From IMG/VR virus record IMGVR_UViG_3300044611_001359, positions 1 to 42,087 of that record: 42,087 nucleotides of DNA; one strand, written 5' to 3'. A model generated the notes under the pieces. It saw only the letters and a list, made by a program, of their open reading frames with translations, ran no database searches and had not been told where the DNA came from. Of this stretch, positions 1 through 42,087 are shown one piece after another; position 1 is the stretch's first letter, and each line of letters starts with the position of its first letter. The position numbers and the translations under genes were made by a program. Origin of the DNA: a virus.

Positions 1-127
1 AACTGAGCTTCGCACCGCGCAGCGACAACCTCCTTAGGCAGGTTGCCCTTCCACTCGTTGGGCGTAACGAGTACCACGCGGTAATCGTTCTTGTGGCACA
101 CCTCGGACAGCACTCCGATAAGGAAGA
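1..127. repeat. Terminal direct repeat, left copy (assembly overlap)
   Basis: Bases 1-127 are identical to 41961-42087. The length of 127 equals a common maximum assembler k-mer, and the repeat lies inside one continuous resolvase gene. It is therefore best read as the overlap left when a circular graph is linearised, not as a biological terminal repeat. The unique genome is then 41,960 bp, circular or circularly permuted. Confidence 0.93.
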
Positions 128-455
128 CGAGTTTGAGGAGGTCCCCTCGCTTGCCACTCGTTACACTCACCTCGGAGCCTGCCCAAAGTTCTCCCATCTC
201 GAGGACAACCACGTTGGGCTCAAACTCGTCAAGCACTCGCTCGAACTTCTCGGCAAGGCGGAACGCTCGCGAGTACCAGTCTCCCGAGTCCGCCTTGATG
301 CGTTCGTTGAGCACTCCCCATTTCTTGGGGGCACCCGGCATGGTTGGGAAGTACGCCCAGCCCGTGCCTCCCAGCCCAGGGTCCACAAAGAGCGAGCGCG
401 TGTGGCGGTCGTCCGTCCTGAGCAGCTTCTCCAACTTCGACGTCTGTTGCTTCAT
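1..455 (-). CDS. RuvC-like Holliday junction resolvase, N-terminal part (gene continues at 41960-41891)
   Basis: The ATG is at 455, with AAGGGA just upstream. The reading frame runs off the left edge and, after closing the circle, ends at TAG 41891, giving about 174 aa. RuvC-fold signs are FVDPGLGGTGWAYF near residue 24 (first catalytic Asp, as in DPG of RuvC), VVVLEMG in the middle (second acidic residue) and HEQDAIGMGL near the C-terminus (last acidic cluster). The predicted role is to cut branched DNA during phage recombination or before packaging. It lies between the helicase/small membrane gene and a uracil-DNA glycosylase in the long early operon. The family is seen from motif spacing only; the subfamily is uncertain. 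Confidence 0.8.
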   Translation of the reverse strand, partial: MKQQTSKLEKLLRTDDRHTRSLFVDPGLGGTGWAYFPTMPGAPKKWGVLNERIKADSGDWYSRAFRLAEKFERVLDEFEPNVVVLEMGELWAGSEVSVTSGKRGDLLKLVFLIGVLSEVCHKNDYRVVLVTPNEWKGNLPKEVVAARCEAQ

Positions 456-469
456 GGCCGTCCCTTCTA

Positions 470-556
470 ACGGTTGAGGCTTGCAATGCCTAGCAGTAAC
501 AGGATGATAAAGAACATCAAGTAAAGTACGTCTGGAAACAAGTCCCGTCCTCTCAT
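470..556 (-). CDS. Small single-span membrane protein (28 aa)
   Basis: This short gene begins MRGRDLFPDVLYLMFF and continues with a run of I, L and G before SLNR and a stop. The ATG overlaps the helicase stop codon as ATGA, and GAGGGG sits about 7 bases upstream, a good ribosome-binding site. The stop is followed by the AAGGGA site of the resolvase gene. Most of the chain is one hydrophobic helix with basic and acidic residues at the N-terminus, so an inner-membrane location is likely. Function is unknown. The overlap and ribosome-binding site are the main reasons to believe it. Confidence 0.6.
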
Positions 557-1902
557 TTTGAACCCCTCAAGGCTCTGCGTCTCATTGCCTCGTTTAGGAA
601 TGTAAGCGCCTCGCGCTTCTTCATTCCGAGTGCTTTGTGAATGTCGTGCTCAACAGTATTGGGCACGACAAACGGTATCAAAAGTATGCTCTGCTTCTCC
701 ACGAGCAGAATGCGGTCCTCGCTCTGTTGTTTGGTTACGAGCCCCGGGGGCTCAGTAAAGTAGACAGCCGTGTCTGCGGCAGCGAGCTTTATACCACTTT
801 CGCCGACACGCTCTTGGACAAGGATAACTCGCGCTCCCCCCGCGTTGAACTTGCGGATGCGCTCAAACCGCTCCACCATTGGGACGCTGCCGTCTATATA
901 CGTGCAAGAGATTTTCTCCTTTGCGAGGTTAGCGGCAACGAGCCTCATAGGCTGTATAAACGAGAACCACACCACCACCTGTTGCTCTGCTAGCTCGCCC
1001 TCTAGCAGGTCCAACAGCTCACGAACTTTGCCGTCCCATAACCAGCCTCCACCCTCCTCCTGGGAGGGGAGCACGCCGGAGCAGAGCGAGCGCAGGGCGG
1101 CATATTGCGACATGCGCCACAGGTGGCTCTCATAGACGTCCCCAAGCTCAAGGACAAAGTCCTTCTCCAGCTTGTCGTAAGCCTTGCGCACCTTGGGCGG
1201 CATCTCAATGTAACGAGTACGGATAACCTTCTCAACGTCCATCCCCGCGGACGCTCTGTCTAGGACGTAGGCATTCCGCGAGACAAACGACACCATGGCC
1301 TCCCGCGCCGTCTTTTTGAGCTTCTTAGTGTACCCGTCGAACGAGGTGGTCATTGCGTGCTCGAAGGACCAGTAGTTGGTAAACCCACAACAGTGCCCGT
1401 GGGTGAAGATAAACTGAGTAACCATATCCAAACGAGACTCGGGGTTGGGCGTACCCGTGAGCACGTACCGGTAGGGCACGTCCCGGAAGTTCTTGGTATA
1501 GAACTTGGTCACCTTTGCCTTTGGGTTCTTTATGAAGTGGCTCTCGTCAAGTATAACGGCGCCCCAGCTCACGTTGGCGAGCTCGGGCAGGGCGCGGTGC
1601 CCTTCCTTGTTGATCAAGAACCACCCCCTACCAAACGCGAGTCCCGTGGCTAGCGTTTTGAGACGCTGAGCTCGCGAGCCGAGGAGCGTGGTATAGGGTT
1701 GTTCTTCATCAACCAGGTCGTCTATCCAACTGCCAATTGCTGAGCCCGGAGCGACAACGAGGATGGGTCGGCGCATACGGCGGAGCAGGCGTATCATTAC
1801 GAGCGTCTTGCCCATACGCATCTCAACGAAGAACCCGCTCGACCCGTTACGCTTGAGGAACCTAAACGCCTCGCGCTGGTATAGTCTAAGTTGGTGCTTC
1901 AT
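553..1902 (-). CDS. SNF2/superfamily 2 DNA helicase-like ATPase
   Basis: The protein has 449 aa from ATG 1902. The frame is open further upstream to a TTG, but the ATG has a G-rich site and overlaps an upstream stop. Motifs in order: a Q-motif-like LRLYQREAFRFL, motif I EMRMGKT (Walker A variant), motif Ia VVAPGSAIGSW, motif II LDESHFIKN (DEAH-like box), motif III VLTGTPNPES, then a C-terminal RecA-like lobe with VVWFSFIQPM and motif VI near TKQQSEDRI. This is the pattern of phage SNF2-type translocases. It lies between folE and ruvC, so a role in replication, recombination or fork handling is likely. Substrate specificity cannot be read from the sequence. Confidence 0.88.
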   Translation of the reverse strand: MKHQLRLYQREAFRFLKRNGSSGFFVEMRMGKTLVMIRLLRRMRRPILVVAPGSAIGSWIDDLVDEEQPYTTLLGSRAQRLKTLATGLAFGRGWFLINKEGHRALPELANVSWGAVILDESHFIKNPKAKVTKFYTKNFRDVPYRYVLTGTPNPESRLDMVTQFIFTHGHCCGFTNYWSFEHAMTTSFDGYTKKLKKTAREAMVSFVSRNAYVLDRASAGMDVEKVIRTRYIEMPPKVRKAYDKLEKDFVLELGDVYESHLWRMSQYAALRSLCSGVLPSQEEGGGWLWDGKVRELLDLLEGELAEQQVVVWFSFIQPMRLVAANLAKEKISCTYIDGSVPMVERFERIRKFNAGGARVILVQERVGESGIKLAAADTAVYFTEPPGLVTKQQSEDRILLVEKQSILLIPFVVPNTVEHDIHKALGMKKREALTFLNEAMRRRALRGSK

Positions 1903-2030
1903 ACAAGCGCCCCCATGCCGGTAGGCGTGTCGGCTTTCGTCAGTTGGCAAACAGTCTCAATCCACAACAGGAGGACGAGGGCGCCTAGTGGTGGCCGGCA
2001 TGGGGGCAGAATGTCGTTAAGGACTCGCAA
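1899..2030 (-). CDS. Possible small membrane ORF upstream of the helicase (about 43 aa)
   Basis: An open frame ends exactly at the helicase start with an ATGA overlap (1902-1899). It contains one hydrophobic stretch, LGALVLLLWIETVCQL. The start is unclear. TTG at 2030 gives 43 aa just after folE but has no good ribosome-binding site; GTG at 2090 inside folE gives 63 aa. The folE-helicase gap is otherwise unusually long for this operon. The call rests on the stop/start overlap and the gap, so it is tentative. Confidence 0.33.
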   Translation of the reverse strand: MRVLNDILPPCRPPLGALVLLLWIETVCQLTKADTPTGMGALV

Positions 2031-2034
2031 CGCG

Positions 2035-2610
2035 TTATCCAATGAGCTTGAGGACTTCAGCTCGCGCCGAGTCCTCGTTCCGAAAAACACCGTTCATCTT
2101 GGACGTAATCATGACCGACCCGGGCTTACGGACACCGCGGCAGGACATGCAAGAGTGGTGGGCACGAACAACGACAGCGGTCCCGAGGGGTTGCAAGTGT
2201 CGTTCCATTGCGTCGGCAATGTCTACGGTCATGCGCTCCTGGATCTGCAACCGCTTACTAAAACAGTCAACCAGGCGCGCCAGCTTGCTCAGTCCAACGA
2301 CCTTGTTGTTCAAGCCAGGCAAGTAAGCAATAGACACCTCGCCCATAAACGGGAGGAGGTGGTGCTCACAAAGGGACGTGAAGGCAATGTCCTTGAGCAC
2401 GATTATTTCATCGTACTCGCAGACAAACCGGCGTTCAAGTATCTCCCCGGGGCTCTGGTCGTACCCGCTGAGCATCTCGCGGAACGCGTTCACAACTCGC
2501 TTGGGCGTGTCGCGAAGCCCGTCCCGGTTGAGGTCCTGGTCGAACTCCTCGAAGAGGGACTCCAGAGCAACGTGCATCTTGTTTACCGTCTCGTCACGAG
2601 AGATTCCCAT
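2035..2610 (-). CDS. folE: GTP cyclohydrolase I (FolE)
   Basis: This 191-aa protein catalyses GTP to 7,8-dihydroneopterin triphosphate, the first step to tetrahydrofolate and to 7-deazaguanines. It has the GTP cyclohydrolase I zinc site: CEHHLLPF supplies Cys and His, and CMSCRGVRKPGS supplies the second Cys. RDGLRDTPKRV near the N-terminus and QIQERMT are also family motifs. ATG 2610 is chosen because AGGAG lies about 8 bases upstream inside the end of queE; a TTG 9 bases earlier is less likely. It is the last of four queuosine-type genes in the order queC, queD, queE, folE, so it most likely feeds preQ0 synthesis for DNA modification and not folate. Confidence 0.96.
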   Translation of the reverse strand: MGISRDETVNKMHVALESLFEEFDQDLNRDGLRDTPKRVVNAFREMLSGYDQSPGEILERRFVCEYDEIIVLKDIAFTSLCEHHLLPFMGEVSIAYLPGLNNKVVGLSKLARLVDCFSKRLQIQERMTVDIADAMERHLQPLGTAVVVRAHHSCMSCRGVRKPGSVMITSKMNGVFRNEDSARAEVLKLIG

Positions 2611-2611
2611 G

Positions 2612-3244
2612 TTACTCAACTCCTAGCAGTTTGTGTGTCTGCAAGGAGATGTTCCACCCACCCCGTGGGTCGGACATAGCGAGCTTGACACACCAGTCGA
2701 GGTTCTCTTTGATAAACGCGTCCGGCCCCTCCTTAGACGGGTCGGTCATTGGGCTGAGGTACTTACGTAGATAGGTAACTCCGTAGGGCACTTCTGGGAG
2801 GGGGTCGCCCGCCTTGAGCACGTATTTCAACTCCGTGCAACTCCGCTGGAAGATCTCGCTGCCAGGCTCGCTCGGCTTTGGCGACATGCACACGTGGTCC
2901 AGCCCGAGGTTGCCAATGTAACGAGTGCCGTTGGTCTCAATGGCAACCACCTTGAAATGGTTCCGCATACGTCCAACGAGCTCAGCGTCTAATTGGAGCG
3001 CAGGCTCTCCACCCGTGAACACTAGCAGTGGCTCTGCCAACTGCTTTCCGAGGATGGCAAGCTCCAGGTCGTCGAGCGAGTACGAGGTCCCGCCTTTGAA
3101 GTTGGTGTCGCAAAACGAGCAATCGAGGTTACACCCCGCGAAGCGACAGAACACGGCAGGGGTGCCGGCCCACATGCCTTCCCCCTGTATGGTCCTGAAT
3201 ATGGACTTGACAGAGTAACGTTTAGGTATCACGGTAAGGCTCAT
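2612..3244 (-). CDS. queE: 7-carboxy-7-deazaguanine synthase (QueE), radical SAM
   Basis: This 210-aa protein converts 6-carboxy-tetrahydropterin to 7-carboxy-7-deazaguanine with S-adenosylmethionine and a 4Fe-4S cluster. The cluster motif is GCNLDCSFCDTNF (C-x3-C-x2-C). Other family marks are FRTIQGEGMWAG at the N-terminus, LVFTGGEPALQ (the GGEP SAM-binding motif), VAIETNGT and CMSPKPS. ATG 3244 overlaps the queD stop as ATGA; the frame extends upstream but only over queD. The length is normal for a compact QueE. It is translationally coupled to queD above and folE below. Confidence 0.96.
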   Translation of the reverse strand: MSLTVIPKRYSVKSIFRTIQGEGMWAGTPAVFCRFAGCNLDCSFCDTNFKGGTSYSLDDLELAILGKQLAEPLLVFTGGEPALQLDAELVGRMRNHFKVVAIETNGTRYIGNLGLDHVCMSPKPSEPGSEIFQRSCTELKYVLKAGDPLPEVPYGVTYLRKYLSPMTDPSKEGPDAFIKENLDWCVKLAMSDPRGGWNISLQTHKLLGVE

Positions 3245-3771
3245 GCGTCTACGACCTTCCCGCCAAACGGCCAAAGACCCTCAGTGGACTCCGTGAGGTT
3301 CGACACGCTCACACGGTTGGTGGACGTCTCCCACAGGTCAACGGTCGTTTTGAAACCCATTTGCGCGAGCTCAACGAACGAGCTCTTGAACGCGTTGCTG
3401 AGCTCGTGGCATAAGAGCTGAGCAATGTTCTCGGCAGTGGGCATCACGGGGAGCACGACAGGCACCCATAAGTCTACCGGGACGTGAGCACGCAACGGGT
3501 CCCCCTCCCAGACAAAGAAGGCGTGGTCGTACGAGCTGCAAACGTCTCGGACGGCTTGCTTGAACTCGCCAAAGTCGACAACAAAGCCTTGCGGACTGTG
3601 GTTGCGGACGTTTGTGATTACCGTCACTTGGAGGCGATAATTGTGTCCGTGGATGAACTGGCACGCTCCCGAGTGGTGCGGTAGACGGTGTCCCGCCGGA
3701 AACGAGTGCTCGGCGGTTACGAGTACCTCAGCGGTAGGCGCGAAGATGCTTATAGGTTTGATGGAGCTCAT
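3241..3771 (-). CDS. queD: 6-carboxy-5,6,7,8-tetrahydropterin synthase (QueD)
   Basis: This 176-aa T-fold enzyme makes 6-carboxy-tetrahydropterin from dihydroneopterin triphosphate. Zinc ligands are visible as the His of AEHSFPAGHRL and the two His of FIHGHNY, and the catalytic Cys lies just before them in ACQFIHGH. DFGEFKQAV and SYDHAFF match the conserved DF..(L)K and (L)DH elements, and PTAENIAQ matches the PT(A/S)EN motif. ATG 3771 overlaps the queC stop as ATGA, and its own stop overlaps the queE start, so the three genes are tightly coupled. The C-terminal third is slightly longer than in the smallest QueD proteins. Confidence 0.95.
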   Translation of the reverse strand: MSSIKPISIFAPTAEVLVTAEHSFPAGHRLPHHSGACQFIHGHNYRLQVTVITNVRNHSPQGFVVDFGEFKQAVRDVCSSYDHAFFVWEGDPLRAHVPVDLWVPVVLPVMPTAENIAQLLCHELSNAFKSSFVELAQMGFKTTVDLWETSTNRVSVSNLTESTEGLWPFGGKVVDA

Positions 3772-4472
3772 ACGGCAGGCTCCTCGTAGATGGTCGGGTC
3801 GGGGATGCCTGCGAGCTCGAAGGCTTCCTTGCGTTCGACGCAAGTGCCGCAGCGTCCGCAGTGCAGCGTTCCGCCGTTGTAACAGCTCCACGTGTCCTCG
3901 TACGGGACTCGAATCCCGTACTCCAGGGACTCGCTGAGGATGCCGTGCTTCGTGAGCTCAGCGTAAGGCGCAGCGAGCGTGGCGGGGTCCCAGTCCCCGA
4001 GCCTGAGGACCTCCCGTACTGCGTCAACAAACTCAGTGCGGCAATCGGGGTAGATGTCGTGGTCCCCCTTATGCGCACCGTAGGCAACAACGTTGCAATC
4101 GGCCTCCTTAGCGATGGAGGCGGCGGTCGCGAGCATAACGAGGTTGCGGTACGGGACGACAGTAGACTTCATGGACTCGGCTGCATAGTGCCCTTCCGGC
4201 ACCGGAGCGGAGCCCGTGAGCGAGCCAACAGAGCCGAGTTGGATAGACGTCTGCCGGTGGCTCAGCGTCCCGTAACCTTCACGGGGTGCGGCGGAGAAGT
4301 TGTATCCAATGACCACGTCACGAGCTGCGCAGAGCTCGCGCTTGGAGTGTCGCTGTCCGTACCGGAAGGACAGAGCGAGTACCTCATGCCCGAGGCTGAG
4401 ATACTTGTAGACGAGGCAGGTCGAATCGAGACCCCCGGAGTAGATTACGCAAACGCGGTTGGGCTTTCCCAT
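3768..4472 (-). CDS. queC: 7-cyano-7-deazaguanine (preQ0) synthase (QueC)
   Basis: This 234-aa protein is an ATP-dependent ligase that turns 7-carboxy-7-deazaguanine and ammonia into preQ0. The N-terminal PP-loop is YSGGLDSTCLVY. FRYGQRHSKRE and VPYRNLVMLATAASIA are classic QueC elements, and the C-terminal zinc knuckle is WSCYNGG followed by HCGRCGTCVERKEAF (four Cys). There is no fused glutamine amidotransferase domain, so this is plain QueC and not Gat-QueC. ATG 4472 has AAAGG upstream. It is the first que gene after the ParB-like gene, which ends 2 bases before it. Confidence 0.96.
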   Translation of the reverse strand: MGKPNRVCVIYSGGLDSTCLVYKYLSLGHEVLALSFRYGQRHSKRELCAARDVVIGYNFSAAPREGYGTLSHRQTSIQLGSVGSLTGSAPVPEGHYAAESMKSTVVPYRNLVMLATAASIAKEADCNVVAYGAHKGDHDIYPDCRTEFVDAVREVLRLGDWDPATLAAPYAELTKHGILSESLEYGIRVPYEDTWSCYNGGTLHCGRCGTCVERKEAFELAGIPDPTIYEEPAV

Positions 4473-4474
4473 GG

Positions 4475-5071
4475 TTATGCCTTTCGTTTGACGGCAGAGC
4501 GAGCGCGTGTGGCACGGCAGAGCTCGGTAAGGAACTCCGCCACCTGTACGTCCTCGCTCGCCTGAGCTGAGTATGCCGCCATAATGGTTTTGGTTTGGTC
4601 CTCATTAAACTGGACACGGAGGCGCTCCTCCGGGTCGTCCTCGTCGCTGCGCTCGCGTGGCTTCCAATCCTGAGCAGTAAACAACGGCTTCAACTCGTAC
4701 TCGGAGAAGCCCGTCGTATCCATGTCCACTTCGAGGTCGCTCAGCTCTTTAAGGATCTCGGTCAAGCCAGCATAGTCGAACTCCGAGAGGTCGCTGGTCT
4801 TGTTGTCCGCGAGCATGTAGGCAAGCTCTTGTTCTGGGGAGAGGTCCGCCACGACATATTCGATGGTGTCCCACCCAAGTCGCTTGACCGATTCGAGCGT
4901 CCCGTTGCCCTTGAGGACTTGGTTACGCTTGTTGACCACCACCGGAGTACGTTGTCCAAACGCCTCGAGGCTGGCCATAATGGAGCCAATGTTCCGCTCG
5001 TCATGCGTTCGCACGTTACGCGGGTGCGGTTTGAGTTTGAGCGGGTTGGCTAGCTTTACTGCCAATGCCAT
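4475..5071 (-). CDS. ParB/sulfiredoxin-fold protein, possible DpdB-like partner of DpdA
   Basis: The N-terminal half of this 198-aa protein matches the ParB N-terminal (Srx/ParB-nuclease) fold: LKPHPRNVRTHDERNI, then SIMASLEAFGQRTPVVV, and GNGTLESVKRLGW in place of the usual G(H/E)RR motif. ELAYMLADNKTSD also fits the family. The C-terminal half is acidic then basic (RATRARSAVKRKA) and has no helix-turn-helix I can recognise. ATG 5071 has a strong GAGGAG site. It sits directly ahead of queC-queD-queE-folE. In bacterial dpd islands a ParB-superfamily protein, DpdB, works with DpdA, so a DNA-modification role is inferred. A free-standing ParB-like nuclease is the alternative. Confidence 0.75.
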   Translation of the reverse strand: MALAVKLANPLKLKPHPRNVRTHDERNIGSIMASLEAFGQRTPVVVNKRNQVLKGNGTLESVKRLGWDTIEYVVADLSPEQELAYMLADNKTSDLSEFDYAGLTEILKELSDLEVDMDTTGFSEYELKPLFTAQDWKPRERSDEDDPEERLRVQFNEDQTKTIMAAYSAQASEDVQVAEFLTELCRATRARSAVKRKA

Positions 5072-5096
5072 AGTTCACTCCTCGTGTTAAGGTAGA

Positions 5097-5120
5097 CCCG
5101 GGCAGCTCATGCTACCCGGG
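5097..5120 (-). other. Intergenic stem-loop ahead of the ParB-like gene
   Basis: CCCGGGCAGC (5097-5106) pairs with GCTACCCGGG (5111-5120) with one mismatch around a 4-base loop. It lies between the 217-aa gene (ending at 5136) and the ParB-like gene. No U-tract follows on the minus strand, so it is more likely an attenuator or mRNA-stability hairpin than a full terminator. Confidence 0.5.
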
Positions 5121-5135
5121 CAGGACTCTGGACCA

Positions 5136-5789
5136 TTAGGCGGCCTTCGACTTCTTCTTGGCGACGGGCTTCTTGGCGGGGGCGGGAGCAGTGGCCTTGG
5201 CAGCGACAGGCTTCTTGGCCGCCGCAGGCTTCTTGGCGGGAGCAGCGTCCTCGACCGTGGCACCGGGAGCACCGCAGACGCTCTTGATTTCGGCCCATGC
5301 GCTCTTGCTGAGCTCGGGCAGGGCGCCGGAGTAATTGACGCTCTTCCCGTCGCTGATGGCGGTCGGGATGGACGAGGCGGACAGAGCGCCCAGGAGGTCG
5401 TGGTGCTCAAGGAGTTTCTTGAACTGGGGAGCTGAGTACCCTTTGGCGCCGAGGCACTTGCCCACCTTGTAGATGGAGTGGTCGTACAACTTGGCGCGGG
5501 TGGAGGTGGACTCTTTCTTCGTAGACATGGCATTGGTACCTTTCGGGTTAGCGGCAAGCTCTGCCGCAAGCTTCTCACCTAGCGTGATTATGGGATCTCC
5601 AAGCGAGCGCACAATGCACCCCTTGAAGGCGTGAGCCTGGATGGACGCGTCCTCGGCAGTACGGAACACCGCCGCGTCCTCGCGGTGTGTGCTCCACATA
5701 ATCTGCGAGAAGTTGAACTTCTTGCTGTTGGCGAATCCGAGGTACGTGTCGTTACGTACGCAGACAAATCCTTTTGATGGCCTGGACAT
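5136..5789 (-). CDS. Unknown protein with shared SDGKS/LPELS domain and histone H1-like tail
   Basis: This 217-aa protein is not a family I recognise. The first ~85 residues form one segment (SRPSKGFVCVRNDTYLGFA...). Residues ~98-175 are a domain also found in the protein encoded at 6210-6881, with GAKGYSAPQFKKLL, SDGKSVNYSG and ALPELSKS. The last ~40 residues are Ala/Lys/Pro-rich (repeats like AKKPAAAKKP), as in histone H1-like tails, which suggests nucleic-acid contact. ATG 5789 has GGAGAAGG upstream and follows the promoter at 5834-5862. An internal ATG at 5528 with a weaker GAAAGG could make the shared domain alone. It is the first gene of the long early operon. Confidence 0.8.
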   Translation of the reverse strand: MSRPSKGFVCVRNDTYLGFANSKKFNFSQIMWSTHREDAAVFRTAEDASIQAHAFKGCIVRSLGDPIITLGEKLAAELAANPKGTNAMSTKKESTSTRAKLYDHSIYKVGKCLGAKGYSAPQFKKLLEHHDLLGALSASSIPTAISDGKSVNYSGALPELSKSAWAEIKSVCGAPGATVEDAAPAKKPAAAKKPVAAKATAPAPAKKPVAKKKSKAA

Positions 5790-5833
5790 CTAACCTTCTC
5801 CGTTGTGGGTTCCTGTTTGCACTGACAAAAGCG

Positions 5834-5862
5834 AGTATAGCACCCGGGACGCATGAGCGCAA
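5834..5862 (-). promoter_or_regulatory. Sigma70-like promoter with extended -10, start of the long early operon
   Basis: On the minus strand, TTGCGC (5862-5857), a 17-base spacer and TATACT (5839-5834). TGC directly precedes TATACT, an extended -10. The 11 bases GGTGCTATACT recur in the late promoter at 29083-29111. It lies just after the terminator at 5865-5908 and about 45 bases before the ATG at 5789. Confidence 0.65.
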
Positions 5863-5864
5863 GT

Positions 5865-5908
5865 AAAAAATTTCTAGACGGGGCTGCGGCAGCTCGTACC
5901 GCAGCCCC
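5865..5908 (-). terminator. Rho-independent terminator after the short minus operon
   Basis: GGGGCTGCGG (5880-5889) and CCGCAGCCCC (5899-5908) form a perfect 10-bp stem with a 9-base loop. On the minus strand a T-rich stretch (AAATTTTTTAC) follows about 6 bases after the stem. It lies 10 bases past the stop of the 65-aa gene and would separate that operon from the promoter immediately downstream. Confidence 0.65.
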
Positions 5909-5917
5909 CGGGGAGCC

Positions 5918-6115
5918 TTACACCTTGCGGTAGACGTTGAGGCTCACAGTGGCTCCGTTGGTTCCCTCGATGGGGACGCCGCCACGAGTGCTCGCGACAA
6001 TTGTGGTTTTGCCAGACTGGGACTTCCCATAGTCTCCCTTGAGGTTGACCCGGATAACGAGCTCGTCTCCCTTTACCTCTACCTCGACACCGCTACCCAC
6101 GTTCACTTTACTCAT
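5918..6115 (-). CDS. Small beta-rich phage protein (65 aa)
   Basis: Short protein of unknown function. The sequence alternates hydrophobic and charged residues (VEVEVKGDELVIRVNL) and has the segment YGKSQSGKTTIVASTRGG, then VSLNVYRKV at the end. I recall similar small proteins in other phages and bacteria, but no function. The GKTT is not a Walker A in context because there is no room for an ATPase fold. ATG 6115 has a clear AGGAGA site. It is second in the short minus operon, 94 bases after the 223-aa gene and separated from it by a stem-loop. Confidence 0.8.
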   Translation of the reverse strand: MSKVNVGSGVEVEVKGDELVIRVNLKGDYGKSQSGKTTIVASTRGGVPIEGTNGATVSLNVYRKV

Positions 6116-6168
6116 GTTCTTTCTCCTAGCCTTGAAGGCGGTTGTGCTGGCCCGTATGGCCCGCTCCG

Positions 6169-6200
6169 GGGCGCACCGGTGTTCTCATACCGGTGCGCCC
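6169..6200 (-). other. Perfect 12-bp stem-loop between two genes
   Basis: GGGCGCACCGGT (6169-6180) pairs perfectly with ACCGGTGCGCCC (6189-6200) around an 8-base loop. No U-tract follows in either direction. It lies between the stop of the 223-aa gene and the ribosome-binding site of the 65-aa gene, so it may partly terminate transcripts or stabilise mRNA ends, changing the ratio of the two products. Confidence 0.6.
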
Positions 6201-6209
6201 GAGGTCGGG

Positions 6210-6881
6210 TCACTTCGAGGACTTGCGTGAGGCCTTCTTCTTGGCGACCTTTTTGGCACCCGGCTTGCCGCCGGCGGCGATAACCTCAATCTCGTTCACG
6301 TGCTCGTTGCTGAGCTCGGGCAGCTTGCCGCGGTAGACTTCGCTCTTCCCGTCGCTGACGACCGTGGTCACTGAGGAGGCGGCCATCTCGACACCCAAGT
6401 AGGTGAGCACGTCCTTGAACTGCTTGGCGGTGTACCCGTGAGCACCCATCCAGCGACCCAAGGCGGAGGGGGTGCACCCGTAAGCAAGAGCAGCCCGCGC
6501 AGACTTGGCGACAGCCTTCTCCACCGCTACCACCTCCACCGGCACCTCTTCCTCTTCCTGGGCGGGGGCGTCCTGCTCGCTGAGCGTCAGGGCGTCGTAC
6601 ATTTTGCGCCAGGCCTTATAGCCCTTGTCGGTGTGAGCGACAGTGGCGTCCTTGCCCTTGCCGCCTGCAATAACGAGCCCCTTGGTGACCAGGCTCGCAA
6701 TGACGCCACCGAACGCTGACGCCTCGGGCAGGGGGTACCCATCGACCCGCGTGCTCAGCTCAAGGCAGTTGGACCAGGTGGACGTCTCAGACGCGTTCTC
6801 GGGCATCCCATAGTTGCACTCGTTGTACTCGTTAAGAGCGACGGCGGTGAGGAGGGCGAATTCTTTCTTCGTGATTTTCAT
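6210..6881 (-). CDS. Unknown protein with shared SDGKS/LPELS domain and basic tail
   Basis: The protein has 223 aa from ATG 6881, where AGGAGA gives a good start; the upstream extension of the frame is not used. Residues ~1-100 (KITKKEFALLTAVALNEYNE..., GGVIASLVTKGLV, HTDKGYKAW) look like a small winged-helix-type domain. An acidic linker with EEEEVPVEVV follows. Residues ~130-205 carry the domain shared with the 5136-5789 product: GAHGYTAKQFKDVL, SDGKSEVYRGK, LPELSNEH. The C-terminus is lysine-rich (KKVAKKKASRKSSK). It is the first gene after the leftward divergent promoter and may bind DNA or regulate expression, but this is inference. Confidence 0.82.
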   Translation of the reverse strand: MKITKKEFALLTAVALNEYNECNYGMPENASETSTWSNCLELSTRVDGYPLPEASAFGGVIASLVTKGLVIAGGKGKDATVAHTDKGYKAWRKMYDALTLSEQDAPAQEEEEVPVEVVAVEKAVAKSARAALAYGCTPSALGRWMGAHGYTAKQFKDVLTYLGVEMAASSVTTVVSDGKSEVYRGKLPELSNEHVNEIEVIAAGGKPGAKKVAKKKASRKSSK

Positions 6882-6917
6882 TTTGGTTCTCCTGTGCCCC
6901 TTAGGGCGTTTGAGTTG

Positions 6918-6964
6918 CTCAACTGACAAACGTACTGTAACACACTGTTGAACAAATTGCAACC
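6918..6964 (-). repeat. Inverted repeat arm carrying the leftward control promoter
   Basis: This 47-bp arm is the inverse of 7108-7154 with 45 of 47 bases matching. It covers the promoter from -35 to the early transcribed region (GGTTGCAATTTGTTCAACA, then TGTGTTACA, then TACGTTTGTCAGTTGAG on the minus strand). The only differences are two A/G changes, one of them in the -10 box. Confidence 0.9.
6934..6962 (-). promoter_or_regulatory. Leftward sigma70-like promoter of the divergent pair
   Basis: Minus strand TTGCAA (6962-6957), 17-base spacer, TACAGT (6939-6934). The spacer contains TGTTCAACA, a 9-base near-perfect palindrome that could be an operator. It drives 6881-5918. A TTGAG-CAA-CTCAA inverted repeat lies just downstream in the leader. 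Confidence 0.65.
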
Positions 6965-7107
6965 CCTTTCTCAACTTTTTTGAACTTTTTTTTTTGAGGC
7001 GCAATGAAGCATATATATACCAGTGTCCGCTCGTCCCGTCAAACGCTCCCGAACCCTGTCGCGAGCTCGTACGAGCTCGTGGACGCTGCGCAGCTCGTTT
7101 AGATAAG
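6965..7107. other. AT-rich spacer between divergent promoters, with an 18-bp palindrome
   Basis: This 143-bp noncoding stretch holds T-tracts (near 6976-6996), an alternating ATATATATA run (about 7011-7019) and the perfect palindrome CGAGCTCGTACGAGCTCG near 7062-7079. No gene fits here. Such a mix of easily melted DNA and a palindrome between two mirrored promoters could be a replication origin or a regulator-binding region, but nothing in the sequence proves it. Confidence 0.4.
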
Positions 7108-7154
7108 GGTTGCAATTTGTTCAACAATGTGTTACAATACGTTTGTCAGTTGAG
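7108..7154 (+). repeat. Inverted repeat arm carrying the rightward control promoter
   Basis: Mirror copy of 6918-6964 (45 of 47 bases). The match extends past the -10 into the transcribed region, so both transcripts begin with almost the same 5' sequence (TACGTTTGTCAGTTGAG). Confidence 0.9.
7110..7138 (+). promoter_or_regulatory. Rightward sigma70-like promoter of the divergent pair
   Basis: TTGCAA (7110-7115), 17-base spacer, TACAAT (7133-7138). The -10 is one base closer to consensus than in the leftward twin. The same TGTTCAACA palindrome sits in the spacer. It drives the only plus-strand genes, starting at 7182. Confidence 0.7.
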
Positions 7155-7181
7155 TAAGCAACCCCAACCAGGAGAACCAAA

Positions 7182-7439
7182 ATGAAAACAAAGACCAGAT
7201 TCAAAGTTGAGTACCGCGGGCTCGTTGTTGCAGACGTCAACACGTTTACGCGAGCGCAGAAGAAGCTGAACGCGTACCTGGCAGTATGCCCCAACCGGGA
7301 CGAGGTAACGCTTACACGGTACGTTACCGTAAGCGAGTCCACGGGCAGCGTCTGCGTAACTCAGCACACCAGCACCTTCGCCAAGCAGTTCCACCCCACC
7401 ATCCAGCCCGAGCGCAACATTACAAGCGAGCTCGTCTAA
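7182..7439 (+). CDS. Unknown small protein, first plus-strand gene (85 aa)
   Basis: An 85-aa protein rich in basic residues and beta-forming segments (TRFKVEYRGLVVADVN, then EVTLTRYVTVSEST). No family recognised. ATG 7182 follows AGGAG about 7 bases upstream, in the leader of the rightward promoter. As the promoter-proximal gene of a short operon expressed away from everything else, it may be an early host-takeover protein, which is inference from position only. Confidence 0.78.
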   Translation: MKTKTRFKVEYRGLVVADVNTFTRAQKKLNAYLAVCPNRDEVTLTRYVTVSESTGSVCVTQHTSTFAKQFHPTIQPERNITSELV

Positions 7440-7449
7440 CCACAACCCT

Positions 7450-7471
7450 GGGGAGGGGGTCGCCCCTCCCC
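7450..7471 (+). other. GC-rich stem-loop between the first two plus-strand genes
   Basis: GGGGAGGGG (7450-7458) and CCCCTCCCC (7463-7471) form a perfect 9-bp stem with a 4-base loop (GTCG). It lies between the first stop and the second ribosome-binding site. There is no U-tract, so attenuation or mRNA protection is more likely than full termination. Confidence 0.55.
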
Positions 7472-7487
7472 AACCAGGAGAATCGAA

Positions 7488-7838
7488 ATGAAAATTCTCA
7501 CGCTTAAAGACGGCCCGCACTGGCGCCTTGTCAACGTACTTGACAACGCTGAGCGCACCAACTTCAACGAGCTCGTCAAAGCTCTGCCCCAGCTTGAGGA
7601 CGTTTACCAGAGTGATTTCGACATGCTCGTTGACGTGGGCAGCGAGTTTGAGACGTTTGTCCGCGAGGAGTTTTGGGACGACACGGACGAGCCCGAGCGC
7701 ATTGCCTCCTGGCTCGCTGCCATTGACGCCTACGTCAAGGAGAGTGGCGCGACACAATACCGCGTTGTAACGCTGCAAGCTGCTCCCTCAACCGCTGCGC
7801 TCATTGCTCGCTATGTTGGCGAGCGCAATTGCCACTAA
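7488..7838 (+). CDS. Unknown acidic protein, second plus-strand gene (116 aa)
   Basis: A 116-aa acidic protein, with segments such as FDMLVDVGSEFETFV and FWDDTDEPERIASWL, and a C-terminal RYVGERNCH. No recognised domain. ATG 7488 is preceded by CCAGGAGAATCGAA, nearly the same leader as the first gene (CCAGGAGAACCAAA), so the ribosome-binding region seems duplicated. It is co-transcribed with its two neighbours. Small acidic phage proteins in such positions often bind host enzymes or mimic DNA, but nothing here proves that. Confidence 0.78.
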   Translation: MKILTLKDGPHWRLVNVLDNAERTNFNELVKALPQLEDVYQSDFDMLVDVGSEFETFVREEFWDDTDEPERIASWLAAIDAYVKESGATQYRVVTLQAAPSTAALIARYVGERNCH

Positions 7839-7855
7839 CCACAAGGAGAATACTC

Positions 7856-8164
7856 ATGTACCGTTACCTCGTTTCCGCCTCCTGGATCTCAGACGCTGAG
7901 TGCTGCGGCATTGACAACCACGCGGACTTCCCAGTTAAGGCGGCGTCCGTCGCTGACGCTGTTGGGTTCATCTACGACCTGTTCGAGAACGTCGAAACGT
8001 TTGGGCGGGACCACAGCTCTGCGCAGCTCGCGGTAGGTGATTTTGGAGTTGAGACTGTCTATATTGAGCACCCGAGCAACCCCGAGGACTGGTACGAGCT
8101 CCAGCCCAAGAACGTGGGAGACGACGGGCGCATACTGCGCACCACTGAGTTCGAGTCCTTCTAA
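7856..8164 (+). CDS. Unknown acidic protein, third plus-strand gene (102 aa)
   Basis: The protein has 102 aa from ATG 7856, which follows AAGGAG by 7 bases; an earlier in-frame start at 7829 overlaps the previous gene and has no such site. It is acidic, with ISDAECCGIDNHADFP near the N-terminus and WYELQPKNVGDDGR near the end. The opening (MYRYLVSASWIS...FPVKAASVADAVGFIYD) suggests a small alpha/beta fold. No family recognised. It is the last plus-strand gene, followed 10 bases later by a strong terminator. Confidence 0.78.
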   Translation: MYRYLVSASWISDAECCGIDNHADFPVKAASVADAVGFIYDLFENVETFGRDHSSAQLAVGDFGVETVYIEHPSNPEDWYELQPKNVGDDGRILRTTEFESF

Positions 8165-8173
8165 CCAAACGAG

Positions 8174-8205
8174 CCCCGCACCAGGTCCTACCTAGTGCGG
8201 GGTTT
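8174..8205 (+). terminator. Rho-independent terminator of the plus-strand operon
   Basis: CCCCGCAC pairs with GTGCGGGG (8174-8181 with 8195-8202), extended inside by AGGT/ACCT after one mismatch, with a 3-base loop and followed by TTTCT. It lies 10 bases after the last plus-strand stop. Confidence 0.8.
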
Positions 8206-8227
8206 CTATGGCTGTACTGCTTAGATG

Positions 8228-8352
8228 CAAAAGCCCCAGAAACTACCCGGTAGTGCTTATGCCAACTACTCAGTTGCTCTTTATTTACTTTTGACTTTAT
8301 GTCGTACGTAAGTAAACTATACCACTACCGGGTACGATCTGGGGCTTTTGTA
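8228..8352. repeat. 125-bp repeated inverted-arm element, copy 1 (probable bidirectional terminator)
   Basis: This stretch is identical over 125 bases to 31001-31125. The outer arms pair: CAAAAGCCCCAGA with TCTGGGGCTTTTG, then ACCCGGTAGTG with CACTACCGGGT, separated by a 4-base internal mismatch. Inside, TTTACTT and AAGTAAA form a smaller stem. Read either way the arm ends in GGGGCTTTTG, so it can terminate transcripts from both sides: the plus-strand operon ending at 8164 and the late minus operon ending at 8372. The loop also holds TTGACT-N16-TAAACT, a weak promoter-like pair on the plus strand. A mobile or recombination element cannot be excluded. Confidence 0.85.
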
Positions 8353-8371
8353 TCTAACTATCTTGGAGGGG

Positions 8372-9043
8372 TTAGGACTCGTTGTCGCTGCCGGACTTAC
8401 GCTCGTCTACTTTTTGCGTTTGCGGCGTGTCGATTACGTAAGACGCCCATCTTTTGTAAGCCTCGAGGTATCTAAGAGAGGAGGCCTTCCCACGTGCCGT
8501 GTTGTAAACGAACTTTGCATACTCTGCCATCTGCCCCTCGCTCGCGGGTACAGGACTCGCATTGCGGAGGTAGTGCAAGCGAGCAAGGATAACACTGAGC
8601 AGGTCCCCGCCTTCCTCAGTGAGAGGCAGGAGGAACTCCATTTGCTCAGCTCGCATCTTGGACGTTTTGTTCTCCCAGTCCTCAAAGAACGCGTCCACAT
8701 GTGCAATGGCAGCAAGCAGAGCCTTTCCGGATTCTGGGGAGAGGGCTTCGAGGACGCGAGTCCGCAGCACAGGCCTCGCCTCCAGAGCTCGGAACGAGTC
8801 AAGCATACTGCCCCATTCCGTCTGCATAATGCCCCAGGCGCCAATTGGGGACGCGAGTCCGCAACCTCGTTGACGTCTGAAGGCAAAGTTGTCGGACTCA
8901 TGCGCCATGGTCATAAACAGCAAGCGAGCAACGCGGTCCGCGTATTGCTCACTCGGTTTCTTAGTGTCGTAAATGTCGCGAGCGACTTGTTGGCAGAGCT
9001 TAAACAGCTCTTTAGGTACTTGGGTAGAGAAGCCGTTAGACAT
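8372..9043 (-). CDS. Lysozyme-like muramidase/transglycosylase (endolysin candidate)
   Basis: A 223-aa protein. The lysozyme-fold signature appears as MAHESDNFAFRRQ (the Glu of HES is the likely catalytic acid), followed by GAWGIMQTEW, which matches the G(L/I)xQ element of goose-type and SLT enzymes. A helical region continues to about residue 190, and the last ~20 residues are charged and probably disordered (KVDERKSGSDNES). There is no signal peptide, so release would need a holin. ATG 9043 has AAGGA upstream. It is the last gene of the late operon, after the tail genes; a virion-associated lysin is the alternative. Confidence 0.65.
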   Translation of the reverse strand: MSNGFSTQVPKELFKLCQQVARDIYDTKKPSEQYADRVARLLFMTMAHESDNFAFRRQRGCGLASPIGAWGIMQTEWGSMLDSFRALEARPVLRTRVLEALSPESGKALLAAIAHVDAFFEDWENKTSKMRAEQMEFLLPLTEEGGDLLSVILARLHYLRNASPVPASEGQMAEYAKFVYNTARGKASSLRYLEAYKRWASYVIDTPQTQKVDERKSGSDNES

Positions 9044-9056
9044 GTCTATTCCTTTC

Positions 9057-10361
9057 TTATGGGGTGGCGTTGACGTACGTATTGCAAGCCGTGAGGCAGA
9101 AGTTGTAGACGTTGGGTGTAAGCGTAATATACGGAGTGCCCGCCTCCTTCATCCACACACCGTCGTCATGGTACGAGCCGCCGACAAACGGGGGTCCCGT
9201 GACGCTGGAGTCGTCTGTTATGTCGAAGACCACGTCCACGTAGGCGGGGCTCGTACCAGTAGAGGTGACAACAAAGGTCCCGCTTGCCGGCGTGGCAGTG
9301 TACGGCAGCGGGAACGGATTGACAGTGCTGCGGTCCCTGAGCTGAGCAGTCCAGGCAAATGTTTTACCGACCAGCGCACTGCGCAAGGGCGTGGGTATTG
9401 TAGACAGGTTGAGAGAGATCCGTACGGTACGCGTTTTCTGTTTGAACCACCCGACCTGAACATAGTCACTGGGCGGAGGGTGGTCACCGTCTACGTATCC
9501 GCTGCCTGTGGGCAGCCTCACGTTGCCGCTCCATAGACTCGGGTCGTTGTCCGCTGCACCAATACCCACTGCAAAACCAAACTGGGCAATGCTGTACCCG
9601 TTGCCACTTTCTTTTCCAATCCCAAAATCTATGTTCTCATAACGTTGCTTGCCTCCCGACAAGTCAACCCCCCAATAAACGCGACCTCCAGAGACTGTAG
9701 TGTAGTAAGGTTGTCCTGGGGCGGGGAGTGGGACTAGCCCGCCCTTTAGGTACGTGCCGCTCGGGCTGCTCAGACTGGGCCACGAGATGTCCGCGTTTGC
9801 GACAAAGGGTCCAGCGACCGTGAGCGTCCAAGGGTCAGACTTTTTCTGAAGAGCTGCATACGCCTCAAGAGCGTCCCGCATAGCCTCCATGATAGCAAAC
9901 CAGTCCTCCTGCAACGCGAAGTTGAGTTTAAAGACAGGCGTGCCGAGCACCGGCCAAGTAACGTAGATTTTCTCCATGTAGGCTTGCCGCACCGCCGTTG
10001 CGCTCGCGCTCGGATGGTATCGCCAACGTTTGCACGTGAGCGGATCCACGTAGACTCCGAGCATGTCGGTGCCAATGCGCTGGTGCAGCTCAGTGAGGAT
10101 GGTGTAGAAATCCTGCGCCGGGTTCCACTCGGGGTGCCCAGCGTAGTCTATTTCTCCAAAGCGCGTGTCGGACGGGTTGGCTCCTACGCGAGTGAACGCA
10201 GTAAGCGGCGCCTTAATAGCTGCCAAGCACTCGCGACAAGAACGGCAGAGCTGCATCAGCGGACTCTGTCCTGTACGGGAATCCCAAAAGCACTCGTCCA
10301 GGTGCCACGTGGGTGGTGTAACGCCCGAGGCAATTGTCTCGCCTAAATAGCATGAGGGCAT
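9057..10361 (-). CDS. Tail-tip or receptor-binding structural protein (434 aa)
   Basis: The N-terminal ~200 residues contain Cys-rich and aromatic segments (LMQLCRSCRECLAA, DPLTCKRWRYHPSA, PVFKLNFALQEDW). The rest is Gly/Ser/Thr/Pro-rich and predicted beta, with PSSPSGTY-like turns, DGDHPPPSDYVQVGW and ITDDSSVTGPPF. This composition fits an exposed virion protein. Position, the last structural gene before the endolysin and after the tape measure, supports a tail fibre or receptor-binding role. I recognise no named domain. ATG 10361 lies 4 bases after the stop of the upstream gene. Confidence 0.6.
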   Translation of the reverse strand: MPSCYLGETIASGVTPPTWHLDECFWDSRTGQSPLMQLCRSCRECLAAIKAPLTAFTRVGANPSDTRFGEIDYAGHPEWNPAQDFYTILTELHQRIGTDMLGVYVDPLTCKRWRYHPSASATAVRQAYMEKIYVTWPVLGTPVFKLNFALQEDWFAIMEAMRDALEAYAALQKKSDPWTLTVAGPFVANADISWPSLSSPSGTYLKGGLVPLPAPGQPYYTTVSGGRVYWGVDLSGGKQRYENIDFGIGKESGNGYSIAQFGFAVGIGAADNDPSLWSGNVRLPTGSGYVDGDHPPPSDYVQVGWFKQKTRTVRISLNLSTIPTPLRSALVGKTFAWTAQLRDRSTVNPFPLPYTATPASGTFVVTSTGTSPAYVDVVFDITDDSSVTGPPFVGGSYHDDGVWMKEAGTPYITLTPNVYNFCLTACNTYVNATP

Positions 10362-10364
10362 GGC

Positions 10365-11153
10365 TTAAACTCCCGGGGTTCCGTTCTTGGTGGTGGGGCG
10401 CTCGGGGTACCAGCGCGTATCCTTCCACGAGGCTGTCCACGCTTGGTTGTCCCCTGTACCGCCGTCTATGACAGTTGAGTTACCCCAGAACACTTTCTTA
10501 TAGGCTCCCTCGTCTGTTGGCACTGGGGGCAACGTCGCCACGATCTCCAGCATTGTGTCGCCAGACTCGTCCGCCGTCCCGCCATCCCCCGCCCCCAGGA
10601 GTACGAGTCCCAGGTACTGAGCTGCAACCCCGCCTCCCACGGCGTGGATAATTTTAGCTCCGGGCTCGCTCGGGGTGAGTGCTTCAGGCTGCCCTGTCGC
10701 AAACTTAAACCCGGCAGTGCCATGGGCGCTCCCCGTGCCGTATATGTAGGCAGGGGTGAGCCCTGTAATGGTACAGAGTCCAATGCCTCCTACGGGGATG
10801 GACTCTGCCGTGATTACAAAGTTGCGCCCCTCGTCCGATTCAAATTCTGGGAGGCGGATCTTGAGGATGGCGTCTGTCGCGAAGGCGGGGTCGCTCGTTG
10901 CAAACAAGGACGAGAGGACGACAGCGTTGGAGAACTTTTTGAGGGGCACTTCTCCGACGTTCTTACACCGCACCTTAAGCGTGGTTTGGCTGCGCCGTTT
11001 CTCGCTCTGCGTTCTAATGGTGACGCCGTTTGAGTCCTCGCTGACTTGTACGCCGGCAGTGCCACCCACGTTCTTTAGGCGGTTGAGCGCGTCAATAACC
11101 TCGTTCATTTTGCGCCGGGTTATTGTAGTGTTGTCGTCTACTCGTTTTATCAT
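10365..11153 (-). CDS. Tail-associated structural protein (262 aa)
   Basis: The N-terminus is a basic helix (MIKRVDDNTTITRRKMNEVI, then ALNRLKNVGG), like attachment helices of tail fibres. The body is Gly/Ala/Thr-rich with many short beta-like stretches (GIGLCTITGLTPAYIYG, GGGVAAQYLGLVLLGAG). It ends with a Trp-rich segment (NQAWTASWKDTRWYPERP). No named family. ATG 11153 overlaps the upstream stop as ATGA, so it is coupled to the 288-aa gene. It is probably part of the tail tip or a fibre base together with its neighbours. Confidence 0.6.
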   Translation of the reverse strand: MIKRVDDNTTITRRKMNEVIDALNRLKNVGGTAGVQVSEDSNGVTIRTQSEKRRSQTTLKVRCKNVGEVPLKKFSNAVVLSSLFATSDPAFATDAILKIRLPEFESDEGRNFVITAESIPVGGIGLCTITGLTPAYIYGTGSAHGTAGFKFATGQPEALTPSEPGAKIIHAVGGGVAAQYLGLVLLGAGDGGTADESGDTMLEIVATLPPVPTDEGAYKKVFWGNSTVIDGGTGDNQAWTASWKDTRWYPERPTTKNGTPGV

Positions 11154-12016
11154 CCGTAAGGTCCTGAGAGTCCGAGCACGTGCAGGTCCGCAAAGTCGTA
11201 CACCTGGTTGATGTGGATACTGCGGATGCCCTTTGCCTCAGTCTCTTCGTTGGTTTCGGTGTCCGTTGAGCTCGTATCCAAGTACCGATACCAAACATAG
11301 TCCCACGGGCGGGGCTCAACTGGGACGACCTCTCCGGTGTACAACTGCACCGGGAAGGCAGGCTGGTATCTACGAGCTGTGAAGTTGTACTGTACCTTGA
11401 CGAGTCCGTTGGGCATCCGCCTTACTTGCGAGCCTGTGAACAGCACCTCGCCAGGCTGGTAGTCGAACCAGTATCGGCTGTTGACGGTGTTGGCTAAGCT
11501 CGCGAGTATGTAACGACCAACGCGGTCAATGTTAGTCCACATCTTGGTGACCACTATAGTCTCAACTCTGCGCATCACGTCCGTGCCCTCAGTACGTTCC
11601 CCGTCCGTACCTATAGCGAGTCCCGCGTAGGCGGTGGGCGGGTAGTGTATTGCGTAGGAATCATTTGGCACGCTTGAGATGTGCATCTGTTGCGACACAT
11701 AGTCGAACTGCCAATCCTCTCCTGCCGGAGTGAGTCCGTAGGTGTATTCGCGGTACCGTATGGTAACGCGGCACTCGTTTGGCAGTCCCTTGGTCGGCGG
11801 GTCCACTGCAATGCTCTCCGCAAAGAAGTTGGACATGAGCAAGCCGTCCGGGTGCGGAGACATCCACTTGGGCAGCATGTTGGACCACCAAATAAACTCG
11901 GGGTCCGTTTGCCAGACATAGTAGACTCGGTCTTCATAGGCGCCGTTCTGGTCGGCTGAGATTTTGCGGCTCTCAAAAGCCTCACGGTATGGGAAGTAGA
12001 ACGAGAGGAGGGACAC
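11150..12016 (-). CDS. Tail protein downstream of the tape measure (288 aa)
   Basis: A 288-aa protein rich in aromatic residues, especially Tyr and Trp (FYFPYREAF, YVWQTDPEFIWWSNM, PRPWDYVWYRYLD). By position, directly after the tape measure, it corresponds to a distal-tail or tail-tip component, but I do not recognise its sequence. The start is GTG 12016, chosen because AAGGAGA lies about 7 bases upstream and no ATG fits. Its stop overlaps the next ATG. Confidence 0.62.
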   Translation of the reverse strand: MSLLSFYFPYREAFESRKISADQNGAYEDRVYYVWQTDPEFIWWSNMLPKWMSPHPDGLLMSNFFAESIAVDPPTKGLPNECRVTIRYREYTYGLTPAGEDWQFDYVSQQMHISSVPNDSYAIHYPPTAYAGLAIGTDGERTEGTDVMRRVETIVVTKMWTNIDRVGRYILASLANTVNSRYWFDYQPGEVLFTGSQVRRMPNGLVKVQYNFTARRYQPAFPVQLYTGEVVPVEPRPWDYVWYRYLDTSSTDTETNEETEAKGIRSIHINQVYDFADLHVLGLSGPYG

Positions 12017-12018
12017 GG

Positions 12019-13605
12019 TTAGTCTCCTTGGAACGTGGGTATACGGTTTGACTTGGTGTTGTCGGCAACTTGTCGAAGGCTGTTGTCGATGGAGTCTAGT
12101 TTACTGAGCTGCCTTTCCTCAAACGAGCTGCCACCCGCATACGCCTCCCCGAGTTGCTCAGCACCAAACGAGCCACCGAAGAAACCTTTAACGCCCAGCT
12201 TGGTTGGGATGCCCGGGAGGGGACCTCCGAACGGCATGTCTGGGGAGGGGCCACCTGCCTCGGGCATTTCGAGGAAGGACTTGATGTCCCGCATCCTGTT
12301 AAAGAAGTTCTTGAGCGGGTTAGTTGCTGTCGAGGCCGCATCCTCTTCGAGGCGCGTTTTGGATGCCGCTTTGCGCTGGCTCTCCCGCTCCATGTTGCCG
12401 GCGTGTTGTTGCTCGCGTGCGGACCACCTGTTGGCTATGTTGTCCTCACGCTTCTTAATCTCGCTCCAGTACTCGTCCTTGCCAAGGCCGATCATGTCGC
12501 GAGCTTTCATGTAGTAGATGAGGATCCGGTCAATTGAGTTTTTGAAAAAGTCCACTAGCCCGCCGAGCCCTAGCTTGATGTCGTCCCACACCACTAGCAT
12601 AATGTTGACGAGCTCGTCTCCGAACCACGTCCACCATCCGTGCAAGCTCTGCCCGCCGACCTTTATCGACTTGAACAAGTCCGCTGCGCCTGTGTCCACG
12701 AGACCAAACGCCTCGACGATAGCAACGACAGCGACAGCAACAAGCAGGAACGGCACCAGCACCCCTGTGGCGGCGAGCGCAACAACACCAAAGATGGCAG
12801 CGAGTATGAGGCCGAACTTTCCGATCATCATTAAGCTCGCGACCATTTCGGGTGAGCTCGTTGCCGCCTCACGTGTCGCGACAGTGAACGCGGTCATCCA
12901 GTTAATTAGGTTTATGGCGTCCTCGGATATTGCTGCACCAAACGCGAGCGACAGTCCTTTCAACGCGCCCTGGAGTCGTTGTATCGAATCCGAAAGGACC
13001 TCAGCTCGTGAGGCAACGTCCCCTCCCAGGACAAGCCCGAGCATCTTTGCCTCCGCCGCATACCTCTCGAAGTTGCCTGCCTCGAGGACGTTTATGAACT
13101 GGGCTCCCTCGTACCGCATGAGCTTGAACGCTGCGTCTAACTGCATGGCGGGCGCGAGTTGTGCAAACCCCTCCTTCAACGCGTTTAGCTTTTGAATGAG
13201 GTTCATCTGCATAAACTCGTTGACGTTTATTTTGAGGGACTTGAACGTCTCCACGAACTCTTTGTTGCCTGTCGCTGCCTCGGCGGCACCTTTAGTGATG
13301 CGCATGAGCGAGCCGTCGAACTTCTCATTCGACATGCCCGCGAGGTCGGCAGTGTGCCGCATTGCTTGCAGCTCTTCGACGTTTACTCGGAGTCTCTTTG
13401 CAGACTTGGCAGCGTTGTCTCCGTAGTCCGCGAAGTTCTTGAGTGCCGAGATGGGAGCCATAATGGTCGTGACGCTTGCCGCCAGGGCGGACGCCCAACG
13501 CAGCACATCTCCACGGACTCTGTTGAGCCCCGTGGTTAGTCCACTGGACACTGTATAAAGTTCGAGGAATGCTCCGCCTCCTCTTACGTCACCGGCTGAC
13601 CCCAT
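12019..13605 (-). CDS. Tail length tape measure protein (528 aa)
   Basis: The N-terminal ~250 residues are mostly helical (LNALKEGFAQLAPAMQ and similar). A hydrophobic segment follows at about residues 265-305, with repeated small residues (MIGKFGLILAAIFGVVALAA, then VLVPFLLVAVAVVAIVEAFG), typical of tape measures. A charged helical region and a Gly/Pro-rich end with EAGGPSPDMPFGGP come last. At roughly 0.15 nm per residue the tail would be near 80 nm, short for a siphovirus. ATG 13605 has a strong AAGGAGA site. The chaperone frame ends 17 bases inside this gene. Confidence 0.88.
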   Translation of the reverse strand: MGSAGDVRGGGAFLELYTVSSGLTTGLNRVRGDVLRWASALAASVTTIMAPISALKNFADYGDNAAKSAKRLRVNVEELQAMRHTADLAGMSNEKFDGSLMRITKGAAEAATGNKEFVETFKSLKINVNEFMQMNLIQKLNALKEGFAQLAPAMQLDAAFKLMRYEGAQFINVLEAGNFERYAAEAKMLGLVLGGDVASRAEVLSDSIQRLQGALKGLSLAFGAAISEDAINLINWMTAFTVATREAATSSPEMVASLMMIGKFGLILAAIFGVVALAATGVLVPFLLVAVAVVAIVEAFGLVDTGAADLFKSIKVGGQSLHGWWTWFGDELVNIMLVVWDDIKLGLGGLVDFFKNSIDRILIYYMKARDMIGLGKDEYWSEIKKREDNIANRWSAREQQHAGNMERESQRKAASKTRLEEDAASTATNPLKNFFNRMRDIKSFLEMPEAGGPSPDMPFGGPLPGIPTKLGVKGFFGGSFGAEQLGEAYAGGSSFEERQLSKLDSIDNSLRQVADNTKSNRIPTFQGD

Positions 13606-14271
13606 TGTCCATCTCCTTAATTAGTTTGACTGCCTCAGCAATACTCATGCCTTCGTTGGCACTACGCTTGCCTAGACGCGCCTGGCGTATCGGATTAAAC
13701 TTGTCGGACTCAACTGCCTTGCCCCTGCCACTCATTGCATTGACAACGGCGGCGGTGAGCTGCGCAGTGTGGGACCACTTTGCATCTTCAACCTCGGCAG
13801 CTAGAACGAACAAGTCCCTCGGTGTGAACGGGTCGGACGGACTAACACCGGCACGGACAGCGAGCTCCAACAAGTCGTCTACCTGCCATTCTCTAAAGGG
13901 CCTTGCTGCTTAAACGCAGAACCTCCCATAACCTTAACGGCGTCCGCAGCTCCTGGGAAGGAGGCCTCGATCAGCTCTGCCATTGCCGTAATGGCGTCGG
14001 GCAGTTTGTTGAGCGGCACCACTATGGTCATGAAGTCCTCATAGTTGAGCTGGCGTTCCATCGCCTGCTCTTTGCAAGCCCACCAGAGAAGGTCGAGCAT
14101 GTCCCCGATATTCAGCGACATGCTCATGATTTTTTGGACGGTAATGTCCATTGCACGGCAGGCGCCAATTACGACAAGCGTCTCAAGTTTGGGCTGCCAA
14201 ACGCGGCCCAGGGAGTCCACGAACGTTTTGGGTTTACGCTCGACCTTCTCGGTGTTCTTTTTGTCAGACAT
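13589..14271 (-). CDS. Tail assembly chaperone, frameshifted long form (gpGT-like)
   Basis: The second frame (13894-13589) has no good start: the first candidates are TTG codons without a ribosome-binding site. It becomes one protein with the upstream gene if ribosomes slip back one base at CCCTTTA (13900-13894). The product would be about 227 aa: 126 shared residues, then REWQVDDLLELAVRAG and onward to EMDNGVSR. This matches the G/GT arrangement of lambda and many siphophages, where the long form recruits the tape measure during tail assembly. It lies immediately upstream of the tape measure gene, as expected. Confidence 0.78.
13879..14271 (-). CDS. Tail assembly chaperone, short form (gpG-like, 130 aa)
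   Basis: The unshifted product has 130 aa, with charged N-terminal DKKNTEKVERKPK, a helical middle (MDLLWW-like segment DMLDLLWWACKEQAM) and a C-terminus SAFKQQGPLENGR. It follows the tail tube gene and precedes the tape measure, the conserved position of tail chaperones. ATG 14271 has GAGGG upstream. The short and long forms share the first 126 residues. The family call rests on position, size and the frameshift site. Confidence 0.78.
   Translation of the reverse strand: MSDKKNTEKVERKPKTFVDSLGRVWQPKLETLVVIGACRAMDITVQKIMSMSLNIGDMLDLLWWACKEQAMERQLNYEDFMTIVVPLNKLPDAITAMAELIEASFPGAADAVKVMGGSAFKQQGPLENGR
13894..13900 (-). promoter_or_regulatory. Programmed -1 frameshift slippery site CCCTTTA
   Basis: On the minus strand the zero frame reads GGC CCT TTA GAG, giving the heptamer C CCT TTA, a canonical X XXY YYZ slippery site. 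The -1 frame is open only from about 13909 onward, so slippage must occur in a short window, and this heptamer lies within it, 12 bases before the zero-frame stop codon. Confidence 0.78.
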
Positions 14272-14301
14272 TGTTTTTCCCTCGTTGGTTGTGAGTAGTG
14301 G

Positions 14302-14679
14302 TTAGGATACGGTGGGCTTGCCGCGACCGGCAAGAGTGACCGAGCAGGTCACAACCCCGTCCAGCGGCTCAGTGCGGTCGAACTTGACCACGCAGCAATT
14401 GCCGCCAATGGAGTTGTTGAGCGCGTCCTTGGCAGTGGCGGTAATGCCCGACCCGTTTACGAAGCTGGTGAGCAGCGAGGTGTAGATAGTGTCCCCGACA
14501 TTCACGACCATGTCAAAGTCCACCCGCCACTTGCGGAGTCCGGGCTGTACACTTTCCCAGCCCTGGTTGGCTCGCGAGGTGTCGTCTCCCTCGCTCGCGC
14601 TCATTGCGATTTGAACGTCCCGGACGTACTGGACAACCGACCCAACGGTGAGGACGCCATTGCTTCCATTTGCCGACAT
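14302..14679 (-). CDS. Major tail tube protein (125 aa)
   Basis: This compact 125-aa protein has alternating beta-type segments (KWRVDFDMVVNVGDTIYTS, GNCCVVKFDRTEPLDGVVTC) and ends in SVTLAGRGKPTVS, like lambda gpV/TP901-type tube proteins. Position between the tail-completion gene and the chaperones fits exactly. ATG 14679 is 3 bases after the upstream stop. The call is by position, size and predicted fold; I do not see a specific signature. It should be one of the most abundant virion proteins. Confidence 0.72.
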   Translation of the reverse strand: MSANGSNGVLTVGSVVQYVRDVQIAMSASEGDDTSRANQGWESVQPGLRKWRVDFDMVVNVGDTIYTSLLTSFVNGSGITATAKDALNNSIGGNCCVVKFDRTEPLDGVVTCSVTLAGRGKPTVS

Positions 14680-14681
14680 AA

Positions 14682-16001
14682 CTAGACTCCTTCTTGGTTT
14701 CTGCTTGCAATTATTTCTACGGTTATTACGAAGCCTGGCATCCCAAGCTCGTCAACAATGCGTTGCGGTAACGTTGCGTCGGTCCGCACTATAGTCCAAC
14801 CTGCCATAGACAGGAGTGGGTGTTTACTACGCGAGAACAACAGGTCGTAGACTCGTTGCGAGATGCCCGCGGCTGCGGCGTCACTCTCAAGGTTGGCGCC
14901 AAATACTCGCACCATTACAGACATTGCCTCGCTCTTGTCGTATCGGTTAGAACGTTGCTGCGCCTCGGCACTCGTAGACTCGCCAATGAGCATGAGCGGA
15001 GAGGCGGCTTCTGGAGGAGGGGTCGGGGACAGGTGGATGGACGGTTTCTCTCCCGCCCCGAAATTCCATGTGCTCAGTTTGTGAGCGAGCAACGGGTCCA
15101 CCATGAGATGCTCGCGCAATGCTGCCGAGAAGTTGTACTCGGGCACCGCAGGCTCTATGAGGTCCTGTCTGCTCACAACTCGCAACGCGGGGAGCGCAAT
15201 GGCGCCCACTGCTCGGCGAATCATTTTGCCGACAGCGGACAAAGTGAGCTCGCCAACAACGAGCTCGCCGGTTGCTGCAATTGTCGCGGCACCGCTGTCG
15301 GACGTACCTGTACCGCTGAGCTCAGTGGCGGCGAGTGCTATACCTCCCGAAGCCTTGCCCGTGTCTACGCCGACACCATGCAGCGTTACGGGGTGCGAGC
15401 TGAGCGCGGCAGTTGCCTTGGCAATGTCCGTTGCGCTCGCGTCCATTGTGAGCGCGGCGTTGTCTAGGGCGCCTGTGGCTGAGTACGCCATGTGGTAGTG
15501 GATCCGCATCCAGCCTACCTGTATGCGTGCCGCGTTTGACAACCCGGCAGTCTCTTTTGCCTTAACAAGGAAGCCAAAGCCTGTAGCGGTAACGTCCGCG
15601 TAGGTCGGGGTAAGGCTCCACTTGTCTGTCGCTCCGCCGTAGTCTCGAGTTGTGACCACAGCACTGCCCCCCGTAAAAATGGGCCACTCCGTGAGGCTCG
15701 CTTTATTGGCGCCCACTCCCGCACCGCTTGCAAAGAGCGAGAGGACGTCATCAAAAATGTCTGAACCCGCACTGGTGTGGTAGACTTTGGTGCGTACCTC
15801 AATGCCGTCGATAATAGCACCCGAGGGGATCAGCGAGGCGAAGTTGAAATTACTGAACCGCAGCTCGTTAGTGGACTGGCTAATAATGATCGCCAGGGCG
15901 TCGTCCGTCCCGTCTGTGAGCGCGTTGGTAATCGAGCCCCATGCAACGCCCGTCCCACCCGTTGCAACGCTGCCCGGCAGTGTCCATGCTGTGACCGCCA
16001 T
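14682..16001 (-). CDS. Fusion: virion surface-type N-terminal domain plus tail completion-like C-terminal domain (439 aa)
   Basis: The N-terminal ~170 residues (TAWTLPGSVATGGTG..., GAIIDGIEVRTKVY, GGATDKWSLTPTYADV) form a beta-rich domain also found in the 651-aa protein. A Gly/Ala/Ser-rich repeat region (about 175-285) follows, and it shares a 68-bp identical DNA stretch with that gene. The last ~150 residues (AALREHLMVDPLLAHKLS, VYDLLFSRSKHPLLSMAGW, VIASRN-like end) resemble tail terminator/completion proteins, which are normally stand-alone at this position. Its ATG overlaps the stop of the gp10-like gene. The domain fusion is unusual; whether it is processed is unknown. Confidence 0.62.
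   Translation of the reverse strand: MAVTAWTLPGSVATGGTGVAWGSITNALTDGTDDALAIIISQSTNELRFSNFNFASLIPSGAIIDGIEVRTKVYHTSAGSDIFDDVLSLFASGAGVGANKASLTEWPIFTGGSAVVTTRDYGGATDKWSLTPTYADVTATGFGFLVKAKETAGLSNAARIQVGWMRIHYHMAYSATGALDNAALTMDASATDIAKATAALSSHPVTLHGVGVDTGKASGGIALAATELSGTGTSDSGAATIAATGELVVGELTLSAVGKMIRRAVGAIALPALRVVSRQDLIEPAVPEYNFSAALREHLMVDPLLAHKLSTWNFGAGEKPSIHLSPTPPPEAASPLMLIGESTSAEAQQRSNRYDKSEAMSVMVRVFGANLESDAAAAGISQRVYDLLFSRSKHPLLSMAGWTIVRTDATLPQRIVDELGMPGFVITVEIIASRNQEGV
15412..15479 (-). repeat. 68-bp exact coding repeat, copy in the 439-aa gene
   Basis: Identical to 17803-17870 at the DNA level. It encodes TGALDNAALTMDASATD and the next few residues in both genes, just after the shared N-terminal domain. 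Exact identity at synonymous sites implies recent duplication or gene conversion. Confidence 0.93.
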
Positions 16002-16456
16002 TACTCGTCTCCTCCGCCGAGCTTACTAAGCCCGTGGTCGTTGTACGTTTTGCGCAGCGGGAGGTCCCGGAAGAGGTCGGGGTATCTCTCGCTTATGCGA
16101 TCAAAGGCGGGACGTATAAACGGCCTCGGCGGATGGAACTTTCCACCAAACTCGTGAACGATACCGTACCACCCGCTGAGCCCCATCCGGACCACTACTG
16201 TCTTGCGCAGCTTGAGGACCTTGATGTCTCTGCGCAACGTGCCGGTCCTTACATGGGGCGGCGTGCCTGGCTCGGATGGGATATAGGTTATCCCCCCTCG
16301 CGGGCCCACTACAATGGGTGCCTGCTTCATTGCAGCTCGGGCACTCGCTGCCACGAGCCTTGCGGCCTTTACTTGCTGCTCCATGGCGGCTGCGTTCATT
16401 GCCTCGTCCAAGTAACGCGCCCACCACTTGACGCCTTTTACTCGCATCTTAAACAT
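16001..16456 (-). CDS. HK97 gp10-like head-tail/tail component (151 aa)
   Basis: A basic N-terminal half with a long helix (ARYLDEAMNAAAMEQQVKAA, then RAAMKQAPIVVGPRGG), followed by PGTPPHVRTGTLRRDI, GLSGWYGIVHEFGGKFHPPRPFIRPAFD. The (P)RTG.LR and (Y/G)...EFG...PPRPF(I/L)RPA(F) pattern is the hallmark of the HK97 gp10/minor tail family at the head-tail joint. ATG 16456 overlaps the end of the 651-aa gene by 8 bases. Its stop overlaps the next ATG (TAATG). Confidence 0.85.
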   Translation of the reverse strand: MFKMRVKGVKWWARYLDEAMNAAAMEQQVKAARLVAASARAAMKQAPIVVGPRGGITYIPSEPGTPPHVRTGTLRRDIKVLKLRKTVVVRMGLSGWYGIVHEFGGKFHPPRPFIRPAFDRISERYPDLFRDLPLRKTYNDHGLSKLGGGDE

Positions 16457-18404
16457 TGGACACCGCCGGGCTCTCGAGAATTTCGAGGGAGAGAACTTTC
16501 TTCCCAGTCTCGGAATGAGAGATTTTCACGACCCGGTACGCAACGCCCGGCGCAAAGAGCGAGCGCCTCGAATCCCGACCCAGTACGAGGAGTGGTTCAA
16601 ACACCATACCGCCCGTTGCCACTCGGGTCGTCTTAAACGCGAGCTCCACGTCTGTCGCGGGCAGCTCAACTGCGGCGCTCGCCGAGACGACACGCTTCCC
16701 AGAACTCGCGACCTCGAACGGGGCAACCTCGAACTCGCACACGGCGCGACACGCTGTCGAACGGGCGACACCGGAGACCTGTATGGAGTGACCCACTTCA
16801 AGCTCCGCACGCGCCAGAACCAACCGGGTCCCGGAGCACTCTACCACGAGCGCACCCGCGTCCAGCGAGCTGCTTGCCGTCGTCTGCTTAATGCCGGCAG
16901 CTTCTACGAGCAATGCGCCCAGGTCCAGCGAGCTCGTGGAGCGCAGAGCGGACAGCGTAGTGCCGGCAAGCTCAGCGGGAGACGTGCTCAGTGCTGCCGT
17001 GGCAACTTTGGTCTTCTGGGAGGAGGAGCCGTCAGCGGCGATCTCCAGCCCTTCAAGGACTAGAGTGGCACCAGCTGTCCGGCGAGCGTACTTCGTGCCG
17101 TCTGCCGCCAGCGAGGCGGGTTCATGAACCAATTGAGCGGTTGCGGTGTGCGAGCTGTCGGCCTCAGTGCCAGCCTCGGAAACGAGCTCCAGGGCTGTCA
17201 AGGAGACACCGCCTGAGGCAGAGCGCAGGTAGAAACGCTGCGCAGCTCCCGCGAGCTCTACCGCTACACTCGCGAGCTCAGCCTCCGAGGACTTGAAGAC
17301 CTTGGCGGCACACGCCATCCGCAACGGCTTAGGCACGACAGTAATTTGGCAGAACTCAATTGGGCCCACCCCCTGCCCAGATACGCGAACGTCCCCGGGC
17401 AGTGTGAGGTGGATGGTCCATGTGCGAGCGAGTCCCCCGCCACCATCCACCGCCAAGGGTTCGAGCACGAGACTACCCGCTGCGGAGGCTATGTCTTTTG
17501 CCGCCCCGGAGATTAGGGCGGGCTCGAACACGATGGCGGAGGTGGCATGAGCGGACGGGGTGAAGGCGGCCCCGTCCACGGCTAGGGGCTCCAGCAAGAT
17601 GTCGCCAGTGGCAGTGCGCACACGGACCGCGGTTCCGCTGAGCGTACTGGAGTCTACGAACATTGTAAAGTCTGCGCTGGCTTCTACAACACGGTACGTG
17701 GTTCCTGCCATAGACATCGGAGACGAGCCGAGCACGCCCGAGCCCTTACGCGTTGCCTTGGCGGAGCTCGCCATAGTGAGGTGCGCGGTTACCGGGTGAG
17801 CTGTTGCCTTGGCAATGTCCGTTGCGCTCGCGTCCATTGTGAGCGCGGCGTTGTCTAGGGCGCCTGTGGCAGTGTGAGTTGGTGCACCGCTCGGGGTGTA
17901 GTGTATGTTGACGTAGATTGAGTAGACACGCGTTGAGGCGCTCGACCCACCGTCCGACAGCACTTGCCAAGCGAACCCAAAGTCCGTAGCCTTTACCTGG
18001 GAGGCGGTCGGTGTGAGGCCCCATTTATCAGTGGTGCCCCCGAACGTTATAGTCTCGAGGCCTGCAATCTGAGTGAAGCCCCCGGGGGTGCCTTTGTTGG
18101 TACCTACTTGCGTCCCACCAATAATGAGCTGAGCGAGGTCCCGGTAAATCTCTTGGGACCCACTTGAGGCGCCGTAGCAAATGACCTTAATCTCTATCCC
18201 GTCAACCGTGCCGCTGACAGCACTGAGGTTGGCGGAGGCGTCTGTTACTTTGATGCGGTAGGACTTGTTGCCTGCGGAGATGTTGCTGGTGCCGGCATAG
18301 TCCGTATCATTAGACAAGGCTTGGGACAGGTTCGCAAAGGACTGGACTCCACCGTTGGCGTCCTGCGCGATAGATGCGAACAACTGAAAGCCTGTGCTAG
18401 CCAT
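16449..18404 (-). CDS. Large repeat-containing virion protein in the connector region (651 aa)
   Basis: N-terminal domain (about 1-180) related to that of the 439-aa protein, with TTDKWGLTPTASQVKATDFGF. From about residue 185 to 610 there are at least ten degenerate ~21-22-residue units built around LLEPLAVDG, VFEPALISG, LVLEPLAVDG, LVLEGLEIAADG, LDLGALLVEAAG, MVFEPLLVLG and relatives, which suggests a beta-solenoid or a string of small beta modules. The C-terminal ~40 residues (FAPGVAYRVVKISHSETGKK) resemble a small head-tail joining piece. A decoration or appendage role on a connector is inferred from position. ATG 18404 has AAGG upstream. Confidence 0.6.
   Translation of the reverse strand: MASTGFQLFASIAQDANGGVQSFANLSQALSNDTDYAGTSNISAGNKSYRIKVTDASANLSAVSGTVDGIEIKVICYGASSGSQEIYRDLAQLIIGGTQVGTNKGTPGGFTQIAGLETITFGGTTDKWGLTPTASQVKATDFGFAWQVLSDGGSSASTRVYSIYVNIHYTPSGAPTHTATGALDNAALTMDASATDIAKATAHPVTAHLTMASSAKATRKGSGVLGSSPMSMAGTTYRVVEASADFTMFVDSSTLSGTAVRVRTATGDILLEPLAVDGAAFTPSAHATSAIVFEPALISGAAKDIASAAGSLVLEPLAVDGGGGLARTWTIHLTLPGDVRVSGQGVGPIEFCQITVVPKPLRMACAAKVFKSSEAELASVAVELAGAAQRFYLRSASGGVSLTALELVSEAGTEADSSHTATAQLVHEPASLAADGTKYARRTAGATLVLEGLEIAADGSSSQKTKVATAALSTSPAELAGTTLSALRSTSSLDLGALLVEAAGIKQTTASSSLDAGALVVECSGTRLVLARAELEVGHSIQVSGVARSTACRAVCEFEVAPFEVASSGKRVVSASAAVELPATDVELAFKTTRVATGGMVFEPLLVLGRDSRRSLFAPGVAYRVVKISHSETGKKVLSLEILESPAVSNV
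17803..17870 (-). repeat. 68-bp exact coding repeat, copy in the 651-aa gene
   Basis: Identical to 15412-15479. It lies at the boundary between the N-terminal domain and the repeat region, so it may mark the crossover where one gene captured part of the other. Confidence 0.93.
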
Positions 18405-18415
18405 GAGTGGTTACC

Positions 18416-18949
18416 TTATCGTTTCACGAATTCGACAGCAAAACAGTTCTTGCACTGTACTGCATAGGCATTCTTCGGAGTGCCTTTGGGCTTGTGGTCC
18501 ATGTCCAGCATCTCACCGCCACCACATACAATGCAGTGGAGGGGACGCTTGGCGCGGATCACGACAGCGTAGCCCTTGGGCTCAAGGTTAATTACCTCGG
18601 CGATGGCTGTCGCGAGATCCTTGGTCCCCGCCTTACGAGCGACAATGGGGCGGACAGTGAGCATGGTGCCCGCAACCGCCTCCAGCGTGCTCAGCGTGAA
18701 GACGCTGCCCTTGCCAAGCTCAACTCGCGCTTGGGACGTGCCCACCTGGAGTGTGCCGTGCGTCAACAGTGTCGTGATGCGGCATGGGCTCATTTGCTTG
18801 AACTCAACTCGCACCTCATCCGCAATGGGCTGGTCCTCGGCAACGCTCGCGCTGAACGTTGCGACAGGGTCCTTGCCTGCGCTCGGGTCGCCGTACACTC
18901 GCAGGACGAGCGAGTCCAGCTTCTCAAAAATGTCTTCCTGGTTGTCCAT
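18416..18949 (-). CDS. Unknown structural-region protein with C-terminal zinc ribbon (177 aa)
   Basis: The first ~130 residues are beta-rich with no recognised family (VLRVYGDPSAGKD, VRVEFKQMSPCRITTLL, GTMLTVRPIV). The last ~45 residues carry CIVCGGG and later CKNCF, a two-knuckle zinc-ribbon arrangement. It lies between connector genes and the large repeat protein. ATG 18949 has a strong AGGAGG upstream, so it should be well expressed. A minor virion protein is plausible; a regulatory zinc protein is the alternative. Confidence 0.65.
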   Translation of the reverse strand: MDNQEDIFEKLDSLVLRVYGDPSAGKDPVATFSASVAEDQPIADEVRVEFKQMSPCRITTLLTHGTLQVGTSQARVELGKGSVFTLSTLEAVAGTMLTVRPIVARKAGTKDLATAIAEVINLEPKGYAVVIRAKRPLHCIVCGGGEMLDMDHKPKGTPKNAYAVQCKNCFAVEFVKR

Positions 18950-18993
18950 TTTAAAACCTCCTCCTGGATTTAAAGGGTCGCTGGTTGTTTCAA

Positions 18994-19359
18994 TTACGAT
19001 GCCGGCTGGGTGAGCGTCATGGAGTTCACGGCGAGCGTGTCCCCGGCGCCGATGGCCAGCGAGGTGAGTTCGATGTCTCCACCGCCGCCCGTGGCGGTGC
19101 AGGTTGCCGTGATAATGGTTGCGGCGGACGAGTCCCGCAGGAGCGCGTGGTCCACCGTACCGCCGTCGGCGTTGGTGTCACTGGAGATGGAGTTAGCGGT
19201 TGCGGTACCGATCGCGGCGGCACCAAACGCGGTCGCGCTGAACCCGCAGGTTGCGACCTCGTTGTTGGCGGACGTCTCGAAGCGGATGGTGCCGCCGTTG
19301 AGCAGAGCAGCGATGGCGTTCACGGCGGCGTTGCGTGCGGCAGTTGCAAGAATAGGCAT
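18994..19359 (-). CDS. Small Ala/Thr-rich virion protein (121 aa)
   Basis: Starts MPILATAARNAAVNAIAALL, followed by a Gly/Ala/Thr-rich beta body (TATCTATGGGGDIELTSLA) and ending NSMTLTQPAS. I recall proteins with this opening in the head-tail regions of many phages, with no assigned function; a decoration or connector protein is possible. ATG 19359 has AAGGAA upstream. It stands between the holin-like coiled-coil gene and the zinc-ribbon gene. Confidence 0.7.
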   Translation of the reverse strand: MPILATAARNAAVNAIAALLNGGTIRFETSANNEVATCGFSATAFGAAAIGTATANSISSDTNADGGTVDHALLRDSSAATIITATCTATGGGGDIELTSLAIGAGDTLAVNSMTLTQPAS

Positions 19360-19371
19360 GGTCTCGTTTCC

Positions 19372-19695
19372 TTATGGTTTTTGTTTGATTAAGGTGAGCG
19401 CGTTGCCCACCCGGTTTAGTACGGTAGTATTCTCACTCACCACCTTGACGGTTTCCCGCACAAGGCCAGAAAGCTCTGTACGCTGGAAGTCCTCCACGCT
19501 GCTCAGCCTGTCGGACAGTTTCTTCTCACGTTCGAGACTCTGCGCACTGAGCGCCTCGTCCCGACGTTGTTGGACCTCGGCTTGGCGTTTGTCGCGAACA
19601 ACAAAGTAAACGACCATTGCCCCGAGTCCACCGAGGTTGCTTATTACGTTCATGAACTCAACCACGCTGGTTGTCGTTGCTGTTGGGTCGCTCAT
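19372..19695 (-). CDS. Single-span membrane protein with coiled coil (107 aa)
   Basis: The start is ATG 19695 with GAGG upstream; the longer frame overlaps the previous gene. Residues ~12-36 contain one membrane segment (LGGLGAMVVYFVV), followed by a charged helical stretch (RDKRQAEVQQRRDEALSA...) that looks like a coiled coil to about residue 85. Such XhlA-like or holin-like layouts usually occur in lysis cassettes, but this gene sits in the head-tail connector block. It may be an accessory lysis, DNA-injection or superinfection protein; I cannot tell which. Confidence 0.68.
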   Translation of the reverse strand: MSDPTATTTSVVEFMNVISNLGGLGAMVVYFVVRDKRQAEVQQRRDEALSAQSLEREKKLSDRLSSVEDFQRTELSGLVRETVKVVSENTTVLNRVGNALTLIKQKP

Positions 19696-19702
19696 GTGTG
19701 CC

Positions 19703-19891
19703 TCACGTCTGGAAGACGAGAATGTCGCCGATAGCCACATCCTCGTCCGCGTTGATGTCCACTTCGATTCTACTGTCGGCGCTCCGCTCCACGTCCCCCC
19801 AGATTTTGACCGGGGTACCGAACACCAGGGTGGACCCAAAGTGGTCGGCAACTCGCGTTGGGCGGTACTTTAGTATTGGAGTATCGAACAT
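19703..19891 (-). CDS. Short head closure/stopper-like protein (62 aa)
   Basis: The start is ATG 19891, overlapping the upstream stop (TAATG). FDTPILKYRPTRVADHFG and VKIWGDVERSADSR followed by a beta hairpin (DVAIGDILVF) resemble the core of phage head-tail stoppers (SPP1 gp16-like), which seal the portal after packaging. At 62 aa it is shorter than the usual ~100, so it could be a minimal version. Position right after the gp6-like connector supports the call. Confidence 0.55.
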   Translation of the reverse strand: MFDTPILKYRPTRVADHFGSTLVFGTPVKIWGDVERSADSRIEVDINADEDVAIGDILVFQT

Positions 19892-20436
19892 TAGAATACC
19901 CTCTGGTACGAACAATCCTCAAGGATCATCCGCTGGAACTCGTTGAGGTGGTCGTTCCACGTAAGCCCTCCACCCTTGGAGGACTCGCTCGCGTGGTCGT
20001 CTTGGTTGCGGTACACCTTGGCAACGAGCTGCATGGCAAGTAGGCGCAGCTCAGCGGGACACGCTGCGGCGTTTGCATACCCGGCAGTGTAGGACACCTT
20101 ATATTCGTAATAGTCCCACAGGGGCCATTCTGCAACGCGCTCCACGCCGTACTCGCTTGCCTCGTACTCTCCCACGGGCACGTCCTCAACGCCGTAAGGT
20201 ATCGAAACCTTAACGGCAGTCACGGCAGTGACAGGGTGGACGAGTACTCGCAACAAACGACCACCGCCACGGACTCGCTCGTCAACCACGCTTCTGGGAG
20301 CGAGGGACACGCCCAGACGGCTTTCCAGCCAAGCCTCGACGTCCTCCCCCAGGGCGGTCAGGTTTGAGTCCGCCGCGTCCGAGGTCAACTTTATGTAGTC
20401 CTTGAGCACTGGGAGGCTCAGCATTTTCAGCGCCAT
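19891..20436 (-). CDS. gp6-like head-tail connector (181 aa)
   Basis: The start is ATG 20436 with AAGGAAGAG upstream; the in-frame extension to 20559 lies over another small gene. LPVLKDYIKLTSDAADSNL, then ALGEDVEAWLESRLGVSL, is the helical opening of HK97 gp6/DUF-type connectors. A central beta part follows (VHPVTAVTAVKV), then YEYKVSYTAGYANAAACPAE and a helix AMQLVAKVYRN, which is the family's typical C-terminal pattern. It would form the ring below the portal. Confidence 0.82.
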   Translation of the reverse strand: MALKMLSLPVLKDYIKLTSDAADSNLTALGEDVEAWLESRLGVSLAPRSVVDERVRGGGRLLRVLVHPVTAVTAVKVSIPYGVEDVPVGEYEASEYGVERVAEWPLWDYYEYKVSYTAGYANAAACPAELRLLAMQLVAKVYRNQDDHASESSKGGGLTWNDHLNEFQRMILEDCSYQRVF

Positions 20437-20593
20437 GGCACTCTTCCTTTTCTTCCAGCTCGTCGTTGAGCAGTTCAACAAACTTGCGGACGGCAAGCGA
20501 GGCAGCAACATGGCCAGGCAGTAGGGCTTCAACCCCAACCTCCAAGCCGAGCGACACAAGCCGGTATAGCGGTTTTACGCGAACGTGTTTCAT
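20282..20593 (-). CDS. Small head-region protein overlapping the connector gene (103 aa)
   Basis: The first ~55 residues lie in otherwise empty DNA after the capsid gene and look genuine: MKHVRVKPLYRLVSLGLEVG, then ALLPGHVAASLAVRKFVELLN and acidic ELEEKEE. This resembles short proteins that often follow capsid genes (lysine start, KPL...G..V, then an A.(R)L helix). The rest overlaps the connector gene by 155 bases in another frame and is Gly/Arg-rich, so its reality is less certain. ATG 20593 has only a weak GAAAG site. Confidence 0.5.
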   Translation of the reverse strand: MKHVRVKPLYRLVSLGLEVGVEALLPGHVAASLAVRKFVELLNDELEEKEECHGAENAEPPSAQGLHKVDLGRGGLKPDRPGGGRRGLAGKPSGRVPRSQKRG

Positions 20594-20608
20594 GTTCTAC
20601 TTTCGGTC

Positions 20609-20648
20609 CCCCGGCCCACTGAGCGAAAGGCTACCCAGTGGACCGGGG
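20609..20648 (-). other. Long stem-loop after the major capsid gene
   Basis: CCCCGGCCCACTG (20609-20621) pairs with CAGTGGACCGGGG (20636-20648); the one mismatch is a G-U pair in minus-strand RNA. The loop is 14 bases. There is no U-tract. It lies about 50 bases past the capsid stop and may partly terminate or stabilise capsid mRNA, giving excess capsid over downstream genes. Confidence 0.6.
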
Positions 20649-20699
20649 TCGGTTAGGCAATGGCTCCAGGGGAGGGAAGCCCTACCACTGCCAACAACG

Positions 20700-22223
20700 T
20701 TACGGCGTCACGGCGTTGTCGAGCATGACGAACGAGTCGAGGTAAATGGGCTTGCCGCCGACGAACACCGTAAGGCGGAACACTACCCGGTCCTGCTTGA
20801 ACGCGGCGTGGTCGGAGCGAGCGATCATAATATCCTCCTCCATTGCCCAGCCGTAATCGTTCCAGTCGCCAAAGATAATGTCGCCCTCGACGCCCAGCGT
20901 AAGCGGGGTGGTATTGGTGTTGTGGTCGTGAGCAGTGTACCCGTAACCCGCGAGCAGGTTCTTGATGTTGCTCTGTACGTCCGCGGTGAACAAGGGGCGT
21001 TTGTCGCTGTCCACCGTCTGCTTGAGAAACTTCTCAACCGTCTCGTGGAGGACGTAACGACCGTTGGCACGCTGAGCCTGGCCCAGGGCAAACTCGAGAT
21101 TGACAAGGTCAATCCAGTCCACCATGTTGGCCGTCTCGCGAGTGACCTTGGTCACTGCGGCATTGAGGATACCGAGGGGCTGAGCCATCGGCGAGCCGGC
21201 ACCAGTGCCCTCAAGGATAACACGGCTGAACTCGTACCGCACGGCGGAGCGGAACAGCTCGGTGAGGAGCGCCTCGAGGTCGAGCGCGGGACGGCGCAGA
21301 GCGCGCCGGGACACTTCCGTCCAGCCCGACAGCTCAGCGGTCGAGATGGTGAAGTCCTTGAACACGGGCTCGGTCGAACCCTTGTCCGCGCCTTCCGTCG
21401 TCTTCCAGGTAAACGCAACACCGCCGTGGCGCTTGCCACTCGTCTGGTCGAGCATGGGCCATTCCGCCGTGCCGTTGACGGCAGGGATGAGGCGGACCAG
21501 GTCGTACAGGTCGGGGTACCAGACGGCCTTACGCAGGAGCTGCGGACGGAAGTCCGGAGCAATGAGGTTGGCAGTGCCCGAGTCCGTGGAGCCGCCCGTG
21601 GCGTCCGTGCTCAGCACAACCTTGGCACGCATGTGGTCGATACCCACGCGAGCGTTGGCACCCTGGGACAGGATGTTCTTGGCCATGGAGCGCGGGAGGC
21701 GGATGTGGAGGTCACTCTCCTCGCCGTCCTTACCCGCAAGGCGCTGGTCCTTGCACTTGAACGCCTCGATGGCTTCGCCGTCCATACGAGCCGGGCCCGT
21801 CTTGGCAAAGGTGAGGAAGATGGACCGGTGCAGGTACTCCTGGCGCTCGGGGCTGGAGTCCACCTCAAAGATGGTCTTGGCACGGGGGTTGTCGAGCACG
21901 TCCACGCCACCACCCTCGTTACCTTCCGCGGAAGTCTGGGGAGCGGTGTGGGCGCCTGCACGTCCACCGGTGAGCGACTTGCCGCGGAGGTCGGGCTTGG
22001 CGTCCGCCTCGAGGCTGTCAATCTCGGCCTGGATGCGGTCGAGCTCGCGCACCTCGTCGGCCTCAGCCTTGAGGTTGTTGTACTCTTCCGACTTGGCTTC
22101 ATAGAGGACTTTGAACCGGGCGCGTTGCGCCTCGTCCTCAGCGGTTTTGCCCTTGTTGAGCAGTGCGGACATCTCGCCGTGGACGAGCTTCATCTTGGCG
22201 AGAATTTCGGCTAGCTTTTTCAT
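20700..22223 (-). CDS. HK97-fold major capsid protein with N-terminal delta domain (507 aa)
   Basis: Residues ~1-80 are a charged coiled-coil (ILAKMKLVHGEMSALLNKGK, NLKAEADEVRELDRIQAEID), the delta/scaffold domain removed by the protease in HK97-like phages. A Gly-rich linker follows. The main fold includes LPRSMAKNILSQ, STDATGGSTDSG, PDFRPQLLRKAVWYP, WTEVSRRALRR (typical E-loop/spine region) and IIFGDWNDYGWAMEEDIMI, then FRLTVFVGGKPIYLDSFV at the end. It follows portal and protease, the expected order. ATG 22223 overlaps the protease stop (TAATG). Confidence 0.93.
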   Translation of the reverse strand: MKKLAEILAKMKLVHGEMSALLNKGKTAEDEAQRARFKVLYEAKSEEYNNLKAEADEVRELDRIQAEIDSLEADAKPDLRGKSLTGGRAGAHTAPQTSAEGNEGGGVDVLDNPRAKTIFEVDSSPERQEYLHRSIFLTFAKTGPARMDGEAIEAFKCKDQRLAGKDGEESDLHIRLPRSMAKNILSQGANARVGIDHMRAKVVLSTDATGGSTDSGTANLIAPDFRPQLLRKAVWYPDLYDLVRLIPAVNGTAEWPMLDQTSGKRHGGVAFTWKTTEGADKGSTEPVFKDFTISTAELSGWTEVSRRALRRPALDLEALLTELFRSAVRYEFSRVILEGTGAGSPMAQPLGILNAAVTKVTRETANMVDWIDLVNLEFALGQAQRANGRYVLHETVEKFLKQTVDSDKRPLFTADVQSNIKNLLAGYGYTAHDHNTNTTPLTLGVEGDIIFGDWNDYGWAMEEDIMIARSDHAAFKQDRVVFRLTVFVGGKPIYLDSFVMLDNAVTP

Positions 22224-22984
22224 TAGCTTTCTCCAGTTGTTTGTAGTTCATAGTTGAGTAGTTCAAGGTGACGCTCAGCGTTCTCAAGCTCAAGGAGAGT
22301 GAAATCGACGCTCGCGTCCTGCGTAGGCAGGGGAGCTGTTTTCGGCTCTGCTTGTGACGCCGCTGCCAAGAAGGCGTCAATACTATCACTGAGCATCTTT
22401 ACGGTTGCGTGTGGCGGATGACCGTTGTCGGTATCGCCGGCAGGCAACTCATTACGAAGCGACTTGGCCGCGGTAATAACTGCAAGCTCGTTGGCGGGGC
22501 GGCAGGTCACCGTCCCCTCCAGAAACTTCATTTCGAGGATCTCGAGGACGTACCTCTCTCCCTCCTTAACCTCCTGCCACTTAACGAGCTCGTATCCGAT
22601 GGAGAGGCCCCAGACAATGCCCTCTTCTATCTTGGCTCGCATACGTTGCGCCTCAGGGTCTGCCGAGTACTCAGCGTGGATCCAGAGGCCGTAGTCATCT
22701 TCACGCGCCTGGGTGATAAGTCCGATGGCGTCCTCGCCGTCGCCGCCGTGCGCAAAGTGCCGCGTCACGAGCGGGACCTTGCCGGCGGGTACGCGCTCGG
22801 AGATGGACTTCGCAAGAGCTCCCCGGACTATCCGGTCGCCGTAGGAGTCGATATTGCCATAGACGGCAACATAGCCCTCTAGATAGCCGTTCTTCGATTC
22901 CTCGGTAGGCGCAAAGGACAGAGCCTTGGCGGACGTTGCGTCCAGCATACGGCTGAACTTTACCGGGACAATTTGTCGTTTCAT
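22223..22984 (-). CDS. HK97-family prohead protease (253 aa)
   Basis: A serine protease that trims the capsid delta domain during maturation. Visible family marks: FEGYVAVYGN-like LEGYVAVYGNIDSYGDRI, then VPLVTRHFAHGG (catalytic His), IGLITQAREDDYGLWI, and EEGIVWGLSIGYEL (catalytic Ser). The Ala/Glu-rich C-terminal ~50 residues form a helix. ATG 22984 has AGGAGA upstream; the frame extends further but without a site. It directly precedes the capsid gene. Confidence 0.92.
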   Translation of the reverse strand: MKRQIVPVKFSRMLDATSAKALSFAPTEESKNGYLEGYVAVYGNIDSYGDRIVRGALAKSISERVPAGKVPLVTRHFAHGGDGEDAIGLITQAREDDYGLWIHAEYSADPEAQRMRAKIEEGIVWGLSIGYELVKWQEVKEGERYVLEILEMKFLEGTVTCRPANELAVITAAKSLRNELPAGDTDNGHPPHATVKMLSDSIDAFLAAASQAEPKTAPLPTQDASVDFTLLELENAERHLELLNYELQTTGES

Positions 22985-23001
22985 CGTTGGTCTCCTGCGG
23001 C

Positions 23002-23811
23002 CTAATCGCCGGGCATTATGGTACACATGCAAAACGGGTGCAACGGAGGGTGGGCGGTGTCCTCGCTCACGTGCAAGAACTTTCCGCTCGCGCCCTCTAT
23101 GCGGGCACCACTTTTGAGAATGTCTTTTCCAAGTTCAAAATACGTCCCCTCCATTGCGTCGCAGAACTCACAGGGCCCGGCACTGTTGGTGACCCATACG
23201 CCTGTAGTGTATCCGTCGTCTATAAAACTTTCTGTGGCGCCCTCGTTGTAGGCCCAGTTGCTCGCCGTCCTCGCCATGAGCGCGGCACGCTGCTCACTGT
23301 CGGCAAGGCCCTTCTCGAGAAGTATCTGGGCAGCGAGCTCAGCGGAGGGCGTGCCAAACTCCCCAGCAAAGGTGCGGTTGATAATGCCGGCAATACGCTG
23401 GGACTGCCACTTGGTTTCTTGACTGGACGTTTTCTCAATCCACACCGACAGTCTGGGGCGGAGCCGTCGTGCCAAGAACTCCTCGTCCCCGTACACCTCG
23501 TTGGCCGGGGTGCTGAACGCCTTGCACTCGTACGGCTCCCAGTACGTTTTGCCGAGCAGCTTGCCGCCCACCTTGTACCCGTCCAGCATCATGGGCATCA
23601 TGGCGGCGCGGTTTATTTTGAAGAGCGTGTCGAACAGGTCGTCCTCAACGCGCTTCACTAGCACGGCAGGTTCAACTTTGTCTCGTACACCCTCGGCAAT
23701 GGCCCTAATGGACGCAGCCAGGACAGGCTCTATTTTTCTCTTCAGCCGCTTGGCAGCGACCTCCGCCTTGCGGGGGATAATGAGAAAGCTCTGCCTGGCT
23801 GCGGTGCTCAT
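23002..23811 (-). CDS. Mu gpF/SPP1 gp7-like head morphogenesis protein (269 aa)
   Basis: An N-terminal basic helical part (RKAEVAAKRLKRKIEPVLAA), a central helical region, and a C-terminal minor-head module with GPCEFCDAMEGTYFELG and HPPLHPFCMCTIMP. The pattern C..C(D)....G..(Y)........PP.HP.CRC is diagnostic of the phage minor head/Mu gpF family; here it ends CMC. It lies between portal and protease, the classical place. It may help portal assembly or DNA ejection. Confidence 0.87.
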   Translation of the reverse strand: MSTAARQSFLIIPRKAEVAAKRLKRKIEPVLAASIRAIAEGVRDKVEPAVLVKRVEDDLFDTLFKINRAAMMPMMLDGYKVGGKLLGKTYWEPYECKAFSTPANEVYGDEEFLARRLRPRLSVWIEKTSSQETKWQSQRIAGIINRTFAGEFGTPSAELAAQILLEKGLADSEQRAALMARTASNWAYNEGATESFIDDGYTTGVWVTNSAGPCEFCDAMEGTYFELGKDILKSGARIEGASGKFLHVSEDTAHPPLHPFCMCTIMPGD

Positions 23812-24005
23812 TAGGCGGGCGCCCTCAGCGAGGCAATCTTCGCGAGGATGGTGGAGCCGGTTGCACTCTTCCCAGCCAACGCAGTGAGGATGGCAGCGAG
23901 GTACGTCTCAGTCCTCGCACCAGCCTCACCCGCCGCGACAGACTGCCCGTCTAGGGCCGCCTGCACTCGCTCGATGTTCCGCGTCTTGCTATAACCAATT
24001 GCCAT
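23811..24005 (-). CDS. Small helical head-region protein A of a tandem pair (64 aa)
   Basis: AIGYSKTRNIERVQAALDGQ, then TETYLAAILTALAGKSATGS, ending ILAKIASLRAPA. It is clearly related to the next gene (24034-24234): Y.K..NI...(E)AALD, a Y(L)A.I..AL..KSATG.TIL.KI.SL. pattern in both. The two are tandem duplicates between portal and minor head protein. Function is unknown. Its stop overlaps the start of the minor head gene. Confidence 0.75.
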   Translation of the reverse strand: MAIGYSKTRNIERVQAALDGQSVAAGEAGARTETYLAAILTALAGKSATGSTILAKIASLRAPA

Positions 24006-24033
24006 TGTAGACCTCCTACTCGTTAGGGTTGCA

Positions 24034-24234
24034 CTAAGCCGGCTCGCTCAGGGAGTCGATCTTTTCGAGGATGGTGGTTCCCGTCGCGCTCTTTGCGTCG
24101 AGCGCAGCGTGGATGGAGGCCAGGTACAGGTCGAGGCGCATGGACGTCCCGGCACCGCCCGGCTCCACTTCCTCGGCATCAAGAGCTGCCTCAATGTATC
24201 GAATGTTCTCTGCTTTGGCGTATCCGCTGGGCAT
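24034..24234 (-). CDS. Small helical head-region protein B of a tandem pair (66 aa)
   Basis: PSGYAKAENIRYIEAALDAE, then DLYLASIHAALDAKSATGTT and ILEKIDSLSEPA. A paralogue of the 64-aa neighbour, with about half the positions the same by eye. Both genes keep the reading frame and length, so both are probably functional. The DNA has diverged, so the duplication is not recent. The role may be in portal or prohead assembly, from position only. Confidence 0.75.
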   Translation of the reverse strand: MPSGYAKAENIRYIEAALDAEEVEPGGAGTSMRLDLYLASIHAALDAKSATGTTILEKIDSLSEPA

Positions 24235-24245
24235 GGCTCAGCCTC

Positions 24246-25646
24246 CTAGTTCGTTTTGAGTTCGTGAAGTTGCTTAATGGCAAGGACGAGTTCGACCCCC
24301 TCCTTAACCTTACCGACCGACGCTGCGCTCCCTGGGGCGGGGGGCTGCTTGGCCGGGATGGGGTTGCCGTTCTCGTCGAGCTGTTGTTCTTGCTGCGGCG
24401 GCGTGTTGCTCGCGCTCTGCTCAGTGTCGTCTGGGTTGCGTCCCGTGAACCCAAGCTCCTCGCGGCCCTCCTCTTGGGAGATTAGTCCGACCCCGTACTG
24501 CATGGCTACTCGGCTAGTCAACTCAGTCTCGTCTTCTTGGAACTGGGGCAGCTCCTCAAAGGCAAACTTGAATTTCATCTTGGGGTCCTCCTTCTCCGCC
24601 ATAATGAGTCCCCGGGTAAGGCAGTCCGCCATCGCCACCCACTTGGGTCGGCACGTGCGAGTGTACAAAGCCTTCTCGGCCTGCGACATGTTCGAGTAGG
24701 TCGAGCGGTCCATCCCGTAGCGGCAGCCGATAATGATAGCCGGCACGCCAAACGAGGTGCAGATCCGGGACTCGGTAATGGAGCTGAACCCAGGCCAGTC
24801 GAGGTCACTGAGCGGCGTCTGGTACTTGACGTCCACATCCCCCTCCAGGAGGAGCGTGTTGCCGCTGCGTCCAGCAATGTCGCCCAGCTGGTCGTCCAGC
24901 TCGCGCTCTGCCGCTGCTCTGCGTTTGGGTGAGCCAAAGCCCCCTTTCTTGGTCACAATGAGCCCGGGGACTTTCATGTTCTCGAGGAGCTCAACCATGA
25001 ACGCCTCGCGCTTGCGGTCCAGAGTGTAGTCCCGCCAGCACTTTTTGAGGGGTGCCCCCGCATCGAGGAGATCGTTCGGGGAGGGCCTCCGGTACATTAT
25101 CATGTCTTCGACGGGCACCTTGTCGTTGCCCTTGACAGTAAAGTAGTCGACTATTCCTCCATAGCGTGCTCGATGCGGGGTTACCCAGGACGTGGGCAGG
25201 GGAATGAGCTGGCGGACCTGGCTCATGCCCTTGCCTCGAATTTTCCAGATGTACCCGTACCCGGTCGTCTCCGAGTTGAGTACCCACTGGCGGATGAGGT
25301 CCGTCCAACTCATAAAGTCGTTGGGCATTTTCATGAGGTCGAGCAGGCGGTGGTTGTCCAGGGACTTGAAGTCACCGTTGCCGTCCTCCTTGCCTACGTC
25401 CAAACGCGCCTCGCTCATGGCGGACGCAATGGCGTCAACGCAGGACCCAATAATGGGGTGGTCGTAGGCTCGCTCCATTTCCGCGAACGTGGGTGGGCAA
25501 AAGATCTTGGACGAGTCCTTCCACTTGCGGGGCCACTTGCCTGCGAGCACGTCCCACATGCCAGGGTCCCTGTAATCGGGGCCTAGGTAGTCTACTACCT
25601 TACTACCCCGAGTGGGACCACTAAATATTTTCGACAGCCAGCCCAT
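24246..25646 (-). CDS. HK97-type portal protein (466 aa)
   Basis: Portal family marks: an N-terminal GWLSKIFSG, AEMERAYDHPIIGSCVDAIA, LVRQW-like LIRQWVLNSETTGYGYIW, a beta segment IPLPTSWVTPHRA, VEDMIMYRRPSPND, FMVELLENMKVPGLI, and ESRICTSFGVPAIIIG with the NMSQAEKALYTRTCRP helix. A Gln/Pro-rich tail ends the protein. It forms the dodecameric channel for DNA. Order terminase, small gene, portal, minor head, protease, capsid is typical. ATG 25646 starts a standard portal opening. Confidence 0.93.
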   Translation of the reverse strand: MGWLSKIFSGPTRGSKVVDYLGPDYRDPGMWDVLAGKWPRKWKDSSKIFCPPTFAEMERAYDHPIIGSCVDAIASAMSEARLDVGKEDGNGDFKSLDNHRLLDLMKMPNDFMSWTDLIRQWVLNSETTGYGYIWKIRGKGMSQVRQLIPLPTSWVTPHRARYGGIVDYFTVKGNDKVPVEDMIMYRRPSPNDLLDAGAPLKKCWRDYTLDRKREAFMVELLENMKVPGLIVTKKGGFGSPKRRAAAERELDDQLGDIAGRSGNTLLLEGDVDVKYQTPLSDLDWPGFSSITESRICTSFGVPAIIIGCRYGMDRSTYSNMSQAEKALYTRTCRPKWVAMADCLTRGLIMAEKEDPKMKFKFAFEELPQFQEDETELTSRVAMQYGVGLISQEEGREELGFTGRNPDDTEQSASNTPPQQEQQLDENGNPIPAKQPPAPGSAASVGKVKEGVELVLAIKQLHELKTN

Positions 25647-25648
25647 GG

Positions 25649-25864
25649 CTAGATCCTGTGCCCGTGGCGGTTAGGGTTTGCAAACGAGCGGTTGCCCTCG
25701 CGGCGCATGGCGCGGTCCCACTTCGCCTGCTTACGTGCCTTCGCGGCAGGTACGCCAGGGTCGGCATAATCCTGCTCGCCATACGTCCCAGTACCGTAAT
25801 CGCCGCTGGTGGCAACGACCTGGCCCGCCGTTTCGTGAGTGATAAACCTTGTGTCCGGACTCAT
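25649..25864 (-). CDS. Small basic protein between terminase and portal (71 aa)
   Basis: The start is ATG 25864, just after the terminase stop and preceded by GAGG in the terminase 3' end. The sequence opens SPDTRFITHETAGQVVATSG, contains a Gly/Tyr/Asp segment (YGTGTYGEQDYADPG) and ends in a basic stretch (KARKQAKWDRAMRREG, NPNRHGHRI). No family recognised. Such small genes between terminase and portal are common and often dispensable. Confidence 0.7.
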   Translation of the reverse strand: MSPDTRFITHETAGQVVATSGDYGTGTYGEQDYADPGVPAAKARKQAKWDRAMRREGNRSFANPNRHGHRI

Positions 25865-25865
25865 G

Positions 25866-27185
25866 CTAGATCCTCGAGGCGGCGAACGTTTCATCGTTCT
25901 GTGCCAGCCGTGTAATGGCCCATACCAACGCGTCCATGCGGTCCGGGCTCTTCTCTCCCGGCACCCACTCGCACATCTGAGACTCCAAGTCTGGGAAGGA
26001 GCCGACGTGGTGGACGCGTCCCTTCTCGTACAGAGCAGACACGGGCTCAGCTCGCGTCCTCTTCCCTCGGCTCGCGGTAACCATCTCATACGGGAGCCCC
26101 TGCTCCACTGCTTCTATAGTAGACCCAACGAGCGCGCCACCGTTGTTGCCCTCGCCAATTATCTCGTCCCCCTCCACCTTGTGGTAGCACGTAATGGCAG
26201 CGGACGCCCAAATGAACGGAGAGCAAGGACCCACGCTCGCGTCCTCGAGGACGTAATAGGTCGGGTCCTCTGCCTCGTCGTAATTGACTCCGGCGGCGAC
26301 GATTCCAATCTCAGCGGCGTCAGGATCTGAACCGTCGCTCACGCCGGGGTCAATAGCAATGACGATCTTGTGGAGCTCGGGCGCCTTGCGGACCCGGTAC
26401 TTGTCAATGTCGGCGCGCTTCCAAAGGGCGTTGGGATTGTCGTCCAGGATCTGGCCGTCTATCTCTTGCAGCCCGAGGCGCGTGCCTGCGTAACGCTTGA
26501 CGATAATGTTCATAAACGCGGGGGCAAGGTTGGCCGCGTTGTCGTACGTTTTGCCCCGAGTAATAATTGTCTTCCCGAGGTCGCCCTTAACCAGCTCCTT
26601 AATGAGCTTGGTGGTCTTGGGCGTACTCGTAATGATGCACTTGGGAGCGTTGCCCAAGCGGAGGCCCATCTGTGCCATGTCCCACGTGTCCTGCTGGTAC
26701 CGCCAGGCACCCAGCTCGTCCAGCCACATAGCCTCGCACTGAGGACCGCGCAGGCGCTCAGGCTCGTCCGCCGAGAACACTAGAGCCATGGCGCCGTTCG
26801 GCCACGTGAGGAGGCGCTTGCTCGGCTCCCAGTTGGGCATGAACCAGGGCGGGCTCACGGCGAGGATACCCGCGGGTCCATTGATCATAGTGTCGCGAGC
26901 GTCCGCCGCTGTCGGAGCCACGAGGTGGATAATGCCGTAACGCTGCTCAGCCCATTGCCGCACGCGCTCTGCCCCAGCTCGCGTCTTGCCCGTGCCTCGT
27001 CCCGCGAGGTACACCCAGTAGACCCAGTCCTCAAAGTCGTCCGGGTTCTGCTCGGGACGGGCATTGACCTCCCAACAGTATTTAAGCGCCTCCACGATAT
27101 TGGCAAGATCCTCATGCAGCTCCTCGGGCATGGGCTTCTGCTTTACCGGGCGGGGTCGCTTCCTGGGAGGGGCGGCGGCAGGCAT
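25866..27185 (-). CDS. terL: Terminase large subunit (439 aa)
   Basis: The packaging ATPase and nuclease. N-terminal ATPase: WVYLAGRGTGKTRAGAERV (Walker A), HLVAPTAADARDTMI, FSADEPERLRGPQ and AMWLDELGAW (Walker B with catalytic Glu), then ITSTPKTTKLI (coupling motif). C-terminal RNase H-like nuclease: IAIDPGVSDGSD (first Asp), ASVGPCSP..., and SPDRMDALVWAI (last Asp). This matches the Terminase_6-type large subunits. The ATG overlaps the stop of the upstream holin-like gene (TGATG). Packaging type (cos or headful) cannot be read here. Confidence 0.95.
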   Translation of the reverse strand: MPAAAPPRKRPRPVKQKPMPEELHEDLANIVEALKYCWEVNARPEQNPDDFEDWVYWVYLAGRGTGKTRAGAERVRQWAEQRYGIIHLVAPTAADARDTMINGPAGILAVSPPWFMPNWEPSKRLLTWPNGAMALVFSADEPERLRGPQCEAMWLDELGAWRYQQDTWDMAQMGLRLGNAPKCIITSTPKTTKLIKELVKGDLGKTIITRGKTYDNAANLAPAFMNIIVKRYAGTRLGLQEIDGQILDDNPNALWKRADIDKYRVRKAPELHKIVIAIDPGVSDGSDPDAAEIGIVAAGVNYDEAEDPTYYVLEDASVGPCSPFIWASAAITCYHKVEGDEIIGEGNNGGALVGSTIEAVEQGLPYEMVTASRGKRTRAEPVSALYEKGRVHHVGSFPDLESQMCEWVPGEKSPDRMDALVWAITRLAQNDETFAASRI

Positions 27186-27424
27186 CAGAGGTTCCGCTCC
27201 ATCTTCTCAGGCTCATGCAGGAAGGCGAGTACGCGAGAGATGAGGGGGACTAGGACCGTCACGAGGAACCCCGCGAGGTACTCGTCTCCCTCCTCGGACC
27301 AGGGCAGGTACTCGCCGAGCACGAGGCGCAGCACTCGCGTGAAGCTCTGCGCCGTGGGCAGGGCAATGATGCCCGCTCCCAGGACTGCCTTGGTCGTGTT
27401 GGATTCTAAAAGGGACTTGGCCAT
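27185..27424 (-). CDS. Holin candidate with two membrane segments (79 aa)
   Basis: Two hydrophobic stretches, AVLGAGIIALPTAQSFTRVL and LAGFLVTVLVPLISRVLAFL, are separated by a short acidic turn (LPWSEEGDEY), with a charged C-terminus (HEPEKMERNL). Size and layout fit a class II-type holin that would release the endolysin encoded at 8372-9043. The gene starts at ATG 27424, overlapping the previous stop. It lies just before the terminase, an unusual but known place for lysis genes. Confidence 0.6.
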   Translation of the reverse strand: MAKSLLESNTTKAVLGAGIIALPTAQSFTRVLRLVLGEYLPWSEEGDEYLAGFLVTVLVPLISRVLAFLHEPEKMERNL

Positions 27425-27615
27425 TAGATGTATCCCAGAGCGTGGAGCTGGTTCAGTTTGCCCACCCCTTCTTCAAGCTCGCGTTCGCGCTCTTTTACGG
27501 CGAGCTCAATTGTCTTGCCGACATGCTTCGGCAGGTGGTTAATCATGTGCTGGACCTCATACTTCCTTGAGCTGAGGTCTCGGTACTCGCTGTGGTAGTC
27601 AACGTTGCTGCTCAT
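27424..27615 (-). CDS. Small charged helical protein (63 aa)
   Basis: A soluble, mostly helical protein with HSEYRDLSSRKYEVQHMI near the N-terminus and IELAVKERERELEEGVGK in the middle. No family recognised. ATG 27615 overlaps the upstream stop as ATGA, and its stop overlaps the holin ATG, so it is tightly coupled in a chain of very small genes. It may be a regulatory or accessory packaging factor. Confidence 0.72.
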   Translation of the reverse strand: MSSNVDYHSEYRDLSSRKYEVQHMINHLPKHVGKTIELAVKERERELEEGVGKLNQLHALGYI

Positions 27616-27806
27616 GTAGTACAGTCCTTGAATGTGGAGGTTGTATACCGACCCATGTACTCAGCCTCGCCGGGCTTGGGTGCGCGAGCTCGTTTGCCGT
27701 TGAGCGTCTCCGCAGGGTCGTGGGTCCACGTGGCATAGACACCGTTGAAACGCGGGGGGATTACCTTGGCGTCTCCCAGGTCCACTATGTCGTCCTGCGT
27801 GCTCAT
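27612..27806 (-). CDS. Small unknown protein (64 aa)
   Basis: Opens STQDDIVDLGDAKVIPPRFN, continues with GVYATWTHDPAETLNGKRAR and ends YTTSTFKDCTT. No domain recognised; the mix of acidic and basic patches suggests a soluble protein. It is joined by ATGA overlaps to both neighbours (27806 with the 54-aa gene above, 27612 with the 63-aa gene below). Confidence 0.72.
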   Translation of the reverse strand: MSTQDDIVDLGDAKVIPPRFNGVYATWTHDPAETLNGKRARAPKPGEAEYMGRYTTSTFKDCTT

Positions 27807-27967
27807 GCTCTGCGCCTCTTGCGCCCACGCTTGGGAGTGTAGGCGGTAAAGCCGTGCCCGGTTAAGCGGGTCCGGTGGGTCGGCTGCTTTGTCGCGAGCA
27901 GGTCGAGAACGAGCCTCTCCACGAACTCAGCACTGCGGACCACTAGCGTCTCGAGGTACCTTATCAT
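27803..27967 (-). CDS. Small basic protein (54 aa)
   Basis: Too short for most gene finders but well supported: the ATG at 27967 overlaps the previous stop as ATGA, and its TGA at 27803 overlaps the next ATG as ATGA. The protein begins MIRYLETLVVRSAEFVERLV and ends YTPKRGRKRRRA, so it is an amphipathic helix followed by a strongly basic tail, which could bind nucleic acid. Function unknown. Confidence 0.68.
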   Translation of the reverse strand: MIRYLETLVVRSAEFVERLVLDLLATKQPTHRTRLTGHGFTAYTPKRGRKRRRA

Positions 27968-28524
27968 AACGGAGCTCCCGTGCTAGGCACTGCGGTGATG
28001 GTGTCCATTACGTCCTTGATCGTGTTGGCGGGGTAGTTACTCATAAGCGCCACGAGCATGTCGCGGAGCTTCTTGTCTCCCACTACGGGCGTGGCAGGTA
28101 ACCCGGTGCTGGACCCAGAATCCAGCCCGGGGAGCTTCCACACACCCAACTGGTCGTCCCACACCTCGGGGTCGAGGCGCAAGTAGAACCAGCGTACGGG
28201 GGCGGCCTGCACACTGCCGTTGGCACTGCGGAAGCGCCCACCATAGTAGTACAGTGTCTGGAATTTCTTAGGCCCGTACTGAGCGACCATGGGCCACTGC
28301 ATAGCCTCGAGGCTGTCAGCCCTGGAGGGGGTGCCCGTCCTCCAGGGATAGCCCCCGAAGTCCGCGGCAGGTACAAAGTGTCCCCCGGGGTGCGCGAGCA
28401 ACCCAAAGGTAACCCGCTCGTAGACAGGCTCCGCACCCTGCGCGGCAAGCTCGCTGTCGTGAAAAGCAGCGACAGTCAAGATGGCTACTATAGTAGTGAT
28501 CCCGAGCCAGTTCACTTTCCTCAT
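27964..28524 (-). CDS. Exported or membrane-anchored unknown protein (186 aa)
   Basis: Begins with a signal-like segment: basic MRKVNWLG, then a hydrophobic run (ITTIVAILTVAAF) and a possible cleavage region near ELAAQGAEP. The mature part is Gly/Tyr/Trp-rich (YYYGGRFRSANGS, VRWFYLRLDPEVWDDQ). There is no lipobox. It lies between a small membrane protein gene and the basic 54-aa gene in the lysis/terminase cluster. It may act in the periplasm during lysis; no family recognised. Confidence 0.68.
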   Translation of the reverse strand: MRKVNWLGITTIVAILTVAAFHDSELAAQGAEPVYERVTFGLLAHPGGHFVPAADFGGYPWRTGTPSRADSLEAMQWPMVAQYGPKKFQTLYYYGGRFRSANGSVQAAPVRWFYLRLDPEVWDDQLGVWKLPGLDSGSSTGLPATPVVGDKKLRDMLVALMSNYPANTIKDVMDTITAVPSTGAPL

Positions 28525-28697
28525 GTGGCACCTCCGTTGCGCTCAGCGTCTCGCCGGTCCAGCTCCTCAACTCGCTTGTTGATAATGGGTGCGGGCTCGG
28601 GGCTCAACTTGTACTTGATGGCAATACAGACAGCGACAAACGCAATGGCTATGGTCACCATCACTACTGCCTCAAACCTCTGGTACGTGCTCTTCAT
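28521..28697 (-). CDS. Small single-span membrane protein (58 aa)
   Basis: ATG 28697 overlaps the stop of the upstream gene and TGA 28521 overlaps the next ATG, both as ATGA. The protein has MKSTYQRFEA, one membrane helix (VVMVTIAIAFVAVCIAIKY), then a charged tail (INKRVEELDRRDAERNGG). This resembles spanin-type or small holin proteins that sit beside lysis genes, and the following gene encodes an exported protein. A lysis role is plausible but not shown. Confidence 0.65.
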   Translation of the reverse strand: MKSTYQRFEAVVMVTIAIAFVAVCIAIKYKLSPEPAPIINKRVEELDRRDAERNGGAT

Positions 28698-29035
28698 CCC
28701 GGCGTCCTCAATTTGACCTGCTTCAAAATAAGCTGGGCAGTCTTGCGCAGCTCGTCCGCGCTCAGCCCGGCGTATGGGTTGGTTATCATTTTTGGATCCA
28801 GGACTCGTTGCACCGGCGGCCCGACGATGTAGTCGGCGATGAACTTCCGGGCGTCTTTGTCGCCCTTGCGTGCCTGCTCCAGAGCTTTCTTAATAACCTT
28901 CTCGAACTCTGCTATCGTCACGACTTTCGTGAACGCTTTCAGATACGTCTCTTCAACTATCTTGGGTGGACGTCCCCTGGCGTTCCCGGTGCTCCCGGGC
29001 AGTATGCGTCCTTGGGCATCCCTTGACGGCGTCAC
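28694..29035 (-). CDS. DUF5681-like protein, possible terminase small subunit (113 aa)
   Basis: The start is GTG 29035, 10 bases after GGAGG; there is no suitable ATG, and the longer frame would begin upstream of the transcription start. The N-terminal VTPSRDAQGRILPGSTGN, GRPPK and the helix EKVIKKALEQARKGDKDARK followed by DYIVGPPVQ match the pattern of short proteins often beside terminases (GNPxGRPK..., GD.(K)A...(L)...GKP). As the first late gene it is the best candidate for the small terminase, but seven small genes separate it from terL, so this is only suggestive. Confidence 0.58.
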   Translation of the reverse strand: MTPSRDAQGRILPGSTGNARGRPPKIVEETYLKAFTKVVTIAEFEKVIKKALEQARKGDKDARKFIADYIVGPPVQRVLDPKMITNPYAGLSADELRKTAQLILKQVKLRTPG

Positions 29036-29082
29036 ATTTAACAAGCCTCCATGATTAACGTTCCCTATGCTTGACGGATAGA

Positions 29083-29111
29083 AGTATAGCACCAGACTAT
29101 ACTCGAAACAA
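29083..29111 (-). promoter_or_regulatory. Late-operon promoter, sigma70-like with extended -10
   Basis: Minus strand TTGTTT (29111-29106), 17-base spacer, TATACT (29088-29083) preceded by TGC. It shares GGTGCTATACT with the promoter at 5834-5862. It lies 48 bases before the GTG of the first late gene; no other good promoter is seen in this gap. Confidence 0.7.
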
Positions 29112-29253
29112 GCTCATTTTTCCCCCAGATTCCTTACTCGCGCACCTCATAACCTCTAACCCTCCGAGTTTCAGTCCCTTGCCTATCCCGAGCTCACCTC
29201 AAACATGAGTTCAACATGCACAAACCGACATAAACCCACGCTTCAGCTCAGCC
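29112..29253. other. Intergenic region with no gene seen
   Basis: Noncoding DNA between the late promoter and the terminator of the 29.4-31.0 kb genes. A plus-strand open frame crosses here (from 29205) but has no ribosome-binding site and runs antisense into a real gene. No repeats or RNA structures stand out. The 82 bases from 29294 to 29375 are also empty, apart from a short run of GCTC units near 29353. Confidence 0.5.
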
Positions 29254-29293
29254 ACAAAAATGCCCGACAAGCTCTTTTCTCGCTTGCCGGGCA
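29254..29293 (-). terminator. Rho-independent terminator of the 29.4-31.0 kb gene group
   Basis: TGCCCGACAAGC (29261-29272) pairs with GCTTGCCGGGCA (29282-29293) with a single mismatch, around a 9-base loop. On the minus strand it is followed by TTTTTG (29260-29255), a good U-tract. It separates this gene group from the late promoter. Confidence 0.82.
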
Positions 29294-29375
29294 CTCGCGC
29301 TCCACTCAACCGCTTCTCTCGCCACTACGGCCAAGCGAGGCGCCTGGTTCCTGCGCTCGCTCGCTCGCTGCTCAC

Positions 29376-29759
29376 TCAGCGGAATCCAATGTACAGCCCA
29401 AACCCAACGTTCTCCCCGTCCACCCACTCACCTACGAGCGCAGTGCCTCCCGGGAACATGTCCACGCGTACCCCCTCAACCGGGATGCCGTCCTTGTCGA
29501 ACCTCTTGCCGTTGAACATGTAGACGCGAGCGACAAACGGCCCAGACACGGCGCGTGCCTTAACGAGCTTACGAAACCCTCGGGTAGGTATGAGCGACAC
29601 GGCACCCACAGCCTCGTCCCACTTGAATGCCTCACTATCTAAATACCCCTCCCATGACGGCACCCCCTCGCTGTCTACAATAACAACCTTGCCGTCTGCG
29701 AGTACGCTCCGCATGAGGTTCACGAGTCCCGATCCATCACTTGTAAGCTCAGCCGCCAT
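29376..29759 (-). CDS. Unknown protein with beta-rich body (127 aa)
   Basis: The start is ATG 29759, overlapping the stop of the clamp-like gene (TAATG). AAELTSDGSGLVNLMRSVLA opens the protein. Later there are SEGVPSWEGYLDSEAFKWDE, GPFVARVYMFNGKRFD and VDMFPGGTALVGEWVDG. No family recognised. It is the last gene of a four-gene group that follows repeat copy 2, and a terminator lies about 80 bases after it. Confidence 0.75.
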   Translation of the reverse strand: MAAELTSDGSGLVNLMRSVLADGKVVIVDSEGVPSWEGYLDSEAFKWDEAVGAVSLIPTRGFRKLVKARAVSGPFVARVYMFNGKRFDKDGIPVEGVRVDMFPGGTALVGEWVDGENVGFGLYIGFR

Positions 29760-30478
29760 TACCGCCTCACTTTCTTTTTGACGGGCGCAGCAAAGATACC
29801 GCGCTCCCACGGAGTAAGTTCCAACCAGTTCTCGCCGACCTCCACTGAGCTCACGGCGCCAATTACTCGCTGCTTGCTGTCGAGCGCAATGCCTCGCACT
29901 ATAATGCCGCTGCCGTCCGCTCGTCCCGACACAATAGCGGGACCCCCTCCCGGCGCAGCCTCCTCCATAGCCTTCAGCAACGTGAGCAGATCGCCCCGTG
30001 AGACACAAACGCGCCAGCCGTCCTGCACTCCTGCCCCGCCTAGCCTAAACGGCCACAGACGCCGGAGCACACCCCGCCAGTCCGGGAACCGCTCAGCCTT
30101 GGGCAACGAGCCGTTCGTGGTCGGGTCACCTTTCGCGTTAATGGACGTGAACCCCACCCGGCTCATGTCCTTCATCTTGCTCATGGCGACATACCCCGTG
30201 GAGTGTCGTCCCTTAACCCCCTTGTCCATGCCGCTCAGCACCTTCTTAACGAGGTCCACAGGCATAACGAGCCCAGAGCCTGGACCCATTTGCTCTGCCG
30301 CCTTGTCGGGGAAGTATGCCACCCCCTCGGGCGGTACAGGGGCAACTGCCATCATTACTCTGCCGTTACCTGCAACCGTGCTCCCGTCACTCTCGAACCT
30401 CACGCCATTTAATCCGCCGTGCATTGCGTCCGAGCTCGCAACGCTTGCCACCTTTAAGTTTGCCTTCGAGTAGATCAT
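29759..30478 (-). CDS. Sliding-clamp-like protein (239 aa)
   Basis: NLKVASVASSDAMHGGLNGV, then VRFESDGSTVAGNGRVMMAV, resembles the first beta-clamp repeat (R..L.GV.(L)..(D)G..(V)ATDG.R(L/M)A). MPVDLVKKVLSGM and PAIVSGRADGSGIIVRG could mark further clamp-type strands. At 239 aa it is shorter than a bacterial clamp (about 370), so it would be a two-domain phage version. It would tether the phage polymerase to DNA. ATG 30478 has AAGGA upstream. The call is by pattern only. Confidence 0.5.
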   Translation of the reverse strand: MIYSKANLKVASVASSDAMHGGLNGVRFESDGSTVAGNGRVMMAVAPVPPEGVAYFPDKAAEQMGPGSGLVMPVDLVKKVLSGMDKGVKGRHSTGYVAMSKMKDMSRVGFTSINAKGDPTTNGSLPKAERFPDWRGVLRRLWPFRLGGAGVQDGWRVCVSRGDLLTLLKAMEEAAPGGGPAIVSGRADGSGIIVRGIALDSKQRVIGAVSSVEVGENWLELTPWERGIFAAPVKKKVRR

Positions 30479-30635
30479 TCTGTCCGTCCTTTTGCTGTTG
30501 TTGCTTTAGATAAATAAAGCAGTAGGTGCAGTGCCTCGGTAGTACAACCTCGCCGTCCACAGTCTTGAAAACGCTGAACACGTCCTTCCTGCAACGTGAG
30601 CACTCAAACCTACCTGTCCACCATTCCACGTCCAT
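30387..30635 (-). CDS. Zinc-ribbon protein (82 aa)
   Basis: RFECSRCRKDVFSVF and LPRHCTYCFIYL give two C-x2-C knuckles about 20 residues apart, typical of a zinc ribbon. The C-terminal half is basic (KLKGGKRCELGRNARRIKWR) and overlaps the start of the next gene by 92 bases, so it may be frame noise, though the frame stays open. ATG 30635 overlaps the previous stop and has GGAGG upstream. A DNA- or RNA-binding regulator is possible. Confidence 0.66.
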   Translation of the reverse strand: MDVEWWTGRFECSRCRKDVFSVFKTVDGEVVLPRHCTYCFIYLKQQQQKDGQNDLLEGKLKGGKRCELGRNARRIKWREVRE

Positions 30636-30970
30636 TAGTTCATAAGCCTCCTAAAGCTCGTTACCTCTACCGCATTGGTCTTGAGGAAGAGGGCAAGCCT
30701 CGTGAGAGCTGCAAGGTGCTCCCCGTTTGTCCTGTCAACGAGTACGCGATATTTCACCCGCGCCTTGCCCGCGTCCCCGTGCTTCGTGTAAGGCTCGAAC
30801 GCCTCGCTCAGAAATCCGAGCTCGCGTAACTCGCTGAGTATCTCATGCCGCTGAGAATACGGTCCACCAAACTGGACCCTATGCTCGCGTATCCAAACCC
30901 CGAACGAGTACTCTTGCCCGCGCTCGTCATGCGCTCGTACCCGGTACTTAATCGACAGTCCTCTAACCAT
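30635..30970 (-). CDS. Unknown basic protein (111 aa)
   Basis: The start is ATG 30970 with GGAGG about 7 bases upstream. The sequence (VRGLSIKYRVRAHDERGQEY, IREHRVQFGGPYSQRHEILS, ELRELGFLSEAFEPY) is charged and mixed alpha/beta. No family recognised. It is the first gene after repeat copy 2 (31001-31125); I see no clear promoter in the 30 bases between, so transcription may start inside the element or read through it. Confidence 0.74.
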   Translation of the reverse strand: MVRGLSIKYRVRAHDERGQEYSFGVWIREHRVQFGGPYSQRHEILSELRELGFLSEAFEPYTKHGDAGKARVKYRVLVDRTNGEHLAALTRLALFLKTNAVEVTSFRRLMN

Positions 30971-31000
30971 GTATCCAACCTCCGTTTTGCACCGGCCCAA

Positions 31001-31125
31001 CAAAAGCCCCAGAAACTACCCGGTAGTGCTTATGCCAACTACTCAGTTGCTCTTTATTTACTTTTGACTTTATGTCGTACGTAAGTAAACTATACCACTA
31101 CCGGGTACGATCTGGGGCTTTTGTA
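31001..31125. repeat. 125-bp repeated inverted-arm element, copy 2 (probable bidirectional terminator)
   Basis: Exact copy of 8228-8352. It lies 110 bases after the end of the long early operon (stop at 31236) and 30 bases before the next minus-strand gene start. As at copy 1, the outer arms end in GGGGCTTTTG on both strands. The two copies divide the circle into a 22.8-kb part holding all virion genes and a 19.2-kb part holding all replication and nucleotide genes. Confidence 0.85.
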
Positions 31126-31235
31126 CTCGCTCAGTTTACCAACTTTGTATCCACCTGTCTCGATTGGGACTTACAACTTTGAACCTAACCTCGTTTTGCT
31201 TAGGCAAAAATAAAAGCCAACGCAAAAAGTGAGGA

Positions 31236-32903
31236 CTACTCCGTGGCACCAAACCCGCAGGTCGCTTTTACGGACACCCCGCCTCGCGTTGCAAACTCGC
31301 CCGAGACGACAACGCCCAGAGGGTGGACTGCCTCAAAAAACTCCCGGGCCAAACGAGCAACAAACGCCTCGTTGAACACTCGTACACCATACCACTTTTG
31401 CAACCAGATTTTGAAGGACTTTGTCTCCACAATGTGGTCGCTCACCGTGTACGAGACAAGCAGCGTCGAATAGTCCGGCTGTCCCGTTACGGGGCACCGC
31501 GTGCTAAACTGCTCACACGTGAGGTGGACGTTCATGCCCCGGGGGATACCCAGGATCTCGATGGGGATGAGGTCCAGCTCCACGTCCTGGGAGGCGGGGT
31601 CCACGGCACCGAGCTTGGGCGCGAGTTTCTCGGGGTCACTCTCCCCCAGGAATTTGGGCTCCCACTCAACACGTCCTTCCTCGGCAGCCTGCGCGAGCAA
31701 CGTGGCAGCGAGCGGGTCCGCGTCTGCGAGCTCAGCAACGAGCCCAAGCAGCTCAGCGGCACGCGGATCCTCGAGAACGACACGCGCCGACGGCTCGCGC
31801 TCACCGCGGCAGTAGACACAGTTGCACCCGGGCTCCGAGGGGCACGCGGGATCTGCCGGCAGTTTGAGGTCCTCAGCCTCCTTCTTCGAGCAGCTCGCGC
31901 AAATGACCGGGAATCCGTCCTGAGCCCGGTAATTGATTTTGTTGTGGCAGACGCGGCACTCGCTTTCAAATACGGCGACCTGGTAACTGGCCTCCTCGGG
32001 CAGCGTGCCCACAATGTCGCGTCGGTCGTCTGGGTAACTCGGGTTGGCTATGCCGTCCATAAACAGTGCATCCTTTCCAATAGATACGAGGTGCTCGGCC
32101 GGGACGCTCATGAGTCCTCCGACACCCTCAAAGGTTATAAGAACGTACTCGGGGTCCGTCGCGGACTCGCGAGCAGCGTATTGCATACTTGAGATGGTGA
32201 GTGCCTCCTTGTTGGAGTAGACAACGCCGTGCTTCACGAGCGCCGAGGGGTTGAGCTTGTCCCCAATGGCAACCCCAAACAAGCGGCGCCACTCGCTGGC
32301 GTCTGCGGCGTTTGGACTGCCCTCGTGGAGTGCTTTCCGGTGTGCCGCCACTTCGTCGCCGTGTGCGCCAGAACCAACCACTTCGACCTCGGGATCTGCG
32401 TCGCAGAACACGTAGGCAGCGTACCAGCGCGGGTCGGGGACTATGCCTCGCTCGTTTATGCCGTTGACGCGGTATTGCTGCAAGCCCCCAAAGATGCGAG
32501 ACTCCGAGATGCGGTATACAGGGGCCACAGGGTCAAGGAGTATGCGGTACTCCTCCTTCACCGATACGAGCGCACCCACAGGCCACTTGGACGCCTTGGG
32601 CTTGTGCTCAACTGGTGGCAGCTCAGCGACGAACGGCACGTCCTCATAAGGCTTCACGTCCTCAACGTCGAACCAGCGGACTCGCGAGCTGTGACCCGCC
32701 TTACTGCGCCGACACGCTCGCACAAGGACGGACTCTCGAACCTCTCCTGGGGCGGAGGCTGCCGGACCCATGATGGTCGAGACGTTAAGCTCGCCCCGGA
32801 CCTGCTTGGCGTCAATAACTTCGCACACTGCTCCGACGCGGTACTGGCTCACTTTCTCAGGCGAGCGCACCACCTCAACTTTGTCTCCAATGTTGTATCT
32901 CAT
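31236..32903 (-). CDS. Multidomain protein with C-terminal QueF-like preQ0 reductase domain (555 aa)
   Basis: Residues ~1-100 (MRYNIGDKVEVVRSPEKVSQ...) and ~105-155 (WPVGALVSVKEEYRILL) look like SH3/KOW-type barrels. The middle is unrecognised. CRVCHNKIN with ICASC (about 318-340) and CNCVYC (about 362) form zinc-ribbon-like knuckles, then comes an acidic helical linker. Residues ~440-555 match QueF: FSTRCPVTGQPDY (Cys470, Asp477), ETKSFKIW (Glu493, the NADPH motif), FNE (Asn511, Glu512) and RGGVSV. Spacing equals B. subtilis QueF (Cys55, Asp62, Glu78, His96, Glu97), but Asn replaces His96. QueF reduces preQ0 to preQ1. Possibly this one acts on preQ0 in DNA. ATG 32903 has GGAAGG. It is the last early gene. 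Confidence 0.85.
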   Translation of the reverse strand: MRYNIGDKVEVVRSPEKVSQYRVGAVCEVIDAKQVRGELNVSTIMGPAASAPGEVRESVLVRACRRSKAGHSSRVRWFDVEDVKPYEDVPFVAELPPVEHKPKASKWPVGALVSVKEEYRILLDPVAPVYRISESRIFGGLQQYRVNGINERGIVPDPRWYAAYVFCDADPEVEVVGSGAHGDEVAAHRKALHEGSPNAADASEWRRLFGVAIGDKLNPSALVKHGVVYSNKEALTISSMQYAARESATDPEYVLITFEGVGGLMSVPAEHLVSIGKDALFMDGIANPSYPDDRRDIVGTLPEEASYQVAVFESECRVCHNKINYRAQDGFPVICASCSKKEAEDLKLPADPACPSEPGCNCVYCRGEREPSARVVLEDPRAAELLGLVAELADADPLAATLLAQAAEEGRVEWEPKFLGESDPEKLAPKLGAVDPASQDVELDLIPIEILGIPRGMNVHLTCEQFSTRCPVTGQPDYSTLLVSYTVSDHIVETKSFKIWLQKWYGVRVFNEAFVARLAREFFEAVHPLGVVVSGEFATRGGVSVKATCGFGATE

Positions 32904-32932
32904 ACTTGCCTTCCTTTCTCGGCGCTCAGTGG

Positions 32933-33130
32933 CTACCGTTTTGAGAACTCGGGGTGCTGCTCCACGTACTCGTCCACAGACATGTTCCAGAGCTCGTTGG
33001 CGCGCTTTACGTCCTTCTTGATACCCTGGTACTGGTCCCCTTCGTAATACTTGTTGGCAGCGTTGTCCTTATGGTGCTCTATTTTCTCGTAGGACACTTT
33101 CCGTCCTTTGTGGTAGTACCGCGTAGCCAT
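32933..33130 (-). CDS. Small charged protein after dpdA (65 aa)
   Basis: The start is ATG 33130, overlapping the dpdA stop (TAATG). ATRYYHKGRKVSYEKIEHHK, then NELWNMSVDEYVEQHPEFSK. Very basic N-terminal half and acidic C-terminal half, rich in Tyr and His. No family recognised. Tight coupling to dpdA suggests a partner or regulator of DNA modification, but this is only position-based. Confidence 0.68.
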   Translation of the reverse strand: MATRYYHKGRKVSYEKIEHHKDNAANKYYEGDQYQGIKKDVKRANELWNMSVDEYVEQHPEFSKR

Positions 33131-33924
33131 TAGAGCACCGACAACGCGTGACGCCACATGGCTTTCAACTTGCGCTCCATTTTTAGTGCTATGTCTATCT
33201 CACCCTTTACGGCAAGGTACCCCTCGCGCCCACCGAGGCGCACTGCCCCCGTCTTACGCTTCCCGCCGAACGCTCGGTAGTTGCCAAACCGAGGACCCGA
33301 CACAAGCCAGGACGTGGCGTCCGCACTTTGGAACGGGTACGCCATGAGCATTTCTTCTTTGACCCACCCAAACGAGTGGAACGCATGGGGCCAGCAGGCC
33401 GAGAAGCAACTGTCGTAGAACCTGAGGGACTCGCGCACCGGCTCGCCAAAACGACATGAGAGGCCGACCTTGCCAAACTCTGCGCAGTACTTCTCCAGCC
33501 ACTTGAGGTCCTCGCCAATGTGGAAAACAGGCATAACCTCTCGCCCCAGAACGTCCCGCATACGTGAACAATTGGCGTAGGTGTACTCAGCATCTCCCAC
33601 GCGGTCGAGGCCTACAATCTCAGTCCATCGGTCCCGGTCAATTTGAGCCTGGGACTTAATGAAGGCAATGTACTCGTCCACGCAGAGCTCGCGACCCAGG
33701 TTCCACATTGTAAAGGCACCACTGTCCAGCATGGTCTTTCTGGGGTGGAGGAAGCCCGTGCTTTTGTCGAGGTGCTTAATGGTCGCTTGGTACGCGTTTG
33801 TGAACAGCAAGTTGACGGGCTTGTCGCGCCAGGGCCAGTCGTCAAACGCAGCGTGGAGCACGGGCCCGCTCTGCGCAATGGCGAGGTAAAGGTCAAACTC
33901 AACAGGGGGTTTCTTACTTGGCAT
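33130..33924 (-). CDS. dpdA: DpdA-type 7-deazaguanine DNA transglycosylase (264 aa)
   Basis: A TGT-like enzyme predicted to replace guanine in DNA with preQ0 or preQ1. TIM-barrel marks: LFTNAYQATI, KTMLDSGAFTMW (Asp67, matching the general acid-base region of TGT), VGLDRVGDAEYTYAN, VMPVFHIGED (His135), GKVGLSCRFG, HSFGW and MAYPFQSADATSWL (Asp202, nucleophile candidate), ending near GPRFGNYRAFGGK. Phage and bacterial DpdA proteins share this layout and lack the tRNA-binding PUA domain. The start is ATG 33924 with AAGGAAG upstream. It is in the same operon as the que genes and directly upstream of the QueF fusion. Confidence 0.85.
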   Translation of the reverse strand: MPSKKPPVEFDLYLAIAQSGPVLHAAFDDWPWRDKPVNLLFTNAYQATIKHLDKSTGFLHPRKTMLDSGAFTMWNLGRELCVDEYIAFIKSQAQIDRDRWTEIVGLDRVGDAEYTYANCSRMRDVLGREVMPVFHIGEDLKWLEKYCAEFGKVGLSCRFGEPVRESLRFYDSCFSACWPHAFHSFGWVKEEMLMAYPFQSADATSWLVSGPRFGNYRAFGGKRKTGAVRLGGREGYLAVKGEIDIALKMERKLKAMWRHALSVL

Positions 33925-34174
33925 GGGCGTCTTCCTTTCGCACGAGGCGCAACGGTTGTACCTTTTCGTAACTCGGTATACTGATGTCGTGGTAGGTGTG
34001 CTCATCTCCGGGAGCGCCGAGGGGTCGCAACCAGACGCACCCACCGCACTTGCTCACGAGGCTGAACGGCTCGTTGTGGTGCAGGCAGTGCAACTCCTCG
34101 AGTTCACTAGCCCAGCACTCCTTGTGGACTCGTATGAGTACGAGTTCAGCGACAGCAATCTTGGGCTCAGGCAT
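33914..34174 (-). CDS. Small Cys/His-rich probable zinc protein (86 aa)
   Basis: The start is ATG 34174, in the end of the upstream gene. ELVLIRVHKECWASELEELH, CLHHNEPFSLVSKCGGCVW: Cys and His spacing (C...CLHH...CGGC) suggests one zinc site. The C-terminus is basic (VQPLRLVRKEDAHAK) and overlaps the dpdA start by 11 bases. No family recognised. It may help DNA binding near DpdA, from position only. Confidence 0.68.
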   Translation of the reverse strand: MPEPKIAVAELVLIRVHKECWASELEELHCLHHNEPFSLVSKCGGCVWLRPLGAPGDEHTYHDISIPSYEKVQPLRLVRKEDAHAK

Positions 34175-34523
34175 TGCCGTCGTCCTCGGGCGCTCTGCGC
34201 TCGGCAACGAGCTGTTGAGTCTCAAGGGCCGTCAGCGCACCCTCTGCCTCCATTGCCGTTGTATCGATATGCTCGCCGCTTGCCGCAGCTCGCGACACTT
34301 GCAACTCCATGAGCGCGTTGTCCCACTCCTGGTCGAGCAGGTTGTGGACAATTTTCTCGAACCCAGGGAGCCTGTCCTCCAACAGAGCGCGAGCGCGGTC
34401 CGCAGCTCGTTGGGCAGTCCTGTCCGCGTGGTCCTGCGTGAACTGCTTGAGAAGCGTGGGCGGGATAGTGAATTTTTTGGTGTACACTGACACCACCACA
34501 TTAAGTTCTACGGTCGTCCTCAT
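34167..34523 (-). CDS. Unknown helical protein (118 aa)
   Basis: Begins with a beta-like segment (RTTVELNVVVSVYTKKFTIP), followed by a long charged helical part (FTQDHADRTAQRAADRARAL, LLDQEWDNALMELQVSRAAA) and an acidic end (ERRAPEDDGNA). No family recognised. It lies immediately after the primase-helicase stop (34525) and may be a replication accessory factor. Confidence 0.7.
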   Translation of the reverse strand: MRTTVELNVVVSVYTKKFTIPPTLLKQFTQDHADRTAQRAADRARALLEDRLPGFEKIVHNLLDQEWDNALMELQVSRAAASGEHIDTTAMEAEGALTALETQQLVAERRAPEDDGNA

Positions 34524-34524
34524 G

Positions 34525-36624
34525 CTACATTCCCTTCTTCGGTTTAGGCTTTACAATGCGGGCTGGACTCTTTTTGGGTCCGCCCTCGTTGCGAGTTACC
34601 CATTGGCGTTCCTGAGTATACAAATTCAGCTCCTCCATAAGCGAGTAGATATTCCGGCTCAAACAGTAGGTCCCTCGCACACTGTCCACTATCTTGAGGA
34701 GCCCCATGTCTTGCAACATGAAGCGGACCGTGTCCTTGGGGAAGGAGGTCATCTCCGACAGCTGGTCCACTGAGAACTTGTCCCCCTGCTTCTTAGTGTT
34801 CACGAACAGTTTGTGGACCACCTCCTCTACTCTGTCGGGTGCCGTGCCCTGAGCGACACGCGTCAGGATTTGGTACGTTTGCTCCGACACCACTTTCTCC
34901 CTGCGGTACAACGACACGCCATAGGCAAGTTTACAGAGCTGCTTGGCTAAGCGGGTGCCCACCTCCGCCATCGGCTTGAACGTGAGGATGCCGGTATACT
35001 TCTCGCGACCCACTACACCGCGCAACGTGCCGGTCCACTGAGCAAGCCCGGCAATCCTCGCGAGCATGTCCTCCGGGATCTCGGGATACCCAAACGGCTC
35101 GTGGTCCCAACCCAGCACTGCCTCGGCAGTGTCCTTGAGCTCGGCACGCATCTGCGAGTTGGTGCGCAGGTTCTGCAACGCTCGCAGGATCTTGGAGCGC
35201 CCGGACATAGTGCGCTCAGTGCTCTGGAGGCGGTATCTCACAAACCGCTCCCCGAGTACCGTGGACGAGTTGCCGAGCTGCTCAATGGCAGGGGTAACTC
35301 CTGCGAGTACCCCGAAGTGGCTCTCGTACCTGCGGACCACTCCGTTGCCAAAAGGCTTCTCACACCGCCCATCGTAAGCGTCCCGCAGGATACCAAAAAT
35401 CTCGTCCCGACCAACAGAGTTCATGGTTAGTATTGTAGTGAAGTCCTTAATGACCAGGACCTTCTCATGCAGCCTCGGTATCAGGGACGGGTCGCCCCCC
35501 TGTATGTTGAACCCCGAGATAAGGGACTGGGGTGTGAGGCTGGTCATCTCAACCACCTCAGGCAGCCCGCCCAGTGTAAGGAGCAACTCGCTTTTCATAC
35601 CGCCAGGGGGCGCCACGAGGAACATCCAGAGCGGGTCGCCGTCTAAGCGGTTTGCGAGCATGGTCCCGAACATTACGTCCAGTGGCTCGCTCGAACGCAT
35701 CTGCAACCATTTCTGAAAGCGTTTGAACGCCTCCTCGTGGCTTATGCCCTCGCCCGTCCACTTTATTGCTTGCTTGAACGCTGGGCTGCCCTCAGTGCGG
35801 TTCTCCTCATAGTCTGGGGGGAGGTCCGCAAGGAGGTCCTTGAGCAGTGCCGGGAATTGCTTAACGCGGTTCTGTCGCCAGAAGTCTCGTACGTCAAACC
35901 CATCTGGGCTCCCCTCCGGCCAGGTCACAAACTTGACAGAGCGAGCAATGCCTGTGAGCTGCTCGAAGTACTTTGCCGCTCCCTTGCGTCCTGCTTTGTC
36001 GTTGTCGAAGGCGACAATAACGTCCTTCTGCGTGAACAGGGGCAACGAGGCTTTAGGCAGTATGCCTGCTCCGGGCGCGAAGCAAACCGTGTCCTCCTCA
36101 CCCGCGAGCCTCAGCCCCTCCCAGAGCGCGAGGCAGTCCCACTCCCCCTCGGTTACCCAAATGGTGTCGGTAACGCGCCCCTCGGTCGAGAACCCAAGCC
36201 CCTGCCTGGACCCTGCCGTGCTCAGCGAGCGTCCCCCGGGGACCCACCGCTTGACGTTTATCACAGTGCCGCTGGCGGTGCGGACGGGGACAGTGTACGC
36301 CAGCCCCGAGTGACCGACGCCCCATGCCTTAAACGTTGCGGGCTTCATGCCTCGGTCCTTCCAGATACCCTGGAGCTGGTCGTGGGATATGAGCTTGGCA
36401 CAGTGCTCAGCAATTTGTTTGAAGAAGGACGCAAAGTTGCCTCTGGTCTGGCACTTCTTGCAGTCCCACTGCCCTGTCTCAATACTTAGGTAGAAATGTT
36501 GGTCTTTATAGCAAAACGGGCACCTCCCATAAATCTGTCCAGAGGACGTTGCTCCGACACGGTGGAAACCAAACTGCTCAAACGCTTTGACGCGTTCGTC
36601 GGTCTTCTCCCTTTTCTCAGGCAT
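34525..36624 (-). CDS. Primase-helicase (699 aa)
   Basis: N-terminal zinc ribbon CPFCYKDQHFYLSIE and CKKCQTRGN; TOPRIM primase core with WVTEGEWDCLALW (catalytic Glu) and VIVAFDNDKAGRKGA (DxD-type site); then a helicase/ATPase domain with VAPPGGMKSELLL (Walker A variant GGMKS) and KVLVIKDFTTIL (Walker B region). The C-terminal ~150 residues contain a winged-helix-like part (LSEMTSFPKDTVRFMLQDMG) and a basic end (VKPKPKKGM). It primes and unwinds at the phage fork with the polymerase encoded just upstream, whose gene overlaps by 8 bases. Confidence 0.88.
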   Translation of the reverse strand: MPEKREKTDERVKAFEQFGFHRVGATSSGQIYGRCPFCYKDQHFYLSIETGQWDCKKCQTRGNFASFFKQIAEHCAKLISHDQLQGIWKDRGMKPATFKAWGVGHSGLAYTVPVRTASGTVINVKRWVPGGRSLSTAGSRQGLGFSTEGRVTDTIWVTEGEWDCLALWEGLRLAGEEDTVCFAPGAGILPKASLPLFTQKDVIVAFDNDKAGRKGAAKYFEQLTGIARSVKFVTWPEGSPDGFDVRDFWRQNRVKQFPALLKDLLADLPPDYEENRTEGSPAFKQAIKWTGEGISHEEAFKRFQKWLQMRSSEPLDVMFGTMLANRLDGDPLWMFLVAPPGGMKSELLLTLGGLPEVVEMTSLTPQSLISGFNIQGGDPSLIPRLHEKVLVIKDFTTILTMNSVGRDEIFGILRDAYDGRCEKPFGNGVVRRYESHFGVLAGVTPAIEQLGNSSTVLGERFVRYRLQSTERTMSGRSKILRALQNLRTNSQMRAELKDTAEAVLGWDHEPFGYPEIPEDMLARIAGLAQWTGTLRGVVGREKYTGILTFKPMAEVGTRLAKQLCKLAYGVSLYRREKVVSEQTYQILTRVAQGTAPDRVEEVVHKLFVNTKKQGDKFSVDQLSEMTSFPKDTVRFMLQDMGLLKIVDSVRGTYCLSRNIYSLMEELNLYTQERQWVTRNEGGPKKSPARIVKPKPKKGM

Positions 36625-38383
36625 TCAAGTTTATCTCCCGTTTAGCGGCCCAGTGCTTAGTGGCAAGGCTCGCTTCGATTTCTAGCGGTACGGAGAACTC
36701 GGGAAAGTCTATCATGACCTCACGAACTTTCCGCATTACGGGAACAAGGTCGGGCAGCATCTCACGAGGCCATTCGATGATCACTTCGTCGTGGATGGTC
36801 ATAATGAGCTGAGCAGCACCCCCAGTCTCCTTCTGCAATACGTTGTAGATGCGCCACTGCGCTCGTTTGAGGATCTCAGCGGCAGTCCCTTGGATGAGGT
36901 AGTTGGTGCCAACGTACGCCGTTTCACGAGGCACGCGTAGGAACCTCCCGAACACTGTCGTGACGCCCCCGTCCCGCTCAACCATTTTCGAGATTGAGTC
37001 CGTGAGCTTGCACAGGCGCGGGAACCGCGTCTCATAGTTGAGCAACCTACGGCGCGCAACCTCAAGCGGCAGCCCGAGTGTTGCCGCGACCTGCTTCAAG
37101 GAGGCACCGTACGGTATCGCGAAGTTAGTATTCTTGGCACTGCCGCGCAACGTTTTCTTCTCGTCCCCGACAGCGTTTAGGTACCGGTCCTCGTAGAAGA
37201 CCTGGGCGGCGAGGTCGTGTGGGTCGCCGTTCCTGTTTATGAGCTCCACCAGCTCGCGCTCTTGGGCGTAGTGTACGAGTAGGCGCAACTCCTCGCCGGC
37301 GTAGTCAATATGGGTGTTGAAGTATCCTGGGCGGGGAGTGAACACCTCCCGGGCGGGTATCGGGAACGGCGTGAGCAGTGTGGTGGTTTTGCTCACGTTG
37401 TGGATATTGGGCTCGGCACTGCTCTGCCTCCCAGTAATGGCGGCACACGTTTTGAGGTTGGAATGGATAATACCCTCGCTGTCGGCATACCCGAGATACC
37501 CTTCGAGGATACCGACCCCACGGCTGTAGGATCTATACTGTAGTATTAGATCCAGGATGGGGTGCGGGTGCAACTGCCTGAGCTGGAAGAGCACGTCCTT
37601 GTCCGTGCTCGGTATTTTGGTCTTGGTGCGTTTGAGTACGGGCAGTTTGGCGAAGTGGTACAGAGCCCAAATAACCTGCGGAGGGCTGTTCGGGTTAATG
37701 GTCGTCCCCAGCTCGTGGTTAAGTCGCTGCTTGGCCGTCTCCGCATCCACTCGCAACTTCTCAACGAGTGCCCGGCACCTACGTTTGTTGAGGTGGAACC
37801 CACGCCGCTCCATTTTGATAGTAACGCGGATGGCGTTAAGCTCTGCCTCGTAGACGTCAAGCAACTTGGGGTTGCTCGCAATTTTGGGGTAGAAGAACTC
37901 GTGGAGCAGTATGGTCCTGAACGCGTCCCCATGTTGGTAGACGTCCATCTTAGCCTCGGGCACTTGTGAGTAATCCGCACCCCCGCGGAGGAAGGCCTTA
38001 ATGTCGCGTTCGTCGTCTACGGGGACTCCCGCGAGCTCGCGAGCAACTTCCTTTAGTCGATGGGTCGGGTGGTCATTTTGTAGCAGGTGGCTTTGAATAA
38101 ACGTGTCGTGGAATTGCAACGAGTCCTCGAGGTGCTCTCCGAGGTACTCGTTTGTGGCGGTAATGTCGAACTTGGAGTTGTGCATGACGAGGCGGTACTT
38201 GCCGCTCATGAGGTCCCGTAGGTGCGCAGCGTTGCGCCGCTGGCGCAGTGCTGAGCCGTCGAGGCGGTAAACGGCAGTCCTGCCCTCAGTGTCGCCGGTT
38301 GAGTACGCGAACATTCTTGCTGGGCGTTCGTCGTAGAACCTCATCCCGGTCGTCTCGGTATCGTAGGAAAGAACGTGCTCCAC
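36617..38383 (-). CDS. DNA polymerase, family A with 3'-5' exonuclease (588 aa)
   Basis: Exonuclease motifs LSYDTETTG (Exo I) and VMHNSKFDITATN (Exo II). Polymerase motif A is HIDYAGEELRLLVHY, where AGEELR replaces the usual SQIELR; motif B is RGSAKNTNFAIPYGAS, with Phe at the ddNTP-selectivity position; motif C is MTIHDEVIIEW. No 5'-3' nuclease domain, as in other phage replicases. The start is GTG 38383 (GTGGAGCACG), with GGAG 7 bases upstream; no ATG fits. It is placed between the ssDNA-binding candidate and the primase. Confidence 0.95.
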   Translation of the reverse strand: MEHVLSYDTETTGMRFYDERPARMFAYSTGDTEGRTAVYRLDGSALRQRRNAAHLRDLMSGKYRLVMHNSKFDITATNEYLGEHLEDSLQFHDTFIQSHLLQNDHPTHRLKEVARELAGVPVDDERDIKAFLRGGADYSQVPEAKMDVYQHGDAFRTILLHEFFYPKIASNPKLLDVYEAELNAIRVTIKMERRGFHLNKRRCRALVEKLRVDAETAKQRLNHELGTTINPNSPPQVIWALYHFAKLPVLKRTKTKIPSTDKDVLFQLRQLHPHPILDLILQYRSYSRGVGILEGYLGYADSEGIIHSNLKTCAAITGRQSSAEPNIHNVSKTTTLLTPFPIPAREVFTPRPGYFNTHIDYAGEELRLLVHYAQERELVELINRNGDPHDLAAQVFYEDRYLNAVGDEKKTLRGSAKNTNFAIPYGASLKQVAATLGLPLEVARRRLLNYETRFPRLCKLTDSISKMVERDGGVTTVFGRFLRVPRETAYVGTNYLIQGTAAEILKRAQWRIYNVLQKETGGAAQLIMTIHDEVIIEWPREMLPDLVPVMRKVREVMIDFPEFSVPLEIEASLATKHWAAKREINLNA

Positions 38384-38402
38384 AGCGGATCTCCAAAGGA
38401 AG

Positions 38403-38436
38403 AGCGAGGGCTGGGCTGTCTACCACAGCCCTCGCT
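38403..38436 (-). other. Stem-loop upstream of the polymerase gene
   Basis: AGCGAGGGCTG (38403-38413) pairs perfectly with CAGCCCTCGCT (38426-38436), loop of 12 bases. It lies between the acidic-protein stop and the polymerase GTG. No U-tract; it may attenuate read-through, giving more binding protein than polymerase. Confidence 0.6.
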
Positions 38437-38471
38437 GGCTTATACGGCGTTTGAACTAACGGAGTGGAGTA

Positions 38472-39428
38472 CTACCGCCGCTTACCCTTCTTATACGCCG
38501 CAGCGGCCGGGGCCGACACCTTCTTGGCGGGTGCTGCGCTCTTGGCAGGCGCCTTCGCGGGGGACTTAGCAGGCGCAGCCGCCTTGGCAGGGGCTTTGGC
38601 AGGGGCCTTGACGGGAGCCTTGGCAGGGGCAGCCTTCTTCTTGGGGGCGGGGCGCTCCACAATGTCGAACGCCACGAGCAGCTCAACCTCCTCGGCACTG
38701 AGCTGAGAAACGTCGAACTCGTACTCCTTGAGCGCCTCGACCACATCGTCAAGCGACATCTCGTCGGTGTCCCCGAGTTCGAGCGCCATGGACTCGGCAA
38801 ACGTTACGAGGTCGTCATGAGCCTGGAGGTCCTCCTCGGAGACCTCCTCCTCCTCCTCGCCTTCCTCTTCCTCCTCACCCTCACCCTCGTCCTCGTCGAT
38901 GGCGTCCTGCTCTTCGTCCTCGCCCTCTTCGACCTCAACCTCTTCGTCCTCGGGCTCTTCCTCCTCCTCGCCTTCCTCGCCGCCCTCGTACACCTCGACG
39001 ATGTTGATATTACGGAACTGGCCGTCAATGGTGACCTTGGCAGTGTAGGTCAAGCCCTCGTTGAAAATGGCCTCGAGGACCTCGGGCAGCTCGGTGAAGT
39101 CGTCCGGCGCGTCGAAGCCCATGAGCTGGATCCACTGGGAGACAAAATAAGGACCGTACTCAGTTTCGAGCGACATGCCGTCCTTGCATACCTCGCCGGC
39201 ATACTCGCCGTCAAGGACCGCGTGCTCGCGGACAATGCGCAGCTTGCCGTTGGAGGCGGACTCAACAACCTGCGGCACGGATGCAAGGCGCATCTCGTAG
39301 GTGCCCTCCGGCAGGCCGGGGAGCTGGTCCTTGCCCGCGTCCCAGCGGTCCTGCATGGCGGCGAGACGAGCTGCCATGGGGCTGTTGTTGGTGTTGCTCT
39401 TCTTGTTGGATTTGGACTTGGTAGCCAT
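38472..39428 (-). CDS. Acidic putative ssDNA-binding/recombination accessory protein with H1-like tail (318 aa)
   Basis: The start is ATG 39428 with AAAGG upstream. The N-terminal ~150 residues have a possible OB-type domain (LPEGTYEMRLASVPQVVESA, LETEYGPYFVSQWIQLMG, YTAKVTIDGQFRNINIVEVY), like the DUF669-type proteins found with Sak4 ATPases. Then comes an almost pure Glu/Asp stretch (about 150-205), a helical part with SEEDLQAHDDLV, and a ~55-residue tail of PAKAP/AAPAKS repeats ending KKGKRR. Acidic tails are common in phage single-strand binding proteins; the added basic tail is unusual and similar to that of the 217-aa protein at 5136-5789. Confidence 0.68.
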   Translation of the reverse strand: MATKSKSNKKSNTNNSPMAARLAAMQDRWDAGKDQLPGLPEGTYEMRLASVPQVVESASNGKLRIVREHAVLDGEYAGEVCKDGMSLETEYGPYFVSQWIQLMGFDAPDDFTELPEVLEAIFNEGLTYTAKVTIDGQFRNINIVEVYEGGEEGEEEEEPEDEEVEVEEGEDEEQDAIDEDEGEGEEEEEGEEEEEVSEEDLQAHDDLVTFAESMALELGDTDEMSLDDVVEALKEYEFDVSQLSAEEVELLVAFDIVERPAPKKKAAPAKAPVKAPAKAPAKAAAPAKSPAKAPAKSAAPAKKVSAPAAAAYKKGKRR

Positions 39429-39442
39429 TACGTGCAACCTTT

Positions 39443-40405
39443 CTATTTACGGCGTGCCGGGACGCTCTTGCGAGCTGCGCCAGGCTTGGCCGAACCTTTT
39501 GACGACTCCAACCGCACCAACCGAGTTGCGGCCTCAGACGTCTTTTTGCCGGGGATAAGCTCCGCAGGCGCAATGCCCGCGGTTTCGCCTGCAAGAGCTT
39601 GTTCAAGAGTCTTGAACCCGTTGCTCTTCTCAAGCGGGATAAACTTGGGGAGGTTCATGCTGTTCTTCGCGTCTATGAGCTCGTCCCCAAGGGTAATGAG
39701 AACCCGCTTCTCTTTACCCGAACGGTCGGTCATGTACTCAGCGTAGAACGTGAGGTCCGTCACTCCCTTGATAAACTCGTACGCCTGCCCAGGGAGCGTG
39801 GGCTGGATACGTGAGAACTTGTTGCCTGAGAACGAGGTAATCTCAACCTCTCGCGAGTGGCTAATGAACCACAAGCCTCGACCCGTGTCCAGGATGCGTT
39901 TAAAGACGGAACTGAACTCCTTGCGGACCTCGTTCCAGCCCTTGCCCCATCCCTCGTCCTCGGGGTGCTCCACGTTGCGCTCGCGGCATACTTGCTCCAT
40001 GCAGCGACGGTACGCCATGTCCCCAGTGTCTACAATGACCGTGGGGTGTCGCTTGCTCGCTTCGAGCAGCTCAACAGCCCGGCGCATAATGGGCCAGGAC
40101 GTTATGCCGCCGTTCTCCGAATTGAAATCATAGTACCCGGAGAGCCCGCGGGATACGCGCTCAAACGAAAGGACCATGCAATCCGGCCAGCTCGCGCACC
40201 AGCTCGTCTTTCCGATGCCTGCGCGCCCGTACATGAGGCCGACATAACGAGAGGCGTCCACGTCCCGGGCTCTAGGTGCTTCTGGGAGGGAGAGGTTCGC
40301 AAGCAGCTCCTTCTCCTTCTTAAGCTCGTCCAGGCGCCTTGCTGTTCGGCTTGCTCTTGCGAGCTGCTTTTTCTTTGGGGGCGCGACCAACTTTTTCACG
40401 GCCAT
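39443..40405 (-). CDS. Sak4-like RecA-fold ATPase (320 aa)
   Basis: A basic N-terminal segment is followed by GLMYGRAGIGKTSWCASWP (Walker A), MVLSFERVSRG, TVIVDTGDMAYRRCME (Walker B-like) and a sensor region WFISHSREVEI. The layout matches the AAA_24/Sak4 single-strand annealing ATPases of phages. The C-terminus is Lys/Arg/Ser-rich. The first 86 bases overlap the Cas4-like gene in another frame, but GAGGA lies upstream of ATG 40405. With the adjacent acidic protein and Cas4-like nuclease it would form a recombination module. Confidence 0.85.
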   Translation of the reverse strand: MAVKKLVAPPKKKQLARASRTARRLDELKKEKELLANLSLPEAPRARDVDASRYVGLMYGRAGIGKTSWCASWPDCMVLSFERVSRGLSGYYDFNSENGGITSWPIMRRAVELLEASKRHPTVIVDTGDMAYRRCMEQVCRERNVEHPEDEGWGKGWNEVRKEFSSVFKRILDTGRGLWFISHSREVEITSFSGNKFSRIQPTLPGQAYEFIKGVTDLTFYAEYMTDRSGKEKRVLITLGDELIDAKNSMNLPKFIPLEKSNGFKTLEQALAGETAGIAPAELIPGKKTSEAATRLVRLESSKGSAKPGAARKSVPARRK

Positions 40406-41360
40406 AATCTAATTCCTCATACAGGCGCTCCCGAACGGAGTACCCGACCAGTTTACCCGACGCACAGGCATCGAGATACTCACACCGCCAACGACCGACA
40501 CAGGCGCTGGTGTTCTTATACGTTGCTCCCTGTCCCGACACCCAGACGCGGAAGTCGTGGAGTATGCTGACGAGCTCCTCGCGGAACAACTTGCGGACCC
40601 GCGGGGAGTACTTAATCTCGAACCGCTTGAAGTAGTTCCCAGGGTCCTCGGCAATAACGTCCCGCAGGCGGTCGCGGAATTGCAGAACGGTCTCCGTCTG
40701 TTTCTGCCTGTGGCCGGGGCGCTTGAGGACGTTGTACAGCACTCCGGCAACCTTAACGCCAAACTCCAGCTCCGTCGCCGTAATGTAGAACAAGTTCTGC
40801 AGGTCAATCTCAAGCTGCTTGGACTTAGACTCCTCCTCGAAGTCCGTCGTTGTCTTTGTCTCAAACAGCCAAACACTGCCCGTCTTGCCGTGGTAGAGTC
40901 CGTCCCGCTTGCCGCGCAGTACAGTTTCAAACGCGCCGTACCGCGTCCCGTTCAGCGCGAGCTCGGGACACTTAAACGGAACCGCGAACTCCACCTCGCT
41001 TTTGATCCAGTTGAGGTTGGTGTCGTCCTCTCCGTAATACTCAGCGTAGCCTTCAAAAAGAGCCTGTGCCCCGAACTTGACCTGCTCCCACTTAGCCCCG
41101 AGGGACTCGGAGAGCCTCGGGTCCACTTGGTAGTTGGCGACGTTGGGCAGGCGAGCTGCAATACCGTTGGAGGTGTAATAATGTTCAAGCAGCCAGTGGG
41201 AGACGGTGCCGAACGCAAGCGCCTCCTTGTTCATCACAGGCGTCAACCCCTTGAGGTAATACGCTGCGCTCTGCCTGCACGTGAGGAATTTTGCAATCAG
41301 CGACTGGGTAACGCCGTCCCGCTCGAAGTCGTATTCAAGCATTGGAAGCTCGGTACTCAT
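40320..41360 (-). CDS. Cas4-like PD-(D/E)XK exonuclease with Fe-S cysteines (346 aa)
   Basis: N-terminal QSLIAKFLTCRQSAAYY places one Cys. Nuclease core: LAFGTVSHWLLEHYY (His motif), RGKRDGLYHGKTGSVWLFE followed directly by TKTT (the D...ExK active site). The C-terminal end has ACVGRWRCEYLDAC, three more Cys as in Cas4/AddB iron-sulfur nucleases. The last ~30 residues are basic (APKEKAARKSKPNSKAPGRA) and overlap the ATPase gene. There are no other cas genes or arrays here, so this is the phage recombination type of Cas4. ATG 41360 overlaps the UDG stop as ATGA. Confidence 0.88.
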   Translation of the reverse strand: MSTELPMLEYDFERDGVTQSLIAKFLTCRQSAAYYLKGLTPVMNKEALAFGTVSHWLLEHYYTSNGIAARLPNVANYQVDPRLSESLGAKWEQVKFGAQALFEGYAEYYGEDDTNLNWIKSEVEFAVPFKCPELALNGTRYGAFETVLRGKRDGLYHGKTGSVWLFETKTTTDFEEESKSKQLEIDLQNLFYITATELEFGVKVAGVLYNVLKRPGHRQKQTETVLQFRDRLRDVIAEDPGNYFKRFEIKYSPRVRKLFREELVSILHDFRVWVSGQGATYKNTSACVGRWRCEYLDACASGKLVGYSVRERLYEELDYGREKVGRAPKEKAARKSKPNSKAPGRA

Positions 41361-41890
41361 TTGCGCCAGTTCCTTTCCTGTTCGAGTTTCTCAACGAGCT
41401 GCTCCAGGGTCGCTCGCATGGCCCTATACTCTGCGCATTCTGTGCCACCTCTACGGAGGATAAACTCGGGGTGCGGCACTGTCACACCCCGCACGGAGAA
41501 ACGTGGCTCACAAAGCCGTCTAACCTCTGCGCTCAGGTAAACGACAAACTTGGGCTGGACCTTGGTAAACGTCTCCAAAAGGTTTACTGAGCAGAAGTCC
41601 ACCTCGGCTGGGGAGGGGGCGCGCCAGGCTCCCCCTCGCATGTCGCAAGGCTTACACTGGACCATATAGGTGTAGTAGACTCGGGGCTCATGCGTTCTAG
41701 CGATGGACACCGCCTCTCCAATTGCACGCTCGAAGAGCCTAAACGCAGGACCGCCGAAACCACGACCCGTAACGTCTTCAGCCTTTCCGGGAGCTGCGTC
41801 TATCACGAGAATGTCGCAAGGCACAAACCCCCTCCCAGGGACTTGGGAGACGCGTGTCTTGTGCAAGTGGCAGCGAGTACACCGCAGCAT
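41357..41890 (-). CDS. Uracil-DNA glycosylase, family 4-like with Fe-S cluster (177 aa)
   Basis: LRCTRCHLHKTR at the N-terminus gives the first Cys pair, and VQCKPCDMRG with DFCSVNLLE supplies the other Cys. The active-site motif 1 is VIDAAPGKAEDVTGRGFGGP (family 4: GEAPG..ED..G.PF.G; here AAPG), and the last motif is VPHPEFIL (HP...L). The enzyme removes uracil from DNA. AAPG in place of GEAPG could change activity. The gene starts 1 base after the RuvC stop (TAGATG). In a phage with modified guanines it may protect the genome from deaminated cytosine. Confidence 0.83.
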   Translation of the reverse strand: MLRCTRCHLHKTRVSQVPGRGFVPCDILVIDAAPGKAEDVTGRGFGGPAFRLFERAIGEAVSIARTHEPRVYYTYMVQCKPCDMRGGAWRAPSPAEVDFCSVNLLETFTKVQPKFVVYLSAEVRRLCEPRFSVRGVTVPHPEFILRRGGTECAEYRAMRATLEQLVEKLEQERNWRK

Positions 41891-42087
41891 CTACAGAGCT
41901 CCTTGGGCGGAGAGCCCCATGCCAATGGCGTCTTGCTCGTGGTTGCCGACAGTGAATCCGAACTGAGCTTCGCACCGCGCAGCGACAACCTCCTTAGGCA
42001 GGTTGCCCTTCCACTCGTTGGGCGTAACGAGTACCACGCGGTAATCGTTCTTGTGGCACACCTCGGACAGCACTCCGATAAGGAAGA
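41891..42087 (-). CDS. RuvC-like Holliday junction resolvase, C-terminal part (gene begins at 455)
   Basis: This is the C-terminal end of the resolvase that starts at 455. The segment 41961-42087 is the repeated overlap, so only 41891-41960 is new sequence. It encodes VVLVTPNEWKGNLPKEV and the catalytic HEQDAIGMGLSAQG before the stop. A frame-internal start here would be an artefact of the cut. Confidence 0.8.
   Translation of the reverse strand, partial: FLIGVLSEVCHKNDYRVVLVTPNEWKGNLPKEVVAARCEAQFGFTVGNHEQDAIGMGLSAQGAL
41961..42087. repeat. Terminal direct repeat, right copy (assembly overlap)
   Basis: Identical to 1-127. It continues the resolvase frame without a break when the ends are merged. 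Confidence 0.93.

Follow-up and report, generated by a model that had tools for sequence, protein, structure and literature searches.

What does a QueF enzyme do in a phage when it is fused to some 410 further residues and its active-site His has become Asn? The question is raised by an IMG/VR record from an uncultivated tailed phage. The window analysed here is that entire record, linear and 42,087 bases long, with its main genes all on the minus strand. An initial annotation read one gene as a QueF domain fused to SH3-like and zinc-ribbon modules, and suggested either that the fusion moves the reduction onto phage DNA or that the Asn signals a different reaction on the nitrile.

A fused reading frame beside dpdA

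The fusion gene and its neighbours, with the evidence for each, are as follows.

31236..32903, minus strand: QueF fusion gene, 555 residues (open reading frame and translation, SD-like site, third-position GC)
31239..31664, minus strand: QueF T-fold domain, residues ~414-555, with Cys470, Asp477, Glu493-Lys495-Lys498, Asn511 and Glu512 (profiles, alignment, AlphaFold2/Foldseek)
31674..32903, minus strand: N-terminal extension (residues 1-410), no relatives detected (all searches negative)
31887..31961, minus strand: possible zinc ribbon C316/C319/C335/C338, residues 315-339 (sub-threshold matches only)
32933..33157, minus strand: 74-residue ORF between dpdA and the fusion gene (ORF list)
33130..34044, minus strand: DpdA-type DNA guanine transglycosylase, of the subtype found in FNE-QueF phages (phrog_887, E 3.2e-33)
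2035..2619, minus strand: FolE, GTP cyclohydrolase I (profile matches)
2612..3274, minus strand: QueE, 7-carboxy-7-deazaguanine synthase (profile matches)
3241..3891, minus strand: QueD, 6-carboxytetrahydropterin synthase (profile matches)
3768..4472, minus strand: QueC, the preQ0 synthase, lacking a fused amidotransferase domain (TIGR00364, 161.7 bits)
4475..5071, minus strand: ParB-like protein that travels with the cassette (profile match, relatives' loci)

The fusion frame opens with an ATG at 32903 and closes with a stop ending at 31236. All 555 codons first read there are present, coded on the minus strand with 0 internal stops, and the record sequence carries no stop or frameshift between the N-terminal part and the QueF domain. 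A purine-rich, SD-like GAAAGGAAGG lies upstream of the ATG, and third-position GC (GC3) hardly changes along the frame, at 0.72 up to codon 440 and 0.73 beyond it. None of the three internal starts inspected, those nearest the QueF part (TTG402, GTG434 and ATG457), is preceded by an SD-like site, and ATG457 falls within the QueF domain itself. Judged by these sequence features, queF proper has lost its start codon, and the frame across the fusion is genuine, with an SD-like site at its ATG only and uniform GC3. An assembly or sequencing artefact that merged two genes could be suspected in a gene seen on one uncultivated contig whose relatives carry QueF stand-alone; yet at the point corresponding to the start of the stand-alone genes no SD-preceded start codon is left, and GC3 stays even across the junction, so we regard an artefact as highly improbable.

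Long QueF frames also occur at other retrieved loci (L numbers). Most were set aside as over-called starts, either because GC3 is clearly lower in the N-terminal part than in the QueF part, as in L005, L008, L021, L156 and L209, or because the translation reads as non-coding; L020, L021 and L028 also have longer frames, and these too are best read as over-called starts. In L140, L121, L085 and L066, GC3 matches between the two parts. Two Alphaproteobacterial-type QueFs (L229:4623-5330 and L204:2437-3156) have an in-frame N-terminal HTH-like part, matched by HTH_3 in the former (E 1.2e-8) and HTH-like by eye, with no Pfam match, in the latter. Two phage QueFs (L177:3840-5261 and L135:3849-5327) hold an intein, with Intein_splicing and HNH matches, at the catalytic Cys, QueF Cys55 being the first residue after the intein.

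That the phage modifies its DNA had been assumed, and the window does encode FolE, QueE, QueD, QueC and DpdA, from which the modification itself is predicted. The dpdA gene lies just upstream of the fusion gene, with the 74-residue ORF in between. An amidotransferase domain on QueC, absent here, marks dG+ phages; phrog_1550 matches the window QueC from profile position 146 only. A search of the window for a second QueF returned the fusion protein and FolE only. Near the terminase gene, positions 28694-29092 encode a DUF5681 protein.

The QueF domain and its Asn511

The C-terminal QueF assignment stands on several matches. Pfam PF14489 matches residues 476-548 with 53.6 bits (E 2.7e-14; gathering cut-off 27.3 bits), TIGR03139, the NCBIfam preQ1 synthase model, matches residues 455-549 with 75.3 bits (E 3.4e-21), under its equivalog cut-off of 86.9 bits, and B. 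subtilis QueF (4f8b) aligns to residues 455-552 (E 1.6e-13). AlphaFold2, run with 36 sequences, models the QueF domain at pLDDT >90, and Foldseek with this model finds 4f8b (E 4.6e-10) and also the archaeal QueF-Like 5jyx, in agreement on a T-fold. From about residue 414 (WEPKFLGES) onward the sequence is homologous to stand-alone relatives, which makes the QueF part about 142 residues long. The identical spacing first noticed for Cys470, Asp477, Glu493 and Glu512 is exact in the alignment, where these residues and Asn511 fall on B. subtilis positions 55, 62, 78, 97 and 96, respectively, and the proposed retention of the NADPH motif is borne out by E493, K495, S496 and K498 in ETKSFK. QueFs are defined by catalytic Cys55, Asp62 and Glu97 plus a QueF motif with Glu78, His96 not being among these residues (PMC5372742); the window protein has all four, as Cys470, Asp477, Glu512 and Glu493. 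Unimodular QueFs have fewer than 200 residues and a single T-fold, and the window protein has one T-fold in 555 residues.

The domain is nevertheless the most derived of its clade, with an end branch of 2.05 in the tree. Three residues in columns that are 97-98% conserved are unique to the window copy (Q465 for E50 and Y505 for R90, both at 98%, and V487 for P72), and Phe514 stands in place of Cys99, a protective cysteine not needed for activity (PMC5372742). Together, the sub-cut-off TIGR03139 score, the long branch and these unique residues make a changed or lost activity possible. A decaying, inactive QueF that leaves the phage DNA with dPreQ0 only would suit the branch and the score, but the family-defining residues are all kept and the frame is intact through 555 codons, and we consider decay very unlikely.

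The change of FHE to FNE is real, His96 of B. subtilis being Asn511 in the window, and it is shared with proteins that have no extension. Stand-alone FNE QueFs occur in six IMG/VR phage loci (L018, L020, L021, L022, L028 and L031). TIGR03139 scoring took in five of them, all but L021, and these reach 108-117 bits, all above the cut-off; the QueF of L178, the closest bacterial relative, which sits among ordinary chromosomal genes, reaches the same range. The DpdAs of the six phages are the six nearest to the window DpdA (E between 1e-43 and 1e-51, against 6e-22 for the one after them), and counting the window, FNE QueF goes with the closest DpdA subtype in 7 of 7 cases. L020 shares most of the window gene order. 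The tree places the window within the viral FNE clade (97% SH-aLRT) and Verrucomicrobial FNE genes elsewhere, from which it follows that the Asn arose more than once.

The position varies well beyond this clade. Across 150 distinct viral QueFs, a set retrieved by similarity whose counts are not population frequencies, it is H in 81, and the remaining proteins have C, N, M, A, G, Q, Y or V; in the same set Cys55, Asp62 and Glu97 are invariant and Glu78 differs once. Among bacterial loci, the 80 nearest to the FNE set have H in 63 and N in 8. Five of eight FNE bacterial genomes checked (G081-G084 and G087) have one QueF each, with the FNE motif, alongside Tgt and QueA, several of the checked genomes being draft metagenome genomes in which a second QueF copy could be missed. 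V. cholerae QueF H233A, a Foldseek match, was crystallised with ligand (4ghm). By these sequence comparisons Asn511 is best taken as natural variation at an active-site position that tolerates change, and not as the novelty; since relatives without a fusion share the Asn, the Asn change and the fusion are not coupled. The variability of the active-site His across viral and some bacterial QueFs is a caution against inferring function from that residue.

The suggestion that the Asn points to a different reaction thus loses its footing, FNE being common to stand-alone QueFs that pass TIGR03139 and to chromosomal QueFs that are the only copy found. A different fate for the nitrile, whether conversion to dG+ by ammonia addition or the absence of any reduction, could still be argued from the derived residues Q465, V487, Y505 and N511, from the same T-fold underlying QueF-L, and from a clade member, L271, whose lost NADPH motif indicates that the clade can drift. 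Against this, the window protein retains E493, K495, S496 and K498, and Asn occupies the His96 position in sole-copy bacterial QueFs beside Tgt and QueA; we judge a changed reaction improbable. L271:926-1390 is itself a candidate for such a change on its sequence: it adjoins an A4-type DpdA, reads VVSTESMGAYL where the NADPH motif would be, and has STPD for GQPD.

Loss of the His as a marker of DNA-level action was rejected for lack of association with DpdA. Flanks with DpdA hold 52 H and 38 non-H QueFs and flanks without it 29 H and 31 non-H (p 0.32); in whole records, whose contigs are partial, the counts are 47/11 and 13/9 (p 0.08), in the direction opposite to the marker idea. Among viral QueFs, His96 and Cys99 covary: 63 of the 81 His-type proteins carry Cys99 and none of the 69 non-His proteins does, as raw counts that include shared ancestry. 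Cellulophaga phage phi38:2 (L327) has Gln at this position (YQE) in a QueF that passes TIGR03139 with 96.3 bits, and a gene between its queF and dpdA (L327:5407-6060) encodes a CxxCxxCC zinc/iron-chelating-type protein. A single-cell Verrucomicrobia genome (L194; G086, contig 125) carries an FNE QueF, and the contig that holds it has two weaker Tgt-like matches as well; a search for QueA in L194/G086 found none, and the locus is possibly a cellular DNA-modification locus.

The N-terminal extension

The extension is the part of this protein for which we found no counterpart. tblastn against phages and plasmids, and IMG/VR scans with the extension and with the full-length protein, gave no credible relatives of it, and phmmer against all ORFs of ~326 fetched loci returned nothing credible, the best match being an antisense frame in L044 (E 0.01-0.02). 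As far as these sequence searches reach, the in-frame extension of ~410 residues is the new element, found nowhere else in the searched phages, plasmids, IMG/VR and loci. We call it unique because the searches with residues 1-410 failed, not because every other QueF stands alone. The closeness of dpdA and queF in relatives makes insertion and in-frame fusion the simplest history: a separate coding segment of ~410 residues would have entered between dpdA and queF and joined the queF frame, at the cost of the queF start.

Of the modules assigned to it by the initial annotation, the large fused part is real, the zinc ribbon is plausible and the SH3-like module has no profile match. The predicted ribbon, at residues 315-339, consists of two CxxC knuckles (C316-X2-C319-X15-C335-X2-C338) with sub-threshold matches to DUF4428 (E 0.22) and phrog_6739 (E 0.023), and further Cys residues follow at 354, 360, 362 and 365. 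Searches of Pfam, NCBIfam and PHROG gave no SH3-like or KOW match in the extension. AlphaFold2 models residues 1-95 alone at pLDDT 44.5, and Foldseek with this low-confidence model gives non-significant matches (E 0.2 or worse), mostly SH3-type barrels; both AlphaFold2 models obtained, this one and the one that gives the QueF domain its high pLDDT, are of low confidence over the N-terminal part. The extension possibly contains small beta domains together with the zinc ribbon.

Could the extension hold QueF on DNA? In such a scheme DpdA would insert preQ0, and the fused QueF, tethered through the extension, would reduce dPreQ0 to dPreQ1 within the polymer. Precedents can be cited: archaeal QueF-L works on preQ0 in tRNA (PMC5485725), and phage DpdAs insert preQ0, the step order for phage QueF being stated as unknown (PMC6884629). 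No QueF was seen within the retrieved DNA of the A4-type loci L270 and L272, so that DpdA subtype may work without preQ1. The window itself offers no positive evidence for reduction on DNA. The extension segments have pI values of 7.8, 5.5, 4.8 and 5.7, neutral to acidic and mostly acidic, values that do not point to unspecific DNA binding; profile searches and Foldseek found no recognised nucleic-acid-binding domain in it; the NADPH motif is kept; and this DpdA subtype is also served by FNE QueFs that stand alone. Reduction in the polymer is unlikely on this evidence, and if true it would mean a nitrile reductase acting on DNA and would fix the step order in phage 7-deazaguanine modification. 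Two DpdA-type genes occur per phage in L018 (2170-2970 and 4165-4935) and L270 (5992-6765 and 8616-9422).

A probable preQ0 reductase and its known counterparts

We propose that the fusion protein is the phage's only QueF and that it probably carries out the NADPH-dependent reduction of preQ0 to preQ1 for DpdA, leading to dPreQ1, with the extension outside the chemistry. FolE, QueE, QueD and QueC alongside DpdA make this reduction the likeliest role, and the gene content FolE-QueD-QueE-QueC-DpdA-QueF predicts dPreQ1 under published rules with Streptococcus phage Dp-1 as the example (PMC6884629). From the gene, its domain and residues, the cassette and the relatives, we infer enzyme activity, step order and a role for the extension as follows. 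The phage's FolE, QueD, QueE and QueC would make preQ0, the fused QueF would reduce free preQ0 to preQ1 with NADPH, and the neighbouring DpdA would exchange guanine in phage DNA for preQ1; the resulting dPreQ1 may protect the DNA from host restriction. The extension would take no part in the chemistry; its likeliest role, at a guess, is to dock the enzyme to DpdA, to DNA or to the replication machinery, or to steer it there.

With unimodular QueF (TIGR03139; B. subtilis 4f8b) the window protein shares the T-fold, the Cys-Asp-Glu set, the ExKxxK NADPH motif and the exact spacing. It differs in the ~410-residue extension, in Asn for His96, Phe for Cys99 and Gln, Val and Tyr at E50, P72 and R90, and in its sub-cut-off score. 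Archaeal QueF-L lacks the NADPH motif; the window protein shares its fold and thioimide-forming Cys (5jyx, 5k0p) but retains ETKSFK, which sets it apart from QueF-L (archaeosine synthase). The archaeal enzyme uses ammonia on preQ0 in tRNA (PMC5485725).

Another close known counterpart is the modification cassette of Dp-1, which has DpdA and QueF and contains dPreQ1 in its DNA (PMC6884629). Both phages combine FolE, QueD, QueE, QueC, DpdA and QueF; in Dp-1, by contrast, QueF is stand-alone and keeps His, and the gene order and DpdA subtype are other than in the window. The six IMG/VR FNE pairs share with the window the DpdA subtype, the FNE motif and ParB and QueC nearby, and differ in that their QueF stands alone a short distance downstream of dpdA. 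The substrate of phage QueF, free preQ0 or DNA, is stated to be unknown (PMC6884629), and the fused QueF and its stand-alone relatives, which work with one and the same DpdA subtype, form a natural test pair for that question.
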